From Methanospirillum sp. (lineage in GTDB: Archaea > Halobacteriota > Methanomicrobia > Methanomicrobiales > Methanospirillaceae), in NCBI GenBank assembly GCA_012728895.1, contig JAAYEG010000007.1, positions 1 to 56,772 of the forward strand: a stretch of 56,772 bases of DNA. The letters are read 5' to 3'. The position numbers and the translations under genes were made by a program. Positions 1 to 56,772 of this stretch are shown one piece after another; the first letter of the stretch is position 1, and every line of letters begins with the position of its first letter. A model generated the notes under the pieces. The model searched no databases. It was not told the origin of the DNA and was given only the letters and a program-made list of their open reading frames with translations.

Positions 1-95
1 CGCATCTCGCGAACGTCATGGCGTGCTTCAATTACAACCTCCTTCAGCTCCGGACTATCCAGCGAATAGAACGCGCCGAGCGGTAGCTTTCGCGA
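1..95 (-). other. Open frame running off the window edge, unidentified
   Basis: On the minus strand a frame is open from just after a TGA (98..96) to the edge of the window. It has about 31 codons and no ATG, GTG or TTG. It reads plausibly as protein (contains LGAFYSLDSPELKEVV), but I do not recognise it and it does not resemble the missing part of the crtI gene that ends at 192. It could be the start of a downstream gene with an unusual start, or gene debris. The stretch 96-191 holds nothing I can name. Confidence 0.2.
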
Positions 96-191
96 TCAGA
101 TAGTGCGGAAAGACGTGGGGGGAACCAAAAGGACAGGAGGACCGATGCTCAAGAGATTTCGTTCAGAGCGGTGAGGTCTGAGTGTTCCGAG

Positions 192-593
192 CTATCCTCT
201 ATAGAGTTCTTCCGCGGATTTGAGGTAGCGGCGGAGCTTCTCCCCGCCCCCATTCTCGAAAGAGTCGAAGAGCGCGATGGTCTTCTCCGTCTCGCTCGGG
301 ATGTCGACCATCCGCCCGTCCCCGAAGAAGACCCGGTAGGACGGGTCGAGCCGCTTCAGCTCGAAGAAGTCGGTCGGCTTCCGGCCGAACTCCGCGAAGA
401 ACCGCTCGAAGACGTCGGGCATGAGGTACCACGACGGGCCCATGTCGAAGGTGAAGCCGGCGTCGCGGTGAACCGATGCCCGCCCGCCAGGCTGCTCATT
501 CTTCTCAAGGACAGTCACCTCGGCCCCGTCACGAGCCAGTAACGCCGCGGCGGCCAGTCCGCCGAAGCCCGCTCCAACAACAACCGCTTTCAT
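192..593 (-). pseudogene. Truncated phytoene desaturase-like (CrtI) N-terminus
   Basis: The 133 residues match the N-terminus of CrtI-type carotenoid desaturases. There is an FAD-binding GxGxxG motif at residues 8-13 (VVGAGFGG), then the LEKNEQPGGRAS and DMGPSWY segments typical of the family. Full-length CrtI proteins are near 490 residues, but this frame stops at a TAG right after AEELYRG. Neither of the other minus-strand frames down to base 1 shows the missing sequence, so a deletion is more likely than one frameshift. A purine-rich ribosome site (GGGAGAGGGA) precedes the ATG. The 93-base gap to cruF has an AT-rich patch (about 667-690) that may hold its own promoter. As it stands the enzyme lacks most of its FAD and substrate domain and should be inactive. 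Confidence 0.75.
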
Positions 594-686
594 CGATGAT
601 CCATTCCCTCTCCCGGGATTCTTCGACCCTGCAGAATGGGAGAAATGTCTGTTCTTTCACCTCCGAACGTATAATGGTATAGATAT

Positions 687-1427
687 TTACACTTCGCGAA
701 CGACGGCGCGCCCCGGGGGAGCGACGCCCGCGATGGCCAGGAGCCCTCCACCGACCACGACGGGGATGGCGAGCCCCAATCCGAGGCAGACACCCGTCCA
801 GTAGGCGAGGATCAGCAAGAAACTCGAGGCAACCCCCTCCGGGAGACCCCCCCGTGAAGCCCGCAGGGTGATCGCCGAGTAGAAAGTCCCGGTGAGCAAC
901 CACCCGGCGAAGTTCGAGGCGGGGATTCCGTGATAGGCACCGACCTCGACCCACGACCAGTACCCAAGGGTCACCGCCGCCGGGTCGAGAACCAGGTCGA
1001 CAGCGACCAGGAGCAGCCCGGAAAGCGCCGCCTGGGCCGGGAGGGGGAGGGAGGATCCGTACCGGCGGGCAAGCGAGGATGCCCCGAGGAGCAGGGGGAC
1101 ATAGGCGAACCCAACGGTCCAGGGGACGGGCCCGACCAGCGGGCTCCCGAGGGCCGGAGAGTACGAGAAAGCCCCGTACGGTATGCCGGTCAGCACCCCG
1201 ATCGCCTCGACGGCCATCGAGAGCACGGAGAGAAAGAAGACCAGGACGAGCGAGCGCCCCGTCCCCTCCGAACGTTCGAGCGCGAGAAAGGACGGGAGGG
1301 CTAGCAGGACGACAACTGCGGCGGCGATCTCCTGATCGAACGGGGTTTGCGGACGTACCCGGGTGGCGAGACCGGCGATGAGGAAGAGGAGCGACGCGAC
1401 GGCGAGGGGCCCCCGCGCCATCCTCAC
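687..1427 (-). CDS. cruF: CruF-like carotenoid biosynthesis membrane protein (DUF422)
   Basis: A membrane protein of about 246 residues with seven or so hydrophobic segments. It resembles the CruF/DUF422 family, whose members hydrate carotenoid end groups, for example bisanhydrobacterioruberin hydratase in haloarchaea. Visible family-like segments are EAIGVLTGIPYGAFSYSPALG, the DLVLDPAA segment and GYWSWVEVGAYHGIPASNFAGW. The start is uncertain: GTG at 1427 follows the gltX stop (1430..1428) directly, and an ATG lies two codons later at 1421. The gene is therefore co-transcribed with gltX and idsA, whose GGPP product is the carotenoid precursor. The next gene, crtI, is broken and no phytoene synthase is present in the window, so the pathway may not run here. 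Confidence 0.8.
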   Translation of the reverse strand: MRMARGPLAVASLLFLIAGLATRVRPQTPFDQEIAAAVVVLLALPSFLALERSEGTGRSLVLVFFLSVLSMAVEAIGVLTGIPYGAFSYSPALGSPLVGPVPWTVGFAYVPLLLGASSLARRYGSSLPLPAQAALSGLLLVAVDLVLDPAAVTLGYWSWVEVGAYHGIPASNFAGWLLTGTFYSAITLRASRGGLPEGVASSFLLILAYWTGVCLGLGLAIPVVVGGGLLAIAGVAPPGRAVVREV

Positions 1428-3113
1428 CTACCGGTGCGTGAGGTAGGCCACGGCGCCCCCGGGCCCGGCGGTGTCGATCCGTGCGAACCCCACACGCTCG
1501 AACTGGACGACCTTACCTACCGCATCGCAGACGGACGGCTCGCTGACCCCTGCGATCTCGCCCTCGGGCCGGCGGAGCGTGCAGGGCACGGTTCCGTCGA
1601 GGGGGAGCCACTGCACGATGGGGACCCGGGCCCCGCGGGCGTCCGCGAGCTCGTCCCCGGCGTAGGCGAGCCGGGCACGGCCCTCGACCGTCGAGACCTC
1701 GACATTGAAGAGGTCCTTGAGCCGGAGGAGCGAGATCTCGCCCGCGAGCTCCGCTGCGGGCACGACGACGCTCCCGTCGTACGCGAGCGTGCGCGTCCCC
1801 CGGGAGGGGTCGCCCGGGTGGCGGAGCGGATGCGCCTCGCGAGGAGGGGCGCCCGTGACCTCGACCGCCACCGGGTCCGGCACGAACCAGAGCCGGTCGG
1901 CGACCGGGTCCACGATCGCCCGGTTCTCGGCGAAGAGGTTCTCCCACGAGAACTGGATGTCGGTCTCGCCGATACCGATGGCGAGCATCGCCCGCTTCAC
2001 GGCCTCCGGCTCTATCCCCCGCCGCGCGAGTGCGCGCAGGGTCCCGAGCCGGATATCGTCCCAGCCCTCGTACCGCCCCGCGGCGATACCGGCGCGCATC
2101 TCCGAGGTCGAGAGGACGACCCCCTCGATCCCCATCCGGCCGTAGTGCCGGAAGTGCGGCGGCGTCCAGCTGTACCAGTCGTAGATGAACTGCTGCCGGC
2201 GGGTGTTCGCGATGTGGTCCTTGCCCCGGATCACGTGCGTGCACCCGAGCAGGTGGTCGTCGACGGCGACCGAGAAGTTCATGAGGGGGTAGACGGACGC
2301 GTCAATCCGCGGGTGGAGGGTCGACGTCAGGATACGGAACGCGGGGAAGTCGCGGAGCGCCGGGTCCGGGGCGTCCAGATCGGTCCGGACGCGGAGCGAT
2401 GCCTCGCCTTCGGCGTACGCGCCCGCGAGCATCCCCTCGAACCGGGCGAGGTTTTCCTCGACCTCGCCGCCGCGGCACGGGCATGCCGTCCTCGCCAGGC
2501 GGAGCTCGCGGAAACGATCGTTGTCGCAGGTGCAGACGTATCCCCCGCCGCGCTCGATCAGGCGCCGTGCATGGTCGTAGTAGACCTCGAGCCGGTCGGA
2601 CTGGTACACGGTCTCGGTGATGCCGCACCCGAGCCACCGGATGTCCTCGGGGACGGTCTCGTAGGCGCCTGGGTCGACTCGTTTCGGGTCGGTGTCCTCT
2701 ATCCTGAGGATGTACCGTCCGCCGTACCGCCGGACGTACACGTCGTTGAGCACGGCGGCGCGGGCGTGCCCCAGGTGGAGCGGCCCGGACGGGTTGGGAG
2801 CGAAGCGCATCACCACCCCTTTCTCGGCGTCGGGGAGCGGCGGCAGGGCGTAGCGGTCGCGCTGGACGGGCTCGCGGGCCTCGAGGAGCCCGGGGGCCAG
2901 TGCCTGGAGCATCGAGACCCGCTCCTCGTGTGAGAGCGCGTCGACTTTCGCGATCACGTCCCCGACCAGGCTCCTGGCCTCCCTTGCGCGGGGCCGGAGC
3001 TCGGGGTAGTGCCCCATCACGGCCCCGATGATCGCGCCTGCTTTCGGCGTGCCCCGGTACCGGACGGCATTCTCAAGCGCGTGGACCAGGAGCCTGTCGG
3101 CGAGGTCGTCCAC
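1428..3113 (-). CDS. gltX: Glutamyl-tRNA synthetase, archaeal type
   Basis: Charges tRNA-Glu, and in most archaea misacylates tRNA-Gln for GatDE. Class I signatures are present: PNPSGPLHLGHARA (HIGH motif as HLGH) and VLSTSEMRAGI at the KMSKS position. A cysteine cluster (CTCDNDRF, then CPCR) probably binds zinc. The all-beta anticodon-binding C-terminus fits the archaeal/eukaryotic GlnRS-like group. I place the start at GTG 3113, one base after the idsA stop (3117..3115). This gives 561 residues, the usual archaeal length; the frame stays open further upstream, but that overlaps idsA. It lies in the isoprenoid operon between idsA and cruF. Confidence 0.95.
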   Translation of the reverse strand: MDDLADRLLVHALENAVRYRGTPKAGAIIGAVMGHYPELRPRAREARSLVGDVIAKVDALSHEERVSMLQALAPGLLEAREPVQRDRYALPPLPDAEKGVVMRFAPNPSGPLHLGHARAAVLNDVYVRRYGGRYILRIEDTDPKRVDPGAYETVPEDIRWLGCGITETVYQSDRLEVYYDHARRLIERGGGYVCTCDNDRFRELRLARTACPCRGGEVEENLARFEGMLAGAYAEGEASLRVRTDLDAPDPALRDFPAFRILTSTLHPRIDASVYPLMNFSVAVDDHLLGCTHVIRGKDHIANTRRQQFIYDWYSWTPPHFRHYGRMGIEGVVLSTSEMRAGIAAGRYEGWDDIRLGTLRALARRGIEPEAVKRAMLAIGIGETDIQFSWENLFAENRAIVDPVADRLWFVPDPVAVEVTGAPPREAHPLRHPGDPSRGTRTLAYDGSVVVPAAELAGEISLLRLKDLFNVEVSTVEGRARLAYAGDELADARGARVPIVQWLPLDGTVPCTLRRPEGEIAGVSEPSVCDAVGKVVQFERVGFARIDTAGPGGAVAYLTHR

Positions 3114-3114
3114 G

Positions 3115-4077
3115 TCAGGCCTCTCGCGACACGAAATGCTCGCCGAGCGCGAGCAGGAGGCGCCGCTCCTCGGTGTCGGGGAGCACCTGGAGGTGGGCGG
3201 AAGCGTCGCCGACGATCTTCCGGGCACGCCGCTGCGCCTCGTCGATCACGCCGTGCTCCTCGAGGAGGCGGATCACCTCATCTATCTCGGCATCCGAGAG
3301 CGCATGGCGGAAACGGAAGAGATCCAGGCCCCGGTCGCGTGCCAGGATCGTGAGCAGGGTCGCCTTGCCCTCGCGGATGTCCGAGCCCCGGTCCTTCCCG
3401 GTCTTCCCGGGGAGTGCGAGCAGGTCGATCAGGTCGTCCTGGATCTGGAACGCGACCCCGCAGGCAAGGCCGAACCGGTGGAGCACCATGATCTGCGGCT
3501 CGTTCCCTCCTGCCAGCACGGCTCCGATCGCGGCGGACGCGGCGTAGAGCGCCCCCGTCTTCTTCTCCACCATCTCCAGGTACTCATCCTCGGTGACATC
3601 GTCCCGCGACGCGAACGTCATGTCGAGGTGCTGGCCCAGGCAGAGCTCGTCGCAGGTCATTGCCAGCATCCCGACGGCCCGGAGGCGCGCGGCTTCGGGG
3701 GCGATCGCCCCCGCTAAAAACGAGAAGGCCCGCGCGTTCAGCACGTCCCCGGCGAGGATCGCCGTGGGCTCGTCCCACTTGTTGTTCACTGTCGGGGCGC
3801 CTCGTCGGAAGGTGTCCCGGTCCATGATGTCGTCATGGATCAGGGTGAAGGTGTGGGTCAGCTCGAGGGCGAGGGCCGCGGGCAGCAGGTCGTCGGACGT
3901 GTCTCGCTTCACGGCATCCGCGGCGAGCAGCATCAGCGCGGGGCGGAGCCGCTTGCCGCCGGCCAGCAGCAGGTGGGCGGCGGCCCGGTTCAGTTCCCCC
4001 ACAGGCTGGCCGAAGTACCGGTCGAGCAGCCGGTCGATCCGGTCGCCAGCGCGCTCGAGATAGGTGTCGAGTTCCAT
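3115..4077 (-). CDS. idsA: Geranylgeranyl diphosphate synthase (short-chain prenyltransferase)
   Basis: Condenses IPP with allylic diphosphates to make the C15/C20 chains of archaeal lipids. The two aspartate-rich motifs are clear: DDIMD in LIHDDIMDRD and DDLID in QIQDDLIDL. A Phe sits five residues before the first DDxxD, the position known to set C20 length in archaeal GGPP synthases. The GGKRLRP segment binds diphosphate. I start it at ATG 4077, giving 320 residues; a GTG two codons earlier (4083) is the alternative. The site GGAG (4086-4083) overlaps the rnj stop. The longer open frame upstream is the shadow of rnj. Confidence 0.95.
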   Translation of the reverse strand: MELDTYLERAGDRIDRLLDRYFGQPVGELNRAAAHLLLAGGKRLRPALMLLAADAVKRDTSDDLLPAALALELTHTFTLIHDDIMDRDTFRRGAPTVNNKWDEPTAILAGDVLNARAFSFLAGAIAPEAARLRAVGMLAMTCDELCLGQHLDMTFASRDDVTEDEYLEMVEKKTGALYAASAAIGAVLAGGNEPQIMVLHRFGLACGVAFQIQDDLIDLLALPGKTGKDRGSDIREGKATLLTILARDRGLDLFRFRHALSDAEIDEVIRLLEEHGVIDEAQRRARKIVGDASAHLQVLPDTEERRLLLALGEHFVSREA

Positions 4078-4085
4078 GGTCACTC

Positions 4086-5423
4086 CTAGTTGATCTTCAC
4101 CCGCTGGCCGTTCTGCATCAGGTGGCAGTCGGTCTTGGTCGTGTACCCCAGTTCGGCCGCGAACTCCGCGTAGCGGGCCGTCACCGGGAGAGGGGCGTGG
4201 GCGGGGATGACGTGCTGCGGGTTCAGCAGCCGGAGGAACTCGTAGTGGTCCTCGAGATAGGCGTGGCCCGAGACGTGGAGCTTGTCGAAGATCCGCGCGC
4301 CGAGCCCGCGCAGCCGGGCCTCCGTCAGGTACCGGTTCCCGTGGTTCATCGGGTTCGGGATCACGTTGGCCGAGAAAAGCACCTTGTCGCCCTGGTTGAT
4401 CTTGTACGGCGTCTCGCCCGCGACGATCCGGGTCAGCACCGCCCCGGGCTCCCCCTGGTTCCCCGTCACGATGGGCACGAACTGTTCGGTCCCGGTCTTC
4501 ATCATCCGCCGCATCGTCCGCTCGACCGTCCGCCGGTTGCCGAAGACCGAGGTCGACTGGGGGAAGCTGACCAGCTTCATCTGCTCGGCCGTCGTGGAGT
4601 AGCGTTCCATGGATCTGCCGAGCAGGACCGGTTTCCTGCCCATCTCGTGCGCCGTCTCGGTGATCGTCTTGATCCGGGAGATGTGCGACGAGAAGGTCGA
4701 GACGATGATGGCGGACTTGTCGTCCTCGAAGCTGGTCATGGTGTCGCGCACCAGATCGCGGGCGATCCGCTCTGACGGGCACCGCCCCTTCTCGTTCACG
4801 TTGACCGCCTCGACGACCAGGGCGAGGACGCCCTCCTTGCCGATCTGGGCGAACCGGGCGAGGTCGGGGGGTTCGCCGATCACGGGCGTCCGGTCGATCT
4901 TGAAGTCGCAGGCGTAGACCACGGCCCCGTGCGGCGTCCAGAGGACGGCGGCGACCGTGTCGATGATCGAGTGCTGCATCCTGACGAACTCAAGGACGAG
5001 GTGCGGCGAGATCGTGTACTTGCCGCCCGCCTTGAGGGCGAAGAGCTTGTTGTTGACGCCGAACTTCTGCTCGCCCTGGATCTGCTGCCGGATCAGCTCG
5101 GTCGTGTAGGGCGTGCTGATGATCGGCGCGTTGTACCGGTGGGCGAGCTTGGGGATCGCCCCGATGTGGTCGAGATGGCCGTGCGTGCAGACGATCGCCT
5201 TCACCTGCCCCTCGATCGTGTTCATCATCGTGTCGTCAGGGATTGCCTTGATCTGGATCAGGTCCAGCGAGTGCATGTTCTCGATCTCGGCATCCTCGTG
5301 GATCATGACCTGGTCGAGGCGTAGCCCCATATCGAAGATCACGATCTCTTTTCCGCAGCGGACGGCGGTCATGTTTCTTCCGACCTCGTCAAATCCGCCG
5401 ACCGCGATTATCTCTACTTCCAT
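4086..5423 (-). CDS. rnj: Archaeal ribonuclease J (beta-CASP metallo-beta-lactamase)
   Basis: A 5'-3' exoribonuclease/endonuclease of the beta-CASP family for mRNA decay and RNA end processing. The zinc motif is CTHGHLDHIG (HxHxDH). Later metal and catalytic segments include VVYACDFKIDRTP, VSTFSSHISRI, the VTGNQGEPGAVL loop and HVSGHAYLEDHYEFLRLLNPQHVIPAHA. At 445 residues it has the size of euryarchaeal RNase J and lacks the bacterial C-terminal domain. It sits between fni and idsA, the same neighbourhood seen in many euryarchaea, and its stop touches the idsA ribosome site. Confidence 0.93.
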   Translation of the reverse strand: MEVEIIAVGGFDEVGRNMTAVRCGKEIVIFDMGLRLDQVMIHEDAEIENMHSLDLIQIKAIPDDTMMNTIEGQVKAIVCTHGHLDHIGAIPKLAHRYNAPIISTPYTTELIRQQIQGEQKFGVNNKLFALKAGGKYTISPHLVLEFVRMQHSIIDTVAAVLWTPHGAVVYACDFKIDRTPVIGEPPDLARFAQIGKEGVLALVVEAVNVNEKGRCPSERIARDLVRDTMTSFEDDKSAIIVSTFSSHISRIKTITETAHEMGRKPVLLGRSMERYSTTAEQMKLVSFPQSTSVFGNRRTVERTMRRMMKTGTEQFVPIVTGNQGEPGAVLTRIVAGETPYKINQGDKVLFSANVIPNPMNHGNRYLTEARLRGLGARIFDKLHVSGHAYLEDHYEFLRLLNPQHVIPAHAPLPVTARYAEFAAELGYTTKTDCHLMQNGQRVKIN

Positions 5424-5432
5424 CTGTATCTC

Positions 5433-6494
5433 CTACCGTTCTGTCAGTTCGCGTATTCGTCCCGTGACGATCGCACGGGTTTCCTTGAGCGCCGGAACAC
5501 CCGGCGATCCCGTGAGGAACATGGCGACGCGGAGCTCGTCGATGACGCGTTCTATCGCGGCGTCGAGCTTCTCCTGTCCTTCCCGCGCCGGGGCCAGCAG
5601 CGGGAGGGCGATCCCCGTCAGGTCAGCGCCGAGCGCGAGCGCCTTCGCCACGTCGAGCCCGGACCTGATGCCGCCGGTGGCGATCACCGGCCCGCCGCAT
5701 CGGGCGATCTGGATCAGGCTCGCGACGGTGGGGATGCCCCAGTCGCGGAAGGTCTCCCCCAGCGCCGCGAGGCGGCTGTCTCCCGGCCCGCCCCCCTCGC
5801 GGGCCCGGATGCCCTCGATAACGGCCCAGGAGGTGCCCCCAAGCCCGCCGGTATCGACGGCCGCGACGCCCGCGCCGTAGAGTCGGCGCGCCACCCCACC
5901 CGAGAGGCCGTTCCCGGTCTCCTTGACGATCACCGGGTACGGGGCCGACCTGCAGAGGTGTTCGATCGCGCCCAGGCACCCGGCGGCATCGTGGTCTCCC
6001 TCGGGCTGGATCGCCTCCTGCAGGAAGTTCAGGTGGATCGCGAGCGCGTCCGCCCCGACCATCTCGACCGCCCGGTCTGCCCAGTCCGGGCCGTGGTCCC
6101 GGAGCTGGACCGCCCCGAGGTTCGCGACAACGAACGCGGACGGGGCGGTTTCCCGGACCACCCGGTAGCTCCGGCATAGCGAAGGGTCCTCGAGCGCGGC
6201 CCGCTGGGATCCCACCCCGATCCCGAGCCCGAACCGCTCGGCCGCCGCCGCCAGCCGCTCGTTGATCGCCGTCGCGGCGTCGTGCCCGCCGGTCATAGCC
6301 GCGATCATGAGCGGGGCCCCGAACCGGTGCCCGAGGAACCGGGCCCGGGTGGAGATCCGGTCCATGTCGCACTCAGGGAGCGCGTCGTGGACCAGGCGGA
6401 CGTCGCCGAAACCGGCATCCCCCGCCTGGACCTCCTCGGTGCAGCAGATCCGGAGGTGGTCGAGCTTCCTCGACGAGGTCGGGCTCCCGGTCAT
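5433..6494 (-). CDS. fni: Isopentenyl-diphosphate delta-isomerase, type 2 (FMN)
   Basis: Interconverts IPP and DMAPP using FMN and NAD(P)H. The 353 residues carry the type 2 hallmarks: the RKLDHLRIC start, APLMIAAMTGGH, GIGVGSQRAALEDP, NLGAVQL, VIVKETGNGLSGGVAR and IATGGIRSGLDVAKALALGAD (FMN phosphate site). Its start overlaps the end of ipk by four bases (ATGA), so the two are translationally coupled. Together with mvk, ipk and idsA it forms the lipid precursor set of this operon. Confidence 0.95.
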   Translation of the reverse strand: MTGSPTSSRKLDHLRICCTEEVQAGDAGFGDVRLVHDALPECDMDRISTRARFLGHRFGAPLMIAAMTGGHDAATAINERLAAAAERFGLGIGVGSQRAALEDPSLCRSYRVVRETAPSAFVVANLGAVQLRDHGPDWADRAVEMVGADALAIHLNFLQEAIQPEGDHDAAGCLGAIEHLCRSAPYPVIVKETGNGLSGGVARRLYGAGVAAVDTGGLGGTSWAVIEGIRAREGGGPGDSRLAALGETFRDWGIPTVASLIQIARCGGPVIATGGIRSGLDVAKALALGADLTGIALPLLAPAREGQEKLDAAIERVIDELRVAMFLTGSPGVPALKETRAIVTGRIRELTER

Positions 6495-7252
6495 GCCCCC
6501 TCCGGGACGACCTCGGTGCCGCCGCAGGGGCGACCCGCCAGGAAATCGGTGATACGATCGGCAGCGAGGACGTGCGACCGCACTCCCGCATCGGCGAGCC
6601 CGAGGAGCTCGGCCACCTTGCCGCCCATCCCCCCCGTCACGTCCGTAGTCCCCGACGCGCCGATCACCAGGTCCCCCGCGTTCGCGCGCGAGAGCCTCGG
6701 TACCACCTCCCCATCCGGTCCGATCACGCCCGGGACGTCAGTCACGAGCCCGACACGGGCGAAGCCCAGGCGCGGCGCGAGGTGCGCGACGAGCTGGTCG
6801 CCCGAGACGATGCAGGCGCCGCGCACCCGGTCCATGACGACATCGCCGTGGAGAACGGGCACGCACCCGAGCCCGAGCAAGAGCCGTAGGGGCTCCTCCT
6901 CGAACGAGGCGATCCGCCCGTCCTCGGTCGTGCAGGTGGAGAGGGGATGGATACCGACCGCGGCGAGCCCCTCCCGGCGGAGCGACGCCACGACTTCACG
7001 GTTTAGCGAGACGACCGATTCGTGGGTCACGGGTATACCGATCCGGGTGGAGGGTTCGACCCCGCGGGCGATCCCGTAGCGGTTGGCCTCGGGGTGTCCG
7101 CAGGACCCGGCCCCGTGGACAACGGCTCCCGCGAAGTTGGAAGCCCCCAGGACGGTCGCGATCGAGTCGAGTGCCTTCCGGTCGACCGTGCAGTCACCCC
7201 GCTTGTCCGTGATCACGGACCCGCCGAGCTTGACGAGGATCTGTTCAGGCAT
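6491..7252 (-). CDS. ipk: Isopentenyl phosphate kinase
   Basis: Phosphorylates isopentenyl phosphate to IPP, the last step of the archaeal modified mevalonate pathway. It is an amino acid kinase-fold protein: KLGGSVITDK at the N-terminus, and HGAGSCGHPEAN with the GxxGHP histidine that distinguishes IPK from other members. DVTGGMGGKVAELL lies near the C-terminus. I choose ATG 7252 (MPEQILVKLGG), giving 253 residues. The frame continues upstream, but only as a shadow of mvk. The start overlaps the mvk stop by eight bases, which indicates translational coupling. Confidence 0.95.
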   Translation of the reverse strand: MPEQILVKLGGSVITDKRGDCTVDRKALDSIATVLGASNFAGAVVHGAGSCGHPEANRYGIARGVEPSTRIGIPVTHESVVSLNREVVASLRREGLAAVGIHPLSTCTTEDGRIASFEEEPLRLLLGLGCVPVLHGDVVMDRVRGACIVSGDQLVAHLAPRLGFARVGLVTDVPGVIGPDGEVVPRLSRANAGDLVIGASGTTDVTGGMGGKVAELLGLADAGVRSHVLAADRITDFLAGRPCGGTEVVPEGA

Positions 7253-8114
7253 CGTTCTCCTTCCGCGTTCCGACCGTGTCCAGGTTCGTGATGAATGCCC
7301 TGCCGCCGGCACTGTCGATCGCTCCGGCGATGCGGGTCTTGCCCGACTTCGGCGAGAGCGCGACCATGCACCCCCCACCGCCTGCCCCGGTCAGCTTCGC
7401 CCCGAACGCCCCGGCGCTCCGCGCTGCGAGCACCAGCCGGGAGAGCGACGGGTGGCCGACCCCGATCGCGTCGAGCAGGGCGTGGTTGATGTCCATCAGG
7501 CGACCGAGCGACCTCGGGTCGTCGAGCGTCCGGACCCCCTCCAGGGTGAGCGACCCGATCGCGTCCATCACCGGGCCGACGACGCCCGGGCGGAGGCGGA
7601 GCTGCTCGGCGACGAGCTCGACCATACGGGACGTGGAGTGGGAGACCTGGGTGTTGCCAATCACCAGGTTCAGGTTCACCGGTGGGACCCGCCTCCGGGA
7701 CCCTTCCATGATCAGCACGAGCCCGCCCATGGTCGACACGAAGGTATCGGTAGCCGAAGCCCGCCCCTTCTGGACCGTCTTCTCGACCCGGTGCGCGATC
7801 TCCGCGATCTCCTCCCGACCGAGCTCGAGCTCGAACTCGTCGTTCGCCGCTGCGAGCGTCGCGACGGTAACTGCGGCGGACGACCCGAGCCCGGCCGACG
7901 ACGGCATCTGGCTCGAGACGTAGACCGAACCGGTCACCCCGATCTCCCGGAAGCACTGAGCGATGTACGGCGACTTGGCAGGCGCCGGGCGGCGGTGGCG
8001 GCGGACCGTGACCTGGACCCGGGGCTTGATCGCCATCGCGAGACCGGGCCTGTCGTAGACAACCGCATGCTCCCCGAACAGAAAGACCTTGCCCGGGGCC
8101 GACCACGTCGCCAC
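7245..8114 (-). CDS. mvk: Mevalonate kinase
   Basis: A GHMP-family kinase that phosphorylates mevalonate. Motifs in order are SAPGKVFLFGEHAVVY at the N-terminus, PSSAGLGSSAAVTVA (ATP loop), and KLTGAGGGGCMVAL near the C-terminus. The 289 residues match archaeal mevalonate kinases. It starts one base after the MEMO1 stop and overlaps ipk. No phosphomevalonate kinase or decarboxylase is nearby, as expected for the archaeal route through IPK. Confidence 0.95.
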   Translation of the reverse strand: MATWSAPGKVFLFGEHAVVYDRPGLAMAIKPRVQVTVRRHRRPAPAKSPYIAQCFREIGVTGSVYVSSQMPSSAGLGSSAAVTVATLAAANDEFELELGREEIAEIAHRVEKTVQKGRASATDTFVSTMGGLVLIMEGSRRRVPPVNLNLVIGNTQVSHSTSRMVELVAEQLRLRPGVVGPVMDAIGSLTLEGVRTLDDPRSLGRLMDINHALLDAIGVGHPSLSRLVLAARSAGAFGAKLTGAGGGGCMVALSPKSGKTRIAGAIDSAGGRAFITNLDTVGTRKENDA

Positions 8115-8115
8115 C

Positions 8116-8910
8116 CTATACCACCGCTAGTGACGCATACCCCACGACGGAGGTCGAGTCCCCGGTCACTTCGGCGCTCGTCGTGTACCGGAGCAGGCGG
8201 GCGTGCCGTGCTCCCTGTGCCTCAGAGGCCGCGCAGGCAGTCGCGATCGGGCCGAAGCCGCAGGCCGTCACCCGCCGCTCGGCGATCCGCTCGTAGAACC
8301 CTGCCAGGTCCAGGTTGGCGAGCGCCTCGATTACGTAGAGGTCCTGATGGCGGGCGACACGCTCGGGGACGTAGTGCGAGAAGTCGCTGGACGCAACGAC
8401 GCGGAACTCTCGCCCCGTCTCTTCGGCAGCGTCGAGGATCCGCCCGGCGAGCACCTCGGCCGACCCGAGGTCCTGCAAGCCCATCATCACCGGCGCGATC
8501 CTCGCCCGGGGGCACCGGTACCTGACGAACGGCAGCTGCACCTCGATCGCGTGCTCGTCGCGCATGAAGGACTCATTGACCGGGATCCCGAGCGCCTCGA
8601 CAAACGCCGTGTCCACGTCGACGACCCCGAGCGGGGTCTCCCACGGCACGGCGGAAACGCAGGTCGGGTAGCCCCCGTGCGAAGGCCCGATCACCACAAA
8701 GGTACCGTCGAAGTGCGGGGAGAAGGTCGCGAACGCCATCCCCGCGACACCCCCGGAGTAGACATACCCGGCGTGCGGCGCGACGACCGCGTACGGGTCG
8801 CACACCTCCGTGGTTCCAGCTCCCTGGAAGAACCGCTCGAGCAGCTGCTCGAGGTGGTGCGGCTCCCCCGGGTAGAACATGCCCGCTACCGCCGGCGTCC
8901 TGACCTGCAT
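8116..8910 (-). CDS. MEMO1 family protein
   Basis: 264 residues matching the MEMO1 (LigB-like) family. Typical segments are RTPAVAGMFYPG, VVAPHAGYVYSGGVAGMAF, VVIGPSHGG, DEHAIEVQLPFV and VVASSDFSHYVP. Human MEMO1 binds copper or iron through equivalent histidines; the archaeal role is not established. The position between rpsB and mvk is conserved in many euryarchaea and points to a housekeeping role, but no reaction can be assigned. The family also occurs in the AmmeMemoRadiSam trio; the partners are not adjacent here. Confidence 0.9.
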   Translation of the reverse strand: MQVRTPAVAGMFYPGEPHHLEQLLERFFQGAGTTEVCDPYAVVAPHAGYVYSGGVAGMAFATFSPHFDGTFVVIGPSHGGYPTCVSAVPWETPLGVVDVDTAFVEALGIPVNESFMRDEHAIEVQLPFVRYRCPRARIAPVMMGLQDLGSAEVLAGRILDAAEETGREFRVVASSDFSHYVPERVARHQDLYVIEALANLDLAGFYERIAERRVTACGFGPIATACAASEAQGARHARLLRYTTSAEVTGDSTSVVGYASLAVV

Positions 8911-8939
8911 GGGCGAACCTCTCCTGCCTCCCCGTATAT

Positions 8940-9548
8940 CTACAGTTCGGTCTCGAAGTCCTCCTGGGTCAGCGACGTCTGGATGCCACGCAGCCTGAGC
9001 ATCTCGCGCGTGAGCAGGTAGTAGATCATCGAGAGAGCCTTGCGCCCCTTGTTGTTGGTCGGGATCACCAGGTCGACGAACTGGGTCATGTTGTTGGTGT
9101 CGCAGAGCGCGACGACCGGGATCCCGGACTGGACCGCCTCCCGGATCGCCTGCGCGTCCCCGATCGGGTCGGTGACCAGGACGACTTCGGGCTCGATGTA
9201 CCCATGGAGGTTCTGGTTCGTCATCCTTCCCGGGACGAACCGGCCGGTCGCGGCCATCGCGCCGACCGCCTCTGCGAACCGCCGGGCCGGGTACTGGCCG
9301 TACTGGCGCGAGGTCACGACCAGTACCCTGGCGGGGTCGAACTGCGCGAGGTACTTGGCAGCGGTCTTGATCCGCTCGTCCGTCTCCCGGATGTCGATGA
9401 TGTAGAGTCCGTCCCCGCGCACGCGGTAGATGAACTTCATCATATCCTTGCTCTTCTGCTGGGTGCCGATGTGGATCCCGGCAGCGAGGTAGTCCTCGAC
9501 CGGGACGAGCGACTCGGCGAGCTCGATCTCCATCTCGTTTGCCGTCAT
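8940..9548 (-). CDS. rpsB: Ribosomal protein S2 (uS2)
   Basis: Small-subunit protein of 202 residues from ATG 9548 ([12 protein letters not shown]). Archaeal S2 segments are [50 protein letters not shown] and [23 protein letters not shown]. It lies two bases after the eno stop in the superoperon. The longer open frame upstream is the shadow of eno. Confidence 0.96.
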
Positions 9549-9550
9549 GC

Positions 9551-10738
9551 TTACAGCTGCTCCTCGATTCTGATCAGTTCGTTCAGTTTCGCAATCCGCT
9601 CGCCGCCGACCGCTCCTGTCTTGAGAAAGATGCACCCGAACGCCGTGGCGAGGTGGGCGATGGTCGTGTCGGTCGTCTCGCCGGAACGGTGGCTCATCAC
9701 CGTGTCCATCCCGTGGGTGTGAGAGAGCTCGATCGCCTCCCACGTATCGGTCAGGGTGCCGATCTGGTTCGGCTTGATCAGCACGCAGTTGGACGAGCCG
9801 AGCTCGATCCCGCTGGTGATCCGCTCGGGGTTCGTGACGAAGAGATCGTCGCCGCAGACCAGGCAGCGGTCACCCACCAGCGAGGTGAGGTCGGCGAACC
9901 CCTCGAAGTCCTCCTCCTGGAGCGGGTCCTCAACGTAGATCAGGTTGTAGCGGTCCATGAGCTCGGCGATATACGCCACCTGGTCCTCGGGGGACCGGGA
10001 GGCGTCCCGGTAGCGGTACGCACCGTCGTTCCAGAGCTCGCTCGCCGCCACATCGATCCCCATGCCGATGGAGAACCCAACCTCGTCCGAGACCGCGGTC
10101 ACCGCCTGGTGGACCACCTCGAACGCGCTCAGGTCGTCGATCGCGGGGGCCCAGGCCCCCTCGTCGCCCTTGCCGGACCCCTTTCCCATAGAGACGAGGA
10201 GATCGCGGACCTTCCGGTGAACCGCGGCGTTCGCGAAGACCCCGTCCGCTGCGGAGGGTGCGCCGGTCGGGACGACCAGGAACTCCTGGATGTCGGTCGC
10301 GTTCAACGCGTGGGCACCGCCGCCGATCACGTTCCCGAGCGGGAACGGGGTCTCGGCGGCAAAACAGCCGCCCAGGTAGCGGAAGAGCTCCTGGCCATAG
10401 GCGTCTGCTGCCGCCCGCGCGTTCGCGAGAGAGAGAGCGACGGCGACGTTCGCCCCGACCTTCGAGAGGTCGGGTGTCCCGTCGTTGTCCCGGATCGCCC
10501 GGTCGAAGCCGGCCTGGTCGGCCGCATCGCGCCCGACCAGGTCAGGGATGAGCCTCTCCTCGGCGTCGCGGATCGCCTCCTCGACAGGGCGCACCTTCGC
10601 CTCGTGGGTTCCGGTGGAAGCGCCGGAGGGTGCGGCCGCCCGGCCGTAACCGGTGGCCGTCCAGAGATCGGCCTCGACCGTCGCGTTGCCGCGCGAGTCG
10701 AGGATCCGTCGCAGCTTGACGGCCTCTATCGTTGTCAT
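9551..10738 (-). CDS. eno: Enolase
   Basis: Interconverts 2-phosphoglycerate and phosphoenolpyruvate. The 395 residues carry [13 protein letters not shown], the loop [11 protein letters not shown], metal ligand segments ([25 protein letters not shown] and [12 protein letters not shown]), the catalytic lysine in LIKPNQIGT, and [10 protein letters not shown]. It is slightly shorter than most enolases but has all the active-site segments. Linkage to rpoK and rpsB is the common archaeal arrangement. Confidence 0.96.
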
Positions 10739-10745
10739 CTGCAGT

Positions 10746-10916
10746 TTACCTCCTCTTCACCGTGATGGGAATGACATTTTCTCTGAACTCTTGAAGCGCG
10801 ATCTCGAGCGGATCGGTCTTCGATACAACGTTGATGAGTGTGGGCGCGCCCATCGAGATCTGCAGGGCGCGGGCTCCGATGATTCTCGCCTTTTCGTAAC
10901 GGGTGTACGATTCCAT
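10746..10916 (-). CDS. rpoK: RNA polymerase subunit K (Rpb6/omega homologue)
   Basis: A 56-residue protein from ATG 10916: [18 protein letters not shown], then ISMGAPTLI, ending ITVKRR before TAA. It matches archaeal RpoK, the counterpart of Rpb6 and omega, which stabilises the largest polymerase subunit. Its place between tRNA-Pro/rpoN and eno is the expected archaeal order. It is too short for many gene callers. Confidence 0.93.
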
Positions 10917-10944
10917 CGTCTGCCTCAGAATGGTTGGATGAGAA

Positions 10945-11017
10945 TGGGGTCGCTGAGATTCGAACTCAGGTCAGAGCATCCCGAACGCCCTAGGATTCCA
11001 GGCTACCCCACGACCCC
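10945..11017 (-). tRNA. tRNA-Pro (CGG)
   Basis: Folds as a 73-base cloverleaf on the minus strand. The acceptor stem is GGGGTCG/CGACCCC with discriminator A. The D-arm has TAGCCTGG, typical of archaeal tRNA-Pro. The anticodon stem GGGCG/TGCTC has two G-U pairs and the loop TTCGGGA gives anticodon CGG. The T-arm is CTGAG-TTCGAAT-CTCAG. CCA is not encoded and no intron is seen. The first base directly follows the last base of the rpoN stop codon, so it must be cut from the operon transcript. Confidence 0.95.
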
Positions 11018-11206
11018 TCACTGGTACGGATTGGTCACGTCGATGATCTCCTTGTGAGACAGGAGCATGCGCCGGCAACAGTACCGGAAGAGACCGAGGT
11101 CGTCGAGGATCGTCTTCGGATCCTCGCCGGCATCACGTCGCCGCTTGAACTCCTCCCAGAAGGACGAGACGACTTTACCGCATGTAAAACATCGGACGGG
11201 TATCAT
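11018..11206 (-). CDS. rpoN: RNA polymerase subunit N (Rpb10 homologue)
   Basis: 62 residues, [17 protein letters not shown] at the start and the zinc motif CFTCG with [16 protein letters not shown] near the end. This is the classic Rpb10/RpoN zinc bundle (CxxCG and CC), which helps assemble the D/L platform of archaeal RNA polymerase. The TGA stop abuts tRNA-Pro with no spacer. It lies in the superoperon after rpsI. Confidence 0.96.
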
Positions 11207-11233
11207 ACACGTTTCTCTCGGCCTTTATTTAAC

Positions 11234-11635
11234 TTAACGGTACGACTTCTGGGACTTCGCGCGGGCGCCGCTGCCGTGGGGTTTCTTCGCCTCTTTCTGG
11301 CGCGAATCGTTGACGAGCAGGGTCCGGTCGTACCCGAGGTACAGATCCTTGATCGCCGGGTCGTTGTGCCACGCCACGATCCCGCGTGCGAGGGCGGTTC
11401 TGACCGCCTCGGCCTGACCCATGATCCCGCCGCCCATGACCGTGATCGAGGCGTTGATCCCCTCGATCCCGGCCGGGTAGAGCAGGAGCGGCTCCGATAT
11501 CTTCATCCGGGTCAGGTCGCTGCCGAACGACTCGAGCGGCACCGAGTTGATACGGATCACGCCATGACCCGCCCGGAGCGTCGCGCGGGCGATCGAGGTC
11601 TTGCGCTTTCCACTGGTGTTGATCACCTTTGCCAT
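11234..11635 (-). CDS. rpsI: Ribosomal protein S9 (uS9)
   Basis: 133 residues; starts [18 protein letters not shown], includes [12 protein letters not shown] and [18 protein letters not shown], and ends in the basic KSQKSYR tail that reaches the P-site tRNA. The core is normal for archaeal S9. It follows rplM closely in the superoperon. Confidence 0.96.
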
Positions 11636-11649
11636 GCGTTCACCATCTC

Positions 11650-12072
11650 TCAGTATTTTGCACCGAGGAAGGTCGCAATCGAACCGATTGTGACGTATCT
11701 CGGGTTGTTCAGCCGGTCGATATGTGCCTCGGGAAGCGACTCCCGCTCGGCTTCGGCAAACTCGGACGGTATGCCGACATAGGTCCTGATCGCCCGGTAC
11801 GCAGCCGCGCCGCGCTCCCGCTTGTACGGGAGCATCCCGCGGATCGTCCGCTTGACGATGTGGTCGGGGCGCCGGGGATAGAACGGACCGCCCTCGCGCG
11901 ATCCGCGTTCGCGCTTCTGCCGGAAGTCCTGCAGCACACGAGGCCGCGCGCCCGAGACGATCGCCTTCTCGGCGTTGACGATGGCGATCTCTTCGCCCGC
12001 CAGCGCGCGCTTCGCGACCGTGGACGCGAGGCGCCCGAGCAGTAGGTCTTCAGCATCGATCACCGTTACCAT
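11650..12072 (-). CDS. rplM: Ribosomal protein L13 (uL13)
   Basis: 140 residues: [21 protein letters not shown] at the N-terminus, then [25 protein letters not shown], the conserved L13 core. It lies six bases after rpl18e and ahead of rpsI, the normal archaeal order. Confidence 0.96.
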
Positions 12073-12078
12073 CTCATC

Positions 12079-12444
12079 TCACCTCAGGATCCGTACCCGG
12101 CTCCCTTTCGGGTTGTCGTTCAGGAGCTCTTCGATTGTCATGCAGGTACCCTTCGCCTCCGTGATCTTGTCGGCTGCCTGGGCCGAAAAGTTCAGGGCGG
12201 CGACCCGGACGGACCGGTCGATCGCGCCGGAGCCGAGCACCTTTCCCGGCACGAGGATCGTCTCCCCTTCGGACGCGTACCGGTTTATCTTGCTGACGTT
12301 CACCTCGGCACGCGCGTTGGTCGCGCCCTCGAGACGCACCGCGATGTCGCGCCAGACCTGCGCGCTGTTCTCGCGCGAGGCCGCTTTCAGCGTCGTGATC
12401 AGGTTCGTCAGACGCGGGTTGGTCTTCTCTCTCGATGGTGTCAT
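12079..12444 (-). CDS. rpl18e: Ribosomal protein L18e (eL18)
   Basis: 121 residues from ATG 12444 (MTPSREKTNPRLTNLI). It has the L18e features NVSKINRYASEGETILVPGKVLGSG and the DIAVRLEG segment, ending GSRVRILR. An archaeal/eukaryotic large-subunit protein related in fold to bacterial L15. It starts two bases after the rpoD stop. Confidence 0.94.
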   Translation of the reverse strand: MTPSREKTNPRLTNLITTLKAASRENSAQVWRDIAVRLEGATNARAEVNVSKINRYASEGETILVPGKVLGSGAIDRSVRVAALNFSAQAADKITEAKGTCMTIEELLNDNPKGSRVRILR

Positions 12445-12446
12445 TG

Positions 12447-13268
12447 CTATCCCTCGGCAATCTCGGACAGTGCGCGTGAGAGCTCCTCTCCCCGCGCCCG
12501 GATGATTGATATCGACTGGCGGAGTATCTCGGGGGCCGGGATGGCGCCGTCGGACTCGACCGTGAAGATGAAACGGTCCGGTTCGGAACCGACAAGGATC
12601 GCGGAATTTTCCCCGATCCCGGTGGCCAGGCAGGCCTTGTCGCAGAGACGACAGAGCGAGCAGTCCTCGAGCCGCTCTCCATCGACCTCGACCTTCCGGC
12701 CGACAAGGTGGAGGACACGGCGCGGGCACGCGTCGACGCAGGCCCCACAACCATCGCAGTGCGCGTCGATGGAGACGCGCGGGTAATTCTTGTACCCGCA
12801 GACCGTGGTCGGCTGCCACTTCGCGTGCTCTTTTCCGGTCGAGAGGATTGCGCGTGCCTCTATCACCACTTTCTGACCCTTCTCGAGCTTGACGATCGGG
12901 ATGTCTCCCGACGCCGGGGCGGCCTCGGGGTCGTTCGGGATCAAATCCCGCGACCAGACCATGCCCGGCCCCTCGACCGAAAGCGTGTACGAGACGGTGC
13001 AGCGGTCGCACCCCTGCCCCTCGCAGGTGCACTCCCGGATCGGGACGTAGGTCCCCTCCTCCGTCCGGAGCGGGACCAGGCCGAGCCTGTGCGCGAGCAT
13101 CTCGTCGTAGAGCCCGCTCGTATTGTCGTAGATCCCGACGGAGTCGATCGCGAGCTTCGGCACCTCGGCGGCCATTGCGCGCCGGACCGAGTTGGCGAAC
13201 GAGGGGAGGGCCCCGGACAGGACGAACCGGCAGGAGTGCTCATCGCGGTGCTGGCACTCGATCCGCAT
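12447..13268 (-). CDS. rpoD: RNA polymerase subunit D (Rpb3/alpha homologue) with two [4Fe-4S] sites
   Basis: 273 residues. The N-terminal part is the alpha/Rpb3 dimerisation domain (FVLSGALPSFANSVRRAMAAEVPKLAID). Inserted is a ferredoxin-like domain with two complete four-cysteine sets: C171, C174, C177, C181 and C203, C206, C209, C213, each as CxxCxxCxxxC. This fits two [4Fe-4S] clusters, as in a subset of methanogen RpoD proteins; other archaea keep one or none. A further CxCx4CxxC set (C80-C90) may bind zinc. With RpoL, RpoN and RpoP it forms the assembly platform of RNA polymerase. Its first base overlaps the last base of the rpsK stop. Confidence 0.96.
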   Translation of the reverse strand: MRIECQHRDEHSCRFVLSGALPSFANSVRRAMAAEVPKLAIDSVGIYDNTSGLYDEMLAHRLGLVPLRTEEGTYVPIRECTCEGQGCDRCTVSYTLSVEGPGMVWSRDLIPNDPEAAPASGDIPIVKLEKGQKVVIEARAILSTGKEHAKWQPTTVCGYKNYPRVSIDAHCDGCGACVDACPRRVLHLVGRKVEVDGERLEDCSLCRLCDKACLATGIGENSAILVGSEPDRFIFTVESDGAIPAPEILRQSISIIRARGEELSRALSEIAEG

Positions 13269-13663
13269 CAGACTCTCCTGCCCCGCCGTCCGCCCTTGGG
13301 ACGGACCGAGTCATGCGGGACCGGGGTCACGTCCTCGATCCTCCCGATCCGGATGCCGGCCCGGGCGAGCGCCCGGATCGCGGCCTGCGCCCCGGCGCCG
13401 GGGGACCGCTGCTTCCCCTTGCCGGGGGCGCGCACACGGACATGAAGGCCGACGAAGCCCTTGTCCATCACTGCCTGCGCGACGTCTCCGGCCATCTTCA
13501 TGGCCGCGTACGGGCTCGACTCGTTCCGGTCCTGCTTGACGACCATGCCGCCGCTCGACTTGGTGACCGTCTCGGCACCGGAGAGGTCGGTGACGGTGAT
13601 GATGGTGTTGTTGAACGAGGCATAGATGTGGGCGATACCCCACCGCTCGGTGGCTTCGGCCAT
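13268..13663 (-). CDS. rpsK: Ribosomal protein S11 (uS11)
   Basis: 131 residues: [46 protein letters not shown] and [29 protein letters not shown]. All are diagnostic of archaeal S11, with the conserved basic C-terminus that contacts rRNA. Its stop overlaps the rpoD start by one base. Confidence 0.97.
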
Positions 13664-13666
13664 GTT

Positions 13667-14215
13667 CTAGCGCCTCCTCTTGCCGAGCTGACGGTTCAGC
13701 TCGGGGTGGTCAGAGCTCGTGAACGGCGAGCGCCCGTAGTACGTGATCTGGCCCTCTTCCTCACGGTTCACCTGGTAGCCGGGAACGTCGACGCGCCTGC
13801 CGCCGATCGCGATGTGGCCGTGGGTGACCATCTGCCGCGCCTGCTTGGGGGAACGGGCGAGCCCGAGCCGGTAGACCTGGGTCTGGAGCCGCCGCTCGAG
13901 CGGTTGCTGGATCCTGAGCGAGAGCACGTCGTCGATGCCGGCTTCCCCCCCGAGCAGTCCGACCCGCTGGAGGTGCCCGATCAGCTGCTCCTTCTTCCGC
14001 GCCGCGATCTCGTTGTCGGTCGAGGCCGACTCGAGGGCGAGCAGCTCGCGGGCGCCGGTGCGGTACTTCCGGAGGGTGGCCTGGGCCTTCCAGACCTCGC
14101 GCTTGTTCCGCAGCCCATACTCGATCACGAGCCGGGTCTCCTCCTCGAGCCTCGTCTTCTCGAACGGACGCTTCGGCGTCTCGTACGACTTCTTGTTCTT
14201 TCCTGGATATCCCAT
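13667..14215 (-). CDS. rpsD: Ribosomal protein S4 (uS4)
   Basis: 182 residues: [26 protein letters not shown], an S4 RNA-binding domain near the end ([29 protein letters not shown]), and a basic tail. It is a typical archaeal S4 in size and without the bacterial zinc knuckle. It lies three bases after rpsK in transcription order reversed, i.e. rpsM-rpsD-rpsK. Confidence 0.97.
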
Positions 14216-14231
14216 CGGACTCTCGCTCCGC

Positions 14232-14687
14232 TCAGTCCTTCTTTCTTCGCACGCCGACGGTCGCGCCGGTGCGTCCCGTCGACTTGGTCCGCTGTCCCCG
14301 CACCTTCTGCCCGGTCTCGTGCCGGATCCCCCGGTAACACCGGATCTTGCGGAGCAGGTTCACGTCCTCGTCGTGCGTCAGCTGGAGATCGGTGCCGAGG
14401 ACGTGGCGCGATTCACCGGAGTACACGTCCCTTATCCGGTTCAGCATCCATGCCGGGACCGTCTCGGCGTAGCCGTCGACGGCCCCGCGCAGGCGCTCGA
14501 TCGAGTCGTCGTCGAGCCGGCCCATCGTCTCGCGCTCGCCCACGTTGGCCCGCCGGGCGATGATCCCCGCCGAGTGCCGGCCGACGCCGGGGATGCCGGT
14601 CAGGGCGACCCGGACCGACTTGGTGCCGTCGAGGTCGGTGTTCCTGATCCGGACGAAGTATTTTATATCCTCTTCTTCGCTTGCCAT
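14232..14687 (-). CDS. rpsM: Ribosomal protein S13 (uS13)
   Basis: 151 residues: [35 protein letters not shown] and the C-terminal [20 protein letters not shown] tail of archaeal S13. First protein gene of the superoperon, 32 bases downstream of tRNA-Ser on the same strand, so it probably shares a transcript with that tRNA. Confidence 0.97.
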
Positions 14688-14719
14688 GAGGTCTCCTCGG
14701 TATGAGCTGATGCCCGGAG

Positions 14720-14804
14720 CGCTGAGGGAGGGATTTGAACCCTCGAGTCCCAGGGGGACACAGGTTTAGCAAACCTGCGCCATACCAGGCTTGGCTACCT
14801 CAAC
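14720..14804 (-). tRNA. tRNA-Ser (GCT)
   Basis: 85-base class II tRNA on the minus strand. The acceptor is GTTGAGG/CCTCAGC with discriminator G, usual for archaeal tRNA-Ser. The anticodon arm is CAGGT-TTGCTAA-ACCTG, so the anticodon is GCT. The long variable arm is TGTCCCCCTGGGACTC, and the T-arm is GAGGG-TTCAAAT-CCCTC. CCA is not encoded and there is no intron. It lies just upstream of rpsM and is probably the first gene of the superoperon transcript. Confidence 0.96.
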
Positions 14805-14866
14805 GGGGAATCTCGCATCCAGTGGACACTCGCGACGCCTGAAACGTCACTCCATGAATGGTGCGG

Positions 14867-14876
14867 TTTATCATTA
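14867..14876 (-). promoter_or_regulatory. Possible TATA box for tRNA-Ser and the ribosomal superoperon
   Basis: An AT-rich patch reading TAATGATAAA on the minus strand lies about 63-72 bases before tRNA-Ser, in otherwise GC-rich DNA. A start about 25 bases downstream would leave a short 5' leader before the tRNA. No better box is seen between dhs and tRNA-Ser. Confidence 0.4.
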
Positions 14877-14905
14877 GGGAGGGGAGGGGATAAGGGTTAC
14901 GGCCC

Positions 14906-15883
14906 TCACAGGTCAAACCGCCTGCCCTGGCGGACGATCCCGGGGGCGAGCAGGGCCGAGGCCACAATCGGGAGTGCGATCGTCGCGTCGCAGAAGCACT
15001 GGACCCTGGGGGAACTGACCTGCTCCTTGCCCCAGGAGATCGCCTCTTCGAAGGTGCAGCCCGAGAGCCCGCCCCAGTGCGGGGCGTCGGTGGTGTACTG
15101 GATGGCGTAGGCGTGCCCGTCCAGGCTCGCGTCGTGGATCGAGGCGATCACCTGGGTCTGCTGGATGAAGTTCTTCGGGACGCCACCGCCGACATAGACG
15201 ACGCCCGTCCTCGGCGACTCCTCGACGATCCGGGTCAGCTCGTCGGCATCCGCGAGCTGATCGACGTCGATGTCGACCCCCTCCCGGCGGGCCATCACGA
15301 GCCCGATCCCGATCGAGGAGTCCGCAAGCGCGGGGACGAATATCGGGACGGATTCCTCGATGCACGCCGCGAGGAGGGACCTGCCGGCGGGGGCGACCCC
15401 GTTGACGTGCCGACCGAAGGCGTCCAGGAAGGCGCGGGAAGAACCCCGGAACGGGGCGATGGCAGCGGCGAACGCCGCGATCTGGCGATCGATGGTCCTG
15501 AACTCCTCCTCGTAGGCGAAGACGTCGTAGATCCGGTCGATCCCGCGGGAGAGGAGGTCGGCGTCGTCGACGTGGTGGTGGCCCTGATAGTGGCAGACCC
15601 CGAGGTGCTCGCAGGCGTCGTGAAAGAGGTTGGCGCCGGTCGAGACGATCGCGTCGACGCAGTGGTGCCGGACGAGCGCGATGAGAACCTCGCGCATGCC
15701 AGCCGGGATCATGGCGCCGGAGAGCCCGAGAAGGACGGTACAGTCCGGGTCCTCGAGCATCGCGCGCCAGACCCGGACCGACTCGCCGAGCTTGCGCCCC
15801 TGGAAGCCGGTCGCTGCCATCCCCTCGAGGAGGGCCGGAAGGTCGGCGGTCGGGCGTACGGGGACGGTGGGTTGCATCGCCAT
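14906..15883 (-). CDS. dhs: Deoxyhypusine synthase
   Basis: Transfers the butylamine part of spermidine to a lysine of translation factor aIF5A. The active-site lysine is in EEAISWGKEQ. NAD-binding and core segments include LGLSGAMIPAGMREVL, DAIVSTGANLFHDACEHLG, YVGGGVPKNFIQQ and YTTDAPHWGGLSGCT. I start it at ATG 15883 (MAMQPTV), 325 residues; a second ATG at 15877 is equally possible. A TATA-like GGTTTATG (15911-15918) lies about 30 bases upstream, giving a very short leader. The open frame further upstream is low-complexity and unlikely to be coding. Confidence 0.95.
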   Translation of the reverse strand: MAMQPTVPVRPTADLPALLEGMAATGFQGRKLGESVRVWRAMLEDPDCTVLLGLSGAMIPAGMREVLIALVRHHCVDAIVSTGANLFHDACEHLGVCHYQGHHHVDDADLLSRGIDRIYDVFAYEEEFRTIDRQIAAFAAAIAPFRGSSRAFLDAFGRHVNGVAPAGRSLLAACIEESVPIFVPALADSSIGIGLVMARREGVDIDVDQLADADELTRIVEESPRTGVVYVGGGVPKNFIQQTQVIASIHDASLDGHAYAIQYTTDAPHWGGLSGCTFEEAISWGKEQVSSPRVQCFCDATIALPIVASALLAPGIVRQGRRFDL

Positions 15884-16496
15884 GGTCGAAGAATAGTCGC
15901 CCCCGCGGCGCATAAACCGCTCGCCCCCGAATCCCGCGAAAGGGAGGAACGGGCCGGAGCTCCACTCAGCCTCTCCCGCGGCATCTCTCCTGGCCTTGAG
16001 CAAACCGATAGGACTGTCGCCCCGCCGGACGCTCGACCCGTCTCGACCGGCAAGCAGATCCACGGTCGCGAGGCGTGTCTCCCCGGGTCCCTCGGAGAGC
16101 CCGTCCCCGGCCAGGTGGGGTTCCCCGTCCTGGATCTGCGAAGCCCTCCCTCTCGCTCGCGCCAGTGAGACCGCCCGGAGTACCCTGCAGCCCCCGGCGG
16201 GACAGCGGAGCGCTTATCCGTCACCGGCCGATGGGAGGCTGGCCGGTGCCGTGTGCGCGGTATCGCCCGTTCCTATCGGCAGCGCATCCCCCCCCGTTCC
16301 TGTCCCCGGTGGCCGGACAAACGCCCGGTCTTCCGACGCGCCCGGGCCGCTCCCTTCCACACTTCGTCCGGGAGGCACCTCGTCGTTCTCTCTCGACGGC
16401 AGTTCCCCTCTCTTCGGCACAACCGGGCCGGTTGCGCTCCTCCGCCCCGGCCCGGGACGTGTCCGCGACCAGCACAGCTTCACGGAAATCCGTTCG
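15884..16496. other. Gene-free GC-rich stretch between dhs and the HD gene
   Basis: About 610 bases between divergent genes. Several frames are open on both strands because the DNA is GC-rich, but all translate to Pro/Ser/Arg-rich low-complexity sequence without recognisable motifs. Apart from the dhs promoter at about 15911-15918 I see no RNA gene, repeat or promoter. Confidence 0.5.
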
Positions 16497-17009
16497 ATGC
16501 TTGAGCGTGAGACCATGATCACACCGGTCATGAGAGCGAGGATCGGACATTTCGGGGACGACGTCCAACGGATCAACAACGCGCTCAAGGTCCACGGGTC
16601 CTCCTGTCTCATCGCGGGGGAGACCGGGCTCGATGAGGCGTACTGCCGGGTCGTCGCCCTCGCGGGGCTGCTGCACGATATCGGGATCCGGAAGGCGGAG
16701 CGTACATACGGACCGGCAACCGGGAAGAACCAGGAGCGCGAGGGACCCCCGATCGCCCGCCGCTTCCTGTCCGCGAACGGGTTCGACCCGGCGACCATCG
16801 AGAGGGTATGCTTCATCGTCGCCAACCACCACCCGTACGCCGGTATCGACGGGGTCGATTTCCAGACCGCCATCGAGGCCGACTCCCTGGTCAACGTCTT
16901 CGAGGACTCCCTGCGACGGAACGCCATCAAGAGGACCAGGAAGACGATGTTTCGGACCGGGACCGAGACGTCGTTGCTGGAGGCGTTGTACCTCCACGAT
17001 CCTGCGTGA
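16497..17009 (+). CDS. HD-domain metal-dependent phosphohydrolase
   Basis: 170 residues from ATG 16497 (MLERETMITPVMRARI). It contains the HD signature in VALAGLLHDIGIRKAER and a second histidine set in VANHHPYAGIDG, with an aspartate later in EADSLVNVFED. This is the arrangement of small HD-superfamily phosphohydrolases. The substrate cannot be predicted. The upstream open frame is low-complexity and I reject it as part of the protein. It is a single gene between dhs and the L11 operon. Confidence 0.85.
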   Translation: MLERETMITPVMRARIGHFGDDVQRINNALKVHGSSCLIAGETGLDEAYCRVVALAGLLHDIGIRKAERTYGPATGKNQEREGPPIARRFLSANGFDPATIERVCFIVANHHPYAGIDGVDFQTAIEADSLVNVFEDSLRRNAIKRTRKTMFRTGTETSLLEALYLHDPA

Positions 17010-17480
17010 CGGAGCCCCGGGGTCCCGTCCGTCCTCTCCACCCGCGGGAAATCCGATCGACGACGCCCGGACTTCACCGGCGATCCCCGGGGGGGTCGAG
17101 CTTCGCTGCCACATCCATGCGCTCACCCGGCCCGACGCCTAAAGACCGGTTCGAGGTCGATCCCGCCACTATTCCCAACGGATTGGCGTGCTGCGCTGGC
17201 GAATCCGGGCGGCAGCTCGCGTCGTCGGCTCCGGCGTCGCCGGAGGTTCACCTCCGCCCAGAATCGGCTCGCCGGAGACAATTAGACGCTCCACCTCGGC
17301 CTTCCGCCCGGGATCGACCGGCTGGAACGCCACGTCTCCCCAGAGCATCGCCACGACAGTTGGGGATCCCCGCGTGATCGACACGATCGCGTTCGACCGA
17401 GGCCTGGACCTCGCCCGGGAGGGGCGCGGCGGGCGAAGCATCGCTCGAAACATCCCTGTCCGAGCCCGGCTCGTCCGCGG
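17010..17480. other. Gene-free stretch upstream of the L11 operon
   Basis: About 470 bases without a convincing gene. A minus-strand frame across 17169-17567 has one plausible-looking piece (TVVAMLWGDVAFQPVDPG), but it has Pro/Arg-rich flanks, ends in the L11 leader and matches no family I know. No RNA gene is seen. Confidence 0.45.
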
Positions 17481-17487
17481 CGGGACG

Positions 17488-17508
17488 GATATATGATACC
17501 TTTTTAAC
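17488..17508 (+). promoter_or_regulatory. Promoter region of the rplK operon (TATA candidates)
   Basis: Two AT-rich boxes stand out: GGATATATGA (17488-17497) and TTTTTAAC (17501-17508). Initiation about 25 bases later gives a leader of about 40-55 bases before rplK. The leader contains the short inverted repeat GTCCCGGACGGGAC (17541-17554). No strong ribosome site precedes the ATG. Confidence 0.5.
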
Positions 17509-17570
17509 CTCTTCCCGTGCACCTTACTCAACCCAGGCCAGTCCCGGACGGGACGGCATGGTGACACCCC

Positions 17571-18047
17571 ATGGCAGAACAGGTCGAAGTACTGGTACCA
17601 GGCGGGAAGGCGACAGCTGGCCCGCCGATCGGTCCCGCGCTCGGCCCCCTCGGAATCAACGTCAAACAGGTCGTCGACGACATCAACAACCAGACCGCGG
17701 ACTTCAACGGCATGCAGGTGCCGGTGACGATCACGGTCGACGACAAAAAGAACGTCACGATCTCGGTTGGGATTCCGCCGACGACCGCCCTCGTGAAGAA
17801 GGAGGCGGGCGTCGAGAAGGGGTCAGCGGAGCCGAACACCAACTTTGTTGGTGATCTGCCGATGGAGGCTGCCGTCAGAATCGCCCGCATGAAGCTCAAT
17901 GACATGCTGTCGTACGAGCTTCGGACCGCGGTCAAGGAGGTCGTCGGGACCTGTGTCTCGGTCGGCGTGACCGTGGACGGCCGGAGACCCCGAGAGGTCC
18001 TGGCCGCCATCGATGCGGGAGACTACGACGGCGTGCTCTCCGCGTAA
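17571..18047 (+). CDS. rplK: Ribosomal protein L11 (uL11)
   Basis: 158 residues: EVLVPGGKATAGPPIGPALGPLGINVKQVVDDIN is the diagnostic N-terminal domain, and the C-terminal rRNA-binding part ends GDYDGVLSA. It forms the base of the L12 stalk and the GTPase centre. First gene of the L11-L1-L10-L12 operon. Confidence 0.97.
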   Translation: MAEQVEVLVPGGKATAGPPIGPALGPLGINVKQVVDDINNQTADFNGMQVPVTITVDDKKNVTISVGIPPTTALVKKEAGVEKGSAEPNTNFVGDLPMEAAVRIARMKLNDMLSYELRTAVKEVVGTCVSVGVTVDGRRPREVLAAIDAGDYDGVLSA

Positions 18048-18095
18048 TCTGGCAGCCCATAGAAGATCGGAAGGTCGAGAGACTATGGAGCGAGA

Positions 18096-18740
18096 ATGGT
18101 AGAGAGACAGAAGATACTGGAAGCCGTCAGAACGGCTATCGAGAGCGCGCCAGAGCGCAAGTTCTCTGAGTCCGTGGACCTCACGGTCAACCTCAAGAAT
18201 ATCGACATGGCGCAGCCGAAGAACCGTATCGACGAGACGATCTCCCTCCCGAGGGGGACCGGGCGACCGATCCGGATCGCAGTGCTCGGCAAGGGCGAGA
18301 TCACGACGCAGGCGAAGGAGGCCGGCGTCGACCTGATCATCGGCCCCGAGGAGATCGAGAGGCTCGGAGGGGAACCCCGCGAGGCCCGCAAGATCGCGAA
18401 CCAGTACCGGTTCTTCCTCGCCGAGACCTCGGTGATGCCGCTGGTCGGGCGCTGGCTCGGTGTTCGGCTCGGACCGCGCGGTAAGATGCCGATGCCGATC
18501 CCCCAGGGGACGGACATCCGCCCGATCGTCGAGCGTCTGAGAAACTCGGTCAAGGTCCGCACGAAGGACAAGAAGGTCTTCTCGGCGAGGGTCGGCACGA
18601 CCGCGATGGAGCCCGAGCAGATCGCCGAGAACATCGACGCGATCCTCAAGCGGGTCGAGAGCGCGCTCGAGCAGGGCGCGATGAACGTCAGGTCGGTCTA
18701 CGTGAAGACGACGATGGGCCCGGCCGTGAGGGTGGATTAA
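18096..18740 (+). CDS. rplA: Ribosomal protein L1 (uL1)
   Basis: 214 residues: VDLTVNLKNIDMAQPKNRIDETISLP, FFLAETSVMPLVGRWLGVRLGPRGKMP and SVYVKTTMGPAVRVD are L1 signatures. In Methanococcus L1 represses its own operon by binding an mRNA copy of its rRNA site; whether that holds here cannot be seen by eye. The stop overlaps the L10 start (TAATG). Confidence 0.97.
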   Translation: MVERQKILEAVRTAIESAPERKFSESVDLTVNLKNIDMAQPKNRIDETISLPRGTGRPIRIAVLGKGEITTQAKEAGVDLIIGPEEIERLGGEPREARKIANQYRFFLAETSVMPLVGRWLGVRLGPRGKMPMPIPQGTDIRPIVERLRNSVKVRTKDKKVFSARVGTTAMEPEQIAENIDAILKRVESALEQGAMNVRSVYVKTTMGPAVRVD

Positions 18741-19594
18741 TGGCGCTGTACACGCATCACCTTCCCGGGTGGAAACGCGAGGAGGTCGAGGCGATCAAGC
18801 AGCTCAACGGCGAATACGCGCTGGTCGGGCTCGTCGACGTCTACGGCATCCCGGCCGCCCAGCTCCAGCAGATCCGGCGTAACCTCCGGGGAACCGCCGT
18901 GATCAGGATGGCGCGGAACACGCTCATGCAGCACTCGTTCGACGAGCTCGGCGGGGACTGGGCCTCCGTGCGGAAGTACATCGACGGCAACACGGCCCTG
19001 ATCTACTCGAACGAGAACCCGTTCAGGCTCTTCAAGCTGCTCGCCAAGAACAAGACCAAGATGGCCGCCAAGCCGGGCCAGGCTGCGCCCGAGGACATCA
19101 TAGTGACGAAGGGGCCGACCTCGTTCAAGCCGGGCCCGATCGTCGGCGAACTCCAGCAGGCCGGCATTCCCGCAGCCATCCAGGGCGGAAAGGTCCAGAT
19201 CAAGGAGACCAAGACCGTCGTCAGGAAGGGCGAGGTCATCAACGCGAAGCAGGCGGACGTGCTGGCCAAGCTCGGGATCAAGCCGATGGACGTCGGCCTG
19301 GTGATCCAGATCGTCTACTACCAGGGTTCGATCTTCGAGCCGGAGGTGCTCGACATCGACGAGGCGGCGATCCTCGCACAGGTCGGGCTCGCGGCAGCGC
19401 AGGCGTTCAACCTCTCGGTGAACGCGGCGATCCCGACGCCGGAGACGGTCGGTGTGATCCTGGCCCGGGCCGAGAGCGAGGCGAGGAGCCTCGGCATCGA
19501 GGTGCCGGTCTATGCGAAAGAGCTCGTCGGTGCGATCATCGGTAGGGCGTACAGGGAGATGGCGGCCGTCGGGGCCGCCGTCGGGGAATATTAA
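18740..19594 (+). CDS. rplJ: Ribosomal protein L10 (uL10/P0)
   Basis: 284 residues. It starts with YTHHLPGWKREEVEAIKQL and carries MARNTLMQHS in the rRNA-binding domain, TSFKPGPIVGELQQAGIP, and the helical spine that docks L12 dimers. It ends GAAVGEY and lacks the Ala-rich hinge and acidic MGLGALFG-type tail that many archaeal P0 proteins share with L12. The stop is followed by a strong GGAGG for the L12 gene. Confidence 0.95.
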   Translation: MALYTHHLPGWKREEVEAIKQLNGEYALVGLVDVYGIPAAQLQQIRRNLRGTAVIRMARNTLMQHSFDELGGDWASVRKYIDGNTALIYSNENPFRLFKLLAKNKTKMAAKPGQAAPEDIIVTKGPTSFKPGPIVGELQQAGIPAAIQGGKVQIKETKTVVRKGEVINAKQADVLAKLGIKPMDVGLVIQIVYYQGSIFEPEVLDIDEAAILAQVGLAAAQAFNLSVNAAIPTPETVGVILARAESEARSLGIEVPVYAKELVGAIIGRAYREMAAVGAAVGEY

Positions 19595-19609
19595 CGGAGG
19601 TTGATTGAG

Positions 19610-19933
19610 ATGGAATATATCTATGCAGTGCTCCTGCTCCACAAGGCAGGCAAGGATGTCAGTGAAGAGAACGTGAAGGCCGTGCTCTCGGCCGCCGGCG
19701 TCGCCGCGGATGACGCCCGGATCAAGGCGCTCGTCGCCTCGCTTGAGGGCGTCGACATCAACGAGGCGATCGAGAAGGCCGCCGCGGCCCCCGTCGCGGT
19801 TGCCGCCGCCGCAGTTCCCGCCGCCGCGGGCGCCGCCCCCGCCGCCGCCGCTGCGGCCGAGGAGGAGCCCGAGGACGACAAGAAGGAGGAGGAAGAGAGC
19901 GGCATGGCAGGGCTCGGTGCCCTGTTCGGCTGA
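19610..19933 (+). CDS. rpl12: Ribosomal protein L12 (P1/P2 type)
   Basis: 107 residues from ATG 19610, nine bases after GGAGG (19596-19600); an in-frame TTG at 19601 is less likely. The N-terminus [17 protein letters not shown] dimerises and binds L10. An Ala/Pro-rich hinge is followed by a charged stretch and the conserved tail [10 protein letters not shown], which recruits translation factors. Last gene of the operon. Confidence 0.97.
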
Positions 19934-19937
19934 TCTC

Positions 19938-19980
19938 ACTTTTTTCCTTTCACGAACCGCAGCGTTCCTTTCTCTTCTTC
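19938..19980 (+). terminator. Pyrimidine-tract terminator after the L12 gene
   Basis: Just after the L12 stop comes CACTTTTTTCCTTTC and then a second pyrimidine run (TTCCTTTCTCTTCTTCC). Archaeal termination relies on such T-rich tracts, and no similar tract lies inside the operon. Confidence 0.55.
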
Positions 19981-20070
19981 CGTCCCGGCGCGTCAGCAGA
20001 CGAGCCCGTTCTTACTGGACGAGCGACCGCCGTCGGTCGCGGGGATCCCGTATTTGGGAATAATCTCCCG

Positions 20071-20922
20071 GTGGTGCATCCTCGAGATACATCGCGGATC
20101 CGAGAGCCTGCGGGCGTGAACACGATGACGACGGGAGACGGCGACGGGGTGTACGACTGCGTCGACCGGTGCCCGGGCGAGCCTGGCACCGACACGGACG
20201 GCGAAGGGACGCCGGATTGCAAGGACGGCTGCCCGGCGAACCCGCTCCGGGACGACTGCAGCCACTGGAACTGCGCTTACTCACCGGACGACTGCAACTA
20301 CGTCTTAATCTCCTGCGACGGCGTCTCGCAGCCGCAGTGCCTGCGCTACTGCTACGACGACCCGGCGCACTACCCGGATCCCTGCGACTGCAGCGTCTAC
20401 GTGCCCGACGCCGGCGCCTCGAGCGCGCAGCTGCTGGCGTTTTCGGCCGTCACCCCGACCCTCTCGTCCCTGCTGCAGGGGGCAGGATCCGCGACCACGG
20501 GCGTGGCGACACGGCGTGCGCTCCCGCCCCTCGGGGCGGGCGCAGGGCAGTGGTCGACGCCGTTCCCGACGCTCGCGTTCGGGACCCTCCGGGCCTCCCT
20601 CGCGCAACCGGCCCCGCAGGGCTGCGCGGTGTTCTCTGCGGCGAGCCCGGGGCTCGAGCACGTGGACGGGGCGGACCACGGGCCGGTGACGGTCTACGGA
20701 CTGACGACCTGCAGCTGGTACGCGAAGACAACGGCGCTCCTGGACGAGATGGGCATCGCCTACGATCGGATCTCCATGGACCGGCTCGAGCCCGACGAGC
20801 GGGCGGCGGTCACGGAGGAGATCGGAAGGCGGACCATGTCCCGATGGGTCCCGGTGACGGTGATCGGCGACGAGACGATCGTCGGCTTCAAGGAAGCGGC
20901 GATCCGGGAAGCGCTCGCCTGA
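20071..20922 (+). CDS. ORF joining thrombospondin type 3-like repeats to a glutaredoxin-like domain
   Basis: 283 codons in three parts. Residues 20-115 are rich in Asp, Gly and Cys (GDGDGVYDCVDRCPGEPGTD, then DTDGEGTPDCKDGCP), as in calcium-binding thrombospondin type 3 repeats of secreted proteins. Residues 116-200 are low-complexity. Residues 206-283 look like a glutaredoxin/thioredoxin fold: VTVYGLTTCSWYAKTTALLDEMG, WVPVTVIGDETIVGF. The active site is C214-S-W-Y217, so the second cysteine is missing. No signal peptide precedes the repeats, odd for an extracellular module. A GTG at codon 198 (20662) could start a stand-alone glutaredoxin, with the upstream part a remnant of another gene. 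I cannot tell which is expressed. Confidence 0.5.
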   Translation: MVHPRDTSRIREPAGVNTMTTGDGDGVYDCVDRCPGEPGTDTDGEGTPDCKDGCPANPLRDDCSHWNCAYSPDDCNYVLISCDGVSQPQCLRYCYDDPAHYPDPCDCSVYVPDAGASSAQLLAFSAVTPTLSSLLQGAGSATTGVATRRALPPLGAGAGQWSTPFPTLAFGTLRASLAQPAPQGCAVFSAASPGLEHVDGADHGPVTVYGLTTCSWYAKTTALLDEMGIAYDRISMDRLEPDERAAVTEEIGRRTMSRWVPVTVIGDETIVGFKEAAIREALA

Positions 20923-21041
20923 TCGGTACCACCATCCCCCCGGGACGGTGAGAGGGGCGGCAGTGCGGGGCCGATTTTATCAACCCCCCCGCATCCCGGG
21001 CCAGGAGACTGGCGCGCACCCACCGGGGCGGCCGAATCCCC

Positions 21042-21458
21042 TCAGCGATATCGTGACCTGAACCGGCGTACGAACTCTCCGGCTGCCTCGTCGCTCCCGA
21101 CAAACTCGACGAAGTCCGCGAGCCGTTCCACGGTTCCGGCGCTCACGTGGTGCTCGATCTGGCAGGCGTCGAGGTCCGCCTGCCCATGCTCGACACCGAG
21201 AATGTCGAGCAGATCGGTGATCGTGCGATGCTTCTCGGTCAGCTCGTCCGCCAGCCTTCTCCCGGGCCCCGTGAGCACCGCGCCGTCGTAGGATTCGTAG
21301 TGGATCAGGCCTGCCTGCTCGAGCTTCTGCAGCATTTCGGTCGCAGAGGGAGGTTTCACCCCCATGTTCGAGGCGATCGCCCCGGTCTGTGCGCGTCCCT
21401 CTCTCTCCTCGAGAAGGGCGATGGTCTCGATGTATTCCTCGATGGTCTTGCGCCGCAT
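21042..21458 (-). CDS. DtxR-family metal-dependent transcriptional regulator
   Basis: 138 residues. Residues 1-65 form the winged helix (TIEEYIETIALLEEREGRAQTGAIASNMGVKPPSATEMLQKL). The second part has the metal-binding and dimerisation segments (LLDILGVEHGQADLDACQIEHHVSAGTVERL), with the Cys, Glu and His residues expected of DtxR/MntR/IdeR relatives. It lacks the SH3-like third domain. It is the last gene of feoA-feoB-dtxR, nine bases after feoB. A perfect palindrome at the feoA promoter (23426-23441) is its likely operator, so it probably represses iron uptake when Fe(II) is plentiful. Manganese sensing is an alternative. Confidence 0.9.
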   Translation of the reverse strand: MRRKTIEEYIETIALLEEREGRAQTGAIASNMGVKPPSATEMLQKLEQAGLIHYESYDGAVLTGPGRRLADELTEKHRTITDLLDILGVEHGQADLDACQIEHHVSAGTVERLADFVEFVGSDEAAGEFVRRFRSRYR

Positions 21459-21467
21459 GACCGTCCC

Positions 21468-23183
21468 TCATAACCCCAGCAGCGCGATCCGCATCAGCCC
21501 GCCGACCAGGACAGCCGTGCAGGCCATGAAGGCAGTCGCCTTCACGAGCCCGCGAGCCCCGAGCTCTTTGAACATCACCGCGAATGTCCCGACGCAGGGG
21601 AAGTAGACCGTTAGGAGCGTTGTCGCGATCACCAGCTGCTCCGGAGTGAGCCCGAGCGGCAGAAGCATCCCGACGGCGAGATCCTTGCGCAGGAAGCCGA
21701 TCACGAGGGCCGCCGTTGTCTCTCCGGGCAGGCCCAACCATGCCTGGACGACAGGCGCAAACAGCAAACCCAGCATGCCCAACACGCCGAGGGCGTGCAG
21801 GAGGTTGACGACCAGGATCCCGAGGAACAGGAACGGGATGGCCTCCCGGACGAATCCCCCGACCCTCATCCAGACCTTTTTCAGCACGGTCATCGGGTCC
21901 GGTCTGCGGTACGGGGGGATCTCCAGGCAGATCTCCGGGCTGTCCCCGGGGAGGAGCCGGTTCAGCACGAGGCCCGCCGCGACGAAGACGACGGCGAGTG
22001 CCCCGAACACCATAAGGATATACCGGGGTCCATAGGGTCCCAGGATCCCGAAGACCATCGCGTTCTTGGCCATGCAGGGAACGGAGATCGCGAGGAGGGT
22101 GGTGGCGATGAACCGCTGCTTCCCCGTCTCCAAGCTCCTTGCCGCCAGGACGCCGGGAACGTTGCAGCCGAGTCCGAGGAAGATCGGGATCACTCCGAAC
22201 CCGTGCAGCCCGAAGCGGTGGAAGATCGTGTCGAACAGGGTGGCCAGACGTGGAAGGTAGCCCGAGTCCTCGAAGACCGCAAGGACCGCGTAGAACGTGA
22301 TGATGTAGGGGAGCACCATCGCGAATGGGACGTACAGTCCCGTAGTGAGCAGCCCCATCGACTGGACGTAATCGATCCGGCCGTCGATCAGGGTGCCGAT
22401 CAGCACCTCGTGCAGGATCCCGGGGCCGAGCCAGCTACTGAGCGCCATGGCGACTGGGGTGTAGAGTTCGAAGAGGGGGTCGAAGACTAGCGCGATCAGG
22501 AGCTCGCCAATCCCGGTCACCAGCCAGAGAGCCCCGATCATCACGAGCACCGCGATCGGAAACCCGGTCAGCGGCCGTATCGACGCCTCGGAGAGCGTGT
22601 CCGAGAGGGTGCGGTGGCGGTGCGTTACCTGCTGCACGTTTCTGACGATCTCCCCGATCCGGACCCACCGGGCGTCGTCAGTCAACCGCCCCGGACGCCG
22701 CGGCGTCAAAGCCTCGTCGAGCCTGCGGACCAGTTCGCGGATGCCCTCGCCGCTCAGCGCCACCGTCGGGATCACGGGGACCTGGAGCTCGCGTTCGAGC
22801 CGTTCGACATCGATCAGTATCCCCGAGTGCTGCGCCTCGTCCCACATGTTCAGGGCGACGACGACAGGTCTGTCCGCTTCCAGGATCTGCAGCGCCAGGA
22901 AGAGGTTCCGCTCCAGGTTCGTCGCGTCCACCACGACGATGACAAGGTCGGCCTCCTGGAACATCTCGAGGGCGACCTCCTCGGCCCGATTGGAAGGATC
23001 GAGTGAGTACGTCCCCGGCGCGTCGACGATCTCGTGCCTATCCTTTCCGAGGCACATCCTCCCCCTCGAGAAGTCGACGGTGGTCCCCGGGTAGTTCGAG
23101 GTGATAACTGTGGCCCCGGTGAGCCGGGAGAAGACGACGCTCTTCCCGACGTTGGGGTTGCCCATCAGGACGATCTTTTTCAT
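21468..23183 (-). CDS. feoB: Ferrous iron transporter FeoB
   Basis: Membrane Fe(II) transporter with a cytosolic G domain, 571 residues. G1 is GNPNVGKS (8-15), G3 is DAPGTYSL and G4 is NMWD. The membrane part has the two gate motifs (FLGLGCNVPGV and TVYFPCVGTFAVMF) and about eight hydrophobic segments. It is near the short end of the family and has little sequence beyond the last gate. Its start overlaps the feoA stop by four bases, so the two are coupled. Confidence 0.95.
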   Translation of the reverse strand: MKKIVLMGNPNVGKSVVFSRLTGATVITSNYPGTTVDFSRGRMCLGKDRHEIVDAPGTYSLDPSNRAEEVALEMFQEADLVIVVVDATNLERNLFLALQILEADRPVVVALNMWDEAQHSGILIDVERLERELQVPVIPTVALSGEGIRELVRRLDEALTPRRPGRLTDDARWVRIGEIVRNVQQVTHRHRTLSDTLSEASIRPLTGFPIAVLVMIGALWLVTGIGELLIALVFDPLFELYTPVAMALSSWLGPGILHEVLIGTLIDGRIDYVQSMGLLTTGLYVPFAMVLPYIITFYAVLAVFEDSGYLPRLATLFDTIFHRFGLHGFGVIPIFLGLGCNVPGVLAARSLETGKQRFIATTLLAISVPCMAKNAMVFGILGPYGPRYILMVFGALAVVFVAAGLVLNRLLPGDSPEICLEIPPYRRPDPMTVLKKVWMRVGGFVREAIPFLFLGILVVNLLHALGVLGMLGLLFAPVVQAWLGLPGETTAALVIGFLRKDLAVGMLLPLGLTPEQLVIATTLLTVYFPCVGTFAVMFKELGARGLVKATAFMACTAVLVGGLMRIALLGL

Positions 23184-23416
23184 GTCGCGGGGACTGTGAC
23201 GACGATCTGCGCTGCCATCCCCCGTCCCAGCGTTATCTCCCTCCCGCTGACCTCGATGACGATCGGTCCACCGAGGAGGTGTTTCGCCACGAGCCGGACC
23301 CTCACTCCCTCCCGGAGGCCCATCTCGCCTATCTTCTTACGAAATGACGAGCCTCCGGCCAGCCGGAGGATCACGGCCTCGGTTCCTGTCGTAAGCGCGG
23401 GCAGCAGCGTCTCCAT
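23180..23416 (-). CDS. feoA: FeoA protein (SH3-like partner of FeoB)
   Basis: 78 residues, LRLAGGSSFRKKIGEMGLREGVRVRLVAKHLLGGPIVIEVSGREITLGRGMA: the compact SH3-like FeoA fold with the conserved GEMGLREG turn. It modulates FeoB. First gene of the iron operon. The ATG is only nine bases from the palindromic operator, so the leader is very short. Confidence 0.93.
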   Translation of the reverse strand: METLLPALTTGTEAVILRLAGGSSFRKKIGEMGLREGVRVRLVAKHLLGGPIVIEVSGREITLGRGMAAQIVVTVPAT

Positions 23417-23425
23417 AATGATCCC

Positions 23426-23441
23426 TTTAGGTATACCTAAA
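23426..23441 (-). promoter_or_regulatory. Perfect palindromic operator at the feoAB-dtxR promoter
   Basis: TTTAGGTATACCTAAA is a perfect 16-base palindrome immediately upstream of feoA. A TATA-like TATTTAT (23462-23456, minus strand) lies upstream; initiation about 25 bases from it falls inside the palindrome, so a bound repressor would block the start site. The TTAGG..CCTAA half-sites are of the DtxR/IdeR type, and the operon encodes a DtxR-family protein. Confidence 0.75.
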
Positions 23442-23658
23442 TCAGGTCTCCGTGGATAAATACCGGATGGATGGGGCAGGAGCGGCCCGGTTCTTCCGCC
23501 GTTCTTCCCATGTCAGGCGTGGTTATCCGTTCCCGGAAAGATCTGTGCACCGGGAACGTTTCCCGGCCCCGTATCAGCACGGTTGCCCTCGCGCGCTCCC
23601 CGCGAGACCCATGGAGTCCCGGCAGGGAGGCCTCCGGAAGGGTGCGCAGAAACGGTGC

Positions 23659-24720
23659 TCACCCGAGCTCGAGGGCGAGCACGGCGAGCCCGAGCACGAC
23701 CATCACGGCTCCGGACGCCGCGAGGACGAGCCTTCTCCGCTCCGCGCGCCACCTGTCGACCGCCGAGGGCGAGAGGCCGAACGCGACCGCCCCGACGATA
23801 AGAACGAGCGGGAAGACGAAGCAGAGGTTGTACAGGACGAGCAGGGGGTAGGAAGAGGTGGGAGACGCTCCGGCCAGCAGCCCGAGCACGCCGAGGTAGA
23901 CCCCGCCGGTGCACGGCAGCTCCACGAGCCCGACTCCGGCCCCGAGCGCGAGCGCCGCGAGGGGGCCGGCAGTCCGCGAGGCATCTATCCACCGTGCCGC
24001 AGACCTCCGCCCTGCCTCAGGGATCGCAGGGGCGAGCCCGCGCAGGTCGAGGACGGATACTGCGAGAACGGCGAGCCCGAGCAGGAGGGCGACGGCCCCG
24101 GCCGCAACCCGGAAGGATGGGGCGATTCCCGCAGCCCCCACCACGGTCACGATGCCGAGGCCAGCCGCGAGGTATATCGTGAAGACACCGGCCGTGTAGG
24201 CCGCGCCGAGGACGAGCACCCGGCGGCGTGTCCCCGAGGCCACGAGCGTCCCGAGCAGGAGAGCGAGAACGGCGAAGGCGCACGGGTTGATCCCGTCGAC
24301 GAGACCCGCCGACGCGACCACGAGCGGGGTGAGCGGCGGGGCGGGGCCCCCGCCCTCCCGGGTCGTCGGTGGCGTGCTCGCTGCTGTCGTACGGTTGAGG
24401 AACGCGCCGATCTTCTCGACCCCCCAGACGGCCTGGTCGCCGGCGAAGAGTACCGGGATCGAGGGCCTGGTGCCCGTCCGGTTCGAGAGGACGCCGAACC
24501 GCTCGACGGCATCCGGGCCGGAGGAGAGGTCAAGCAACTCGACCGGCTGTTCCGGATGCGCTTCCCGGAAGGCCTCGACGGCAGGCAGGGCGCGTTCGCA
24601 GCTGCCGCACCCGGGTCGGTACGCGAAGACCCATGGCTCGTCCGCGCCCGCCGCGAGCGGCGCGGTCAGGGCCATCAACAGCAGGAGAGACAGCAGCGGG
24701 AGGGCGAGGGTCGGTCTCAT
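23659..24720 (-). CDS. Thioredoxin-fold and CcdA/DsbD-like membrane fusion protein
   Basis: 353 residues. A signal sequence (1-25) precedes an external thioredoxin-like domain with C38-G-S-C41 (YRPGCGSCERALPAVEAF) and a cis-Pro loop candidate (RPSIPVLFAGD). From about residue 125 comes a six-helix membrane domain of CcdA/DsbD type, with the paired cysteine motifs DGINPCAF and VELPCTGGVY. Such proteins pass electrons from cytosolic thiols across the membrane to external disulfides. It lies 30 bases after the RACo-like gene on the same strand and is therefore the probable last gene of the ACDS operon. Its substrate is unknown. Confidence 0.85.
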   Translation of the reverse strand: MRPTLALPLLSLLLLMALTAPLAAGADEPWVFAYRPGCGSCERALPAVEAFREAHPEQPVELLDLSSGPDAVERFGVLSNRTGTRPSIPVLFAGDQAVWGVEKIGAFLNRTTAASTPPTTREGGGPAPPLTPLVVASAGLVDGINPCAFAVLALLLGTLVASGTRRRVLVLGAAYTAGVFTIYLAAGLGIVTVVGAAGIAPSFRVAAGAVALLLGLAVLAVSVLDLRGLAPAIPEAGRRSAARWIDASRTAGPLAALALGAGVGLVELPCTGGVYLGVLGLLAGASPTSSYPLLVLYNLCFVFPLVLIVGAVAFGLSPSAVDRWRAERRRLVLAASGAVMVVLGLAVLALELG

Positions 24721-24750
24721 CAGGGGATCAGGAGTCGTCGTGCAGGCTCA

Positions 24751-26574
24751 TCAGGCATTCGGAAAGAGGGAGGGCGGGCCCGGGATCTGGAGCGCGGCGG
24801 TGTAGGTCTCGACGAAGGCCGGGTCCACCAGGAGGTCGATGTAGGCAGTAGATTCCGCGCAGTCCGCTGCCTCCCGCCGGCGCGCCCGCGAGACCAGGAC
24901 CGAATATGCCCCCGCGAGCGACCCGTTTCCGATCGCGTGGACCTCTGCGTTCGGCAGCCGCGGCAGGATGCCGAACCCCACGACCGATTCGAGATCGGCG
25001 TATGCCCCGAACGCGCCGGCCAGGTAGAGATGCCTGATGTCTGCCGTGCCTATCCGGTACCGGTCGAGCAGGACCTTCACCGCCCCGAGGACCGCGGCCT
25101 TCGAGTCCATCAGGTAGGTCATGTCCCGCTCGGTCACCGTGATCGCCCGCCCTGTCGCGCTCCCATCTTCGGGGACGAGCACGAACTCGAGCCCCTCGGC
25201 GTTACGCCGGACCCCCGGTGCCCCCTCGACCAGCCGGCCGGTGAAGTCAAGGACCCCGGCCCGGTACATCGCGAAGGCGGCGTCGATGATCCCCGAGCCG
25301 CAGATCCCCCGCGGGGCCCCCCCGCCGATCGTGAACCAGGAGATCGCCCGTGCGTCGGGGTCGTACGAGACCCGCTCGATCGCCCCCTCCATCGCGCGCA
25401 TCCCGCTCGAGATCCCGCCGCCCTCGAAGGCCGGTCCCGAGGCGCACGAAGTGCAGGCCCGCCACTCCGCGCAGCCCAGCACGATCTCGCCGTTCGTCCC
25501 CAGGTCGACGAGGAGCGAGACCTCCTCGCCTCTGCAGAGGCCCGCTGTCAGCATGTCTCCGACAACGTCCCCGCCAACGAACCGGCTGATCGAGGGCAAG
25601 CAGGTGACCGGCGTGGCAGGATCGAGCGGTAGGCCGAGTTCGCCCGCTGGAAACCGCACTATGTCGCGATCGATCGGGGCGTCCACGAGCTCGAGGGGGG
25701 ACGGGTTGCGGCCGGCGACGAGCCAGGTCATCACCGTGTTCCCGGCCAGGACCACCTCCGCCACCTCGCCGGGTTCGAGTCCGGCCTGCTCCGCCGCGCC
25801 CATAAGGACCAGCCCGATCGACTCCCCCGCTGCGCGCCGGAGGGTGGCGCACCCCGCCTCCGCACGCCCGAAGGCACACCGGGTCAGGAGCTCCTCGCCC
25901 CAGGTGATCTGACGGTTGAGCGCCGCCCCGGTTCCGATGACCCGCCCGGTCTCCAGATCGACCAGCACTCCCACCACGGTCGTGGTCCCGAGGTCGACAG
26001 CAAGGCCGATCTTTCTGCCCGGTTCCCGGGTGACACGGAAGATGCGGGCCCGTTCCCCGTCCGAGTGCACGATCCCCCAGCAGTCCCCTCCCCTGTTCCT
26101 GAGGCGCTCGAAGACCTCCCGGTCGATCCGGGGCCGCGGACCATGGTAATCCTCCAGTCGGACCGATGACCCGACCGCGAACGGGTCACTCCCGACCGAG
26201 ACACGGTAGGCACGGACCGCCGGATCGAGATCGCACGGGTCGATCTGGTCCGGGATCAGGATCTTCGGGGCGATGATCCGGCTCTCGACCGGGACGGTCA
26301 TGGTGCAGTTCCCCACGACCCGCGACCGGCAGGCGAGGACGTAGCCCTGAGCACGCTCCCCGGGCGAGGGCGCGGATCTGCCGGGCTCGCCGATCATCTC
26401 GACGGCGTCTGGCGGGTCCACGACGACCCGGCACTTGCCGCACTCCCCGGCGCCGCCGCAGATCGCCTCGAAGACGATCCCGGCCTCCCGCGCGATGTCG
26501 AGCAACCGGTCGCCCCGGCGCGCTTCGACGACCTGACCCGAGGGCTGGACCACGATCCGGACAGGGGTGTCCAT
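24751..26574 (-). CDS. RACo-like corrinoid activation ATPase with 2Fe-2S ferredoxin domain
   Basis: 607 residues of the family that contains RACo, the reductive activator of the corrinoid iron-sulfur protein. The N-terminal plant-type ferredoxin has C39, C45, C48 and C82 (ICGGAGECGKC). A linker follows, then an ASKHA ATPase fold: GLAVDLGTTTVVGVLVDLETG, LVDLGTNGEIVLG, GGGAPRGICGSGIIDA and HLYLAGAFGAYADLESV. In bacteria RACo uses ATP to drive Co(II) to Co(I) reduction. Here it lies nine bases after cdhE, which with cdhD forms the archaeal corrinoid protein, so that complex is the natural target. This is distinct from RamA, which has C-terminal 4Fe-4S clusters. Confidence 0.88.
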   Translation of the reverse strand: MDTPVRIVVQPSGQVVEARRGDRLLDIAREAGIVFEAICGGAGECGKCRVVVDPPDAVEMIGEPGRSAPSPGERAQGYVLACRSRVVGNCTMTVPVESRIIAPKILIPDQIDPCDLDPAVRAYRVSVGSDPFAVGSSVRLEDYHGPRPRIDREVFERLRNRGGDCWGIVHSDGERARIFRVTREPGRKIGLAVDLGTTTVVGVLVDLETGRVIGTGAALNRQITWGEELLTRCAFGRAEAGCATLRRAAGESIGLVLMGAAEQAGLEPGEVAEVVLAGNTVMTWLVAGRNPSPLELVDAPIDRDIVRFPAGELGLPLDPATPVTCLPSISRFVGGDVVGDMLTAGLCRGEEVSLLVDLGTNGEIVLGCAEWRACTSCASGPAFEGGGISSGMRAMEGAIERVSYDPDARAISWFTIGGGAPRGICGSGIIDAAFAMYRAGVLDFTGRLVEGAPGVRRNAEGLEFVLVPEDGSATGRAITVTERDMTYLMDSKAAVLGAVKVLLDRYRIGTADIRHLYLAGAFGAYADLESVVGFGILPRLPNAEVHAIGNGSLAGAYSVLVSRARRREAADCAESTAYIDLLVDPAFVETYTAALQIPGPPSLFPNA

Positions 26575-26583
26575 GGGGGGGGC

Positions 26584-28005
26584 TCAGGCCGGCCCCGGCG
26601 GCCAGCGCTCCTTCATGAACGGGCCGAGGCCCGACGAGTCCTTCGGCCCGACCAGGACCTTCCAGCCCGTCGCCTCGGCGGCCTCGCCGGAGAGCCGGGC
26701 CGCCAGCCCAGGGATCACCAGAACCCTGTGGTCCACCTTCTCGGCCACGCCGGACGATTCGAGCGCCTCGGCGATACCGGCCGCCGAGAAGTAGCGGCCG
26801 GCCACCGCGCTCTCGACCGAGAGGCCGCCGGTGTCCGCCACGACCAGGTAGCACGATATGTTCGCAGCCTTGATGTCCGACTCGACCGTGAAATACGTGA
26901 GTGCATAGTTGGCCGTGACCAGCACCGGGCTCACGCGATCTGGCGAACCGAACTCCCGCAGCCCCGCCTCGACCGCGACCGGCTTCCTGGGGTCCGTGTA
27001 GAGGTTGAACCGCCAGATAAGGGTCGGCAGGACGGACCACCCCTCGAGACCCTGCAGGATCAGGATATCGGCGTAGCGCGAGAGCAGGACCGAGGCGGTG
27101 AGCGCCTCGTCGAAGGCGCACCTCACCGGGTCGAGCTCCTCCCCCGCGAACGCGGCGATAGGAGCGCCGAGAAGTGGGTACCCAAGCAACTCGTCGCCGT
27201 CCCGGATCGCCGCGTTCCGGCACCTCGAAAAGTTCCGGATCGTGTGGGCGAGCCCGGGCCCGACGAAGGTGCCGGGGTCCAGGACCAGGTCTTCGATCCC
27301 CCAGGCCCGCAGGGTCTTGGTGAGCGAACGGAGCCCCGAGAGGTCGTCCGGCGCGGAGACCACGAGCGGGGAGTCGGTGTCGAGCGCGAGCAGGGCCATC
27401 TCACGCCAGTTCGTCCGGTCGGCCGCGTGGAGGAGGGGCCGGCGACCTGGGACTGCCTCCGCTCCGACCCTGAGGACGTCCGGGTCCGGTGAGCAGAGGA
27501 CGAGGGGGAGCTTGCAGGTCGCCGCGATGGTCGTCGCCGCCTCGCGGAACTGGTCGGGATCGCCCGTCGCGGATCGGAGAGCGACCGCGTCGAGACGCAG
27601 ATCCCGCCCGATGTAGTTGTACGAGAACTCCGAGATAGTTCTGAGACGCTGCACCAGCTCCTCTCGGGCGAGGGTGTCATCGACTGCCAGCGCGCAGCAG
27701 GTCGGGTTGTGGTAGGTGAACTCGTGGCGCTGGACGACGTACTTGCCACCCAGCGTGATCTCGCGCTCAGCCTGGCCGATCCGGACCGCGCGGACCGGAG
27801 GGGCGAGGAGCGCAGAGAGGTCGGCAAGGTCGCTGTCGTGTTCTGGCAGGAGGAGCGGGGGGCAGGACTCGAGCGAGACCTCCCGGTTCACGAGCCGGGT
27901 CGCAAACGCCATGCAGTTCGGTTCGCCGCACTCGCCGCAGTTCGTCCGCGGCAGGAGCCGGTAGACCTCGATCGGGCTCGTCTCAGTGATCGAGCGCCGG
28001 GCCAT
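26584..28005 (-). CDS. cdhE: ACDS gamma subunit, corrinoid Fe-S protein large subunit
   Basis: 473 residues. The N-terminal [4Fe-4S] motif is C23, C26, C31, C48 (RTNCGECGEPNCMAF). A TIM-barrel methyltransferase-like domain and a C-terminal cobalamin-binding region follow (GRYFSAAGIAEALESSG). It carries the methyl group on its corrinoid between tetrahydrosarcinapterin and the A-cluster of CdhC. Its first base overlaps the cdhD stop (TGATG). Confidence 0.95.
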   Translation of the reverse strand: MARRSITETSPIEVYRLLPRTNCGECGEPNCMAFATRLVNREVSLESCPPLLLPEHDSDLADLSALLAPPVRAVRIGQAEREITLGGKYVVQRHEFTYHNPTCCALAVDDTLAREELVQRLRTISEFSYNYIGRDLRLDAVALRSATGDPDQFREAATTIAATCKLPLVLCSPDPDVLRVGAEAVPGRRPLLHAADRTNWREMALLALDTDSPLVVSAPDDLSGLRSLTKTLRAWGIEDLVLDPGTFVGPGLAHTIRNFSRCRNAAIRDGDELLGYPLLGAPIAAFAGEELDPVRCAFDEALTASVLLSRYADILILQGLEGWSVLPTLIWRFNLYTDPRKPVAVEAGLREFGSPDRVSPVLVTANYALTYFTVESDIKAANISCYLVVADTGGLSVESAVAGRYFSAAGIAEALESSGVAEKVDHRVLVIPGLAARLSGEAAEATGWKVLVGPKDSSGLGPFMKERWPPGPA

Positions 28006-29237
28006 CAGGTTTCACCCCCGATGGCGGCGGTCACCCAATCGTTGGCGCGCCCCTCCGCGACCTCCTCGAGAGGCCAGGAGGTCAGAACGTCGAGCGCTTC
28101 CCGCATCGCCCCGATCGCCGCCGGGTGCGACATCATGAAGATATCGACCCCCGCAAGCAGGAGAGCGATCGCGGTCTCGGCCTCCCAGAGCGGGCCGCGC
28201 CGTTCGGGGCCGCCGTAGGTTGGCGGCATCGGCATCCAGGCCTCGCGGGCCGACCAGGCGTTGGTCGAGCCCGAGATGGTCGGGTGCTGGAGCTCCGCGT
28301 CGCCCATCAGCGCTGCCTGCCGGGCCCGTTCGTGGATCGAGAACGAGTACTCCAGCCCGTAACCGAGTGCGACCGTGGTGAGATCCATCACGATCTGCTC
28401 GGGTGGCACATACTCGTAGAGCCTCCGGTTCAGCTCCTTGGCGTCGTTCAGCTCGAGGCCCGTGAAGGCGAGCAGGTTATGGCCGTGCTCGGCCGCGGCC
28501 CGGGCGACCTTCTCCAGGGTCTTGGCGGTCGCCATCTCGAGCGTGACCGAGTTGAGCAGGAGCCGTTCGCCCGACGCCATGGCGGCAACCTCGAAGAAGA
28601 CGTCGGCGTCCTTGCGGGGATCGCCGCACCCGCCGATGATCAGGGGGACGTCCACCGCCTGGAGGACCTCCTCGACCGTCGCAGCGGCCTTCCGCGGGCT
28701 CGTGTTCTTGATCAGAGGGTCGGTCGAGAGGAGGTGGACCGTGATGGCCTTGGCCCCGAACTGGTGGACGTTCAGGCGGGCCCATGCGGCGGGGTCGTCC
28801 CGCACCTCCTCGAACGGCGCCCGGAGCGCCTTGGGCATCGGCACGCGGGTGTCGAAGACATCCATCGAGATGACCGGGCGGTTCACGATCGGCCGGTCGA
28901 AGAGCGAAAAGGCGGGGGCCTCGGCCCCGCCGACGGTGAGCGCCCGGGCCCGGGAGCCCCCCTCGCGCCGAGTGGCGCCGAGCACGACCTCGCGGATCCG
29001 GCCCGGGTACTCCGTCCGCTCGGGGACGTACTCCGCCTCGAGCAGATCGGACGGCCGCTCGGGGACCGCCTCAGCCCCGGGGGGAACCAGGGCGGCGGGC
29101 GCCAGGGCGCCGTGAGGCAGCCGGAACTCGAGTTCGTCGAGCTCCAGGCTGAATCCCTCGAGCTCGATCCGGCCAGCCGTCCTGAGCAGGGCGAGGAGCT
29201 CGGGTCCGAGCGCCCCGACCAGGTCGCGGCCGTTCAT
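28005..29237 (-). CDS. cdhD: ACDS delta subunit, corrinoid protein small subunit
   Basis: 410 residues: ALTVGGAEAPAFSLFDRPIVNRPVISMDVFD, VDVPLIIGGCGDPRKDADVFFEVA and QIVMDLTTVALGYGLEYSF are typical of CdhD, which pairs with CdhE in methyl transfer. It is coupled to cdhC by an ATGA overlap. The N-terminal 90 residues contain the extended leader seen in archaeal forms. Confidence 0.95.
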   Translation of the reverse strand: MNGRDLVGALGPELLALLRTAGRIELEGFSLELDELEFRLPHGALAPAALVPPGAEAVPERPSDLLEAEYVPERTEYPGRIREVVLGATRREGGSRARALTVGGAEAPAFSLFDRPIVNRPVISMDVFDTRVPMPKALRAPFEEVRDDPAAWARLNVHQFGAKAITVHLLSTDPLIKNTSPRKAAATVEEVLQAVDVPLIIGGCGDPRKDADVFFEVAAMASGERLLLNSVTLEMATAKTLEKVARAAAEHGHNLLAFTGLELNDAKELNRRLYEYVPPEQIVMDLTTVALGYGLEYSFSIHERARQAALMGDAELQHPTISGSTNAWSAREAWMPMPPTYGGPERRGPLWEAETAIALLLAGVDIFMMSHPAAIGAMREALDVLTSWPLEEVAEGRANDWVTAAIGGET

Positions 29238-30595
29238 CGCCTCCCCTCCCCGTGGGCCGGCTCCTCGCGGAGGACGATCACCCGGTCGGCGTAGATCCGT
29301 GCGTTCTTCAGGATCACGCGGTAACCGCCAACCTCGAGCGGTAGGTTCTCGGCGGTCACGAGGGCTCTCCCGGACGGCTCCTCGGTCCAGCGGGCGACGA
29401 CGGGATGGTCGCGGGCCCGCAGGAACTCCCGGAGGTCGTCAACGCCGGTGACGTCCCTCTCGGTCGCCGTCCGTTCGGCCACCCCCTCGGGAAGGAAGGG
29501 CTTGAGGCGGTCGAGGATCTCGGAGGGGACCCAGACCACGCGATCCCACCCGCCGTCGGCGGCGAGGAACTTCCGTGACTTGAGGTACTCGAGCGAGACC
29601 CCGTGGAACCCGTCGACCTGCCGTCCGCCGGCAGTCGAATCGGCCATGGTCGAGAAGGCGAGGCCGTTCACAGTCGGGTCCCGAAAGCCCCGGTGGACGA
29701 TTCCGAACCCCTCGACTTCGGGGATGTAGAACGCGATCCCCTCGAAGCACCCGCAGGAGGTATGGGGATAGCCGAAGGCCGAGTAGAGCCGGACGCGGTC
29801 GACCTCACCCATCGATCGTTCTTTCGCCGTGGCGTTGACCCCGACGAACTCCCCGTTGACCGGGTCCAGGCACTCGCCCTTCTCGAGGGCGAAGATCGGG
29901 CCTTTCGGGTCCATCCGGGCCGCGGCCCTCCCGTCGAACCAGGATATCGCACCGCAGTTCGCGTACCGCTCGGGCGTGATGATGCAGATGTGCCGCGGGG
30001 CGAAGGACTGGCAGAGCGCGCATCCGTAGAAGGTATCCACCTCCTCGTCCGTGAGCCCCCGTGCCCGGGCATCGCGGGCCTCGTAGCGGGCGAGGACATC
30101 GGGCAACCGCTCGGCGACAGCGGACGGCTCCGTGTAGAAGGTGACCTGCATCGCCTCGATGATCGGGAGCTCGTTCTTGAAGAGATGGAGCAGAACGAGC
30201 CCGAGATATTCGAGCGAGTCGAACCCCGCCTTGAAACCCCGCTTGGATAGGCGGACCCAGATGTCATAGCGCTGGTTGAGGTGCATCAGCCCCTCGACGT
30301 AGTTCGAGTACTCGTGGATCCTCCGTTCGATGATCCCCTCGAAATCCTCCTCGAGCTGGGGGCCGGCGACCTCCACCAGGATCCCGAGCGGATAGCTCCC
30401 TCCCCCGGCCAGCTCTCGGATATCGGGGCCGACGATCCGGACGACGCCGTCCTCAACCGAATCAGGGGGCATGACCCGCACGATCTCCCACTTCGACTCC
30501 ACCTTCGGGCCCCCGAATTCGAGGTGCATCTCCTCCTTGCGGATCCGCTCGCCCTCGTTGGCGAGCCCGACGTCGACCGGGACGCCCTCGATCAT
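29234..30595 (-). CDS. cdhC: ACDS beta subunit, acetyl-CoA synthase
   Basis: 453 residues from ATG 30595 (MIEGVPVDVG). The A-cluster region has C192 and C195 (YGCALCQSF), C204, C214 and the C281-G-C283 motif expected to hold the distal nickel. GFDSLEYLGLVLLHLFKNELP is also conserved. It makes or cleaves acetyl-CoA from CO, a methyl group and CoA. The protein lacks the large N-terminal CODH-binding domain of bacterial AcsB, as usual in archaea. The ATG overlaps the cdhB stop. Confidence 0.96.
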   Translation of the reverse strand: MIEGVPVDVGLANEGERIRKEEMHLEFGGPKVESKWEIVRVMPPDSVEDGVVRIVGPDIRELAGGGSYPLGILVEVAGPQLEEDFEGIIERRIHEYSNYVEGLMHLNQRYDIWVRLSKRGFKAGFDSLEYLGLVLLHLFKNELPIIEAMQVTFYTEPSAVAERLPDVLARYEARDARARGLTDEEVDTFYGCALCQSFAPRHICIITPERYANCGAISWFDGRAAARMDPKGPIFALEKGECLDPVNGEFVGVNATAKERSMGEVDRVRLYSAFGYPHTSCGCFEGIAFYIPEVEGFGIVHRGFRDPTVNGLAFSTMADSTAGGRQVDGFHGVSLEYLKSRKFLAADGGWDRVVWVPSEILDRLKPFLPEGVAERTATERDVTGVDDLREFLRARDHPVVARWTEEPSGRALVTAENLPLEVGGYRVILKNARIYADRVIVLREEPAHGEGRR

Positions 30596-31134
30596 GCCGG
30601 CCCCTCCAGGCCGAAGCCCTCCGCGATCAGTGCCCGCCAGGCAGGCCATGCGAGGTTCGGGACAGAGAACGAGGCGTGAGGCTCGAACGCGGGCGAGAGA
30701 GAGACCGTGACCGGGTGGGATGGGGCGTGCCGGAGGCCGGAGAGGAGCGTCCACTCCAGCGCGTAAACGAGCCCGGCCACGAAGATCACGTCGTGAGGTC
30801 CCTGGTCGTCGACGCCGGGCCACCCGGGATCCGCAAGCAGCCCGCCCAGGTTCATCGCCGAGGTGCAGATCGCCGGCTCGAGACCGGCGGCCTGGAGGGC
30901 GGGCCCCGCGTCCCCGGTGGCGGCGACCGGGATCCCGGCGGCCAGTGCCGCCCTGGCCAGCAGGTCGATCTCGCGCTCACCGTTCCCCCTGGCACGGAGG
31001 GCCCGGTGGCCCACCACAAGGAGCGGGCGCTTCGCCCTCCGGACGAGGGCGGACAGCACCGAAGGCCGTTCGATAGGGGTGGCTGTCTTCGTTCCACCCA
31101 TCATGGCCGGCTGCGCGGGCCTTATCCTGGTCAT
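30592..31134 (-). CDS. cdhB: ACDS epsilon subunit
   Basis: 180 residues: AMMGGTKTATPIERPSVLSALVRRAKRPLLVVGH at the N-terminus and a Rossmann-like fold, as in CdhB, which binds the alpha subunit and is thought to help electron transfer. Both ends overlap neighbours by four bases (ATGA), so expression is tightly coupled with cdhA and cdhC. Confidence 0.93.
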   Translation of the reverse strand: MTRIRPAQPAMMGGTKTATPIERPSVLSALVRRAKRPLLVVGHRALRARGNGEREIDLLARAALAAGIPVAATGDAGPALQAAGLEPAICTSAMNLGGLLADPGWPGVDDQGPHDVIFVAGLVYALEWTLLSGLRHAPSHPVTVSLSPAFEPHASFSVPNLAWPAWRALIAEGFGLEGPA

Positions 31135-33443
31135 CGGGACACCTCCTGAGGGAGCAGGGTCGGGTCCGGTATCGGACGCTCAATCCAGCCGTTGGCCTCG
31201 AGCAGCGGTAGGATCCGGTCCTTCTGCATCACCGGGATATCGGCCGGGGTCCGGATGAACCGGTGGAGGTCGTCGGGCATCCGGCCGTAGCAGTGCTGGT
31301 GCAGGTCGATGTAATGGGAGATCTTGATCGAGCGGCCCCGGCTCGTATCGTTCGGCCGCATCGCGAGCTTCGCGATCAGGGCCATCGCCTCCTCCTTGGT
31401 CTCCGCCGCGATGAAGAGGTGCTCGGGCACCGGACCGACGTAGACGTCATCGCCCGTCCGGCGGTCGCGGACCGTCCAGTCCTCGTCGCGGTCCGCCCTC
31501 CCGAGTAGCATCCGGCGGTACTTCGCGCCGTGCGGCCCGACGACGACCGGGATCCCGAGCCGCCAGAACCCGGCGGCGATCGAGGCAGCCTTCTGCGACA
31601 TCGCACCCCACGCGACGCCAACAGCTCCGACCCGGTTGTAGACGTAGTCGGCGACCTCGGCATAATTGCCGGAGAGGTTCCGCTTCGCGAAGATCGAGGC
31701 GATCTTGACAGCGGCGCCGGAGATGTGGGCGTTCGAGACGCACGAGCCGACGTTGACCACGCCTCCGGCCTCGAACCGACCTGAGAACCTCTCGTACGGG
31801 GTGAGCCCCTCCTCGTCATGGTGCATCGCTGCGGCCATCGCCGCGCAACCCGACGTGCAGACCACGAACCGCCGCTTGGCGAACTCGGTCACCATCTCGG
31901 CGACCTCTTCCCCGCCTTCCAGGTAGTTGGCACAGCCGACGAACGCGACCACGCCGGGGATCTCCCCCAGGACGAGAGGGCCCCCGACCTCGCGGATCTC
32001 CACGTCTTGGATCGGGCCGCGCCCGGTCCGTATCGCGAACCGATCGCACGCGTCGCAGGACGCGGCTATCAACCGGTGGACCTCGATCCCCTGGGGGCAG
32101 GCGTCCTCGCAACGCCCGCAGCCGACGCATGACGCGAGCAGCGCCCCAAGCGCCCCTGTCTCGCCCTGCCCCGCCGCCTGCATCGCGGCCGGAATTTCCG
32201 ACTCCGCCGGACATGCCTCGGCGCAGGCGCCGCAGCCCCGGCAGGCCTCAGCCGCCGCCGCGACGTCGAGCGCCGGGACCTCCGGGCGGAGCGGTCGGCG
32301 CTCGACTGCGACCCGGACCGCGACCTCGCCGACTTTTTCAGGATCGAGCACGAGCACCCCCGGCACTGCCCCCGAGACCAGGTCGGCGACGAGCTCGTCG
32401 GAAGGGTCGCTCGTCCGGTCGGGGAGCCCGATGCAGTTCTTGGACGAGGTCGCGATCACCGGGAGGCCCGCTCTGGTCGCCTCCTCGAAGATATCGGCCC
32501 GGACGCACTGTTCGTCGACGACGACGAGGTCGGGGATACCCGATCGGATGTAGCGGAGCTGCCAGGATATCGGGCCGACGATCTTCGCGGCGCGCGACCG
32601 GCGGCTCATGTCGATCGCAGTGCAGCAGATCCCGGTCACCTCGACCGATCCCTCCAGCCCGCTCGCGGCTAGGTGGTCGAGGATCGCGGCCGCAGGCGGG
32701 ACATTGTGCCCGACCACCAGGATGACCGGCTTTTCGGCGTCGACCGCGCCGATCCCGAGTTCGACGAGCGCGGCGCCAGGGTCGGCCTTCGGAAAGTCGA
32801 GGGCCGAGATCTGGGCGACGTCGGCGACCTCCATGGCGGTGTGGTCGATCATCCCGGTGTGCAGGACCTTGGACTCGAAGTCGATCGGATCCCCCTCCTG
32901 GCCTGTGTGCGTCGCGGAGAGGAGGTGGACCACCTGCTCCTCGCAGTACTCGAGGACGGTTTCCAGGTCGCCGAGGGTCTCGGGGCGCACCCCGCAGACC
33001 AGCTCGGCAATCGGCATCCGGAGTTCGACCGAGAGGCCGCCCGGGTCGATCGGATACGTCCTCCCGTTGCGTGCGATCAGGTACTCGACCAGCTCGCGGG
33101 CGTGGCTGGTATGGGTCGCGGCACCGATGCAGGCCGCGAGCAGCACGATGCGCGACTGCTGCGCCTCCAGCGTTATGCCGCAGGCCCCTCGCTTGCCGCC
33201 CGAGAGGTCGCACTTGCCGTAGGTACAGAGGCAGCAGAGGTCACAGAGCGGCATGTAGAACGGCTTGTAGCGGGCGAGGAGGCGCCGGTCCCAGTCTCGG
33301 AGCGCGGTCGGGGACGGGCACGGCGTCGGTCCCACCGGCTCGTCCCAGGTGCCCGAGCCGACCCGGCCGATGCCGAGGCGCAGGTCCCGGACCCTGCCGA
33401 GCGGCGAGGCGATCTCGGCGATGCGGATGTCAATTCCCTTCAT
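31131..33443 (-). CDS. cdhA: ACDS alpha subunit, Ni-Fe carbon monoxide dehydrogenase
   Basis: 770 residues from ATG 33443 (MKGIDIRIAE); a frame open further upstream has no family match. Cysteines 67, 70, 71, 73, 78 and 88 (CDLCCLCTYGKCDL) supply the D- and B-type clusters. A double ferredoxin insert (CRGCGACAEACPAE and CVGCGRCEDACPQG) is the archaeal hallmark. Later segments GCANYLEGGEE, CTSGCAAM and NVGSCVSNAHISGAA surround the C-cluster that interconverts CO and CO2. First gene of the cdhABCDE operon. Confidence 0.96.
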   Translation of the reverse strand: MKGIDIRIAEIASPLGRVRDLRLGIGRVGSGTWDEPVGPTPCPSPTALRDWDRRLLARYKPFYMPLCDLCCLCTYGKCDLSGGKRGACGITLEAQQSRIVLLAACIGAATHTSHARELVEYLIARNGRTYPIDPGGLSVELRMPIAELVCGVRPETLGDLETVLEYCEEQVVHLLSATHTGQEGDPIDFESKVLHTGMIDHTAMEVADVAQISALDFPKADPGAALVELGIGAVDAEKPVILVVGHNVPPAAAILDHLAASGLEGSVEVTGICCTAIDMSRRSRAAKIVGPISWQLRYIRSGIPDLVVVDEQCVRADIFEEATRAGLPVIATSSKNCIGLPDRTSDPSDELVADLVSGAVPGVLVLDPEKVGEVAVRVAVERRPLRPEVPALDVAAAAEACRGCGACAEACPAESEIPAAMQAAGQGETGALGALLASCVGCGRCEDACPQGIEVHRLIAASCDACDRFAIRTGRGPIQDVEIREVGGPLVLGEIPGVVAFVGCANYLEGGEEVAEMVTEFAKRRFVVCTSGCAAMAAAMHHDEEGLTPYERFSGRFEAGGVVNVGSCVSNAHISGAAVKIASIFAKRNLSGNYAEVADYVYNRVGAVGVAWGAMSQKAASIAAGFWRLGIPVVVGPHGAKYRRMLLGRADRDEDWTVRDRRTGDDVYVGPVPEHLFIAAETKEEAMALIAKLAMRPNDTSRGRSIKISHYIDLHQHCYGRMPDDLHRFIRTPADIPVMQKDRILPLLEANGWIERPIPDPTLLPQEVSR

Positions 33444-33514
33444 AACTGTGTTCCGGCCAACCCGGAGAACCGCCCCGGGCAGTGGATGGCTAATCAACCG
33501 TATCGAGGGAAGCC

Positions 33515-33556
33515 GTATTAAAGATAGGGGTTATGCGCATTTGAGTAATAAATGCC
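33515..33556 (-). promoter_or_regulatory. AT-rich promoter region of the ACDS operon
   Basis: Two candidate TATA boxes read on the minus strand: CTTTAATAC (33523-33515) and CATTTATTAC (about 33555-33546). They would give cdhA leaders of roughly 50 or 85 bases. The patch is the only AT-rich DNA for several kilobases and separates cdhA from the upstream cooC pair, so the ACDS genes probably have their own promoter. Confidence 0.5.
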
Positions 33557-33661
33557 CGTTCCTGACGGCTCCCGGAGGAAGCGGTCGGCGGGCGGAGCGC
33601 TCGGCAGGCGGTCATCGGCGCCAGCCCTGCGGGCATCGGGGGCGGGTGAACGGAGCTGCGT

Positions 33662-34426
33662 TCAGGGCGCTATCCCTGCTCTCTCCAGGATGGCCCCGAC
33701 GGTTGCGAGGGCGGGGTTGTCTGGCGGGAGGTCGAAGAGGGACCGCCCCTCGAGTGTGAACCTCGCGACGACCGGGTCGTTCTCGATCCGCCCGACGTAG
33801 GGCATCCCGGTCGAGGCGGCGAGAGCCTCGATCCCGGGGTCGACCTGATAGCCGCCGGCAACGACGAACCGTTTGTACCTGACGCCGGACTCGTCCGCGA
33901 CCCGTCGGGCCCGTGCTACGTGGTCGAAGGACTTCTTCGAGGCCCCGACCAGGTCGATGATGAGGTCGACCTCCTCCGCAATCCTCCGGTTCAGGTGCTC
34001 GAGCCCGGCAGGCGAGTCGATCAGAAGGTAGCGGTACTGCCGGACCATCCGCACGAGCGCCCGCTTCAGGGCCGCGTCGGGGAGGCAGTAGCAGCCCTCG
34101 AGCCACTTGGTGCCGAGGGCGACGAGGTCGAAGCAATAACCTTCGAACAGCCCTTCCGCCCAGATACGCGCCTCGATCCGCTCCGAGGGGGCGACCCCCG
34201 TCGTCGTGCCCTTTCCGGCGATAAACGTCGCCTCGAGCAGCTCGGCGATGGTCAGGACGCCGGCTTTCGCCAGATCGGCACCGACCATCTCAGCGAGCGA
34301 CTGGTCAGGGTCGGCGTCGACGAGCAGGATCGGGCCGCCCCCATGCTCGCAGAGCCAGCGGCCGGCGAGCGCGACGAAACTCGTCTTACCCGTGCCGCCG
34401 CGCCCAACGACCACGACCCGGATCAT
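33662..34426 (-). CDS. CooC-type nickel-insertion ATPase, Arg-variant P-loop
   Basis: 254-residue MinD/ParA-type ATPase. The P-loop is VVGRGGTGKTSF, with Arg9 where deviant Walker A loops have the signature Lys. C112-Y-C114 (EGCYCLPDAAL) matches the CxC that binds nickel at the CooC dimer interface. YLLIDSPAGLEHLNRR is the Walker B region. Coupled to the upstream paralogue by an ATGA overlap and located before cdhA, it should serve maturation of the CODH C-cluster or the A-cluster. The two paralogues may load different sites. Confidence 0.87.
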   Translation of the reverse strand: MIRVVVVGRGGTGKTSFVALAGRWLCEHGGGPILLVDADPDQSLAEMVGADLAKAGVLTIAELLEATFIAGKGTTTGVAPSERIEARIWAEGLFEGYCFDLVALGTKWLEGCYCLPDAALKRALVRMVRQYRYLLIDSPAGLEHLNRRIAEEVDLIIDLVGASKKSFDHVARARRVADESGVRYKRFVVAGGYQVDPGIEALAASTGMPYVGRIENDPVVARFTLEGRSLFDLPPDNPALATVGAILERAGIAP

Positions 34427-35196
34427 GCCGCCTCCGCCAGGATCAACTCGAGGAGGTCGTCCGCGAGCGCCGCGGTGGGACCGTCCGCGGGCACCGGTCC
34501 TCCCGCCCGCCCGGCGCCGGCGACCCCGGGATCGTCGGGGACGACCCCGATCAGCGGCATGCCGAGCCGGTCCGCGCAGTCCGTCGCCGCGGCGACGCCC
34601 TCGTCGCCGGAGAGCCGGCTCCCGACAAGGGCGGTGCGGGGGATCCCGAGCTCCCGGGCCAGGTCGCGGATCCTCCCCGCGATGGCACACGACGCGGCGG
34701 ACCCGTCGACGAGCACGAGCAGCAGGTCGACACCCGCCGCTGTCCCGCGTCCGAGGTGCTCGAGTCCTGCCTCGAGGTCGAGCACGACCGCCTGGTGCTC
34801 GCCCACGACGAGCCGGCGGAGGAGCGCCCGAACCACCGCTGCGGCGGGACAGGTGCAGCCTCCCCCCGCCGCCCGGACTGTGCCCATCACGAGCAGTCCG
34901 GCGCCGGACGGGGTCATGACCGCCCGCTCCCGGATCAGGTCATCGACCGGGAACGAGAGGTTGTACACCCCGGCGTACCCGGTGTCCGTCTTCATGGCGA
35001 CGAGGTCGGCGTCCTCGGCGATCGGGACGATCCGCTCCGCCTCGGCGGCGGGCAGCCCGAGCGCGGGCCCCAGGTTCGGCGCCGGGTCCGCGTCGATCGC
35101 GAGGGTCGCGTACCCGCGCCGGGCCAGTCCCGCGGCGAGCAGGGCCGCGATCGTGGTCTTGCCGACGCCTCCCTTGCCCGAGAGCGCGATCTTCAT
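34423..35196 (-). CDS. cooC: CooC-type nickel-insertion ATPase
   Basis: 257 residues from ATG 35196 (MKIALSGKGGVGKTT). It has a full deviant Walker A (Lys8, Lys13), DADPAPNLGPALG as switch region, the nickel-binding C114-T-C116 in GGGCTCPAAAVVRAL, and VVLDLEAGLEHLGRGTA. This matches CooC, which uses ATP-driven dimerisation to insert nickel into carbon monoxide dehydrogenase. The much longer frame upstream is an antisense shadow of the radical SAM gene. Confidence 0.92.
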   Translation of the reverse strand: MKIALSGKGGVGKTTIAALLAAGLARRGYATLAIDADPAPNLGPALGLPAAEAERIVPIAEDADLVAMKTDTGYAGVYNLSFPVDDLIRERAVMTPSGAGLLVMGTVRAAGGGCTCPAAAVVRALLRRLVVGEHQAVVLDLEAGLEHLGRGTAAGVDLLLVLVDGSAASCAIAGRIRDLARELGIPRTALVGSRLSGDEGVAAATDCADRLGMPLIGVVPDDPGVAGAGRAGGPVPADGPTAALADDLLELILAEAA

Positions 35197-35244
35197 CCCC
35201 CCAGAGCTGGCCTGCGGGGGTGATGAAGGTAACGGGGCGCGGGG

Positions 35245-35250
35245 TTTATC
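35245..35250 (+). promoter_or_regulatory. TATA box of the radical SAM gene, leaderless spacing
   Basis: TTTATC lies 25-30 bases before ATG 35275. With the usual archaeal spacing, transcription would begin at or next to the A of the ATG, giving a leaderless mRNA. No ribosome site precedes the ATG, which agrees. Confidence 0.5.
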
Positions 35251-35274
35251 CTGCGCAAGGTCGAACGACCCGCC

Positions 35275-36186
35275 ATGGGGCTGCCGTCCTACCGCCGCAT
35301 GCCCACGTCCGAGCTCCGCGGGCGGGCGCGCGAGGCCCGGTGCCTGCTCGCGGACTGCCGCCTCTGCGTCCGGCGCTGCGGGTGCGACCGGCTCGGTGGC
35401 GAACGGGGCTGGTGCCGCGCCGGGCCCGGCGCGCGTATCTCGGGATACGGCCCGCACTTCGGGGAGGAGCCGCCTCTCGTGGGACGGCGCGGCTCCGGCA
35501 CGATCTTCTTCTCGAACTGCACGATGGGCTGCGTCTACTGCCAGAACTACGAAACCTCGCTCGAGGGGCGCGGGGAGGAGATCGCTGCGCCCGACCTCGC
35601 CGCGGTCATGCTCGCCCTCCAGTCCGCCGGCTGCCACAACATCAACCTGGTCTCGCCGACGCACTGCGTCCCCCCGATCCTCGAAGCGGTCGCCATCGCT
35701 TCGGACGGGGGGCTCGCCGTCCCGCTCGTGTACAACACCGGGACGAGCGACTCGCCCGATGCCCTCGCCCTGCTCGACGGGGTCGTGGACATCTACATGC
35801 CCGACGCGAAATACGCCGACGACCGGGTCGCCCTGAACCTCTCGGGCGTCCCTGGGTACGTCGGCGCCATGAAGCAGGCGCTCGTCGAGATGCAGCGGCA
35901 GGTCGGCGACCTCGCATGCGAGGACGGGATCGCCGTGCGCGGGCTGATCGTCCGCCACCTTGTGCTCCCCGGGAGCTGCGAGCTGATGCGCTTTCTCGCG
36001 GAGTCGGTCTCGCGGGACGCCTACGTCAACATCATGGACCAGTACCGGGTCGTGCGGCCCCTGCCGGATGGCGGTCCGGCGCAGCGCCCGTATCTTCGGG
36101 CCATCAACCGGCGGATCACCCTGGACGAGTACCGGGAGGTGCTCGACTGCGCGAGGTGCGCCGGGCTCCACCGGTTCGCCCCCTGA
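35275..36186 (+). CDS. Radical SAM protein, PflA-like (COG1313 type)
   Basis: 303 residues. The radical SAM motif is C82-x3-C86-x2-C89 (FFSNCTMGCVYCQNYE), followed by NINLVSPTHCVPPILEA and VVDIYMPDAKYAD. The N-terminal 50 residues hold six cysteines (23, 28, 31, 35, 37, 47) in a CxxxxCxxCxxxCxC pattern that probably binds zinc or a further cluster. The family is annotated as putative pyruvate formate-lyase activating enzyme, but no glycyl radical enzyme is visible here. It is divergent from the CooC genes with a 78-base gap, which hints at shared regulation. Confidence 0.85.
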   Translation: MGLPSYRRMPTSELRGRAREARCLLADCRLCVRRCGCDRLGGERGWCRAGPGARISGYGPHFGEEPPLVGRRGSGTIFFSNCTMGCVYCQNYETSLEGRGEEIAAPDLAAVMLALQSAGCHNINLVSPTHCVPPILEAVAIASDGGLAVPLVYNTGTSDSPDALALLDGVVDIYMPDAKYADDRVALNLSGVPGYVGAMKQALVEMQRQVGDLACEDGIAVRGLIVRHLVLPGSCELMRFLAESVSRDAYVNIMDQYRVVRPLPDGGPAQRPYLRAINRRITLDEYREVLDCARCAGLHRFAP

Positions 36187-36306
36187 CCTGCCGCGGGTGC
36201 GCTCCACCCTCCCCCGCGCGTACCGGCGGCGGGGCCCGCCGATCAAACCGGCATGTTGAAGCAATGGCACGGCGATGGCCCTTGAGGAGAGGGGGGACCG
36301 GGCGCG

Positions 36307-36858
36307 GTGACGGCGCGTGACTGGACGAGGCGACTGGCCCTGCGCGGCGGGACGGGGCCGGGAGCGACCGCCCTGCCCGGGCGCCGGTACCTGGTGCGCG
36401 CCAGGCCCGCCCCCGTCACGGTCGACTGCCCGATCGAGGACGAGGAGGGCGAGCTCGCCTTCTCTGTCGACGAGAGGGCAGTGCGCGAGGGAGACGCGCT
36501 GGTCCTCGGGGACCCGTTCGGCAGGGAGCTCCACCGTGTGCCCGGGGAGAGGCTGTACCTAGGGGAGTCCGTGGAGATCGAGGGGGCCGGCGGCGGCTTG
36601 GCGGCACTGGTCCGCGCGACGCGGGTCAGGACCGTGCGGGGCCGCTGGACCGCGACCGGGCCGGGCTGGGAATCGCTCGAGCTGCGGGGATCCGTCCCCG
36701 ACGACGTGTACGTCATGGCGGCGGGGGAGACGCGGGCGGCGGAGATCTCGAAGCGGTGGTTCCGGCTGAAGAACACGAACGGGGTGGCGATGCCGCCTGG
36801 CGAGGACGGGGGACTGCTGATCATGATCGCGGTGGCGGCCGACCCTATGGCCTGCTGA
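36307..36858 (+). CDS. LURP-one-related (LOR/tubby-like) protein
   Basis: 183 residues from GTG 36307 after GGAGAGGGGGG. The pattern RRYLVRARPAPVTVDCPIEDEEGELAFSVDERAVREGDALVLGDPFGRELHRV, then EISKRWFRL and DGGLLIMIAVAADPM, fits the LURP-one-related beta-barrel family (Tubby-like fold, DUF567). Prokaryotic members have no fixed function; membrane or lipid association has been suggested. It is 36 bases ahead of the K+ channel gene, so the two are likely co-transcribed. Confidence 0.75.
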   Translation: MTARDWTRRLALRGGTGPGATALPGRRYLVRARPAPVTVDCPIEDEEGELAFSVDERAVREGDALVLGDPFGRELHRVPGERLYLGESVEIEGAGGGLAALVRATRVRTVRGRWTATGPGWESLELRGSVPDDVYVMAAGETRAAEISKRWFRLKNTNGVAMPPGEDGGLLIMIAVAADPMAC

Positions 36859-36894
36859 CGGGGCGCGTCGGACCGGGAGAGGAAGACGAACGGC

Positions 36895-37605
36895 ATGGCG
36901 GATGGGGGGAACGACAGGGAGGCGCGCGCGCGCCGGGGGTGGTCCGCGTACCTCCACCTGTGCCGGTTCCGCATCCTGCTCGCCTCCCTCCTCCTCCTCC
37001 TCGCCGCCGTGCCGCTTGCCGTCACACGCTCAGTGCCGGGCCTCGCCGTCGATATCGCGCTGAACCTCGTCCTCCTCTCGGGCATCCTCTCGATGCGGCG
37101 GGAACGGGCCCTCCTCGGGGTCGCCCTCCTCCTCGGGGTCCCCGCGCTGGTCTCGCGCTGGGTCGTCGCCCTCCTCCCCTCGGGTTCGCCCGACCTCCTC
37201 ACCGTCCTGGTCCCGGTCTCGTTCTTTGCGTTCTTTACGGTGTTCCTGCTCCGGGCCGTGGTGACGGCCGACACGGTCACGGGCGACGTCATCGCGGGCG
37301 CACTCTCGGTGTACCTGCTCCTGGGGCTCACCTGGTCGTTCGTCTACCAGGCCGTTGCAATGGTCGACCCCGGCGCGTTCAGCCTCGGTGCCGCGTTCGC
37401 TGCCGCCGGGCCGGCCGACTGGAACGACTGGATCTACTACAGCTTCATCACGCTCGCCACCGTCGGCTACGGCGACATCACGGCGGTCGCCCCGTCCGCG
37501 CAGTTCTTCGCGTACGCGGAGGCCGTCACGGGCGTGCTCTATGTCGCGGTGCTGGTCGCACAGCTGGTCAGCGCGTACCAGCGGCCGCCCCGCCCACCCC
37601 GGTAG
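36895..37605 (+). CDS. Potassium channel protein (two-TM pore type)
   Basis: 236 residues. Four or so hydrophobic helices are followed by an ion-channel pore: YYSFITLATVGYGDITAV, with the K+ selectivity filter TVGYGD at residues 189-194, and a final helix. There is no RCK/TrkA domain, so gating is probably by voltage or unknown factors. The start follows GGGAGAGGAAG. Its last 38 bases overlap the end of the convergent ClC gene. Confidence 0.88.
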   Translation: MADGGNDREARARRGWSAYLHLCRFRILLASLLLLLAAVPLAVTRSVPGLAVDIALNLVLLSGILSMRRERALLGVALLLGVPALVSRWVVALLPSGSPDLLTVLVPVSFFAFFTVFLLRAVVTADTVTGDVIAGALSVYLLLGLTWSFVYQAVAMVDPGAFSLGAAFAAAGPADWNDWIYYSFITLATVGYGDITAVAPSAQFFAYAEAVTGVLYVAVLVAQLVSAYQRPPRPPR

Positions 37606-38914
37606 CGCGCCGAGCCTCGATCCGCTTCATCGCCTCTGCCGAGAGGAGGAGCGCCGTTGCGATCGAGAGCACGAGCAGCACGACCATGTCCTGGTCGGCT
37701 CCGCTCATGATGCTGACCAGGAGGATGGCCGTGAGCGGCGCGCCCAGCGCCACGGCGATGGCCCCGGCCTCGATGCAGAGCACGAAGACCCCCGCCGGGA
37801 TCCCGGGGACGAGAAGGTTGAGCGCGAGCCCGATAAGAGTGCACGCGAAGATGATCGGGAAGACCGGCCCCCCGATGTACCCGGCCTTGATCGAGATCCC
37901 AAAGAGCGCGATCTTCAGGACCGCGAGCAGCAGGAGCAGGGCGGCGCCGTAGAACGCCGGGTCGGCGATGAAGTCGTGGATCTGGTTCTCGCCCGAGAAG
38001 AGGAGGTCCGGGAAGACGTAGCAGACGAGCCCGATGACGAGGCCCGCGCCCACGACGCGCAACACCACGCGTTCGCCGAAGATGCGGTCCATGGCCTTCT
38101 CCGCCACCTGGAGCCAGGCGCCGATGGCGATCGCGATCACGGTCGCGAGCACGCCGCAGAGGACGGCGACGACGGCCAGGGCGGCGGTGAGCCCGGCGGG
38201 GGGGAACGGGATCATCTCCGCGAAGGCCTGGAAGCCCGTGGCACGGAAGACCAGGAAGCCGACGGCGCCGGCGATCAGGTTCCAGACCAGGCACTGGAGC
38301 GGGCTCTTGGCGCGACCGGACTGGAGCTCGGTCGCGAAGACGCCGGTGAAGAGCACCCCGCCGATCAGCCCGTTGAAGGCCGATGCGAGGGCCGCGAGGT
38401 CGAACCCGGATGCGGCGGATTTCGGGATCCTCAGGTAGGGCCGCAGGAACGCGGAGATCTCGCTCACGAGGACGCCCAGCACGCCCTCGGGCCCGATGGA
38501 GGCGCCCGAGAGGAGCGAGGCGAGGGACGAGACGAACGCACCGGGGAACTGCCGGTAGTCGCCCGATTCGCCGTCGCCGCGGACCATCTCGACGAAGCCG
38601 GCGTCGATCGCGCTCGGCGCCCGCAGGTGCCGCCGCGAGAGGCCTACGACGAGGGAGAAGAGAACCACCAGAATCGGGATCATCCACCGGTTCACCAAGA
38701 GGACGTTCTCGGCCCAGACCAGCCGCTCGAGGGAGCCGTTCAGGATGAGAAAACCGAGGGAGAAGACGATCGCGACGACGGCGATCAGGACGACGGCACC
38801 GAGCCGGGCGGGAATAAACGGCCGCCAGAGCTCCTCGCGGGGCGGCGGCACCGACGGCAGGTGGACATCCGCCGCTGCAGGGGACCCGGGCATATGGACT
38901 GCCTCCGTGTTCAT
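37568..38914 (-). CDS. ClC-family chloride channel/transporter
   Basis: 448 residues with about ten membrane helices. ClC signature segments are SGASIGPEGVLGVLVSE (the GxEGP region), FNGLIGGVLFTGVFATELQ and KAGYIGGPVFPIIF (the GxFxP region). The glutamate in GPEG is the gating glutamate of the family, and no CBS domains follow. Whether it is a channel or a Cl-/H+ exchanger is not clear. It is convergent with the K+ channel gene, with a 38-base overlap of the coding ends. Confidence 0.9.
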   Translation of the reverse strand: MNTEAVHMPGSPAAADVHLPSVPPPREELWRPFIPARLGAVVLIAVVAIVFSLGFLILNGSLERLVWAENVLLVNRWMIPILVVLFSLVVGLSRRHLRAPSAIDAGFVEMVRGDGESGDYRQFPGAFVSSLASLLSGASIGPEGVLGVLVSEISAFLRPYLRIPKSAASGFDLAALASAFNGLIGGVLFTGVFATELQSGRAKSPLQCLVWNLIAGAVGFLVFRATGFQAFAEMIPFPPAGLTAALAVVAVLCGVLATVIAIAIGAWLQVAEKAMDRIFGERVVLRVVGAGLVIGLVCYVFPDLLFSGENQIHDFIADPAFYGAALLLLLAVLKIALFGISIKAGYIGGPVFPIIFACTLIGLALNLLVPGIPAGVFVLCIEAGAIAVALGAPLTAILLVSIMSGADQDMVVLLVLSIATALLLSAEAMKRIEARRATGVGGAAAGTR

Positions 38915-38930
38915 CGATTCCGTTCGATCC

Positions 38931-38940
38931 TAATAAATAT
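38931..38940 (-). promoter_or_regulatory. TATA box of the ClC gene, near-leaderless spacing
   Basis: ATATTTATTA on the minus strand is centred about 22 bases before ATG 38914. Initiation would fall on or next to the start codon. No ribosome site is seen before the ATG. Confidence 0.55.
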
Positions 38941-38943
38941 GTT

Positions 38944-39542
38944 CGATCCGATCGCGCGCGGATTCGGCCTGGAGGGTTCGTGCGATCCGACGCGATCATG
39001 CCATCGGCGAACCCCGTGCGGTTCTCTCCGCTCTTGAACTGCCCGTGGTGCCCCCGGCAGAGGCCTCTGCCCGGGCCGGGAGGGTCCCGGCGGAGCCGGG
39101 TCGTGGGCGATGGCCGCGACCCGGGACGGCGACGGCTCGCACCACCCGCCGTGCTCGACCTGGGACCGGATGTGTCCCGTGCCCCGGGCCCCGGGGAGGT
39201 GGTCGTGATGGAGGGGCAGGACCGGTCGCACCGAGGCTCGCCGTCGGGTGCATGAACCGAGTTCCTGTCACCGGATCGACTGACCGGACGGGACATGGAT
39301 CATCCGGGTTCTCCGCAGGGGTGGGCAGCCCGTGGTCGTGCACGGAACGGAAGCGGGACCGGAGACCGCCAGTCGCCGGGACGTTCCGAGCCCGGTGACC
39401 GGAAGCCGCCGTCGGTCCGTTCGCGATCGGGCTGGCTCTTCCGTGGTGACCGTGCGCACTGCGGCAGGAATCCGCGCTCCCCGGGCCGGGCTCGGTCGCC
39501 TGCCGCGACCAGGCGAACATCCCGGGACATGCCTGATGTGCT
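38944..39542. other. Gene-free GC-rich stretch between the ClC gene and trpF
   Basis: About 600 bases. Open frames on both strands are Pro/Arg/Gly-rich and lack motifs. There are short GC-rich inverted repeats, but no tRNA, obvious small RNA or direct repeat. Confidence 0.45.
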
Positions 39543-40157
39543 TCAAGCCCCGGGATCACCCCGTCTCGCCGCCCGGACGAAGGCCCGAACCCGGGAGTGG
39601 TCCTTGACGCCCACCGCCGTCTCGACGCCCGAGGCGACATCCACGCCGAACGGCTTGATGCTCCGTATCGCGGCCCCGACATTCTCGGGCGAGAGGCCCC
39701 CGGCGAGAAGCACGGGCACGGGCGAGGCGGCGACAATCATGCGGGCGAACACGGGATCGAACGGCTCTCCCCTCCCGTGGGATGCGTCGACGATCACCAT
39801 GTCGCAGTCGGCCGGGAGCGGATCGCCGGGAGAGACCACGCGGATAACGGTGACATCGGCCGACGGCGGCACGGCCAGCGGCTGCGAGAGCTGGACCGCG
39901 TCCGGGCCTGCCGCCAGGCATGCCCCGAGTCTGTCCGGCGAGCCGGTGTGGGTGACCACAACCCTCAGGACGCCCCGCGGGAGCTCCCTGAAGATCTCCC
40001 GCGCCTGACCGGGCGTGCAGGAGCGCGGCGAGTTCGAGTGCATCACGACCCCCACCGCGTCGGCGCCTGCCGCGACGATAACCGACGCGTCCTCCGGACG
40101 GGTGACGCCGCAGATTTTCACGAAAACCGGACGGGGGGTCGCGGGTATCGCCGGCAC
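39543..40157 (-). CDS. trpF: Phosphoribosylanthranilate isomerase
   Basis: 204 residues from GTG 40157. TIM-barrel enzyme of tryptophan synthesis: FVKICGVTRPEDASVIVAAGADAVGVV holds the catalytic Cys, VIVDASHGRGEPFDP lies mid-barrel with the expected Asp, and LLAGGLSPENVGAAI and GVDVASGVETAVGVKD form the phosphate site. It is isolated from other trp genes, 46 bases after hypF on the same strand. Confidence 0.93.
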   Translation of the reverse strand: MPAIPATPRPVFVKICGVTRPEDASVIVAAGADAVGVVMHSNSPRSCTPGQAREIFRELPRGVLRVVVTHTGSPDRLGACLAAGPDAVQLSQPLAVPPSADVTVIRVVSPGDPLPADCDMVIVDASHGRGEPFDPVFARMIVAASPVPVLLAGGLSPENVGAAIRSIKPFGVDVASGVETAVGVKDHSRVRAFVRAARRGDPGA

Positions 40158-40203
40158 GATCAGCGCTTCGTTCGCTACCCCGATAAGGGTGACTCCCGGC
40201 TCG

Positions 40204-42438
40204 CTACCCGGGCAGGGTGGAGGCCATGACGCACTGGCCGTAGCTGATGCACCCGTCGCCGAGCGGGTAGCGGTCGTTCACCAGGACGGCGAGGCCCCGG
40301 GCCTCGAGCGTCGCGGTGATCGTCTCCCGGATCGCGGCGTTGATGGCGACCCCGCCCGAGAGCGCGACCCGGGAGAGGTCCCGCTCGCCGGCCACCCTTG
40401 CCGCCGCGAGGGCGATGTCGCGGGCGAGGTTCGCCTGAAACGAGGCGGCCAGGTCCGCCACCGCCCGCCGGCCTGCTGGAGAGCCGGGCCGGTCGATCGC
40501 CAGGAACCTGTCCATGAGCTCCCCCATCAGGACCCGCGTCTCGATGACAGCCGTCGTCCCCCCGTTCCGCAGCGATGACTCCCAGGCCTCTGCCCGCCCC
40601 CCGGCAGCTGCCGCCTCGAGCTTCATCGCGGGCTCGCCATCGTAGGTCCGCTCGCGGCAGAGGCCGAGCAGGGCCGCCGCGGCGTCGAGGGCCCGGCCGG
40701 TCGACGAGGTGAGCGGGGCGTTGACCCGGCGCGCCGTCTGGCGAGCCAGGACGTCCCGCTCGAGGTCGGTCCAGCCCCGGGTCCCCAGGAGCTCCAGCAC
40801 GCGGTCCCCGGGCAGTATCCCGTAGAGCATCCGCTCGGGAAACCGGGTCGCCAGGTCGCCGCCCGGCATCGGCACGGGCTCCAGGTTGCCGGCCCGGTCG
40901 AGGGCCGGGACAGACCCGGCGAAGATCTCACCACCCCATACCGTGCCGTCCCTGCCGTAACCGACCCCGTCGATTGCGATCCCTACACAGGGTTCGCAGG
41001 TCACCGATGCGATGTGGGCTTCGTGGTGCTGGACCGGTACGGCGGGAATCCCGAGCCCTTCCGCCAGCTCGCGGGCGTACCGGGTCGAGAGGAACTGGGG
41101 GTGGAGGTCGTGGGCGACCAGGTCGTACCGGGCGCCGAGCCAGTTCTCGAGCTTCCCGATCGTCTCGACCAGGTACGCAAGCGTCTCGGGGTTCCTGACG
41201 TTACCGACGTGAGGCGAGGTGACCGCGTGGCCGTCGCGGTAGATGGTCGCGTTCGCGGAGAGCTCGGGCCCGACCCCCAGGATGCAGCGGTCTCCCAGGT
41301 CGACCGGAGTCCTGAGGGGCGCGTGTCCGCGCGAGAGGCGGATCAGGTACCCATCCCGGACCACCGAGTCGTCGCACCGGTTCACGATCTCCCGATCGTG
41401 CGAGAGGAAATAGTCGGCGACGCCGCCGAGGGCCACGAGAGCCCGGTCGAGCCCGGTCACCATCGGATACCCCGGGACGTTCGCCGAGGTCATCACGAGA
41501 ACAGGGTGAGCGAGGGCGGCGAAGAGGAGGTGGTGGAGACCGGAGTACGGGAGCATCACCCCGATCGTGTGGAGGTTCGAGATCCCGGCGTGGGACTCCG
41601 GATCGCGCTTCTCGAGCACCAGGATCGGCCGCTCGACCGAGCCGAGAATCGCGCGGTCACGTTCTGAAAGCCGGGTCTCGGCCTCTATCCAGCCGGGCCT
41701 AGCCATGACGGCGAGCGGTTGCTCGGGCCGCCCGAGCCGCTCCTTGAGCCGCCCTGCCGCCTCCTCGACGGAGGAGATATGAAAGCCACCGAGTCCCCTG
41801 ATCGCGACGATCAGCCCGGAATCCAGGAGCGCCGCCGCCTCCCCGACAGGGTCGGAGCAGTGAACCGGTCGCCCGGCGGCGTTCATGAGTGCGAGCCGCG
41901 GCCCGCAGTCCGGGCAGGCGATCGTCTGGGCGTGGTGGCGGCGCGACCCCGGATCCACGAACTCGGCCCGGCAGCCGTCGCAGAGCGGGAACGCGTCCAT
42001 CGATGTGAGCGGCCTGTCGTACGGCATGTCCCGGATGATGCTGTACCGCGGCCCGCAGTCGACGCACGAGGTCGCCCAGTAGCCCCCGTATCGGCTCGAC
42101 GGGCTGTCGATCTCGGCCAGGCAGCGTCCGCAGATGGCGACATCTGGAGGTATCAGGCCCGTCCGCGCTCCCTCGGCAGATGGAAGTATCGAGAAGCCAT
42201 CTGGAACCGGGCCGTCCAGCGACCGGACAACGACCTCGTCGATCCGTGAGAGCGGCGGTCCTGCGCGGAGGGCGTCGACCAGCTCTGCAAAACGGTCTCC
42301 CGCTGCCCGCACCTCGACCTGAGACCCAAGGTTCTGGACCGTGCCCCGGACCCCGAGGCGGACCGCGTGGGCGTAGACGAACGGACGGAATCCGACGCCC
42401 TGGACGACGCCCCGCACCGTGATGAGGCCTTGTCGCAT
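40204..42438 (-). CDS. hypF: Carbamoyltransferase HypF, [NiFe] hydrogenase maturation
   Basis: 744 residues from ATG 42438. Domains in order: acylphosphatase (VRGVVQGVGFRPFVYAHA), two zinc fingers (CGRCLAEIDSP with CVDCGPRYSIIRDMPYDRP, and CDGCRAEF with CPDCGPRLAL), a YrdC-like domain (IVAIRGLGGFH, VMTSANVPGYPM), and a Kae1-like domain (VAHDLHPQFLSTRYA, VPVQHHEAHIASV, LSGGVAINAAIRE). It makes the carbamoyl that becomes the CN ligands of the hydrogenase iron. A TATA in the 18-base palindrome (42466-42483) gives a short leader. The frame upstream of the ATG is an antisense shadow. Confidence 0.96.
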   Translation of the reverse strand: MRQGLITVRGVVQGVGFRPFVYAHAVRLGVRGTVQNLGSQVEVRAAGDRFAELVDALRAGPPLSRIDEVVVRSLDGPVPDGFSILPSAEGARTGLIPPDVAICGRCLAEIDSPSSRYGGYWATSCVDCGPRYSIIRDMPYDRPLTSMDAFPLCDGCRAEFVDPGSRRHHAQTIACPDCGPRLALMNAAGRPVHCSDPVGEAAALLDSGLIVAIRGLGGFHISSVEEAAGRLKERLGRPEQPLAVMARPGWIEAETRLSERDRAILGSVERPILVLEKRDPESHAGISNLHTIGVMLPYSGLHHLLFAALAHPVLVMTSANVPGYPMVTGLDRALVALGGVADYFLSHDREIVNRCDDSVVRDGYLIRLSRGHAPLRTPVDLGDRCILGVGPELSANATIYRDGHAVTSPHVGNVRNPETLAYLVETIGKLENWLGARYDLVAHDLHPQFLSTRYARELAEGLGIPAVPVQHHEAHIASVTCEPCVGIAIDGVGYGRDGTVWGGEIFAGSVPALDRAGNLEPVPMPGGDLATRFPERMLYGILPGDRVLELLGTRGWTDLERDVLARQTARRVNAPLTSSTGRALDAAAALLGLCRERTYDGEPAMKLEAAAAGGRAEAWESSLRNGGTTAVIETRVLMGELMDRFLAIDRPGSPAGRRAVADLAASFQANLARDIALAAARVAGERDLSRVALSGGVAINAAIRETITATLEARGLAVLVNDRYPLGDGCISYGQCVMASTLPG

Positions 42439-42465
42439 CGCTCTGAAACCTTTAATGATGCAACG

Positions 42466-42483
42466 CGCCAATATATATTGGCG
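42466..42483. promoter_or_regulatory. Perfect 18-bp palindrome spanning the hypF/regulator divergent promoter
   Basis: CGCCAATATATATTGGCG is a perfect palindrome in the 51-base gap between hypF and the winged-helix gene. Its core AATATATATT is a good TATA box for hypF, about 30-40 bases from the hypF ATG. For the plus strand, CCTTTAATG (42449-42457) may act as TATA, which puts the palindrome near that start site. A regulator dimer bound here could control both genes. Confidence 0.65.
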
Positions 42484-42489
42484 TTCTCT

Positions 42490-43002
42490 GTGACAGGGCA
42501 CATCCGCATCATCAACGACCCGGTGGAGCTGGTTCCTCTTCTCATCACTTTCAACGACGAGAAATACAAGCAGATATACGAACTCCTGAACCGCGCCTGG
42601 ATGACCGAGGCCGAACTCGAAACCGCGGTGGGCGGCGACGCGGTCGACGAGTGCATCACGATCCTCAAGAAGGGCAACCTGATCGAGGAGCAGTGGCGCA
42701 TGCCCGAGCCCGGGAAACGGCCCGAGAAGGAGTTCCGGGCGACCTACTCGAAATTTCGCGCCAACTTCCAGTGCGGAATGAACGACCTGTCGGACCTGCT
42801 CTACCTCGCGATCTCGAACGACGAGGCCCTCCGGACAATGGTCGAGAACGTGGAGGTCGAGCTCGAGAGCGGGAATGTCTCGATCAACGACCTGGCCCGC
42901 AAATACGGGGTCTCCCCGGTATATATCCGGGGGGTCGCGAAGCGGAGCCAGCGGATGGACGTCAAGGGGCAGGGGCTGGTCTTCCTTGACCGGGCTCGCT
43001 GA
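42490..43002 (+). CDS. Winged-helix transcriptional regulator (ArsR-like, methanogen type)
   Basis: 170 residues from GTG 42490 (VTGHIRIINDPVEL); the frame extends upstream only as a shadow of hypF. Residues 15-75 look like a winged helix (LLITFNDEKYKQIYELLNRAWMTEAELETAVGGDAVDECITILKKGNLIEEQ). The middle is helical, and a second helix-turn-helix is visible near the end (SINDLARKYGVSPVYIRGVAK). The exact family is not recognised. Divergence from hypF over an 18-base palindrome suggests autoregulation and control of hydrogenase maturation. The next gene overlaps its end by 17 bases. Confidence 0.75.
   Translation: MTGHIRIINDPVELVPLLITFNDEKYKQIYELLNRAWMTEAELETAVGGDAVDECITILKKGNLIEEQWRMPEPGKRPEKEFRATYSKFRANFQCGMNDLSDLLYLAISNDEALRTMVENVEVELESGNVSINDLARKYGVSPVYIRGVAKRSQRMDVKGQGLVFLDRAR
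42914..42932 (+). promoter_or_regulatory. Possible internal promoter with inverted flanks
   Basis: CCCCGG-TATATAT-CCGGGG lies inside the first regulator gene, 54-72 bases before the second regulator's start. The AT core is a TATA candidate, and the six-base arms are perfect inverted repeats. The codons (SPVYIRG) also make sense as protein, so the structure may be chance. Confidence 0.3.
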
Positions 43003-43795
43003 GGATCCCCTCTCCACGATCCTGCGTTCGAAACGGGAAGCGACGCGTTTCCAGTGCCTGGTCGAGATCGCTGAGCATCAGCCGGCCGTCCGGCAGCTCG
43101 AGGTCGCGGACGTCCTGGGAATCACCCCGCAGGCGGTCTCGGAGTACATCCGCGAACTTGTCGAGGACGGCCTTGTCGCGTCCCAGGGCCGCGGGCGGTA
43201 CGAGGTGACCCGGGAAGGGATCGAGTGGATCCTCTCTCGTGCCGAGCAGCTCGAGGCCTATGCCCGTCACATCCGGCGCGACCTGATCCAGCAGGTCTCG
43301 GTCTGGGCAGCGGTGGCGGACGAGGACCTTGAGGAGGGCGAGATGGTCGGGGTCTTCATGAAAGAAGGCCTCCTTTATGCCGGGCGGGAGCTGAGGGCTG
43401 CCAACGGCGCCGTGGTCCGGGGGGCTAGGGCTGGAGAGGACGTCGGGGTGACACGCCTTGCCGGTCTGATCGACCATGTCGAGGGGCGGATCCACGTCGC
43501 GAAGGTCCCCCGGGTCGAGCGGGGAGGGTCGCGGGCCGTAGACCTTTTGGCGCTCGCCGCGCTCGCAGAGAAGACCCCGGTCGTCGCCGCCGTGGGGATC
43601 GAGGCGCGGGTCGCCCTCGAAAAGACCGGTCGCATGCCCGACATGTTCTTCGGTGCCCGCGAAGGTGTGATCGAGGCAGCGTTCCACGGGCTCGACTGCC
43701 TTCTGGTCTGCGTGGACGAGGAGTTCACCGAGTTCATCAAGAGGCTCGAGGACGCCGGTCTCACCTACCGGATCCACGACCTGATCGACCGATGA
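42986..43795 (+). CDS. Winged-helix regulator with C-terminal ligand-type domain
   Basis: About 269 residues from TTG 42986 (reads TGLAEDPLSTILRSKREATRF); the start is uncertain because no ATG is available near the domain. Residues 15-80 form a MarR-like winged helix (LVEIAEHQPAVRQLEVADVLGITPQAVSEYIRELVEDGLV). The rest resembles the C-terminal domain of a conserved archaeal regulator group (TPVVAAVGIEARVALEKTGRMPDMFFGAREGVIEAAFHGLDCLLVCV). The ligand is unknown. It overlaps the first regulator by 17 bases and the helicase by four (ATGA), so all three appear co-translated. Confidence 0.75.
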   Translation: MTGLAEDPLSTILRSKREATRFQCLVEIAEHQPAVRQLEVADVLGITPQAVSEYIRELVEDGLVASQGRGRYEVTREGIEWILSRAEQLEAYARHIRRDLIQQVSVWAAVADEDLEEGEMVGVFMKEGLLYAGRELRAANGAVVRGARAGEDVGVTRLAGLIDHVEGRIHVAKVPRVERGGSRAVDLLALAALAEKTPVVAAVGIEARVALEKTGRMPDMFFGAREGVIEAAFHGLDCLLVCVDEEFTEFIKRLEDAGLTYRIHDLIDR

Positions 43796-45795
43796 TCACC
43801 ATCGTCTCGCCGACCAGGGAGGCGTTCCGCCTCCTCTTCTTCGACGGCCGGATCGTCACGGCGGTCGGGCAGGTGTCCCTGGCCGAGACCGCGAAAGGGA
43901 TCCGACCGAAGGAGTACAGGGTCCGGCTGGCGGGCCGTCGCCAGTACCGGAACACCCCCACCAGAGAGCTCGTGAACCTGCTCCGCTCGACCGACGTGTG
44001 GTTGACCGCTCCCTCGCCCGCATTCGAAGCCTTTCTCTCCGACCTGCAGATCCGGCCGAAGCCGCTCAAGGCGTGCCGTCTCTGCCTGCTCGAGGACCGC
44101 GTGACGCAGCTGCGCGAGAAGGACTCGGTGAAGTACGGGAACGAACGGATCTGCATGCCCTGCGCCCGGCGCGAGCTCCGACGCGAGGTCGCCCACTTTG
44201 GCCGGATGGCCCGCGGGGCGCTCGGCCACCTTGACGAACTCCTCTACCGCTTCCGTGACGTCGACCGCGTCCTCGGGACGATCCAGCCTGAGAGCCCGCG
44301 CGGCCGGTCGACCCTCTACGACCGGGTCGAAGCCCGGGAGGTGGGCGAGATGCAGCCTCTCGAGGAGCTCCCCCTCCCCCGCCCGTTCGTCGAAACCGCG
44401 GGAGTCGAACGGCTGATGCCTGTCCAGCAACTCGCGGTCGAGGCGGGGCTCCTCTACGGGAAGGACCTCCTCGTGGTCGCGGCAACCGCTTCCGGCAAGA
44501 CCTTTATCGGCGAGATGGCGGGCCTCAAGAGGTACCTCGAGGGGCGGGGGCGGACCCTCTTCCTGGTCCCTCTCGTCGCGCTCGCGGTCCAGAAGCACCA
44601 GCGGTTCACCGAGCGGTACGGGGCATTCGCCCGGTGCTCGCTCCAGATCGGGGCGTCCCGGATCCACCTGCCGGAGACCCGCTCCGGTGTCTCGCGGGAC
44701 CCGCATGCGGCGCTGGTGGTCGGAACGTACGAGGGGGTCGACCACCAGCTCCGGCTCGGACGGTTCCCGCAGAAGGTGGGGACGGTCGTGATCGACGAGG
44801 TCCAGATGCTCGAGGACGGCGAGCGGGGTCACCGGCTCGACGGCCTGATCGCGCGGTTGAAGTTCCTCTACCCCGACGCCCAGTTCCTCTACCTCTCTGC
44901 CACGATCGGCTCGCCGAAGTTGCTCGCCAAGAAGCTCGGCGCGACCCTGGTCCGGTACGAGAACCGGCCGGTTCCGCTCGAGCGCCACCTGGTCTTCGTC
45001 GATCGGAAAGAGAAGATCCCGACGATCAAGCGGATGGTCGACGAGGAGTTCCGCAGGGTCTCGTCGAAGGGCTACCACGGCCAGACGATCGTCTTCACGA
45101 ACTCCCGGGCCCGCTGCCACCAGGTGGCCGAGAAGCTCGGGCCGCGTGTCGCAGCCTACCACGCCGGGCTCACGTCGCAGGAGCGGCGGGGGGTCGAGGA
45201 CCGGTTCATGCACGGAAAGCTCGCGGCCGTCGTCACGACGGCCGCGCTCGGGGCCGGGGTCGACTTCCCCGCCTCGCAGGTCATCTTCGACGCGCTCGCT
45301 ATGGGGATCTCCTGGCTCAGCGTCCAGGAGTTCGAACAGATGTCTGGGAGGGCCGGCCGGCCCGACTACCACGATGCCGGGAAGGTCGTGATCCTGGCCC
45401 AGCCCGGCGCCACCTACTCCCGCGATGCCGACGCGACCGAGGAGGCGGTCGCGATCCGGCTCCTGAAGGGCGAGATGGGCGAGGTGGCACCGGTCTACGA
45501 TCTTGAGCAGTCCAGCGAAGAGTTCGTCGCGAACGCGGTCGTCGCCCGGGGCGACAGGGCCGCGATCGCCGCGCTCGAGGAACGGATGGTCGGGGAGATG
45601 GAGCCCGTCCTTCCCACGCTCGTGGCCCACCGGCTCGTGGTCGAGCGCGGCAACCGAATGGAGCTGTCCCCGCTGGCCCGGGTGATGGCTGAGCACTTCA
45701 TCGGGGTCCAGCGTCTCCTCAGGATCCTGCGACTCGTCCGGACCGAGGATGACCCGGTTGCGATCCTGACAGGGCTGGAGTGCGAGCCCGACTGA
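43792..45795 (+). CDS. DEAD/DEAH-type helicase with N-terminal zinc motif (DUF5814-like)
   Basis: 667 residues. The first 200 are family-specific, with a CxxC pair at 95/98 (ACRLCLL) and another at 121/124 (CMPCARR), probably a zinc site. The helicase core has VVAATASGKTF (Walker A Lys236), VVIDEVQML (box II as DEVQ), YLSATIGSP (motif III), HAGLTSQERRGVEDRF, TTAALGAGVDFPA and EQMSGRAGRPDYHD (motif VI), similar to Ski2/Hel308 helicases. Close relatives occur in methanogens and haloarchaea; the nucleic acid substrate is unknown. Coupling to two regulator genes is notable. Confidence 0.85.
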   Translation: MITIVSPTREAFRLLFFDGRIVTAVGQVSLAETAKGIRPKEYRVRLAGRRQYRNTPTRELVNLLRSTDVWLTAPSPAFEAFLSDLQIRPKPLKACRLCLLEDRVTQLREKDSVKYGNERICMPCARRELRREVAHFGRMARGALGHLDELLYRFRDVDRVLGTIQPESPRGRSTLYDRVEAREVGEMQPLEELPLPRPFVETAGVERLMPVQQLAVEAGLLYGKDLLVVAATASGKTFIGEMAGLKRYLEGRGRTLFLVPLVALAVQKHQRFTERYGAFARCSLQIGASRIHLPETRSGVSRDPHAALVVGTYEGVDHQLRLGRFPQKVGTVVIDEVQMLEDGERGHRLDGLIARLKFLYPDAQFLYLSATIGSPKLLAKKLGATLVRYENRPVPLERHLVFVDRKEKIPTIKRMVDEEFRRVSSKGYHGQTIVFTNSRARCHQVAEKLGPRVAAYHAGLTSQERRGVEDRFMHGKLAAVVTTAALGAGVDFPASQVIFDALAMGISWLSVQEFEQMSGRAGRPDYHDAGKVVILAQPGATYSRDADATEEAVAIRLLKGEMGEVAPVYDLEQSSEEFVANAVVARGDRAAIAALEERMVGEMEPVLPTLVAHRLVVERGNRMELSPLARVMAEHFIGVQRLLRILRLVRTEDDPVAILTGLECEPD

Positions 45796-45820
45796 ATCAC
45801 CGGTCTCCGGCCGCTCCGTC

Positions 45821-45828
45821 GATATAAT
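45821..45828 (+). promoter_or_regulatory. TATA box of the leuCDB-type operon
   Basis: GATATAAT about 35-42 bases before ATG 45863. Initiation near 45849 leaves a leader of about 14 bases. This supports 45863 rather than the in-frame ATG at 45827, which would lie upstream of the transcript. Confidence 0.5.
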
Positions 45829-45862
45829 GTGTCAAGAGAGCCAACGTCATCCGATTGTATCC

Positions 45863-47116
45863 ATGGGCTCCACGCTGGTAGAAAAGGTCTTTTCCCGTCG
45901 CTGCGGGAGTGATGTCCGGGCCGGCGAGGTCGTGATGGCCCCGGTCGACGCGGCGATGATCCACGATATCACGGGCCCCCTCGCGATCCGGACCTTTCTC
46001 GAGATGGGTGGGGAGCGCGTCTTCGACCCGGCGCGGGTCGTGATGCTCTTCGACCACCAGGTGCCGGCGGACTCGATCCCCGCTGCCGAGAACCAGGCCA
46101 TCATGCGCCGGTTCGCCGCCGAGCAGGGGATCCTGAACTACGACCTGCGCGAGGGGGTCTGCCACCAGGTCGTGCTCGAGAAGGGGAGGGCGGCCCCGGG
46201 CGAGATCGTGATCGGCTCGGACTCGCACACCTGCATGTACGGCGCGGTCGGGGCGTTCGCGACCGGGGTCGGCTCGACCGACATGGGCTTCGCGCTCCGG
46301 TTCGGCGCTCTCTACTTCCGCGTGCCTGAGACGGTCAGGGCGACCGTGACGGGGGCATTCCCTGAGCGGGTCGGTCCGAAGGACCTGATCCTCTCGATCA
46401 TCGGCGATATCGGGGCCGATGGCGCGACCTATCGTGCCGTGGAGTTTTGCGGCGAGGCGGTCTCGTCGATGGGCATGGCCGGCCGTATGACCCTCTGCAA
46501 CATGGCGATCGAGATGGGTGCGAAGGCCGGGATCGTCCCGCCTGACGAGACGACGTGGGACTACGTCCGGGCCCGGCGCCCCGACATCGAGCCGTTCCCG
46601 CTCGCCTCGGACCCCGGTGCGGACCTCGCGGATTCGCGGACCTACGACGTGGGCGAATTCGAGCCGCAGGTGGCCGTTCCCCACAACGTCGACAACGTCG
46701 TCCCGGTCTCCCGGGTGGCGGGAACTCACGTGGACCAGGTCTTTATCGGGTCATGCACGAACGGAAGGTACGAGGATCTGGCCGAGGCCGCCTCGGTGCT
46801 CGGGGACGGGCAGTTCTCGGACCGGGTCCGGGTGATCGTGATCCCGGCCTCGCGCGACGAGTACCTCAAGGCGCTCAGGGCCGGGCTGATCGAGCGGTTC
46901 GTCGAGGCCGGCGCCCTGGTCGAGGCACCCTGCTGCGGACCCTGCATGGGCGGCGCCTTCGGCCTGATCGCGCCGGGCGAGGTCTCGCTCTCGACATCGA
47001 ACCGGAACTTCAGGGGAAGGCAGGGCTCGGCCGAGGGGCTCGTCTACCTCGCATCGGCCGCCACCGCGGCGGCGTCGGCGGTGAGGGGCGAGATCACGGA
47101 CCCACGGGAGGTCTGA
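45863..47116 (+). CDS. leuC: 3-isopropylmalate/homoaconitate dehydratase large subunit
   Basis: 417 residues from ATG 45863 (MGSTLVEKVFSRRCG). Aconitase-family [4Fe-4S] ligands are in GSCTNGRYEDL and APCCGPCMGG. The substrate segments HDITGPLAIRTF, GIGSDSHTCMYGAVGAF-like (VIGSDSHTCMYGAVGAF) and SNRNFRGRQGS are intact. Methanogens carry two such enzymes, one for leucine (LeuC) and one for coenzyme B synthesis (AksD), and sequence inspection does not separate them with certainty. Paired with the small subunit three bases downstream. Confidence 0.9.
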   Translation: MGSTLVEKVFSRRCGSDVRAGEVVMAPVDAAMIHDITGPLAIRTFLEMGGERVFDPARVVMLFDHQVPADSIPAAENQAIMRRFAAEQGILNYDLREGVCHQVVLEKGRAAPGEIVIGSDSHTCMYGAVGAFATGVGSTDMGFALRFGALYFRVPETVRATVTGAFPERVGPKDLILSIIGDIGADGATYRAVEFCGEAVSSMGMAGRMTLCNMAIEMGAKAGIVPPDETTWDYVRARRPDIEPFPLASDPGADLADSRTYDVGEFEPQVAVPHNVDNVVPVSRVAGTHVDQVFIGSCTNGRYEDLAEAASVLGDGQFSDRVRVIVIPASRDEYLKALRAGLIERFVEAGALVEAPCCGPCMGGAFGLIAPGEVSLSTSNRNFRGRQGSAEGLVYLASAATAAASAVRGEITDPREV

Positions 47117-47119
47117 GGG

Positions 47120-47686
47120 ATGACTGAGCAGATCGAGAGGGAATCAGGGGGGATACGGACCGTGGAGGTGCCGCGGAGCGCGGCGTCCCCGCGGGTCTGG
47201 AAGTTCGGCGACGACATCGACACGGACGCGATCATCCCGGGACGGTTCCTGACCATCAACGACCCGGCGGAGCTCGCCCGGCATGCCTTCGAAGGGACGC
47301 GGGACGAGTTCGCTCAGTCGGTGCTCCCCGGCGACGTCGTCGTCGGCGGGCGGAATTTCGGAATGGGCTCGTCGCGCGAGCACGCCCCACTCGCGCTGAA
47401 GGGGGCGGGGATCCGCTATATCGTGGCCGAGTCGTTCGCCCGGATCTTCTACCGCAACGCGATCAACATCGGCCTGCTGCCGCTGACCACGCCGTCGACG
47501 GACGGATTCGCCGACGGTGCGGAGATCGCGGTGGACCCGTCCGGCGGGAGAGTGACGGTGGACGGAAAGGAGTTCCCGGTCGAGCCCGTCCCGGAGTTCC
47601 TGCAGCGCATCGCGGATGCAGGCGGACTGATCGAGTACGCACGGATCGTCGGGGAGGTGGAGACGTGCAGTACGACGTCGCGGTGA
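47120..47686 (+). CDS. leuD: 3-isopropylmalate/homoaconitate dehydratase small subunit
   Basis: 188 residues. Family segments are [41 protein letters not shown] and [20 protein letters not shown]. The loop that sets substrate specificity reads F43-L-T-I46, not the YLRT associated with homoaconitase, which favours isopropylmalate. About 20 residues precede the usual N-terminus. Its last 22 bases overlap the next gene. Confidence 0.88.
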
Positions 47687-48789
47687 TCGGCGGGGACGGG
47701 ATCGGGCCCGAGATCGTGCGGGAGGGCTGCAGGGTCCTGGAGGCCGCCGGGGATCGATTCGGTTTTGACCTCAGCTTCACCGAGTTCCCGATCGGCGCGG
47801 AGCGGTTCCTGGAGACCGGCGAGCTCCTGACCGAGGACGATCTCGCGGAACTCTCGCGCTTCCGTTCGATCTACTTCGGCTCGATCGGGGACGACCGGGT
47901 CCGACCCGGGGTCCTCGAGAAGGGGATCCTGCTCGCGCTCCGGTTCCACTTCGACCAGTACGTGAACCTCCGGCCGATCAGGCTCCTGGCCGGCGTCTCG
48001 ACCCCGCTGGCGAACAAGAGCCCCGCCGATATCGACTTCGTCGTGGTCCGCGAGAACACCGAGGACTTCTACGTTGGGATCGGCGGTCGACAGGGGCCGG
48101 GACGGGGCCATGCCGACCTCGAGGTGCTCCGATCCCTCTACTCCGTCCGGTTCGGCCTTGATATCGAGAGCGACGCGGACGAGCTCGCCTACCAGGTTGG
48201 AGTCGTGACCCGCGAGGGCTCGCGTCGCGTGATGGAGTACGCATTCGAGCTCGCCGGGCGGAGGCGGGGGAAGGTCTCGTCGGTCGACAAGGCCAACGTC
48301 CTCTCGGACGTCTACGGCCTCTGGAGAGAGGTCTTCGCGGAGGTGGCCGCAAACCACCCCGGTGTCGAGACCGAGTACACGTTCGTGGACGCGATCACCA
48401 TGTGGTTCGTCAAGAACCCCGAGTGGTTCGACGTCGTGGTCACGCCGAACATGTTCGGTGACATCATCACCGACCTCGGCGCGATGATCCAGGGTGGGCT
48501 CGGGCTCGCCCCGGGCGGCAACATCAATCCCGCCGGGACCTCGATGTTCGAGCCGATTCACGGCTCGGCCCCGAAGTACCGGGGAATGAACGTCGCGAAC
48601 CCGATCGCGACGGTCTGGGCCGGCTCGCTCCTGCTCGACTCGCTCGGCGAGTACGAAGCGGCGGGGGCCGTGGTCGCCGCGATCGAGCGCACGATCGCGG
48701 ACGGCGTCGTGACGCGGGACATGAACGGCACAGCCACCACCTCGGGGGTCGGCGACCACCTGGTGGAGATACTGGGGAGCCGCGGGTAG
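47665..48789 (+). CDS. leuB: 3-isopropylmalate/homoisocitrate dehydrogenase family protein
   Basis: 374 residues from GTG 47665, with GGGGAGGTGG before it. Beta-decarboxylating dehydrogenase signatures are [82 protein letters not shown] and [13 protein letters not shown]. It works with the two dehydratase subunits in leucine synthesis, or in the parallel chain extension to coenzyme B. It is translationally coupled to leuD by a 22-base overlap. Confidence 0.88.
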
Positions 48790-48795
48790 CCCCTC

Positions 48796-50220
48796 ATGTC
48801 CGAGATGGTCCGCTGGATCGCCGAGCACTTCGACGACGTCCCCCCCACCCCCTCGCTGGTGATCGACGCGACCAAGCACATGCGCAAGGCCGAGCGCAAG
48901 CAGCTCTTCTCAGACGACCTGCCCCAGATGAAGACGGCGGAGGGTCGGTGGTTCGAGGGGGTCTGCTACGAGCGTATGCTCCGGCTGGTGGAGCGGACCG
49001 ACCTGATCGGCGGGATTGCCCGCAAGGGTGCCGATGCCCCGTTCGTGGGCCAGAACGCGGCACTGGGCCAGAACGGGCTCTTCTACTCGAACATCGGCGA
49101 CATCAAGATCCGGGGAAATGGCCAGGACCTCGCCGAGTTCGACCTGCTCCTGAGGGACCGCGACGGGAACCTGGCGTTCGCCGAGATCGTGACCTCCCCG
49201 ACCGACATGAAGGAGTTCGAAATCGAGATACAGTTCAAGAAGCGGCTGATCGGGTTCATCTTCGGGCAGGCCCACGTCCCGTTTTTGCTCTACTCCTCGG
49301 TCGACGTCTCCAAGCACCCGATCGTGAAGAGAATCATGAAGGAGCCCGAAAACGCGCTGATCCTGGCCGGCCCGTGCGAGGAGCTCAAGAAGCTGATCCA
49401 CGGACACCCGGTCAAGCACCACACCCGCAAGAGCCCGAAGAACCCGAAGTTCTTCAGGGCCGACGAGGTCCGGACTCGCCGGCAGTTCGACTTCCGGGCT
49501 CTCCACGAGGAGCGGCGGGCACGGTTTCTCAGGATGATTGGGGAGAAGGCGAAGAAAGAGGACTTCACGGAGCCGGACGACATCCCGCCCATCGTCAGGA
49601 AGATCCTCTGCGGGGGGCTGTACCCGTCGGCCGCGAAGGCAGTCTGCGCGAGTTACCCGCTGACCATCCGCGGTAAGCCGATTCCCTGCGGTGATGTGCC
49701 GAAACTCTATTCCAAGGTCGTGCTCGCGGTAAACCTGCCCGACGGGGAGCCGATCATCTACCTGCGCTCGCGAAAGAGGCGGGAGTACCTGAAGATGGTG
49801 CGGGACAAGCAGGGTGGGTTCAAGTTCGAGTCTGCCCGGACGCCCCACATGGCCGGGTTCTTCCTCTGGCTCGAGACCATCACCCCGGTCCTCGGGTCGC
49901 AGGTCACGCATGAGATCCTGATGACCTTCATCGGCCCCGGGCGACAGTCGGCCCCCTTCGTCCCCGGGGGGATCGCGCAGGGCCGGCAGAAAGGGCAGAG
50001 GCCGCAGAAACAGAACGGCGCGACGCCCCAGGGACGGTCGAAGAGCCGTCAGCCGAAAACGACGGACGCCCCCGTCCCGGAGACGAAACCCGTCGAGGAG
50101 GCAGGCGCCGCGAAGGCGCCGAGAAAGCGCCGTCGGCGTCCCCGTAAGAAGCAGGCGACGGACGCCCCGGTGCCCGGCGGCGCGGTTTCCGGCGCCACGG
50201 TGCGGAACAATCCCCTCTGA
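48796..50220 (+). CDS. Uncharacterised protein, possible PD-(D/E)XK-like fold and basic tail
   Basis: 474 residues, not recognised. The N-terminal 170 have the layout of a PD-(D/E)XK core: a helix with Glu54 (EGRWFEGVCYERML), Asp116 in AEFDLLLRDRDG, then E130-I-V132 (LAFAEIVTSP), where nucleases usually have ExK, and a helix QFKKRLIGFIFGQ. The middle (residues 280-380) is globular, with LYPSAAKAVCASYPLTIRGKPI and EPIIYLRSRKRREYLKMV. From about residue 395 it is low-complexity, Lys/Arg/Pro/Gln-rich, with KAPRKRRRRPRKK, as in nucleic-acid-binding tails. It starts seven bases after leuB, so it is probably in that operon. A role with DNA or RNA is inferred only from the tail and the fold guess. 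Confidence 0.65.
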   Translation: MSEMVRWIAEHFDDVPPTPSLVIDATKHMRKAERKQLFSDDLPQMKTAEGRWFEGVCYERMLRLVERTDLIGGIARKGADAPFVGQNAALGQNGLFYSNIGDIKIRGNGQDLAEFDLLLRDRDGNLAFAEIVTSPTDMKEFEIEIQFKKRLIGFIFGQAHVPFLLYSSVDVSKHPIVKRIMKEPENALILAGPCEELKKLIHGHPVKHHTRKSPKNPKFFRADEVRTRRQFDFRALHEERRARFLRMIGEKAKKEDFTEPDDIPPIVRKILCGGLYPSAAKAVCASYPLTIRGKPIPCGDVPKLYSKVVLAVNLPDGEPIIYLRSRKRREYLKMVRDKQGGFKFESARTPHMAGFFLWLETITPVLGSQVTHEILMTFIGPGRQSAPFVPGGIAQGRQKGQRPQKQNGATPQGRSKSRQPKTTDAPVPETKPVEEAGAAKAPRKRRRRPRKKQATDAPVPGGAVSGATVRNNPL

Positions 50221-50346
50221 GCTTCGAGGTCCCGGACCGGCGCTACTCCGCGCGGGTTCGCCACGATAGACCGGTCTCGCGACCTTCGATCCCGTCTTTC
50301 CTGCCGTGTCAGAGGAAAACACGGGTGCCGGTTACCCCCCGCCCGT

Positions 50347-52032
50347 TCACCGGAGCAACACCCATCCGACCGCGTTGGTAACGATCCAGCCGATGCTGAC
50401 CGCGATCCCGATGACAAGGCCAGTCGCGCCCAGATACCTGGGCATCAGGAGGGGATAGGCGACCAGGGCGAGGATGCCGATCCCGACCCAGAGCGCGATG
50501 CCGAGGGCCGTCAGCGCGACTGCCCGCCGCGAACCCTTCGACAACCCTTCGTTCCCGCGACTCGCTCCCACCCCGGGTGTCGGCGCCTCCTCGTCAGCGG
50601 GCGACACCACCGGCGCATCGCCGATCTCTCCCCCGGAACGGAGGAGCAGCGCCTGGAGCTGGTCCTCGGCCTCGTTGCGCCGGTCCCTGATCCCGCCGTT
50701 CGTCGGGTCGAGCTCGACCGCCTCCTCGAGGTCCACCACGGCACCCCGCATCTCCGCGACCGCCCGGGACAGGCCAGGGTCCTCCTCGTCGGCCAGTGCT
50801 GCAGCCCGTTCGATACGGGCGTCGGCCCGCTCCAAGAGGAAGTGGGCGAGCGGGAGCGCCAGAACCTCGCGCTCCCCGAACGGCATCGCCCGCTGTAGGA
50901 GCGCGATCGCGCCGTCGTGGTCCTCCCGGCTGTTCAGAAGCTTCGCCCGCGCGAGCGCCGCGGTCGAGAGGGGGGCCGCGACGCTGGACCGGTCGCCGGA
51001 GATGGCGTGAGCCCGCTCCCAGTGGCCGATCGCCTCGTCGACCCGGTCCTCGTCGATGGCACGCTGCCCGAGCGCGAGACGGACACGGCCCTCGAGATCC
51101 CGGACCTCCTCCGTCTCGCGAACGGGATCGTCGAGCCTCTCGATTGCGCCGAGTGCACTCTCGTACTCCCTGTCGTCGATCAACCCCTCGATCCGGGCGA
51201 GGGGCGAGAAGAGCGGAAGGAGTTCCGGGCGCTGCTCCCCGACCGAGGCCTGGACCTTCTCGAGCAGCCCGACCTCTTCGAGCAGGACCGGTCCTGCCGC
51301 GAGCGCGACGGGCGAGAGCCCCCGCCCCGAGATGACCCGGAGGGTCTGGAGGTTCCGGGCAGCCCGGAGCTCGGTTCGGAAGAGGGCCAGATGTTCCCGT
51401 GCCCGCCCCTCGCCGGGGACGTCGCCCCGGTCCCGAAGCGTCTCCGCCATCCCCTCGAGCTCTTCCGTGAGCCGGGCCTCGAGCCCTTCCGCCACCCTGT
51501 TCCCGGAATCGCCGGAGGCCCTGTTCCCGCTGAGAATTCCCCACTCGGTCCAGAACCCGTCGGACGCGCAGAGGGCGGCGAAACGGGTGAGTGCCGCCTG
51601 CCAGAGCCGGCCGGTGACGTCGGGCGGCGTCGGCAGATCGGGGCCGTTACGCCCCGACGCGCGCGCCTCCCAGTACGAGAGGACCGCGATGGAGTGGGTG
51701 GCCGCAGAGATCGGGAAGCCGCGGCGCTCGACCGCCCGCCATCGCTCGGCCGCCGAGCGACGGGCAGGGGTCACTGAAAGACTCTCGATCGGGTCGTTGA
51801 AGGCGAGCTCATCCAGGTACCGGTCCTGGTAGTAGAAGAGGTCGACGATCGCTCGCCGGACAGGGTCTGTGAGGTCCGACCGGGCCACCTCGCGCTCCGC
51901 GTCCGTCGCCGTGCCTTCAGGGATCCCGACCCCCGTATCGCCGGTATACACGCTCTCGTCTACTCCCGATCCCGGCTCGACCCCCAGCAGGTCGTAGGGT
52001 GTCGGGCCCCGCTGAAGTGGATCCCGTTTCAT
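50347..52032 (-). CDS. TPR-type membrane-anchored protein with J-like N-terminus
   Basis: 561 residues, function unknown. The start has TPYDLLGVEPGSGVDE, then LTDPVRRAIVDLFYYQDRY. This resembles the opening and closing parts of a J domain but has no HPD motif, so it is not a regular DnaJ. Residues 90-170 are helical with several Trp. Residues 280-470 look like tetratricopeptide-type helical repeats (DEAIGHWERAHAISGDRS, HDGAIALLQRAMPFGE, VDLEEAVELDPTNGGIRDRR). Two C-terminal membrane helices (about 508-560) anchor it. It may be an assembly or chaperone-related scaffold. Transcribed alone, convergent with the 48.8 kb gene. Confidence 0.7.
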   Translation of the reverse strand: MKRDPLQRGPTPYDLLGVEPGSGVDESVYTGDTGVGIPEGTATDAEREVARSDLTDPVRRAIVDLFYYQDRYLDELAFNDPIESLSVTPARRSAAERWRAVERRGFPISAATHSIAVLSYWEARASGRNGPDLPTPPDVTGRLWQAALTRFAALCASDGFWTEWGILSGNRASGDSGNRVAEGLEARLTEELEGMAETLRDRGDVPGEGRAREHLALFRTELRAARNLQTLRVISGRGLSPVALAAGPVLLEEVGLLEKVQASVGEQRPELLPLFSPLARIEGLIDDREYESALGAIERLDDPVRETEEVRDLEGRVRLALGQRAIDEDRVDEAIGHWERAHAISGDRSSVAAPLSTAALARAKLLNSREDHDGAIALLQRAMPFGEREVLALPLAHFLLERADARIERAAALADEEDPGLSRAVAEMRGAVVDLEEAVELDPTNGGIRDRRNEAEDQLQALLLRSGGEIGDAPVVSPADEEAPTPGVGASRGNEGLSKGSRRAVALTALGIALWVGIGILALVAYPLLMPRYLGATGLVIGIAVSIGWIVTNAVGWVLLR

Positions 52033-52099
52033 CGCGTCGCTCTCCCTGTCACGGCGCCGGCCAAGACCGCTCGGCGGTCGTACCCGGCAAGCCTTACTA

Positions 52100-52145
52100 C
52101 ATGGTGATGGTATCTTCGTTGTCTTATCTGTTTTTTATCGTTCTT
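52100..52145 (-). promoter_or_regulatory. AT-rich promoter patch of the TPR gene
   Basis: A T-rich patch (CTTATCTGTTTTTTATCG, 52120-52137) reads ACGATAAAAAACAG on the minus strand, a plausible TATA region about 95-105 bases before ATG 52032. The divergent gene at 52211 may share this region. Nothing else is seen in the 178-base gap. Confidence 0.4.
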
Positions 52146-52210
52146 CGGGAATGGCATGGTCTGCCGGCGAGAGAAAAGGCCATCTGCATGCGGGCCGAAA
52201 CCCTCAGCGG

Positions 52211-52654
52211 ATGTCCCCGACGATCCTGCTCGTCCCCGTGGAACCCGCACCCACCCGCGAAGTCCTGGAGGATCTCGCCGCCCGACTCCTGACCGCGTTC
52301 GGCCGCACGGTCGATCTCCGGGAGCCCTTGCGGCCCCCGTCCGCCGCGGTGATCTGCCCGGACCTCTGCGCCGCCGCCCCGGTCGCCGGCGCCGTCGCGG
52401 CCACCTTGGGCTGCGGGTGCCGCGACCTGCTAATCGGCGTGACGGCGGCATCCATTGCCGGCAACGGGCCGCCGGCGCCCAGGACCTGCGGCGGCGTCCT
52501 CCTGCTCTCGGCGCCGCGGGGCGCCTCGCCGCACTCCCTCGTCCGTGAGGTCGGCCTCCATGCCGGCCTCGGGGACTGCCCGGACCCGGGTTGCGCCATG
52601 CACCCGCAGGGCGAGGGGGCCGACCTCTGCCGCGCCTGCCGCGGACGGTGCTGA
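52211..52654 (+). CDS. Degenerate archaemetzincin-like protein, catalytic histidines replaced
   Basis: 147 residues from ATG 52211 (MSPTILLVPVEP). The opening matches archaemetzincins, archaeal zinc metalloproteases whose active site is HExxHxxGxxHCx4CxM followed by CxxC. Here the aligned stretch is R112-E113-V-G-L116-H-A-G119-L-G-D122-C123 with C128, M130, C140 and C143. All three zinc-binding histidines are changed (to Arg, Leu and Asp), while the glutamate, the glycine, the methionine and the four structural-zinc cysteines remain. The middle is shortened (IGVTAASIAGNGPPAP). It is probably not a protease. A binding or regulatory role, or gene decay, would both fit; the intact frame and conserved cysteines favour function. 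Confidence 0.8.
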   Translation: MSPTILLVPVEPAPTREVLEDLAARLLTAFGRTVDLREPLRPPSAAVICPDLCAAAPVAGAVAATLGCGCRDLLIGVTAASIAGNGPPAPRTCGGVLLLSAPRGASPHSLVREVGLHAGLGDCPDPGCAMHPQGEGADLCRACRGRC

Positions 52655-52766
52655 GGCGCCCGGACCCCGGGGACCGTCCCGGCGCGTGCCGGGCCGTCAC
52701 GTGCCCCCCTCGGCGGGGTGCACCCCGCGCCTCGAAGCGCCCCGGACAGGGGGGAGTCCCGGCGCG

Positions 52767-55535
52767 TCAACCGGGCGGGGCGGCGGCAGCGGCGGCGCTT
52801 CCCGCCGTCATCCCCCGGTTCCTGGAACGGAGGACAGCCTTGTAGACCTCCCCGATGCCGAGCAGCACCACGCCCGGGACGATGCAGAGCAGCCACTGGT
52901 CCGGCGTCAGCGGGACGGTCGAGAAGAGCGCCTGGAAGATGCGGGTCTCGGTCATCAGGATCGAGCCGAGGACGACCCAGAGATAGGCGTACACGAGACG
53001 GGCGTTCGAGAACGTCGAGCTGCTGAACGCGGTGTCCGCCGGGAACCGGAGGTTCAGCGCGACGGCGATGTTCATGAGCGAGAGCGAGACCAGCGCCATG
53101 GTCTGCCCGACCTGGAACGAGCCGTAGGCGGTCTTACCGACCTGGAAGAGGATTAGCGTCCCTGCGGCCATGAATGCGCCGACGACGAGGAGCCGAACGT
53201 ACATCCCCCGGCTGATGATCGCCTCGTCCGCCGGGCGGGGCCGGCGCAGCATGATCCCCGGCGACGCTGTGTCCATCCCGAGCATCATCCCGATCGGGGC
53301 GACGATCAGCATGTGTATCCAGAGCACCTGCGCCGGGCTGAAGAGAGCCGTGCCCGCGATCCCGAAGACCGACGACCCCGTGAACGCCAGAACGAACATG
53401 AAGAGGTTCGCGATCTGGATCCGCAGGAACTTCTGCAGGTTGTCGTAGACCTTCCGCCCCTCCTCGACGGCCGAGATGATCGTCGCGAAGTTGTCGTCGG
53501 TCAGGATCATCTTCGCCGCGCCCTTTGCGACGTCCGTGCCCGTGATACCCATGGCGATGCCGATATCGGCCGCCTTCAGGGCGGGGGCGTCGTTGACACC
53601 GTCCCCGGTCATGGCCACGATGTTGCCGGTCCGCTTCAGGACGTTCACCAGCTTGACCTTGTGCTCGGGCGCGACGCGGGCGACCACCCCAATCCCGTCG
53701 ATCTCCCGGGCCGCCTCCTCGTCGCCCATCGCGGCAAACTCGGCGCCCGTGATCGCGCGCCCCTCGATGCCGAGCTCGCGGCCGATCGCGCCGGCCGTGA
53801 CCGCGTGGTCCCCGGTGATCATCCTGACCCGGATCCCCGCGCGCCGCGCCGTCTCGATCGCGTCCCGGACCTCGGTGCGGGGCGGGTCGACCTGCCCCAC
53901 GAACGCGGTCATCACCAGGTCCTGCATCAGCGGCATCAGGTCCGCCCCGGGGTCGAACGCCACCGGGTCCAGGTCCCGCTGCGCGAACGCCAGGACGCGC
54001 ATGCCATCGGCGGCGATCCGCTCGTTCTCGGCCAAGATCATCGCCCGGTCCCCGGCGGAGAGGGTCCGGATCGAGCCGTCGGGCATCAAACCGTACGCGG
54101 CGCGCCCGAGCACCACGTCCGGCGCGCCCTTGACATAGGCCCGGACCACGGGCCAGCCGTCGGCGCCGGTCATCCGGTGGAAGGTCGCCATGAACTTGTA
54201 GTCGGAGTCGAACGGGATGCTCGCGAGCCGCGGGGTGTTCCGGCGGAACTCCTCCACGTTCACGCCGCCCTTCTGCGCCAGGACGTAGAGCGCGCCCTCC
54301 GTCGGGTCGCCGATCACCTCGCCGTCCCGGACCTCGGTGTCGATGCAGAGCGCGCAGGGAAAGAGGACGGGGTCCAGGTCTTCGTGCTCGTCCCCGCGCG
54401 TCCGCTCGATCCGCCCCTCGAAGCTGTAGCCCTCCCCCGAGACGGTGTAGCGGTGCCCGACCGTCGAGATGACCCGGACGGTCATCTGGTTCAGGGTCAG
54501 GGTCCCGGTCTTGTCCGAGTTGATGGCCGACGTCGAGCCCAGGGTCTCGACCGCGGGCAGGCTCTTCATGATCGCGTTCTTCTTCGCCATCTCGACGGTC
54601 GCGAGCGCCAGGATCGTGGTGACGACGGCGGGCAGGGCGTCGGGGATCGAGCCGATCGCGAGCGAGACGCCGATCGTGAAGAGGTCCGTGAACGACTGGC
54701 CCTGGCGGAGCCCGATCACGACGATCGAGAGGAAGGCCAGCGCCGCCATCCCGATGATGAAGAGCGTGACCCGGTCGATCTGCCGGGTGAGCGGGGTCTT
54801 CTCCTGCCGTGTCTCGCGGAGCATGGTCGCGATGTGGCCGACCGCCGAGCGCATGCCGGTCTCGGTCACCGCGATCTCGCCGTGGCCCCGGGTCACGCCG
54901 GTGTTCATGAAGGCCATGTTCACCCGGTCGCCGAGGGGCGGGTCCGGCGCCGCGATCGCCCCGGTGGTCTTCTCGACGGCGGTGCTCTCGCCCGTGAGCG
55001 CCGCCTCCTCGATCTGGAGGTTCGCGGCCGCGACGACCCGCCCGTCGGCCGGGACGCGGTCGCCCGCGTCCAGGATCACGATGTCGCCGGGGACGACCTG
55101 GTCGGCCTCGACCTGGACGATCCCGCCGTCGCGCCGCACCTTCGCGACGATCCGCATCATCCGGTTCAGCTCGGCGACGCTCGCCGCCGCCTTCTCTTCC
55201 TGCTTGTAGCCCATCAGGGCGATGAAGAGGGTCAGCACGATCAGAAGATAGAACGTCCGGTACTCGCCGATGAAGTAGCTCACGATCGCGGCCAGGACCA
55301 GCACGATCTGCATGTACTCCTTGTACTGCCGCAGGAACCGCTGCCAGGCGGGGCTCCGCTTCTCCTCCTCGAGCACGTTCCGGCCGTGCACCGCGAGCCG
55401 CGCCGAGGCTTCTGCCGAGCTGAGCCCCTCCTCCCGGGTGACGCCGAGCCGCTGCTCGACCTCCTCCGGGTTCAGGGAATACCAGGCCGTCCCGTCGCAC
55501 GCTTCACCGGGCGGTGGCGGCGCCGGGTCAGCCAT
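52767..55535 (-). CDS. P-type cation-transporting ATPase (P2-like, ion specificity unclear)
   Basis: 922 residues. A cation ATPase N-terminus (VEQRLGVTREEGLSSAEASARLAVHGRN) is followed by the actuator loop ALTGESTAVEK, phosphorylation site D341 in SDKTGTLTLNQMT, KGAPDVVL, RMITGDHAVTA and AMTGDGVNDAPALKAADIGIAM, then six C-terminal helices. Overall it resembles PacL/Ca2+ and H+ pumps. Ion-site segments differ from SERCA: helix 4 reads IPDALP instead of PEGLP, and helix 6 reads WIHMLIVAPIG where SERCA has the Asn and Asp calcium ligands. The transported ion is therefore open. The ribosome site GAGGAGGT precedes ATG 55535. Confidence 0.88.
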   Translation of the reverse strand: MADPAPPPPGEACDGTAWYSLNPEEVEQRLGVTREEGLSSAEASARLAVHGRNVLEEEKRSPAWQRFLRQYKEYMQIVLVLAAIVSYFIGEYRTFYLLIVLTLFIALMGYKQEEKAAASVAELNRMMRIVAKVRRDGGIVQVEADQVVPGDIVILDAGDRVPADGRVVAAANLQIEEAALTGESTAVEKTTGAIAAPDPPLGDRVNMAFMNTGVTRGHGEIAVTETGMRSAVGHIATMLRETRQEKTPLTRQIDRVTLFIIGMAALAFLSIVVIGLRQGQSFTDLFTIGVSLAIGSIPDALPAVVTTILALATVEMAKKNAIMKSLPAVETLGSTSAINSDKTGTLTLNQMTVRVISTVGHRYTVSGEGYSFEGRIERTRGDEHEDLDPVLFPCALCIDTEVRDGEVIGDPTEGALYVLAQKGGVNVEEFRRNTPRLASIPFDSDYKFMATFHRMTGADGWPVVRAYVKGAPDVVLGRAAYGLMPDGSIRTLSAGDRAMILAENERIAADGMRVLAFAQRDLDPVAFDPGADLMPLMQDLVMTAFVGQVDPPRTEVRDAIETARRAGIRVRMITGDHAVTAGAIGRELGIEGRAITGAEFAAMGDEEAAREIDGIGVVARVAPEHKVKLVNVLKRTGNIVAMTGDGVNDAPALKAADIGIAMGITGTDVAKGAAKMILTDDNFATIISAVEEGRKVYDNLQKFLRIQIANLFMFVLAFTGSSVFGIAGTALFSPAQVLWIHMLIVAPIGMMLGMDTASPGIMLRRPRPADEAIISRGMYVRLLVVGAFMAAGTLILFQVGKTAYGSFQVGQTMALVSLSLMNIAVALNLRFPADTAFSSSTFSNARLVYAYLWVVLGSILMTETRIFQALFSTVPLTPDQWLLCIVPGVVLLGIGEVYKAVLRSRNRGMTAGSAAAAAAPPG

Positions 55536-55634
55536 GGTGACCTCCTCGCGTCCCGTGCTCCTGGACGCCGCCGGGCTTCATAGGGTCCAGCGAACAGCGG
55601 CGCTCCCGTTTATCTCTCCTGCAGGACATGGGAA

Positions 55635-56585
55635 TCACCCCTTCTTCCTGTTCTTCTTCGGTTTTTCGTTCTGCTGCGGGGGCGCATCGGCCTCGTCCTC
55701 GAGCTCGAGCCGTGCGAGGCGCAGTTCCCGTTTCGCCTCCTCGCTCACCTCGGGGTAGTCGACCCCGAGGTCGGCGAGGGTGTTGTAGATGATCGCCGCG
55801 ACGGCCAGGCGCGTCCCCCACTTGACGTCCGCCGGGATGATGTACCACGGAGCCCACGGGGTGCTCGTGTGATTGAAGAGGTCCTCGTACGCGTCGATGT
55901 ACTGGTCCCAGAACCCCCGCTCCCGGATGTCTGCCGCGGAGAACTTCCAGTTCTTCTCCGCGAGGGTCAACCGCTCCATGAACCGCTTCCGCTGCTCCTC
56001 TTTCGAGACGTTCAGGAAGAACTTCAGCACGATGATGCCGTTGTCGACCAGGTACTTCTCGAGGTTGTTGATCTCCTCGTAGCGCTGCTTCCAGATCCGA
56101 GCCCGGTCGATGTTCGGCGGGAGGTTCTGCTTCTCAAGGAGCTCGGGGTGCACCCTCGTCACCAGCACCTCTTCGTAGTACGAGCGGTTGAAGATCCCGA
56201 TGTGGCCCCGCTCGGGAAGGGCCCTGATAATGCGCCAGAGGTAGTCGTGGCTCAGCTCCTCCGACGAGGGGGCCTTGAAGCTCGTGACGTTCACCCCCTG
56301 CGGGTTGACCCCCGACATCACATGCTTGATCGTGCCGTCCTTGCCCGCGGCGTCCAGCGCCTGCAGGACGATCAGAACGGCGTACCGATCGTCGGCGTAC
56401 AGCTTGTCCTGCCATTCGGCGAGCGCCTGGACGCCCTCCTCCAGCCTCTGGTTCGCTGTCTCCTTGTCCCACCCGGGAGGTGAAAAACCGGGGTCGAAGT
56501 CCTTTCTAAGGTCGATCTTTTTGCCCGTGGGAACCCGGGCGATCTCCAATAGTTCCCTGTACCCGAATGCCGTTGTTACCACCAC
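55635..56585 (-). CDS. Polyphosphate kinase 2 family protein (PPK2)
   Basis: 316 residues from GTG 56585 with GGGAGG upstream. Walker A is LQALDAAGKDGT (Lys82). Lid and Walker B segments are FKAPSSEELSHDYLWRI, NRSYYEEVLVTRVHP and VLKFFLNVSKEEQRKRFMER. It fits the PPK2 class that moves phosphate between polyphosphate and nucleotides; NDP versus NMP preference cannot be judged by eye. The C-terminus is a charged tail ending PKKNRKKG. The P-type ATPase follows 99 bases downstream. Confidence 0.92.
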   Translation of the reverse strand: MVVTTAFGYRELLEIARVPTGKKIDLRKDFDPGFSPPGWDKETANQRLEEGVQALAEWQDKLYADDRYAVLIVLQALDAAGKDGTIKHVMSGVNPQGVNVTSFKAPSSEELSHDYLWRIIRALPERGHIGIFNRSYYEEVLVTRVHPELLEKQNLPPNIDRARIWKQRYEEINNLEKYLVDNGIIVLKFFLNVSKEEQRKRFMERLTLAEKNWKFSAADIRERGFWDQYIDAYEDLFNHTSTPWAPWYIIPADVKWGTRLAVAAIIYNTLADLGVDYPEVSEEAKRELRLARLELEDEADAPPQQNEKPKKNRKKG

Positions 56586-56673
56586 CGGGGGGCCTCCCCA
56601 CGCGTGATGAAAGGATGCCCACCTATTTTGATTTTGCTTTTTTTATTGGGTATAGTGTCATTTCAACCCCTAA

Positions 56674-56690
56674 CTCCTATCATGTAGGAG
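56674..56690 (+). promoter_or_regulatory. Hairpin covering the ribosome site of the transposase gene
   Basis: CTCCTA (56674-56679) pairs with TAGGAG (56685-56690) around a TCATG loop. Outer pairs AACCC (56665-56669) and GGGTT (56691-56695) extend the stem past a four-base bulge. The 3' arm is the ribosome site GGAGGGG just before ATG 56697, so the structure would hide it. Confidence 0.6.
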
Positions 56691-56696
56691 GGGTTC

Positions 56697-56772
56697 ATGG
56701 CCAGGATTATCTGCCCGCGCTGTCACTGCGAGAAACTCTATCGCATGAGCACGGGAAAGCGTCGATGCTCCC
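56697..56772 (+). CDS. Transposase N-terminal fragment, zinc-ribbon type (cut by window end)
   Basis: 25 codons are visible: ARIICPRCHCEKLYRMSTGKRRC. The CPRC...RRC pattern is the N-terminal zinc ribbon of IS1595/ISXO2-type transposases, whose DDE domain would lie beyond the window. A strong GGAGGGG precedes the ATG but sits in a hairpin. Confidence 0.6.
   Translation, partial: MARIICPRCHCEKLYRMSTGKRRCS

Follow-up and report, generated by a model that had tools for sequence, protein, structure and literature searches.

Introduction

Archaemetzincins without peptidase activity are already known. CarG from Myxococcus xanthus is an archaemetzincin-type protein that lacks protease activity, binds zinc and serves as a transcription cofactor in complex with CarD (PMC8156234, PMC4374960, PMC3427221); its motif is given as HQx2Hx2Ex2HCx4CxMx16Cx2C, with two zincs bound (PMC8156234). 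The peptidase status of vertebrate AMZ1 is doubted in PMC3427221, which describes a replaced zinc ligand for the third histidine only and names Asp as a possible third metal ligand in some metzincins.

The gene described here lies at 52211–52654 (+ strand) of the window, by which we mean the whole 56,772-nucleotide stretch of DNA that was analysed. Its product resembles CarG, as portrayed in those sources, in its similar size, its retained Cys4 motif and its predicted lack of protease function. CarG, however, keeps its histidines and a 16-residue Cys4 loop, whereas the present protein has no zinc histidines, a 9-residue loop and three new cysteines. It does not contain the CarG motif and, as the histidines of CarG are absent here, we do not class it as CarG. 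AMZ1 also carries a replaced zinc ligand, but the change described there affects a single histidine. With AfAmzA, MkAmzA and MlAmzA (MEROPS family M54) the protein shares the predicted fold, the Met-turn methionine, the Cys4 cysteines and the N-terminal half of the sequence; it is shorter than these enzymes and lacks their HExxHxxGxxH motif, F-x-F-G edge and loop signature. In the open-access literature on archaemetzincins and family M54 we found no form in which the three histidines and the substrate edge have disappeared, Cys4 has been retained and three cysteines are new.

We consider it rather probable that the gene encodes a maintained pseudoenzyme, a zinc-stabilised binding protein without protease activity. 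One lineage has discarded the catalytic zinc site and the substrate edge but kept the fold and the Cys4 site. It has thereby separated two parts of the protein, a natural experiment on whether the Cys4 module serves a function by itself. The gene would be an archaeal case alongside CarG and points to repeated conversion of a protease fold into a binding protein.

Gene and recognition by family models

The open reading frame begins with ATG at 52211, ends with a stop codon at 52654 and encodes 147 residues. A second in-frame ATG is found upstream at 52151; the starts of the orthologues correspond to 52211. The C-terminal part of the protein reads V-R-E-V-G-L-H-A-G-L-G-D-C-P-D-P-G-C-A-M-H...L-C-R-A-C. 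Single-sequence scans with Pfam and NCBIfam returned no family, and the protein does not reach the curated Pfam cut-off for M54 (PF07998). Matches below threshold were obtained for three of the six orthologues with the Pfam M54 model (best E 0.11) and for four with that of NCBIfam (best E 0.021). Since these models miss the protein, others of its kind would stay unannotated. No match was found in a sequence search of solved structures, nor any relative in one scan of viral contigs.

Homology and predicted fold

An alignment of the six orthologues matched that of B-type M54 archaemetzincins in hhalign with a probability of 99.2 and an E value of 5.7e-19 over 143 columns, and that of A-type M54 with a probability of 83 and an E value of 1e-6. 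When the six-row profile was run against 199 genomes of the order, canonical M54 genes were found through either the N-terminal half (residues ~4–84) or the C-terminal half (~105–145), and in six genomes both halves of one canonical gene were matched. The homology to archaemetzincins is more than chance.

The AlphaFold model, for which the input alignment held only six sequences, has a mean pLDDT of 87.1 and a pTM of 0.83. The five best Foldseek rows are all archaemetzincins (2x7m, 3lmc, 3zvs with two chains, and 4axq). Superposition with VIA-align gave Z 13.1 and an r.m.s.d. of 3.1 for 132 aligned residues of 3zvs, Z 13.1 and 3.1 for 134 residues of 4axq, Z 12.3 and 3.6 for 140 residues of 2x7m, and Z 11.5 and 3.4 for 138 residues of 3lmc. 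Other metzincins follow closely, from Z 11.3, so the structure alone identifies a metzincin and the archaemetzincin identity comes from the sequence.

Rows for comparison (32 B-type and 46 A-type) were taken from M54 matches with an assigned locus and chosen by the pattern HE..H.....HC, and the histidines present in all 32 B-type rows are therefore there by selection. Among 65 loci scanned for this pattern, 56 carry it, eight are pseudo-archaemetzincin loci and one (L010) ends in HS. The tree holds 64 of 84 rows (6/6 pseudo-archaemetzincin, 32/32 B-type and 26/46 A-type). In it the six orthologues are a single clade (100/100) with a long stem, which measures 2.4 changes per column. Together with the B-type sequences (the 'IILVPIG' M54 subfamily), they split from the A-type at 100/100; their exact sister within the B-type is poorly supported (82/81). 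The tree carries warnings for long branches and for odd composition in two of the pseudo-archaemetzincin rows.

Catalytic site, substrate edge and structural zinc site

Residues R112, E113, L116, G119, D122, C123, C128, M130, C140 and C143 align with the archaemetzincin consensus H-E-x-x-H-x-x-G-x-x-H-C-x4-C-x-M-x16-C-x-x-C. The former HExxHxxGxxH motif (residues 112–122, 52544–52576, + strand) reads R-E-V-G-L-H-A-G-L-G-D, and the alignment bears out the earlier note, which had placed Arg112, Leu116 and Asp122 at the three catalytic histidines. None of these histidines is kept in any of the six orthologues: the first position is Arg throughout, the second is Arg in four, Leu in one and Ala in one, and the third is Asp in four, Ser in one and Ala in one. 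G119, C123, C128, M130, C140 and C143, which the note had counted as remaining, are invariant in all six; Glu113, also on its list, is no conserved remnant (Glu in two orthologues, Ala in four).

A catalytic centre of this composition is unable to bind zinc in the usual way, and the protein should thus be inactive. The metzincin fold is kept and four of the six orthologues have Asp122, a residue type that, according to PMC3427221, can be the third ligand in some metzincins, so that a peptidase still active with other metal ligands might be imagined; it is highly improbable given that the first ligand is Arg in 6/6, the catalytic Glu is Ala in 4/6 and the substrate edge is missing.

Two signatures, the F-x-F-G bulge of the substrate-binding edge and a TDRK-type loop that follows the Met-turn, are each present in 32/32 B-type rows and in 0/6 orthologues. 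In the hhalign alignment the stretch that leads from the last strand to the active-site helix is also short of about 16 residues. With these three elements gone, binding of a peptide in the manner of a protease, which the note had proposed to persist, is unlikely. It is possible that some other kind of partner is bound.

The segment that follows the former motif, C-x4-C-x-M-x9-C-x2-C (residues 123–143, 52577–52639, + strand), comprises the structural Cys4 site and the Met-turn and is kept in all six orthologues. Against the archaemetzincin criterion C-x4-C-x-M-x17-C-x2-C, all of its residues are present in 6/6 and the loop is shorter: the spacing from Met to Cys is nine residues in the orthologues versus 16 in 32/32 B-type rows. 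The retention of these cysteines and of the Met-turn points to a C-terminal zinc module that continues to stabilise the fold, although with a loop seven residues shorter than that of its relatives zinc binding at Cys4 is not certain.

Conservation and selection

Orthologues were found in six of the 149 genomes searched, all within the genus of the present gene, where they occur in six of seven genomes. A search of 232 genomes of the class again gave six strong matches, and a scan of the genome collection gave five loci, titled Methanoregulaceae, Methanomicrobiales or Euryarchaeota MAGs. In the seventh genus genome (G002) the TPR-like gene that neighbours the locus begins at the first base of its contig and the position of the pseudo-archaemetzincin is unassembled; the absence there is accordingly not counted as a loss.

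All three histidines are lost in every orthologue, as the note had proposed to check, and the substitutions are not unique to one genome. A sequencing or assembly error at 52544–52576, which the note had held open, is refuted by the same losses in five other public MAG contigs, and its probability is practically nil. As the six orthologues share the losses and form one clade, the simplest account is a single loss of the catalytic site that predates the diversification of the genus.

The ratio dN/dS (Nei–Gojobori) is 0.27–0.76 and is below 1 in 15/15 orthologue pairs, these values being rough on GC-rich third positions (GC3 0.72–0.93). The upper value comes from a pair that includes the present gene, and constraint is thus loose over much of the protein. 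Identity of the orthologues to the protein within the genus is 42–63%, compared with 82–86%, where aligned, for the nearby gene 48796–50220. Such fast evolution and the lost catalytic residues are what a pseudogene that had stayed open by chance would show, but the frames are open, without a stop, in six genomes, dN/dS is below 1 in every pair and the cysteines are invariant, all of which makes a pseudogene very unlikely. The view of the note that the protein is a maintained pseudo-protease and not the result of random decay is upheld by the shared losses, by dN/dS, which is not raised, and by the intact archaemetzincin in the same genome (see below). That the gene is kept under purifying selection implies that its product has a function, for which partner binding is the simplest candidate.

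New cysteines

Invariance is concentrated in the cysteines: seven of the ten cysteines of the protein are at invariant positions compared with 28 of the 137 other positions (Fisher p 0.0018). A new G-C-G-C segment (residues 67–70, 52409–52420, + strand), which is not typical of M54, contains Cys68 and Cys70, invariant in 6/6 orthologues within the segment G-C-G-C-R. A further new and invariant cysteine, Cys93 (52487–52489, + strand), stands ahead of strand 97–100, where the canonical F-x-F-G edge is missing. Among the 32 B-type rows, Cys occurs at column 68 in one and at column 93 in four, and at column 70 it is not among the six commonest residues. In the AlphaFold model Cys70 precedes strand 73–78 and Cys93 precedes strand 97–100. 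In metzincins the strands that correspond to these two are neighbours. His131 is likewise invariant in the six orthologues.

These features would fit a protein in which Cys68-x-Cys70 and Cys93, perhaps with His131, form a new metal or redox site in exchange for the lost catalytic zinc site and the structural Cys4 zinc is kept, and which acts as a metal or redox sensor, carrier or regulator. The invariance of the four residues, the rarity of Cys at columns 68 and 93 of the B-type and the placement of Cys70 and Cys93 before neighbouring strands speak for it. On the other hand, residues 87–92 of the model have pLDDT below 50, the invariance could come from a disulfide or from packing, and His131 is found in 5/32 B-type rows too. 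We regard this reading as possible but rather unlikely; if it were true, methanogens would have made a sensor or regulator out of a protease.

Proposed origin and mode of action

For the favoured reading, a binding protein stabilised by the Cys4 zinc, the following course is proposed. The ancestor of this Methanoregulaceae genus would have carried a B-type archaemetzincin gene that lost its catalytic zinc site and substrate-binding edge and was then kept by selection. The product would be compact, with a metzincin fold that one zinc, bound at the C-terminal Cys4 site, probably holds together. It would lack protease activity and act by binding a partner in a CarG-like mode, and the partner of CarG need not be shared.

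Intact archaemetzincin in the same genomes

The genome that contains the window has one M54 gene above the Pfam cut-off. It is of the A-type and carries HEIGHLVGLEHC. An A-type archaemetzincin with an intact motif is present in all seven genus genomes (one in each of the other six), and the second, intact archaemetzincin that the note had suggested looking for is thus present.

The reverse pattern was observed in the open reading frame 1474–2028 (− strand) of locus L010 (genome G096, C14), which has HELGHTYGLPH intact and a disrupted Cys4 site, with HS in place of HC and C-E-E-D in place of CxxC. G096 carries a second M54 match on C3.

Gene neighbourhood

The divergent neighbour at 50347–52032 (− strand) encodes 561 residues with weak Pfam TPR matches and is confined to the genus of the present gene (six of 61 genomes). 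This TPR-like gene lies upstream of the pseudo-archaemetzincin in loci L038, L040, L041 and L042, with another gene between the two in L041 and a comparable gap of 2.4 kb in L042. Its product has a hydrophobic C-terminus, and its N-terminus (T-P-Y-D-L-L-G-V-E-P-G) presumably resembles the start of a J-domain. On the other side, a P-type ATPase-like gene (52767–55535, − strand) adjoins the pseudo-archaemetzincin, as it does in G005 (L038, 4603–7357, − strand); no such match was found in the other four orthologue loci compared. The regions around six canonical B-type genes gave no match above 80 bits to the open reading frames of the window.

Directly downstream of the pseudo-archaemetzincin and on the same strand, a LOR gene (PF04525) is found in four of six genomes (G001, G003, G004 and G006). 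In G005 the LOR gene lies on the same contig, past the P-type ATPase, and in the genome of the present gene the closest LOR copy sits on another contig. Ahead of the LOR gene, the intergenic regions compared contain a T-rich stretch that could end transcription. LOR relatives occur in seven order-level genomes outside the genus, and the pseudo-archaemetzincin matches among the 149 genomes are all inside it. The functional link to the LOR gene is weak, and the associations with the TPR-like and LOR neighbours are suggestive only. Within the window, a divergent LOR-family gene is located at 36307–36858 (+ strand; Pfam E 0.0005, below the cut-off) and is one of three LOR-like matches in the genome.
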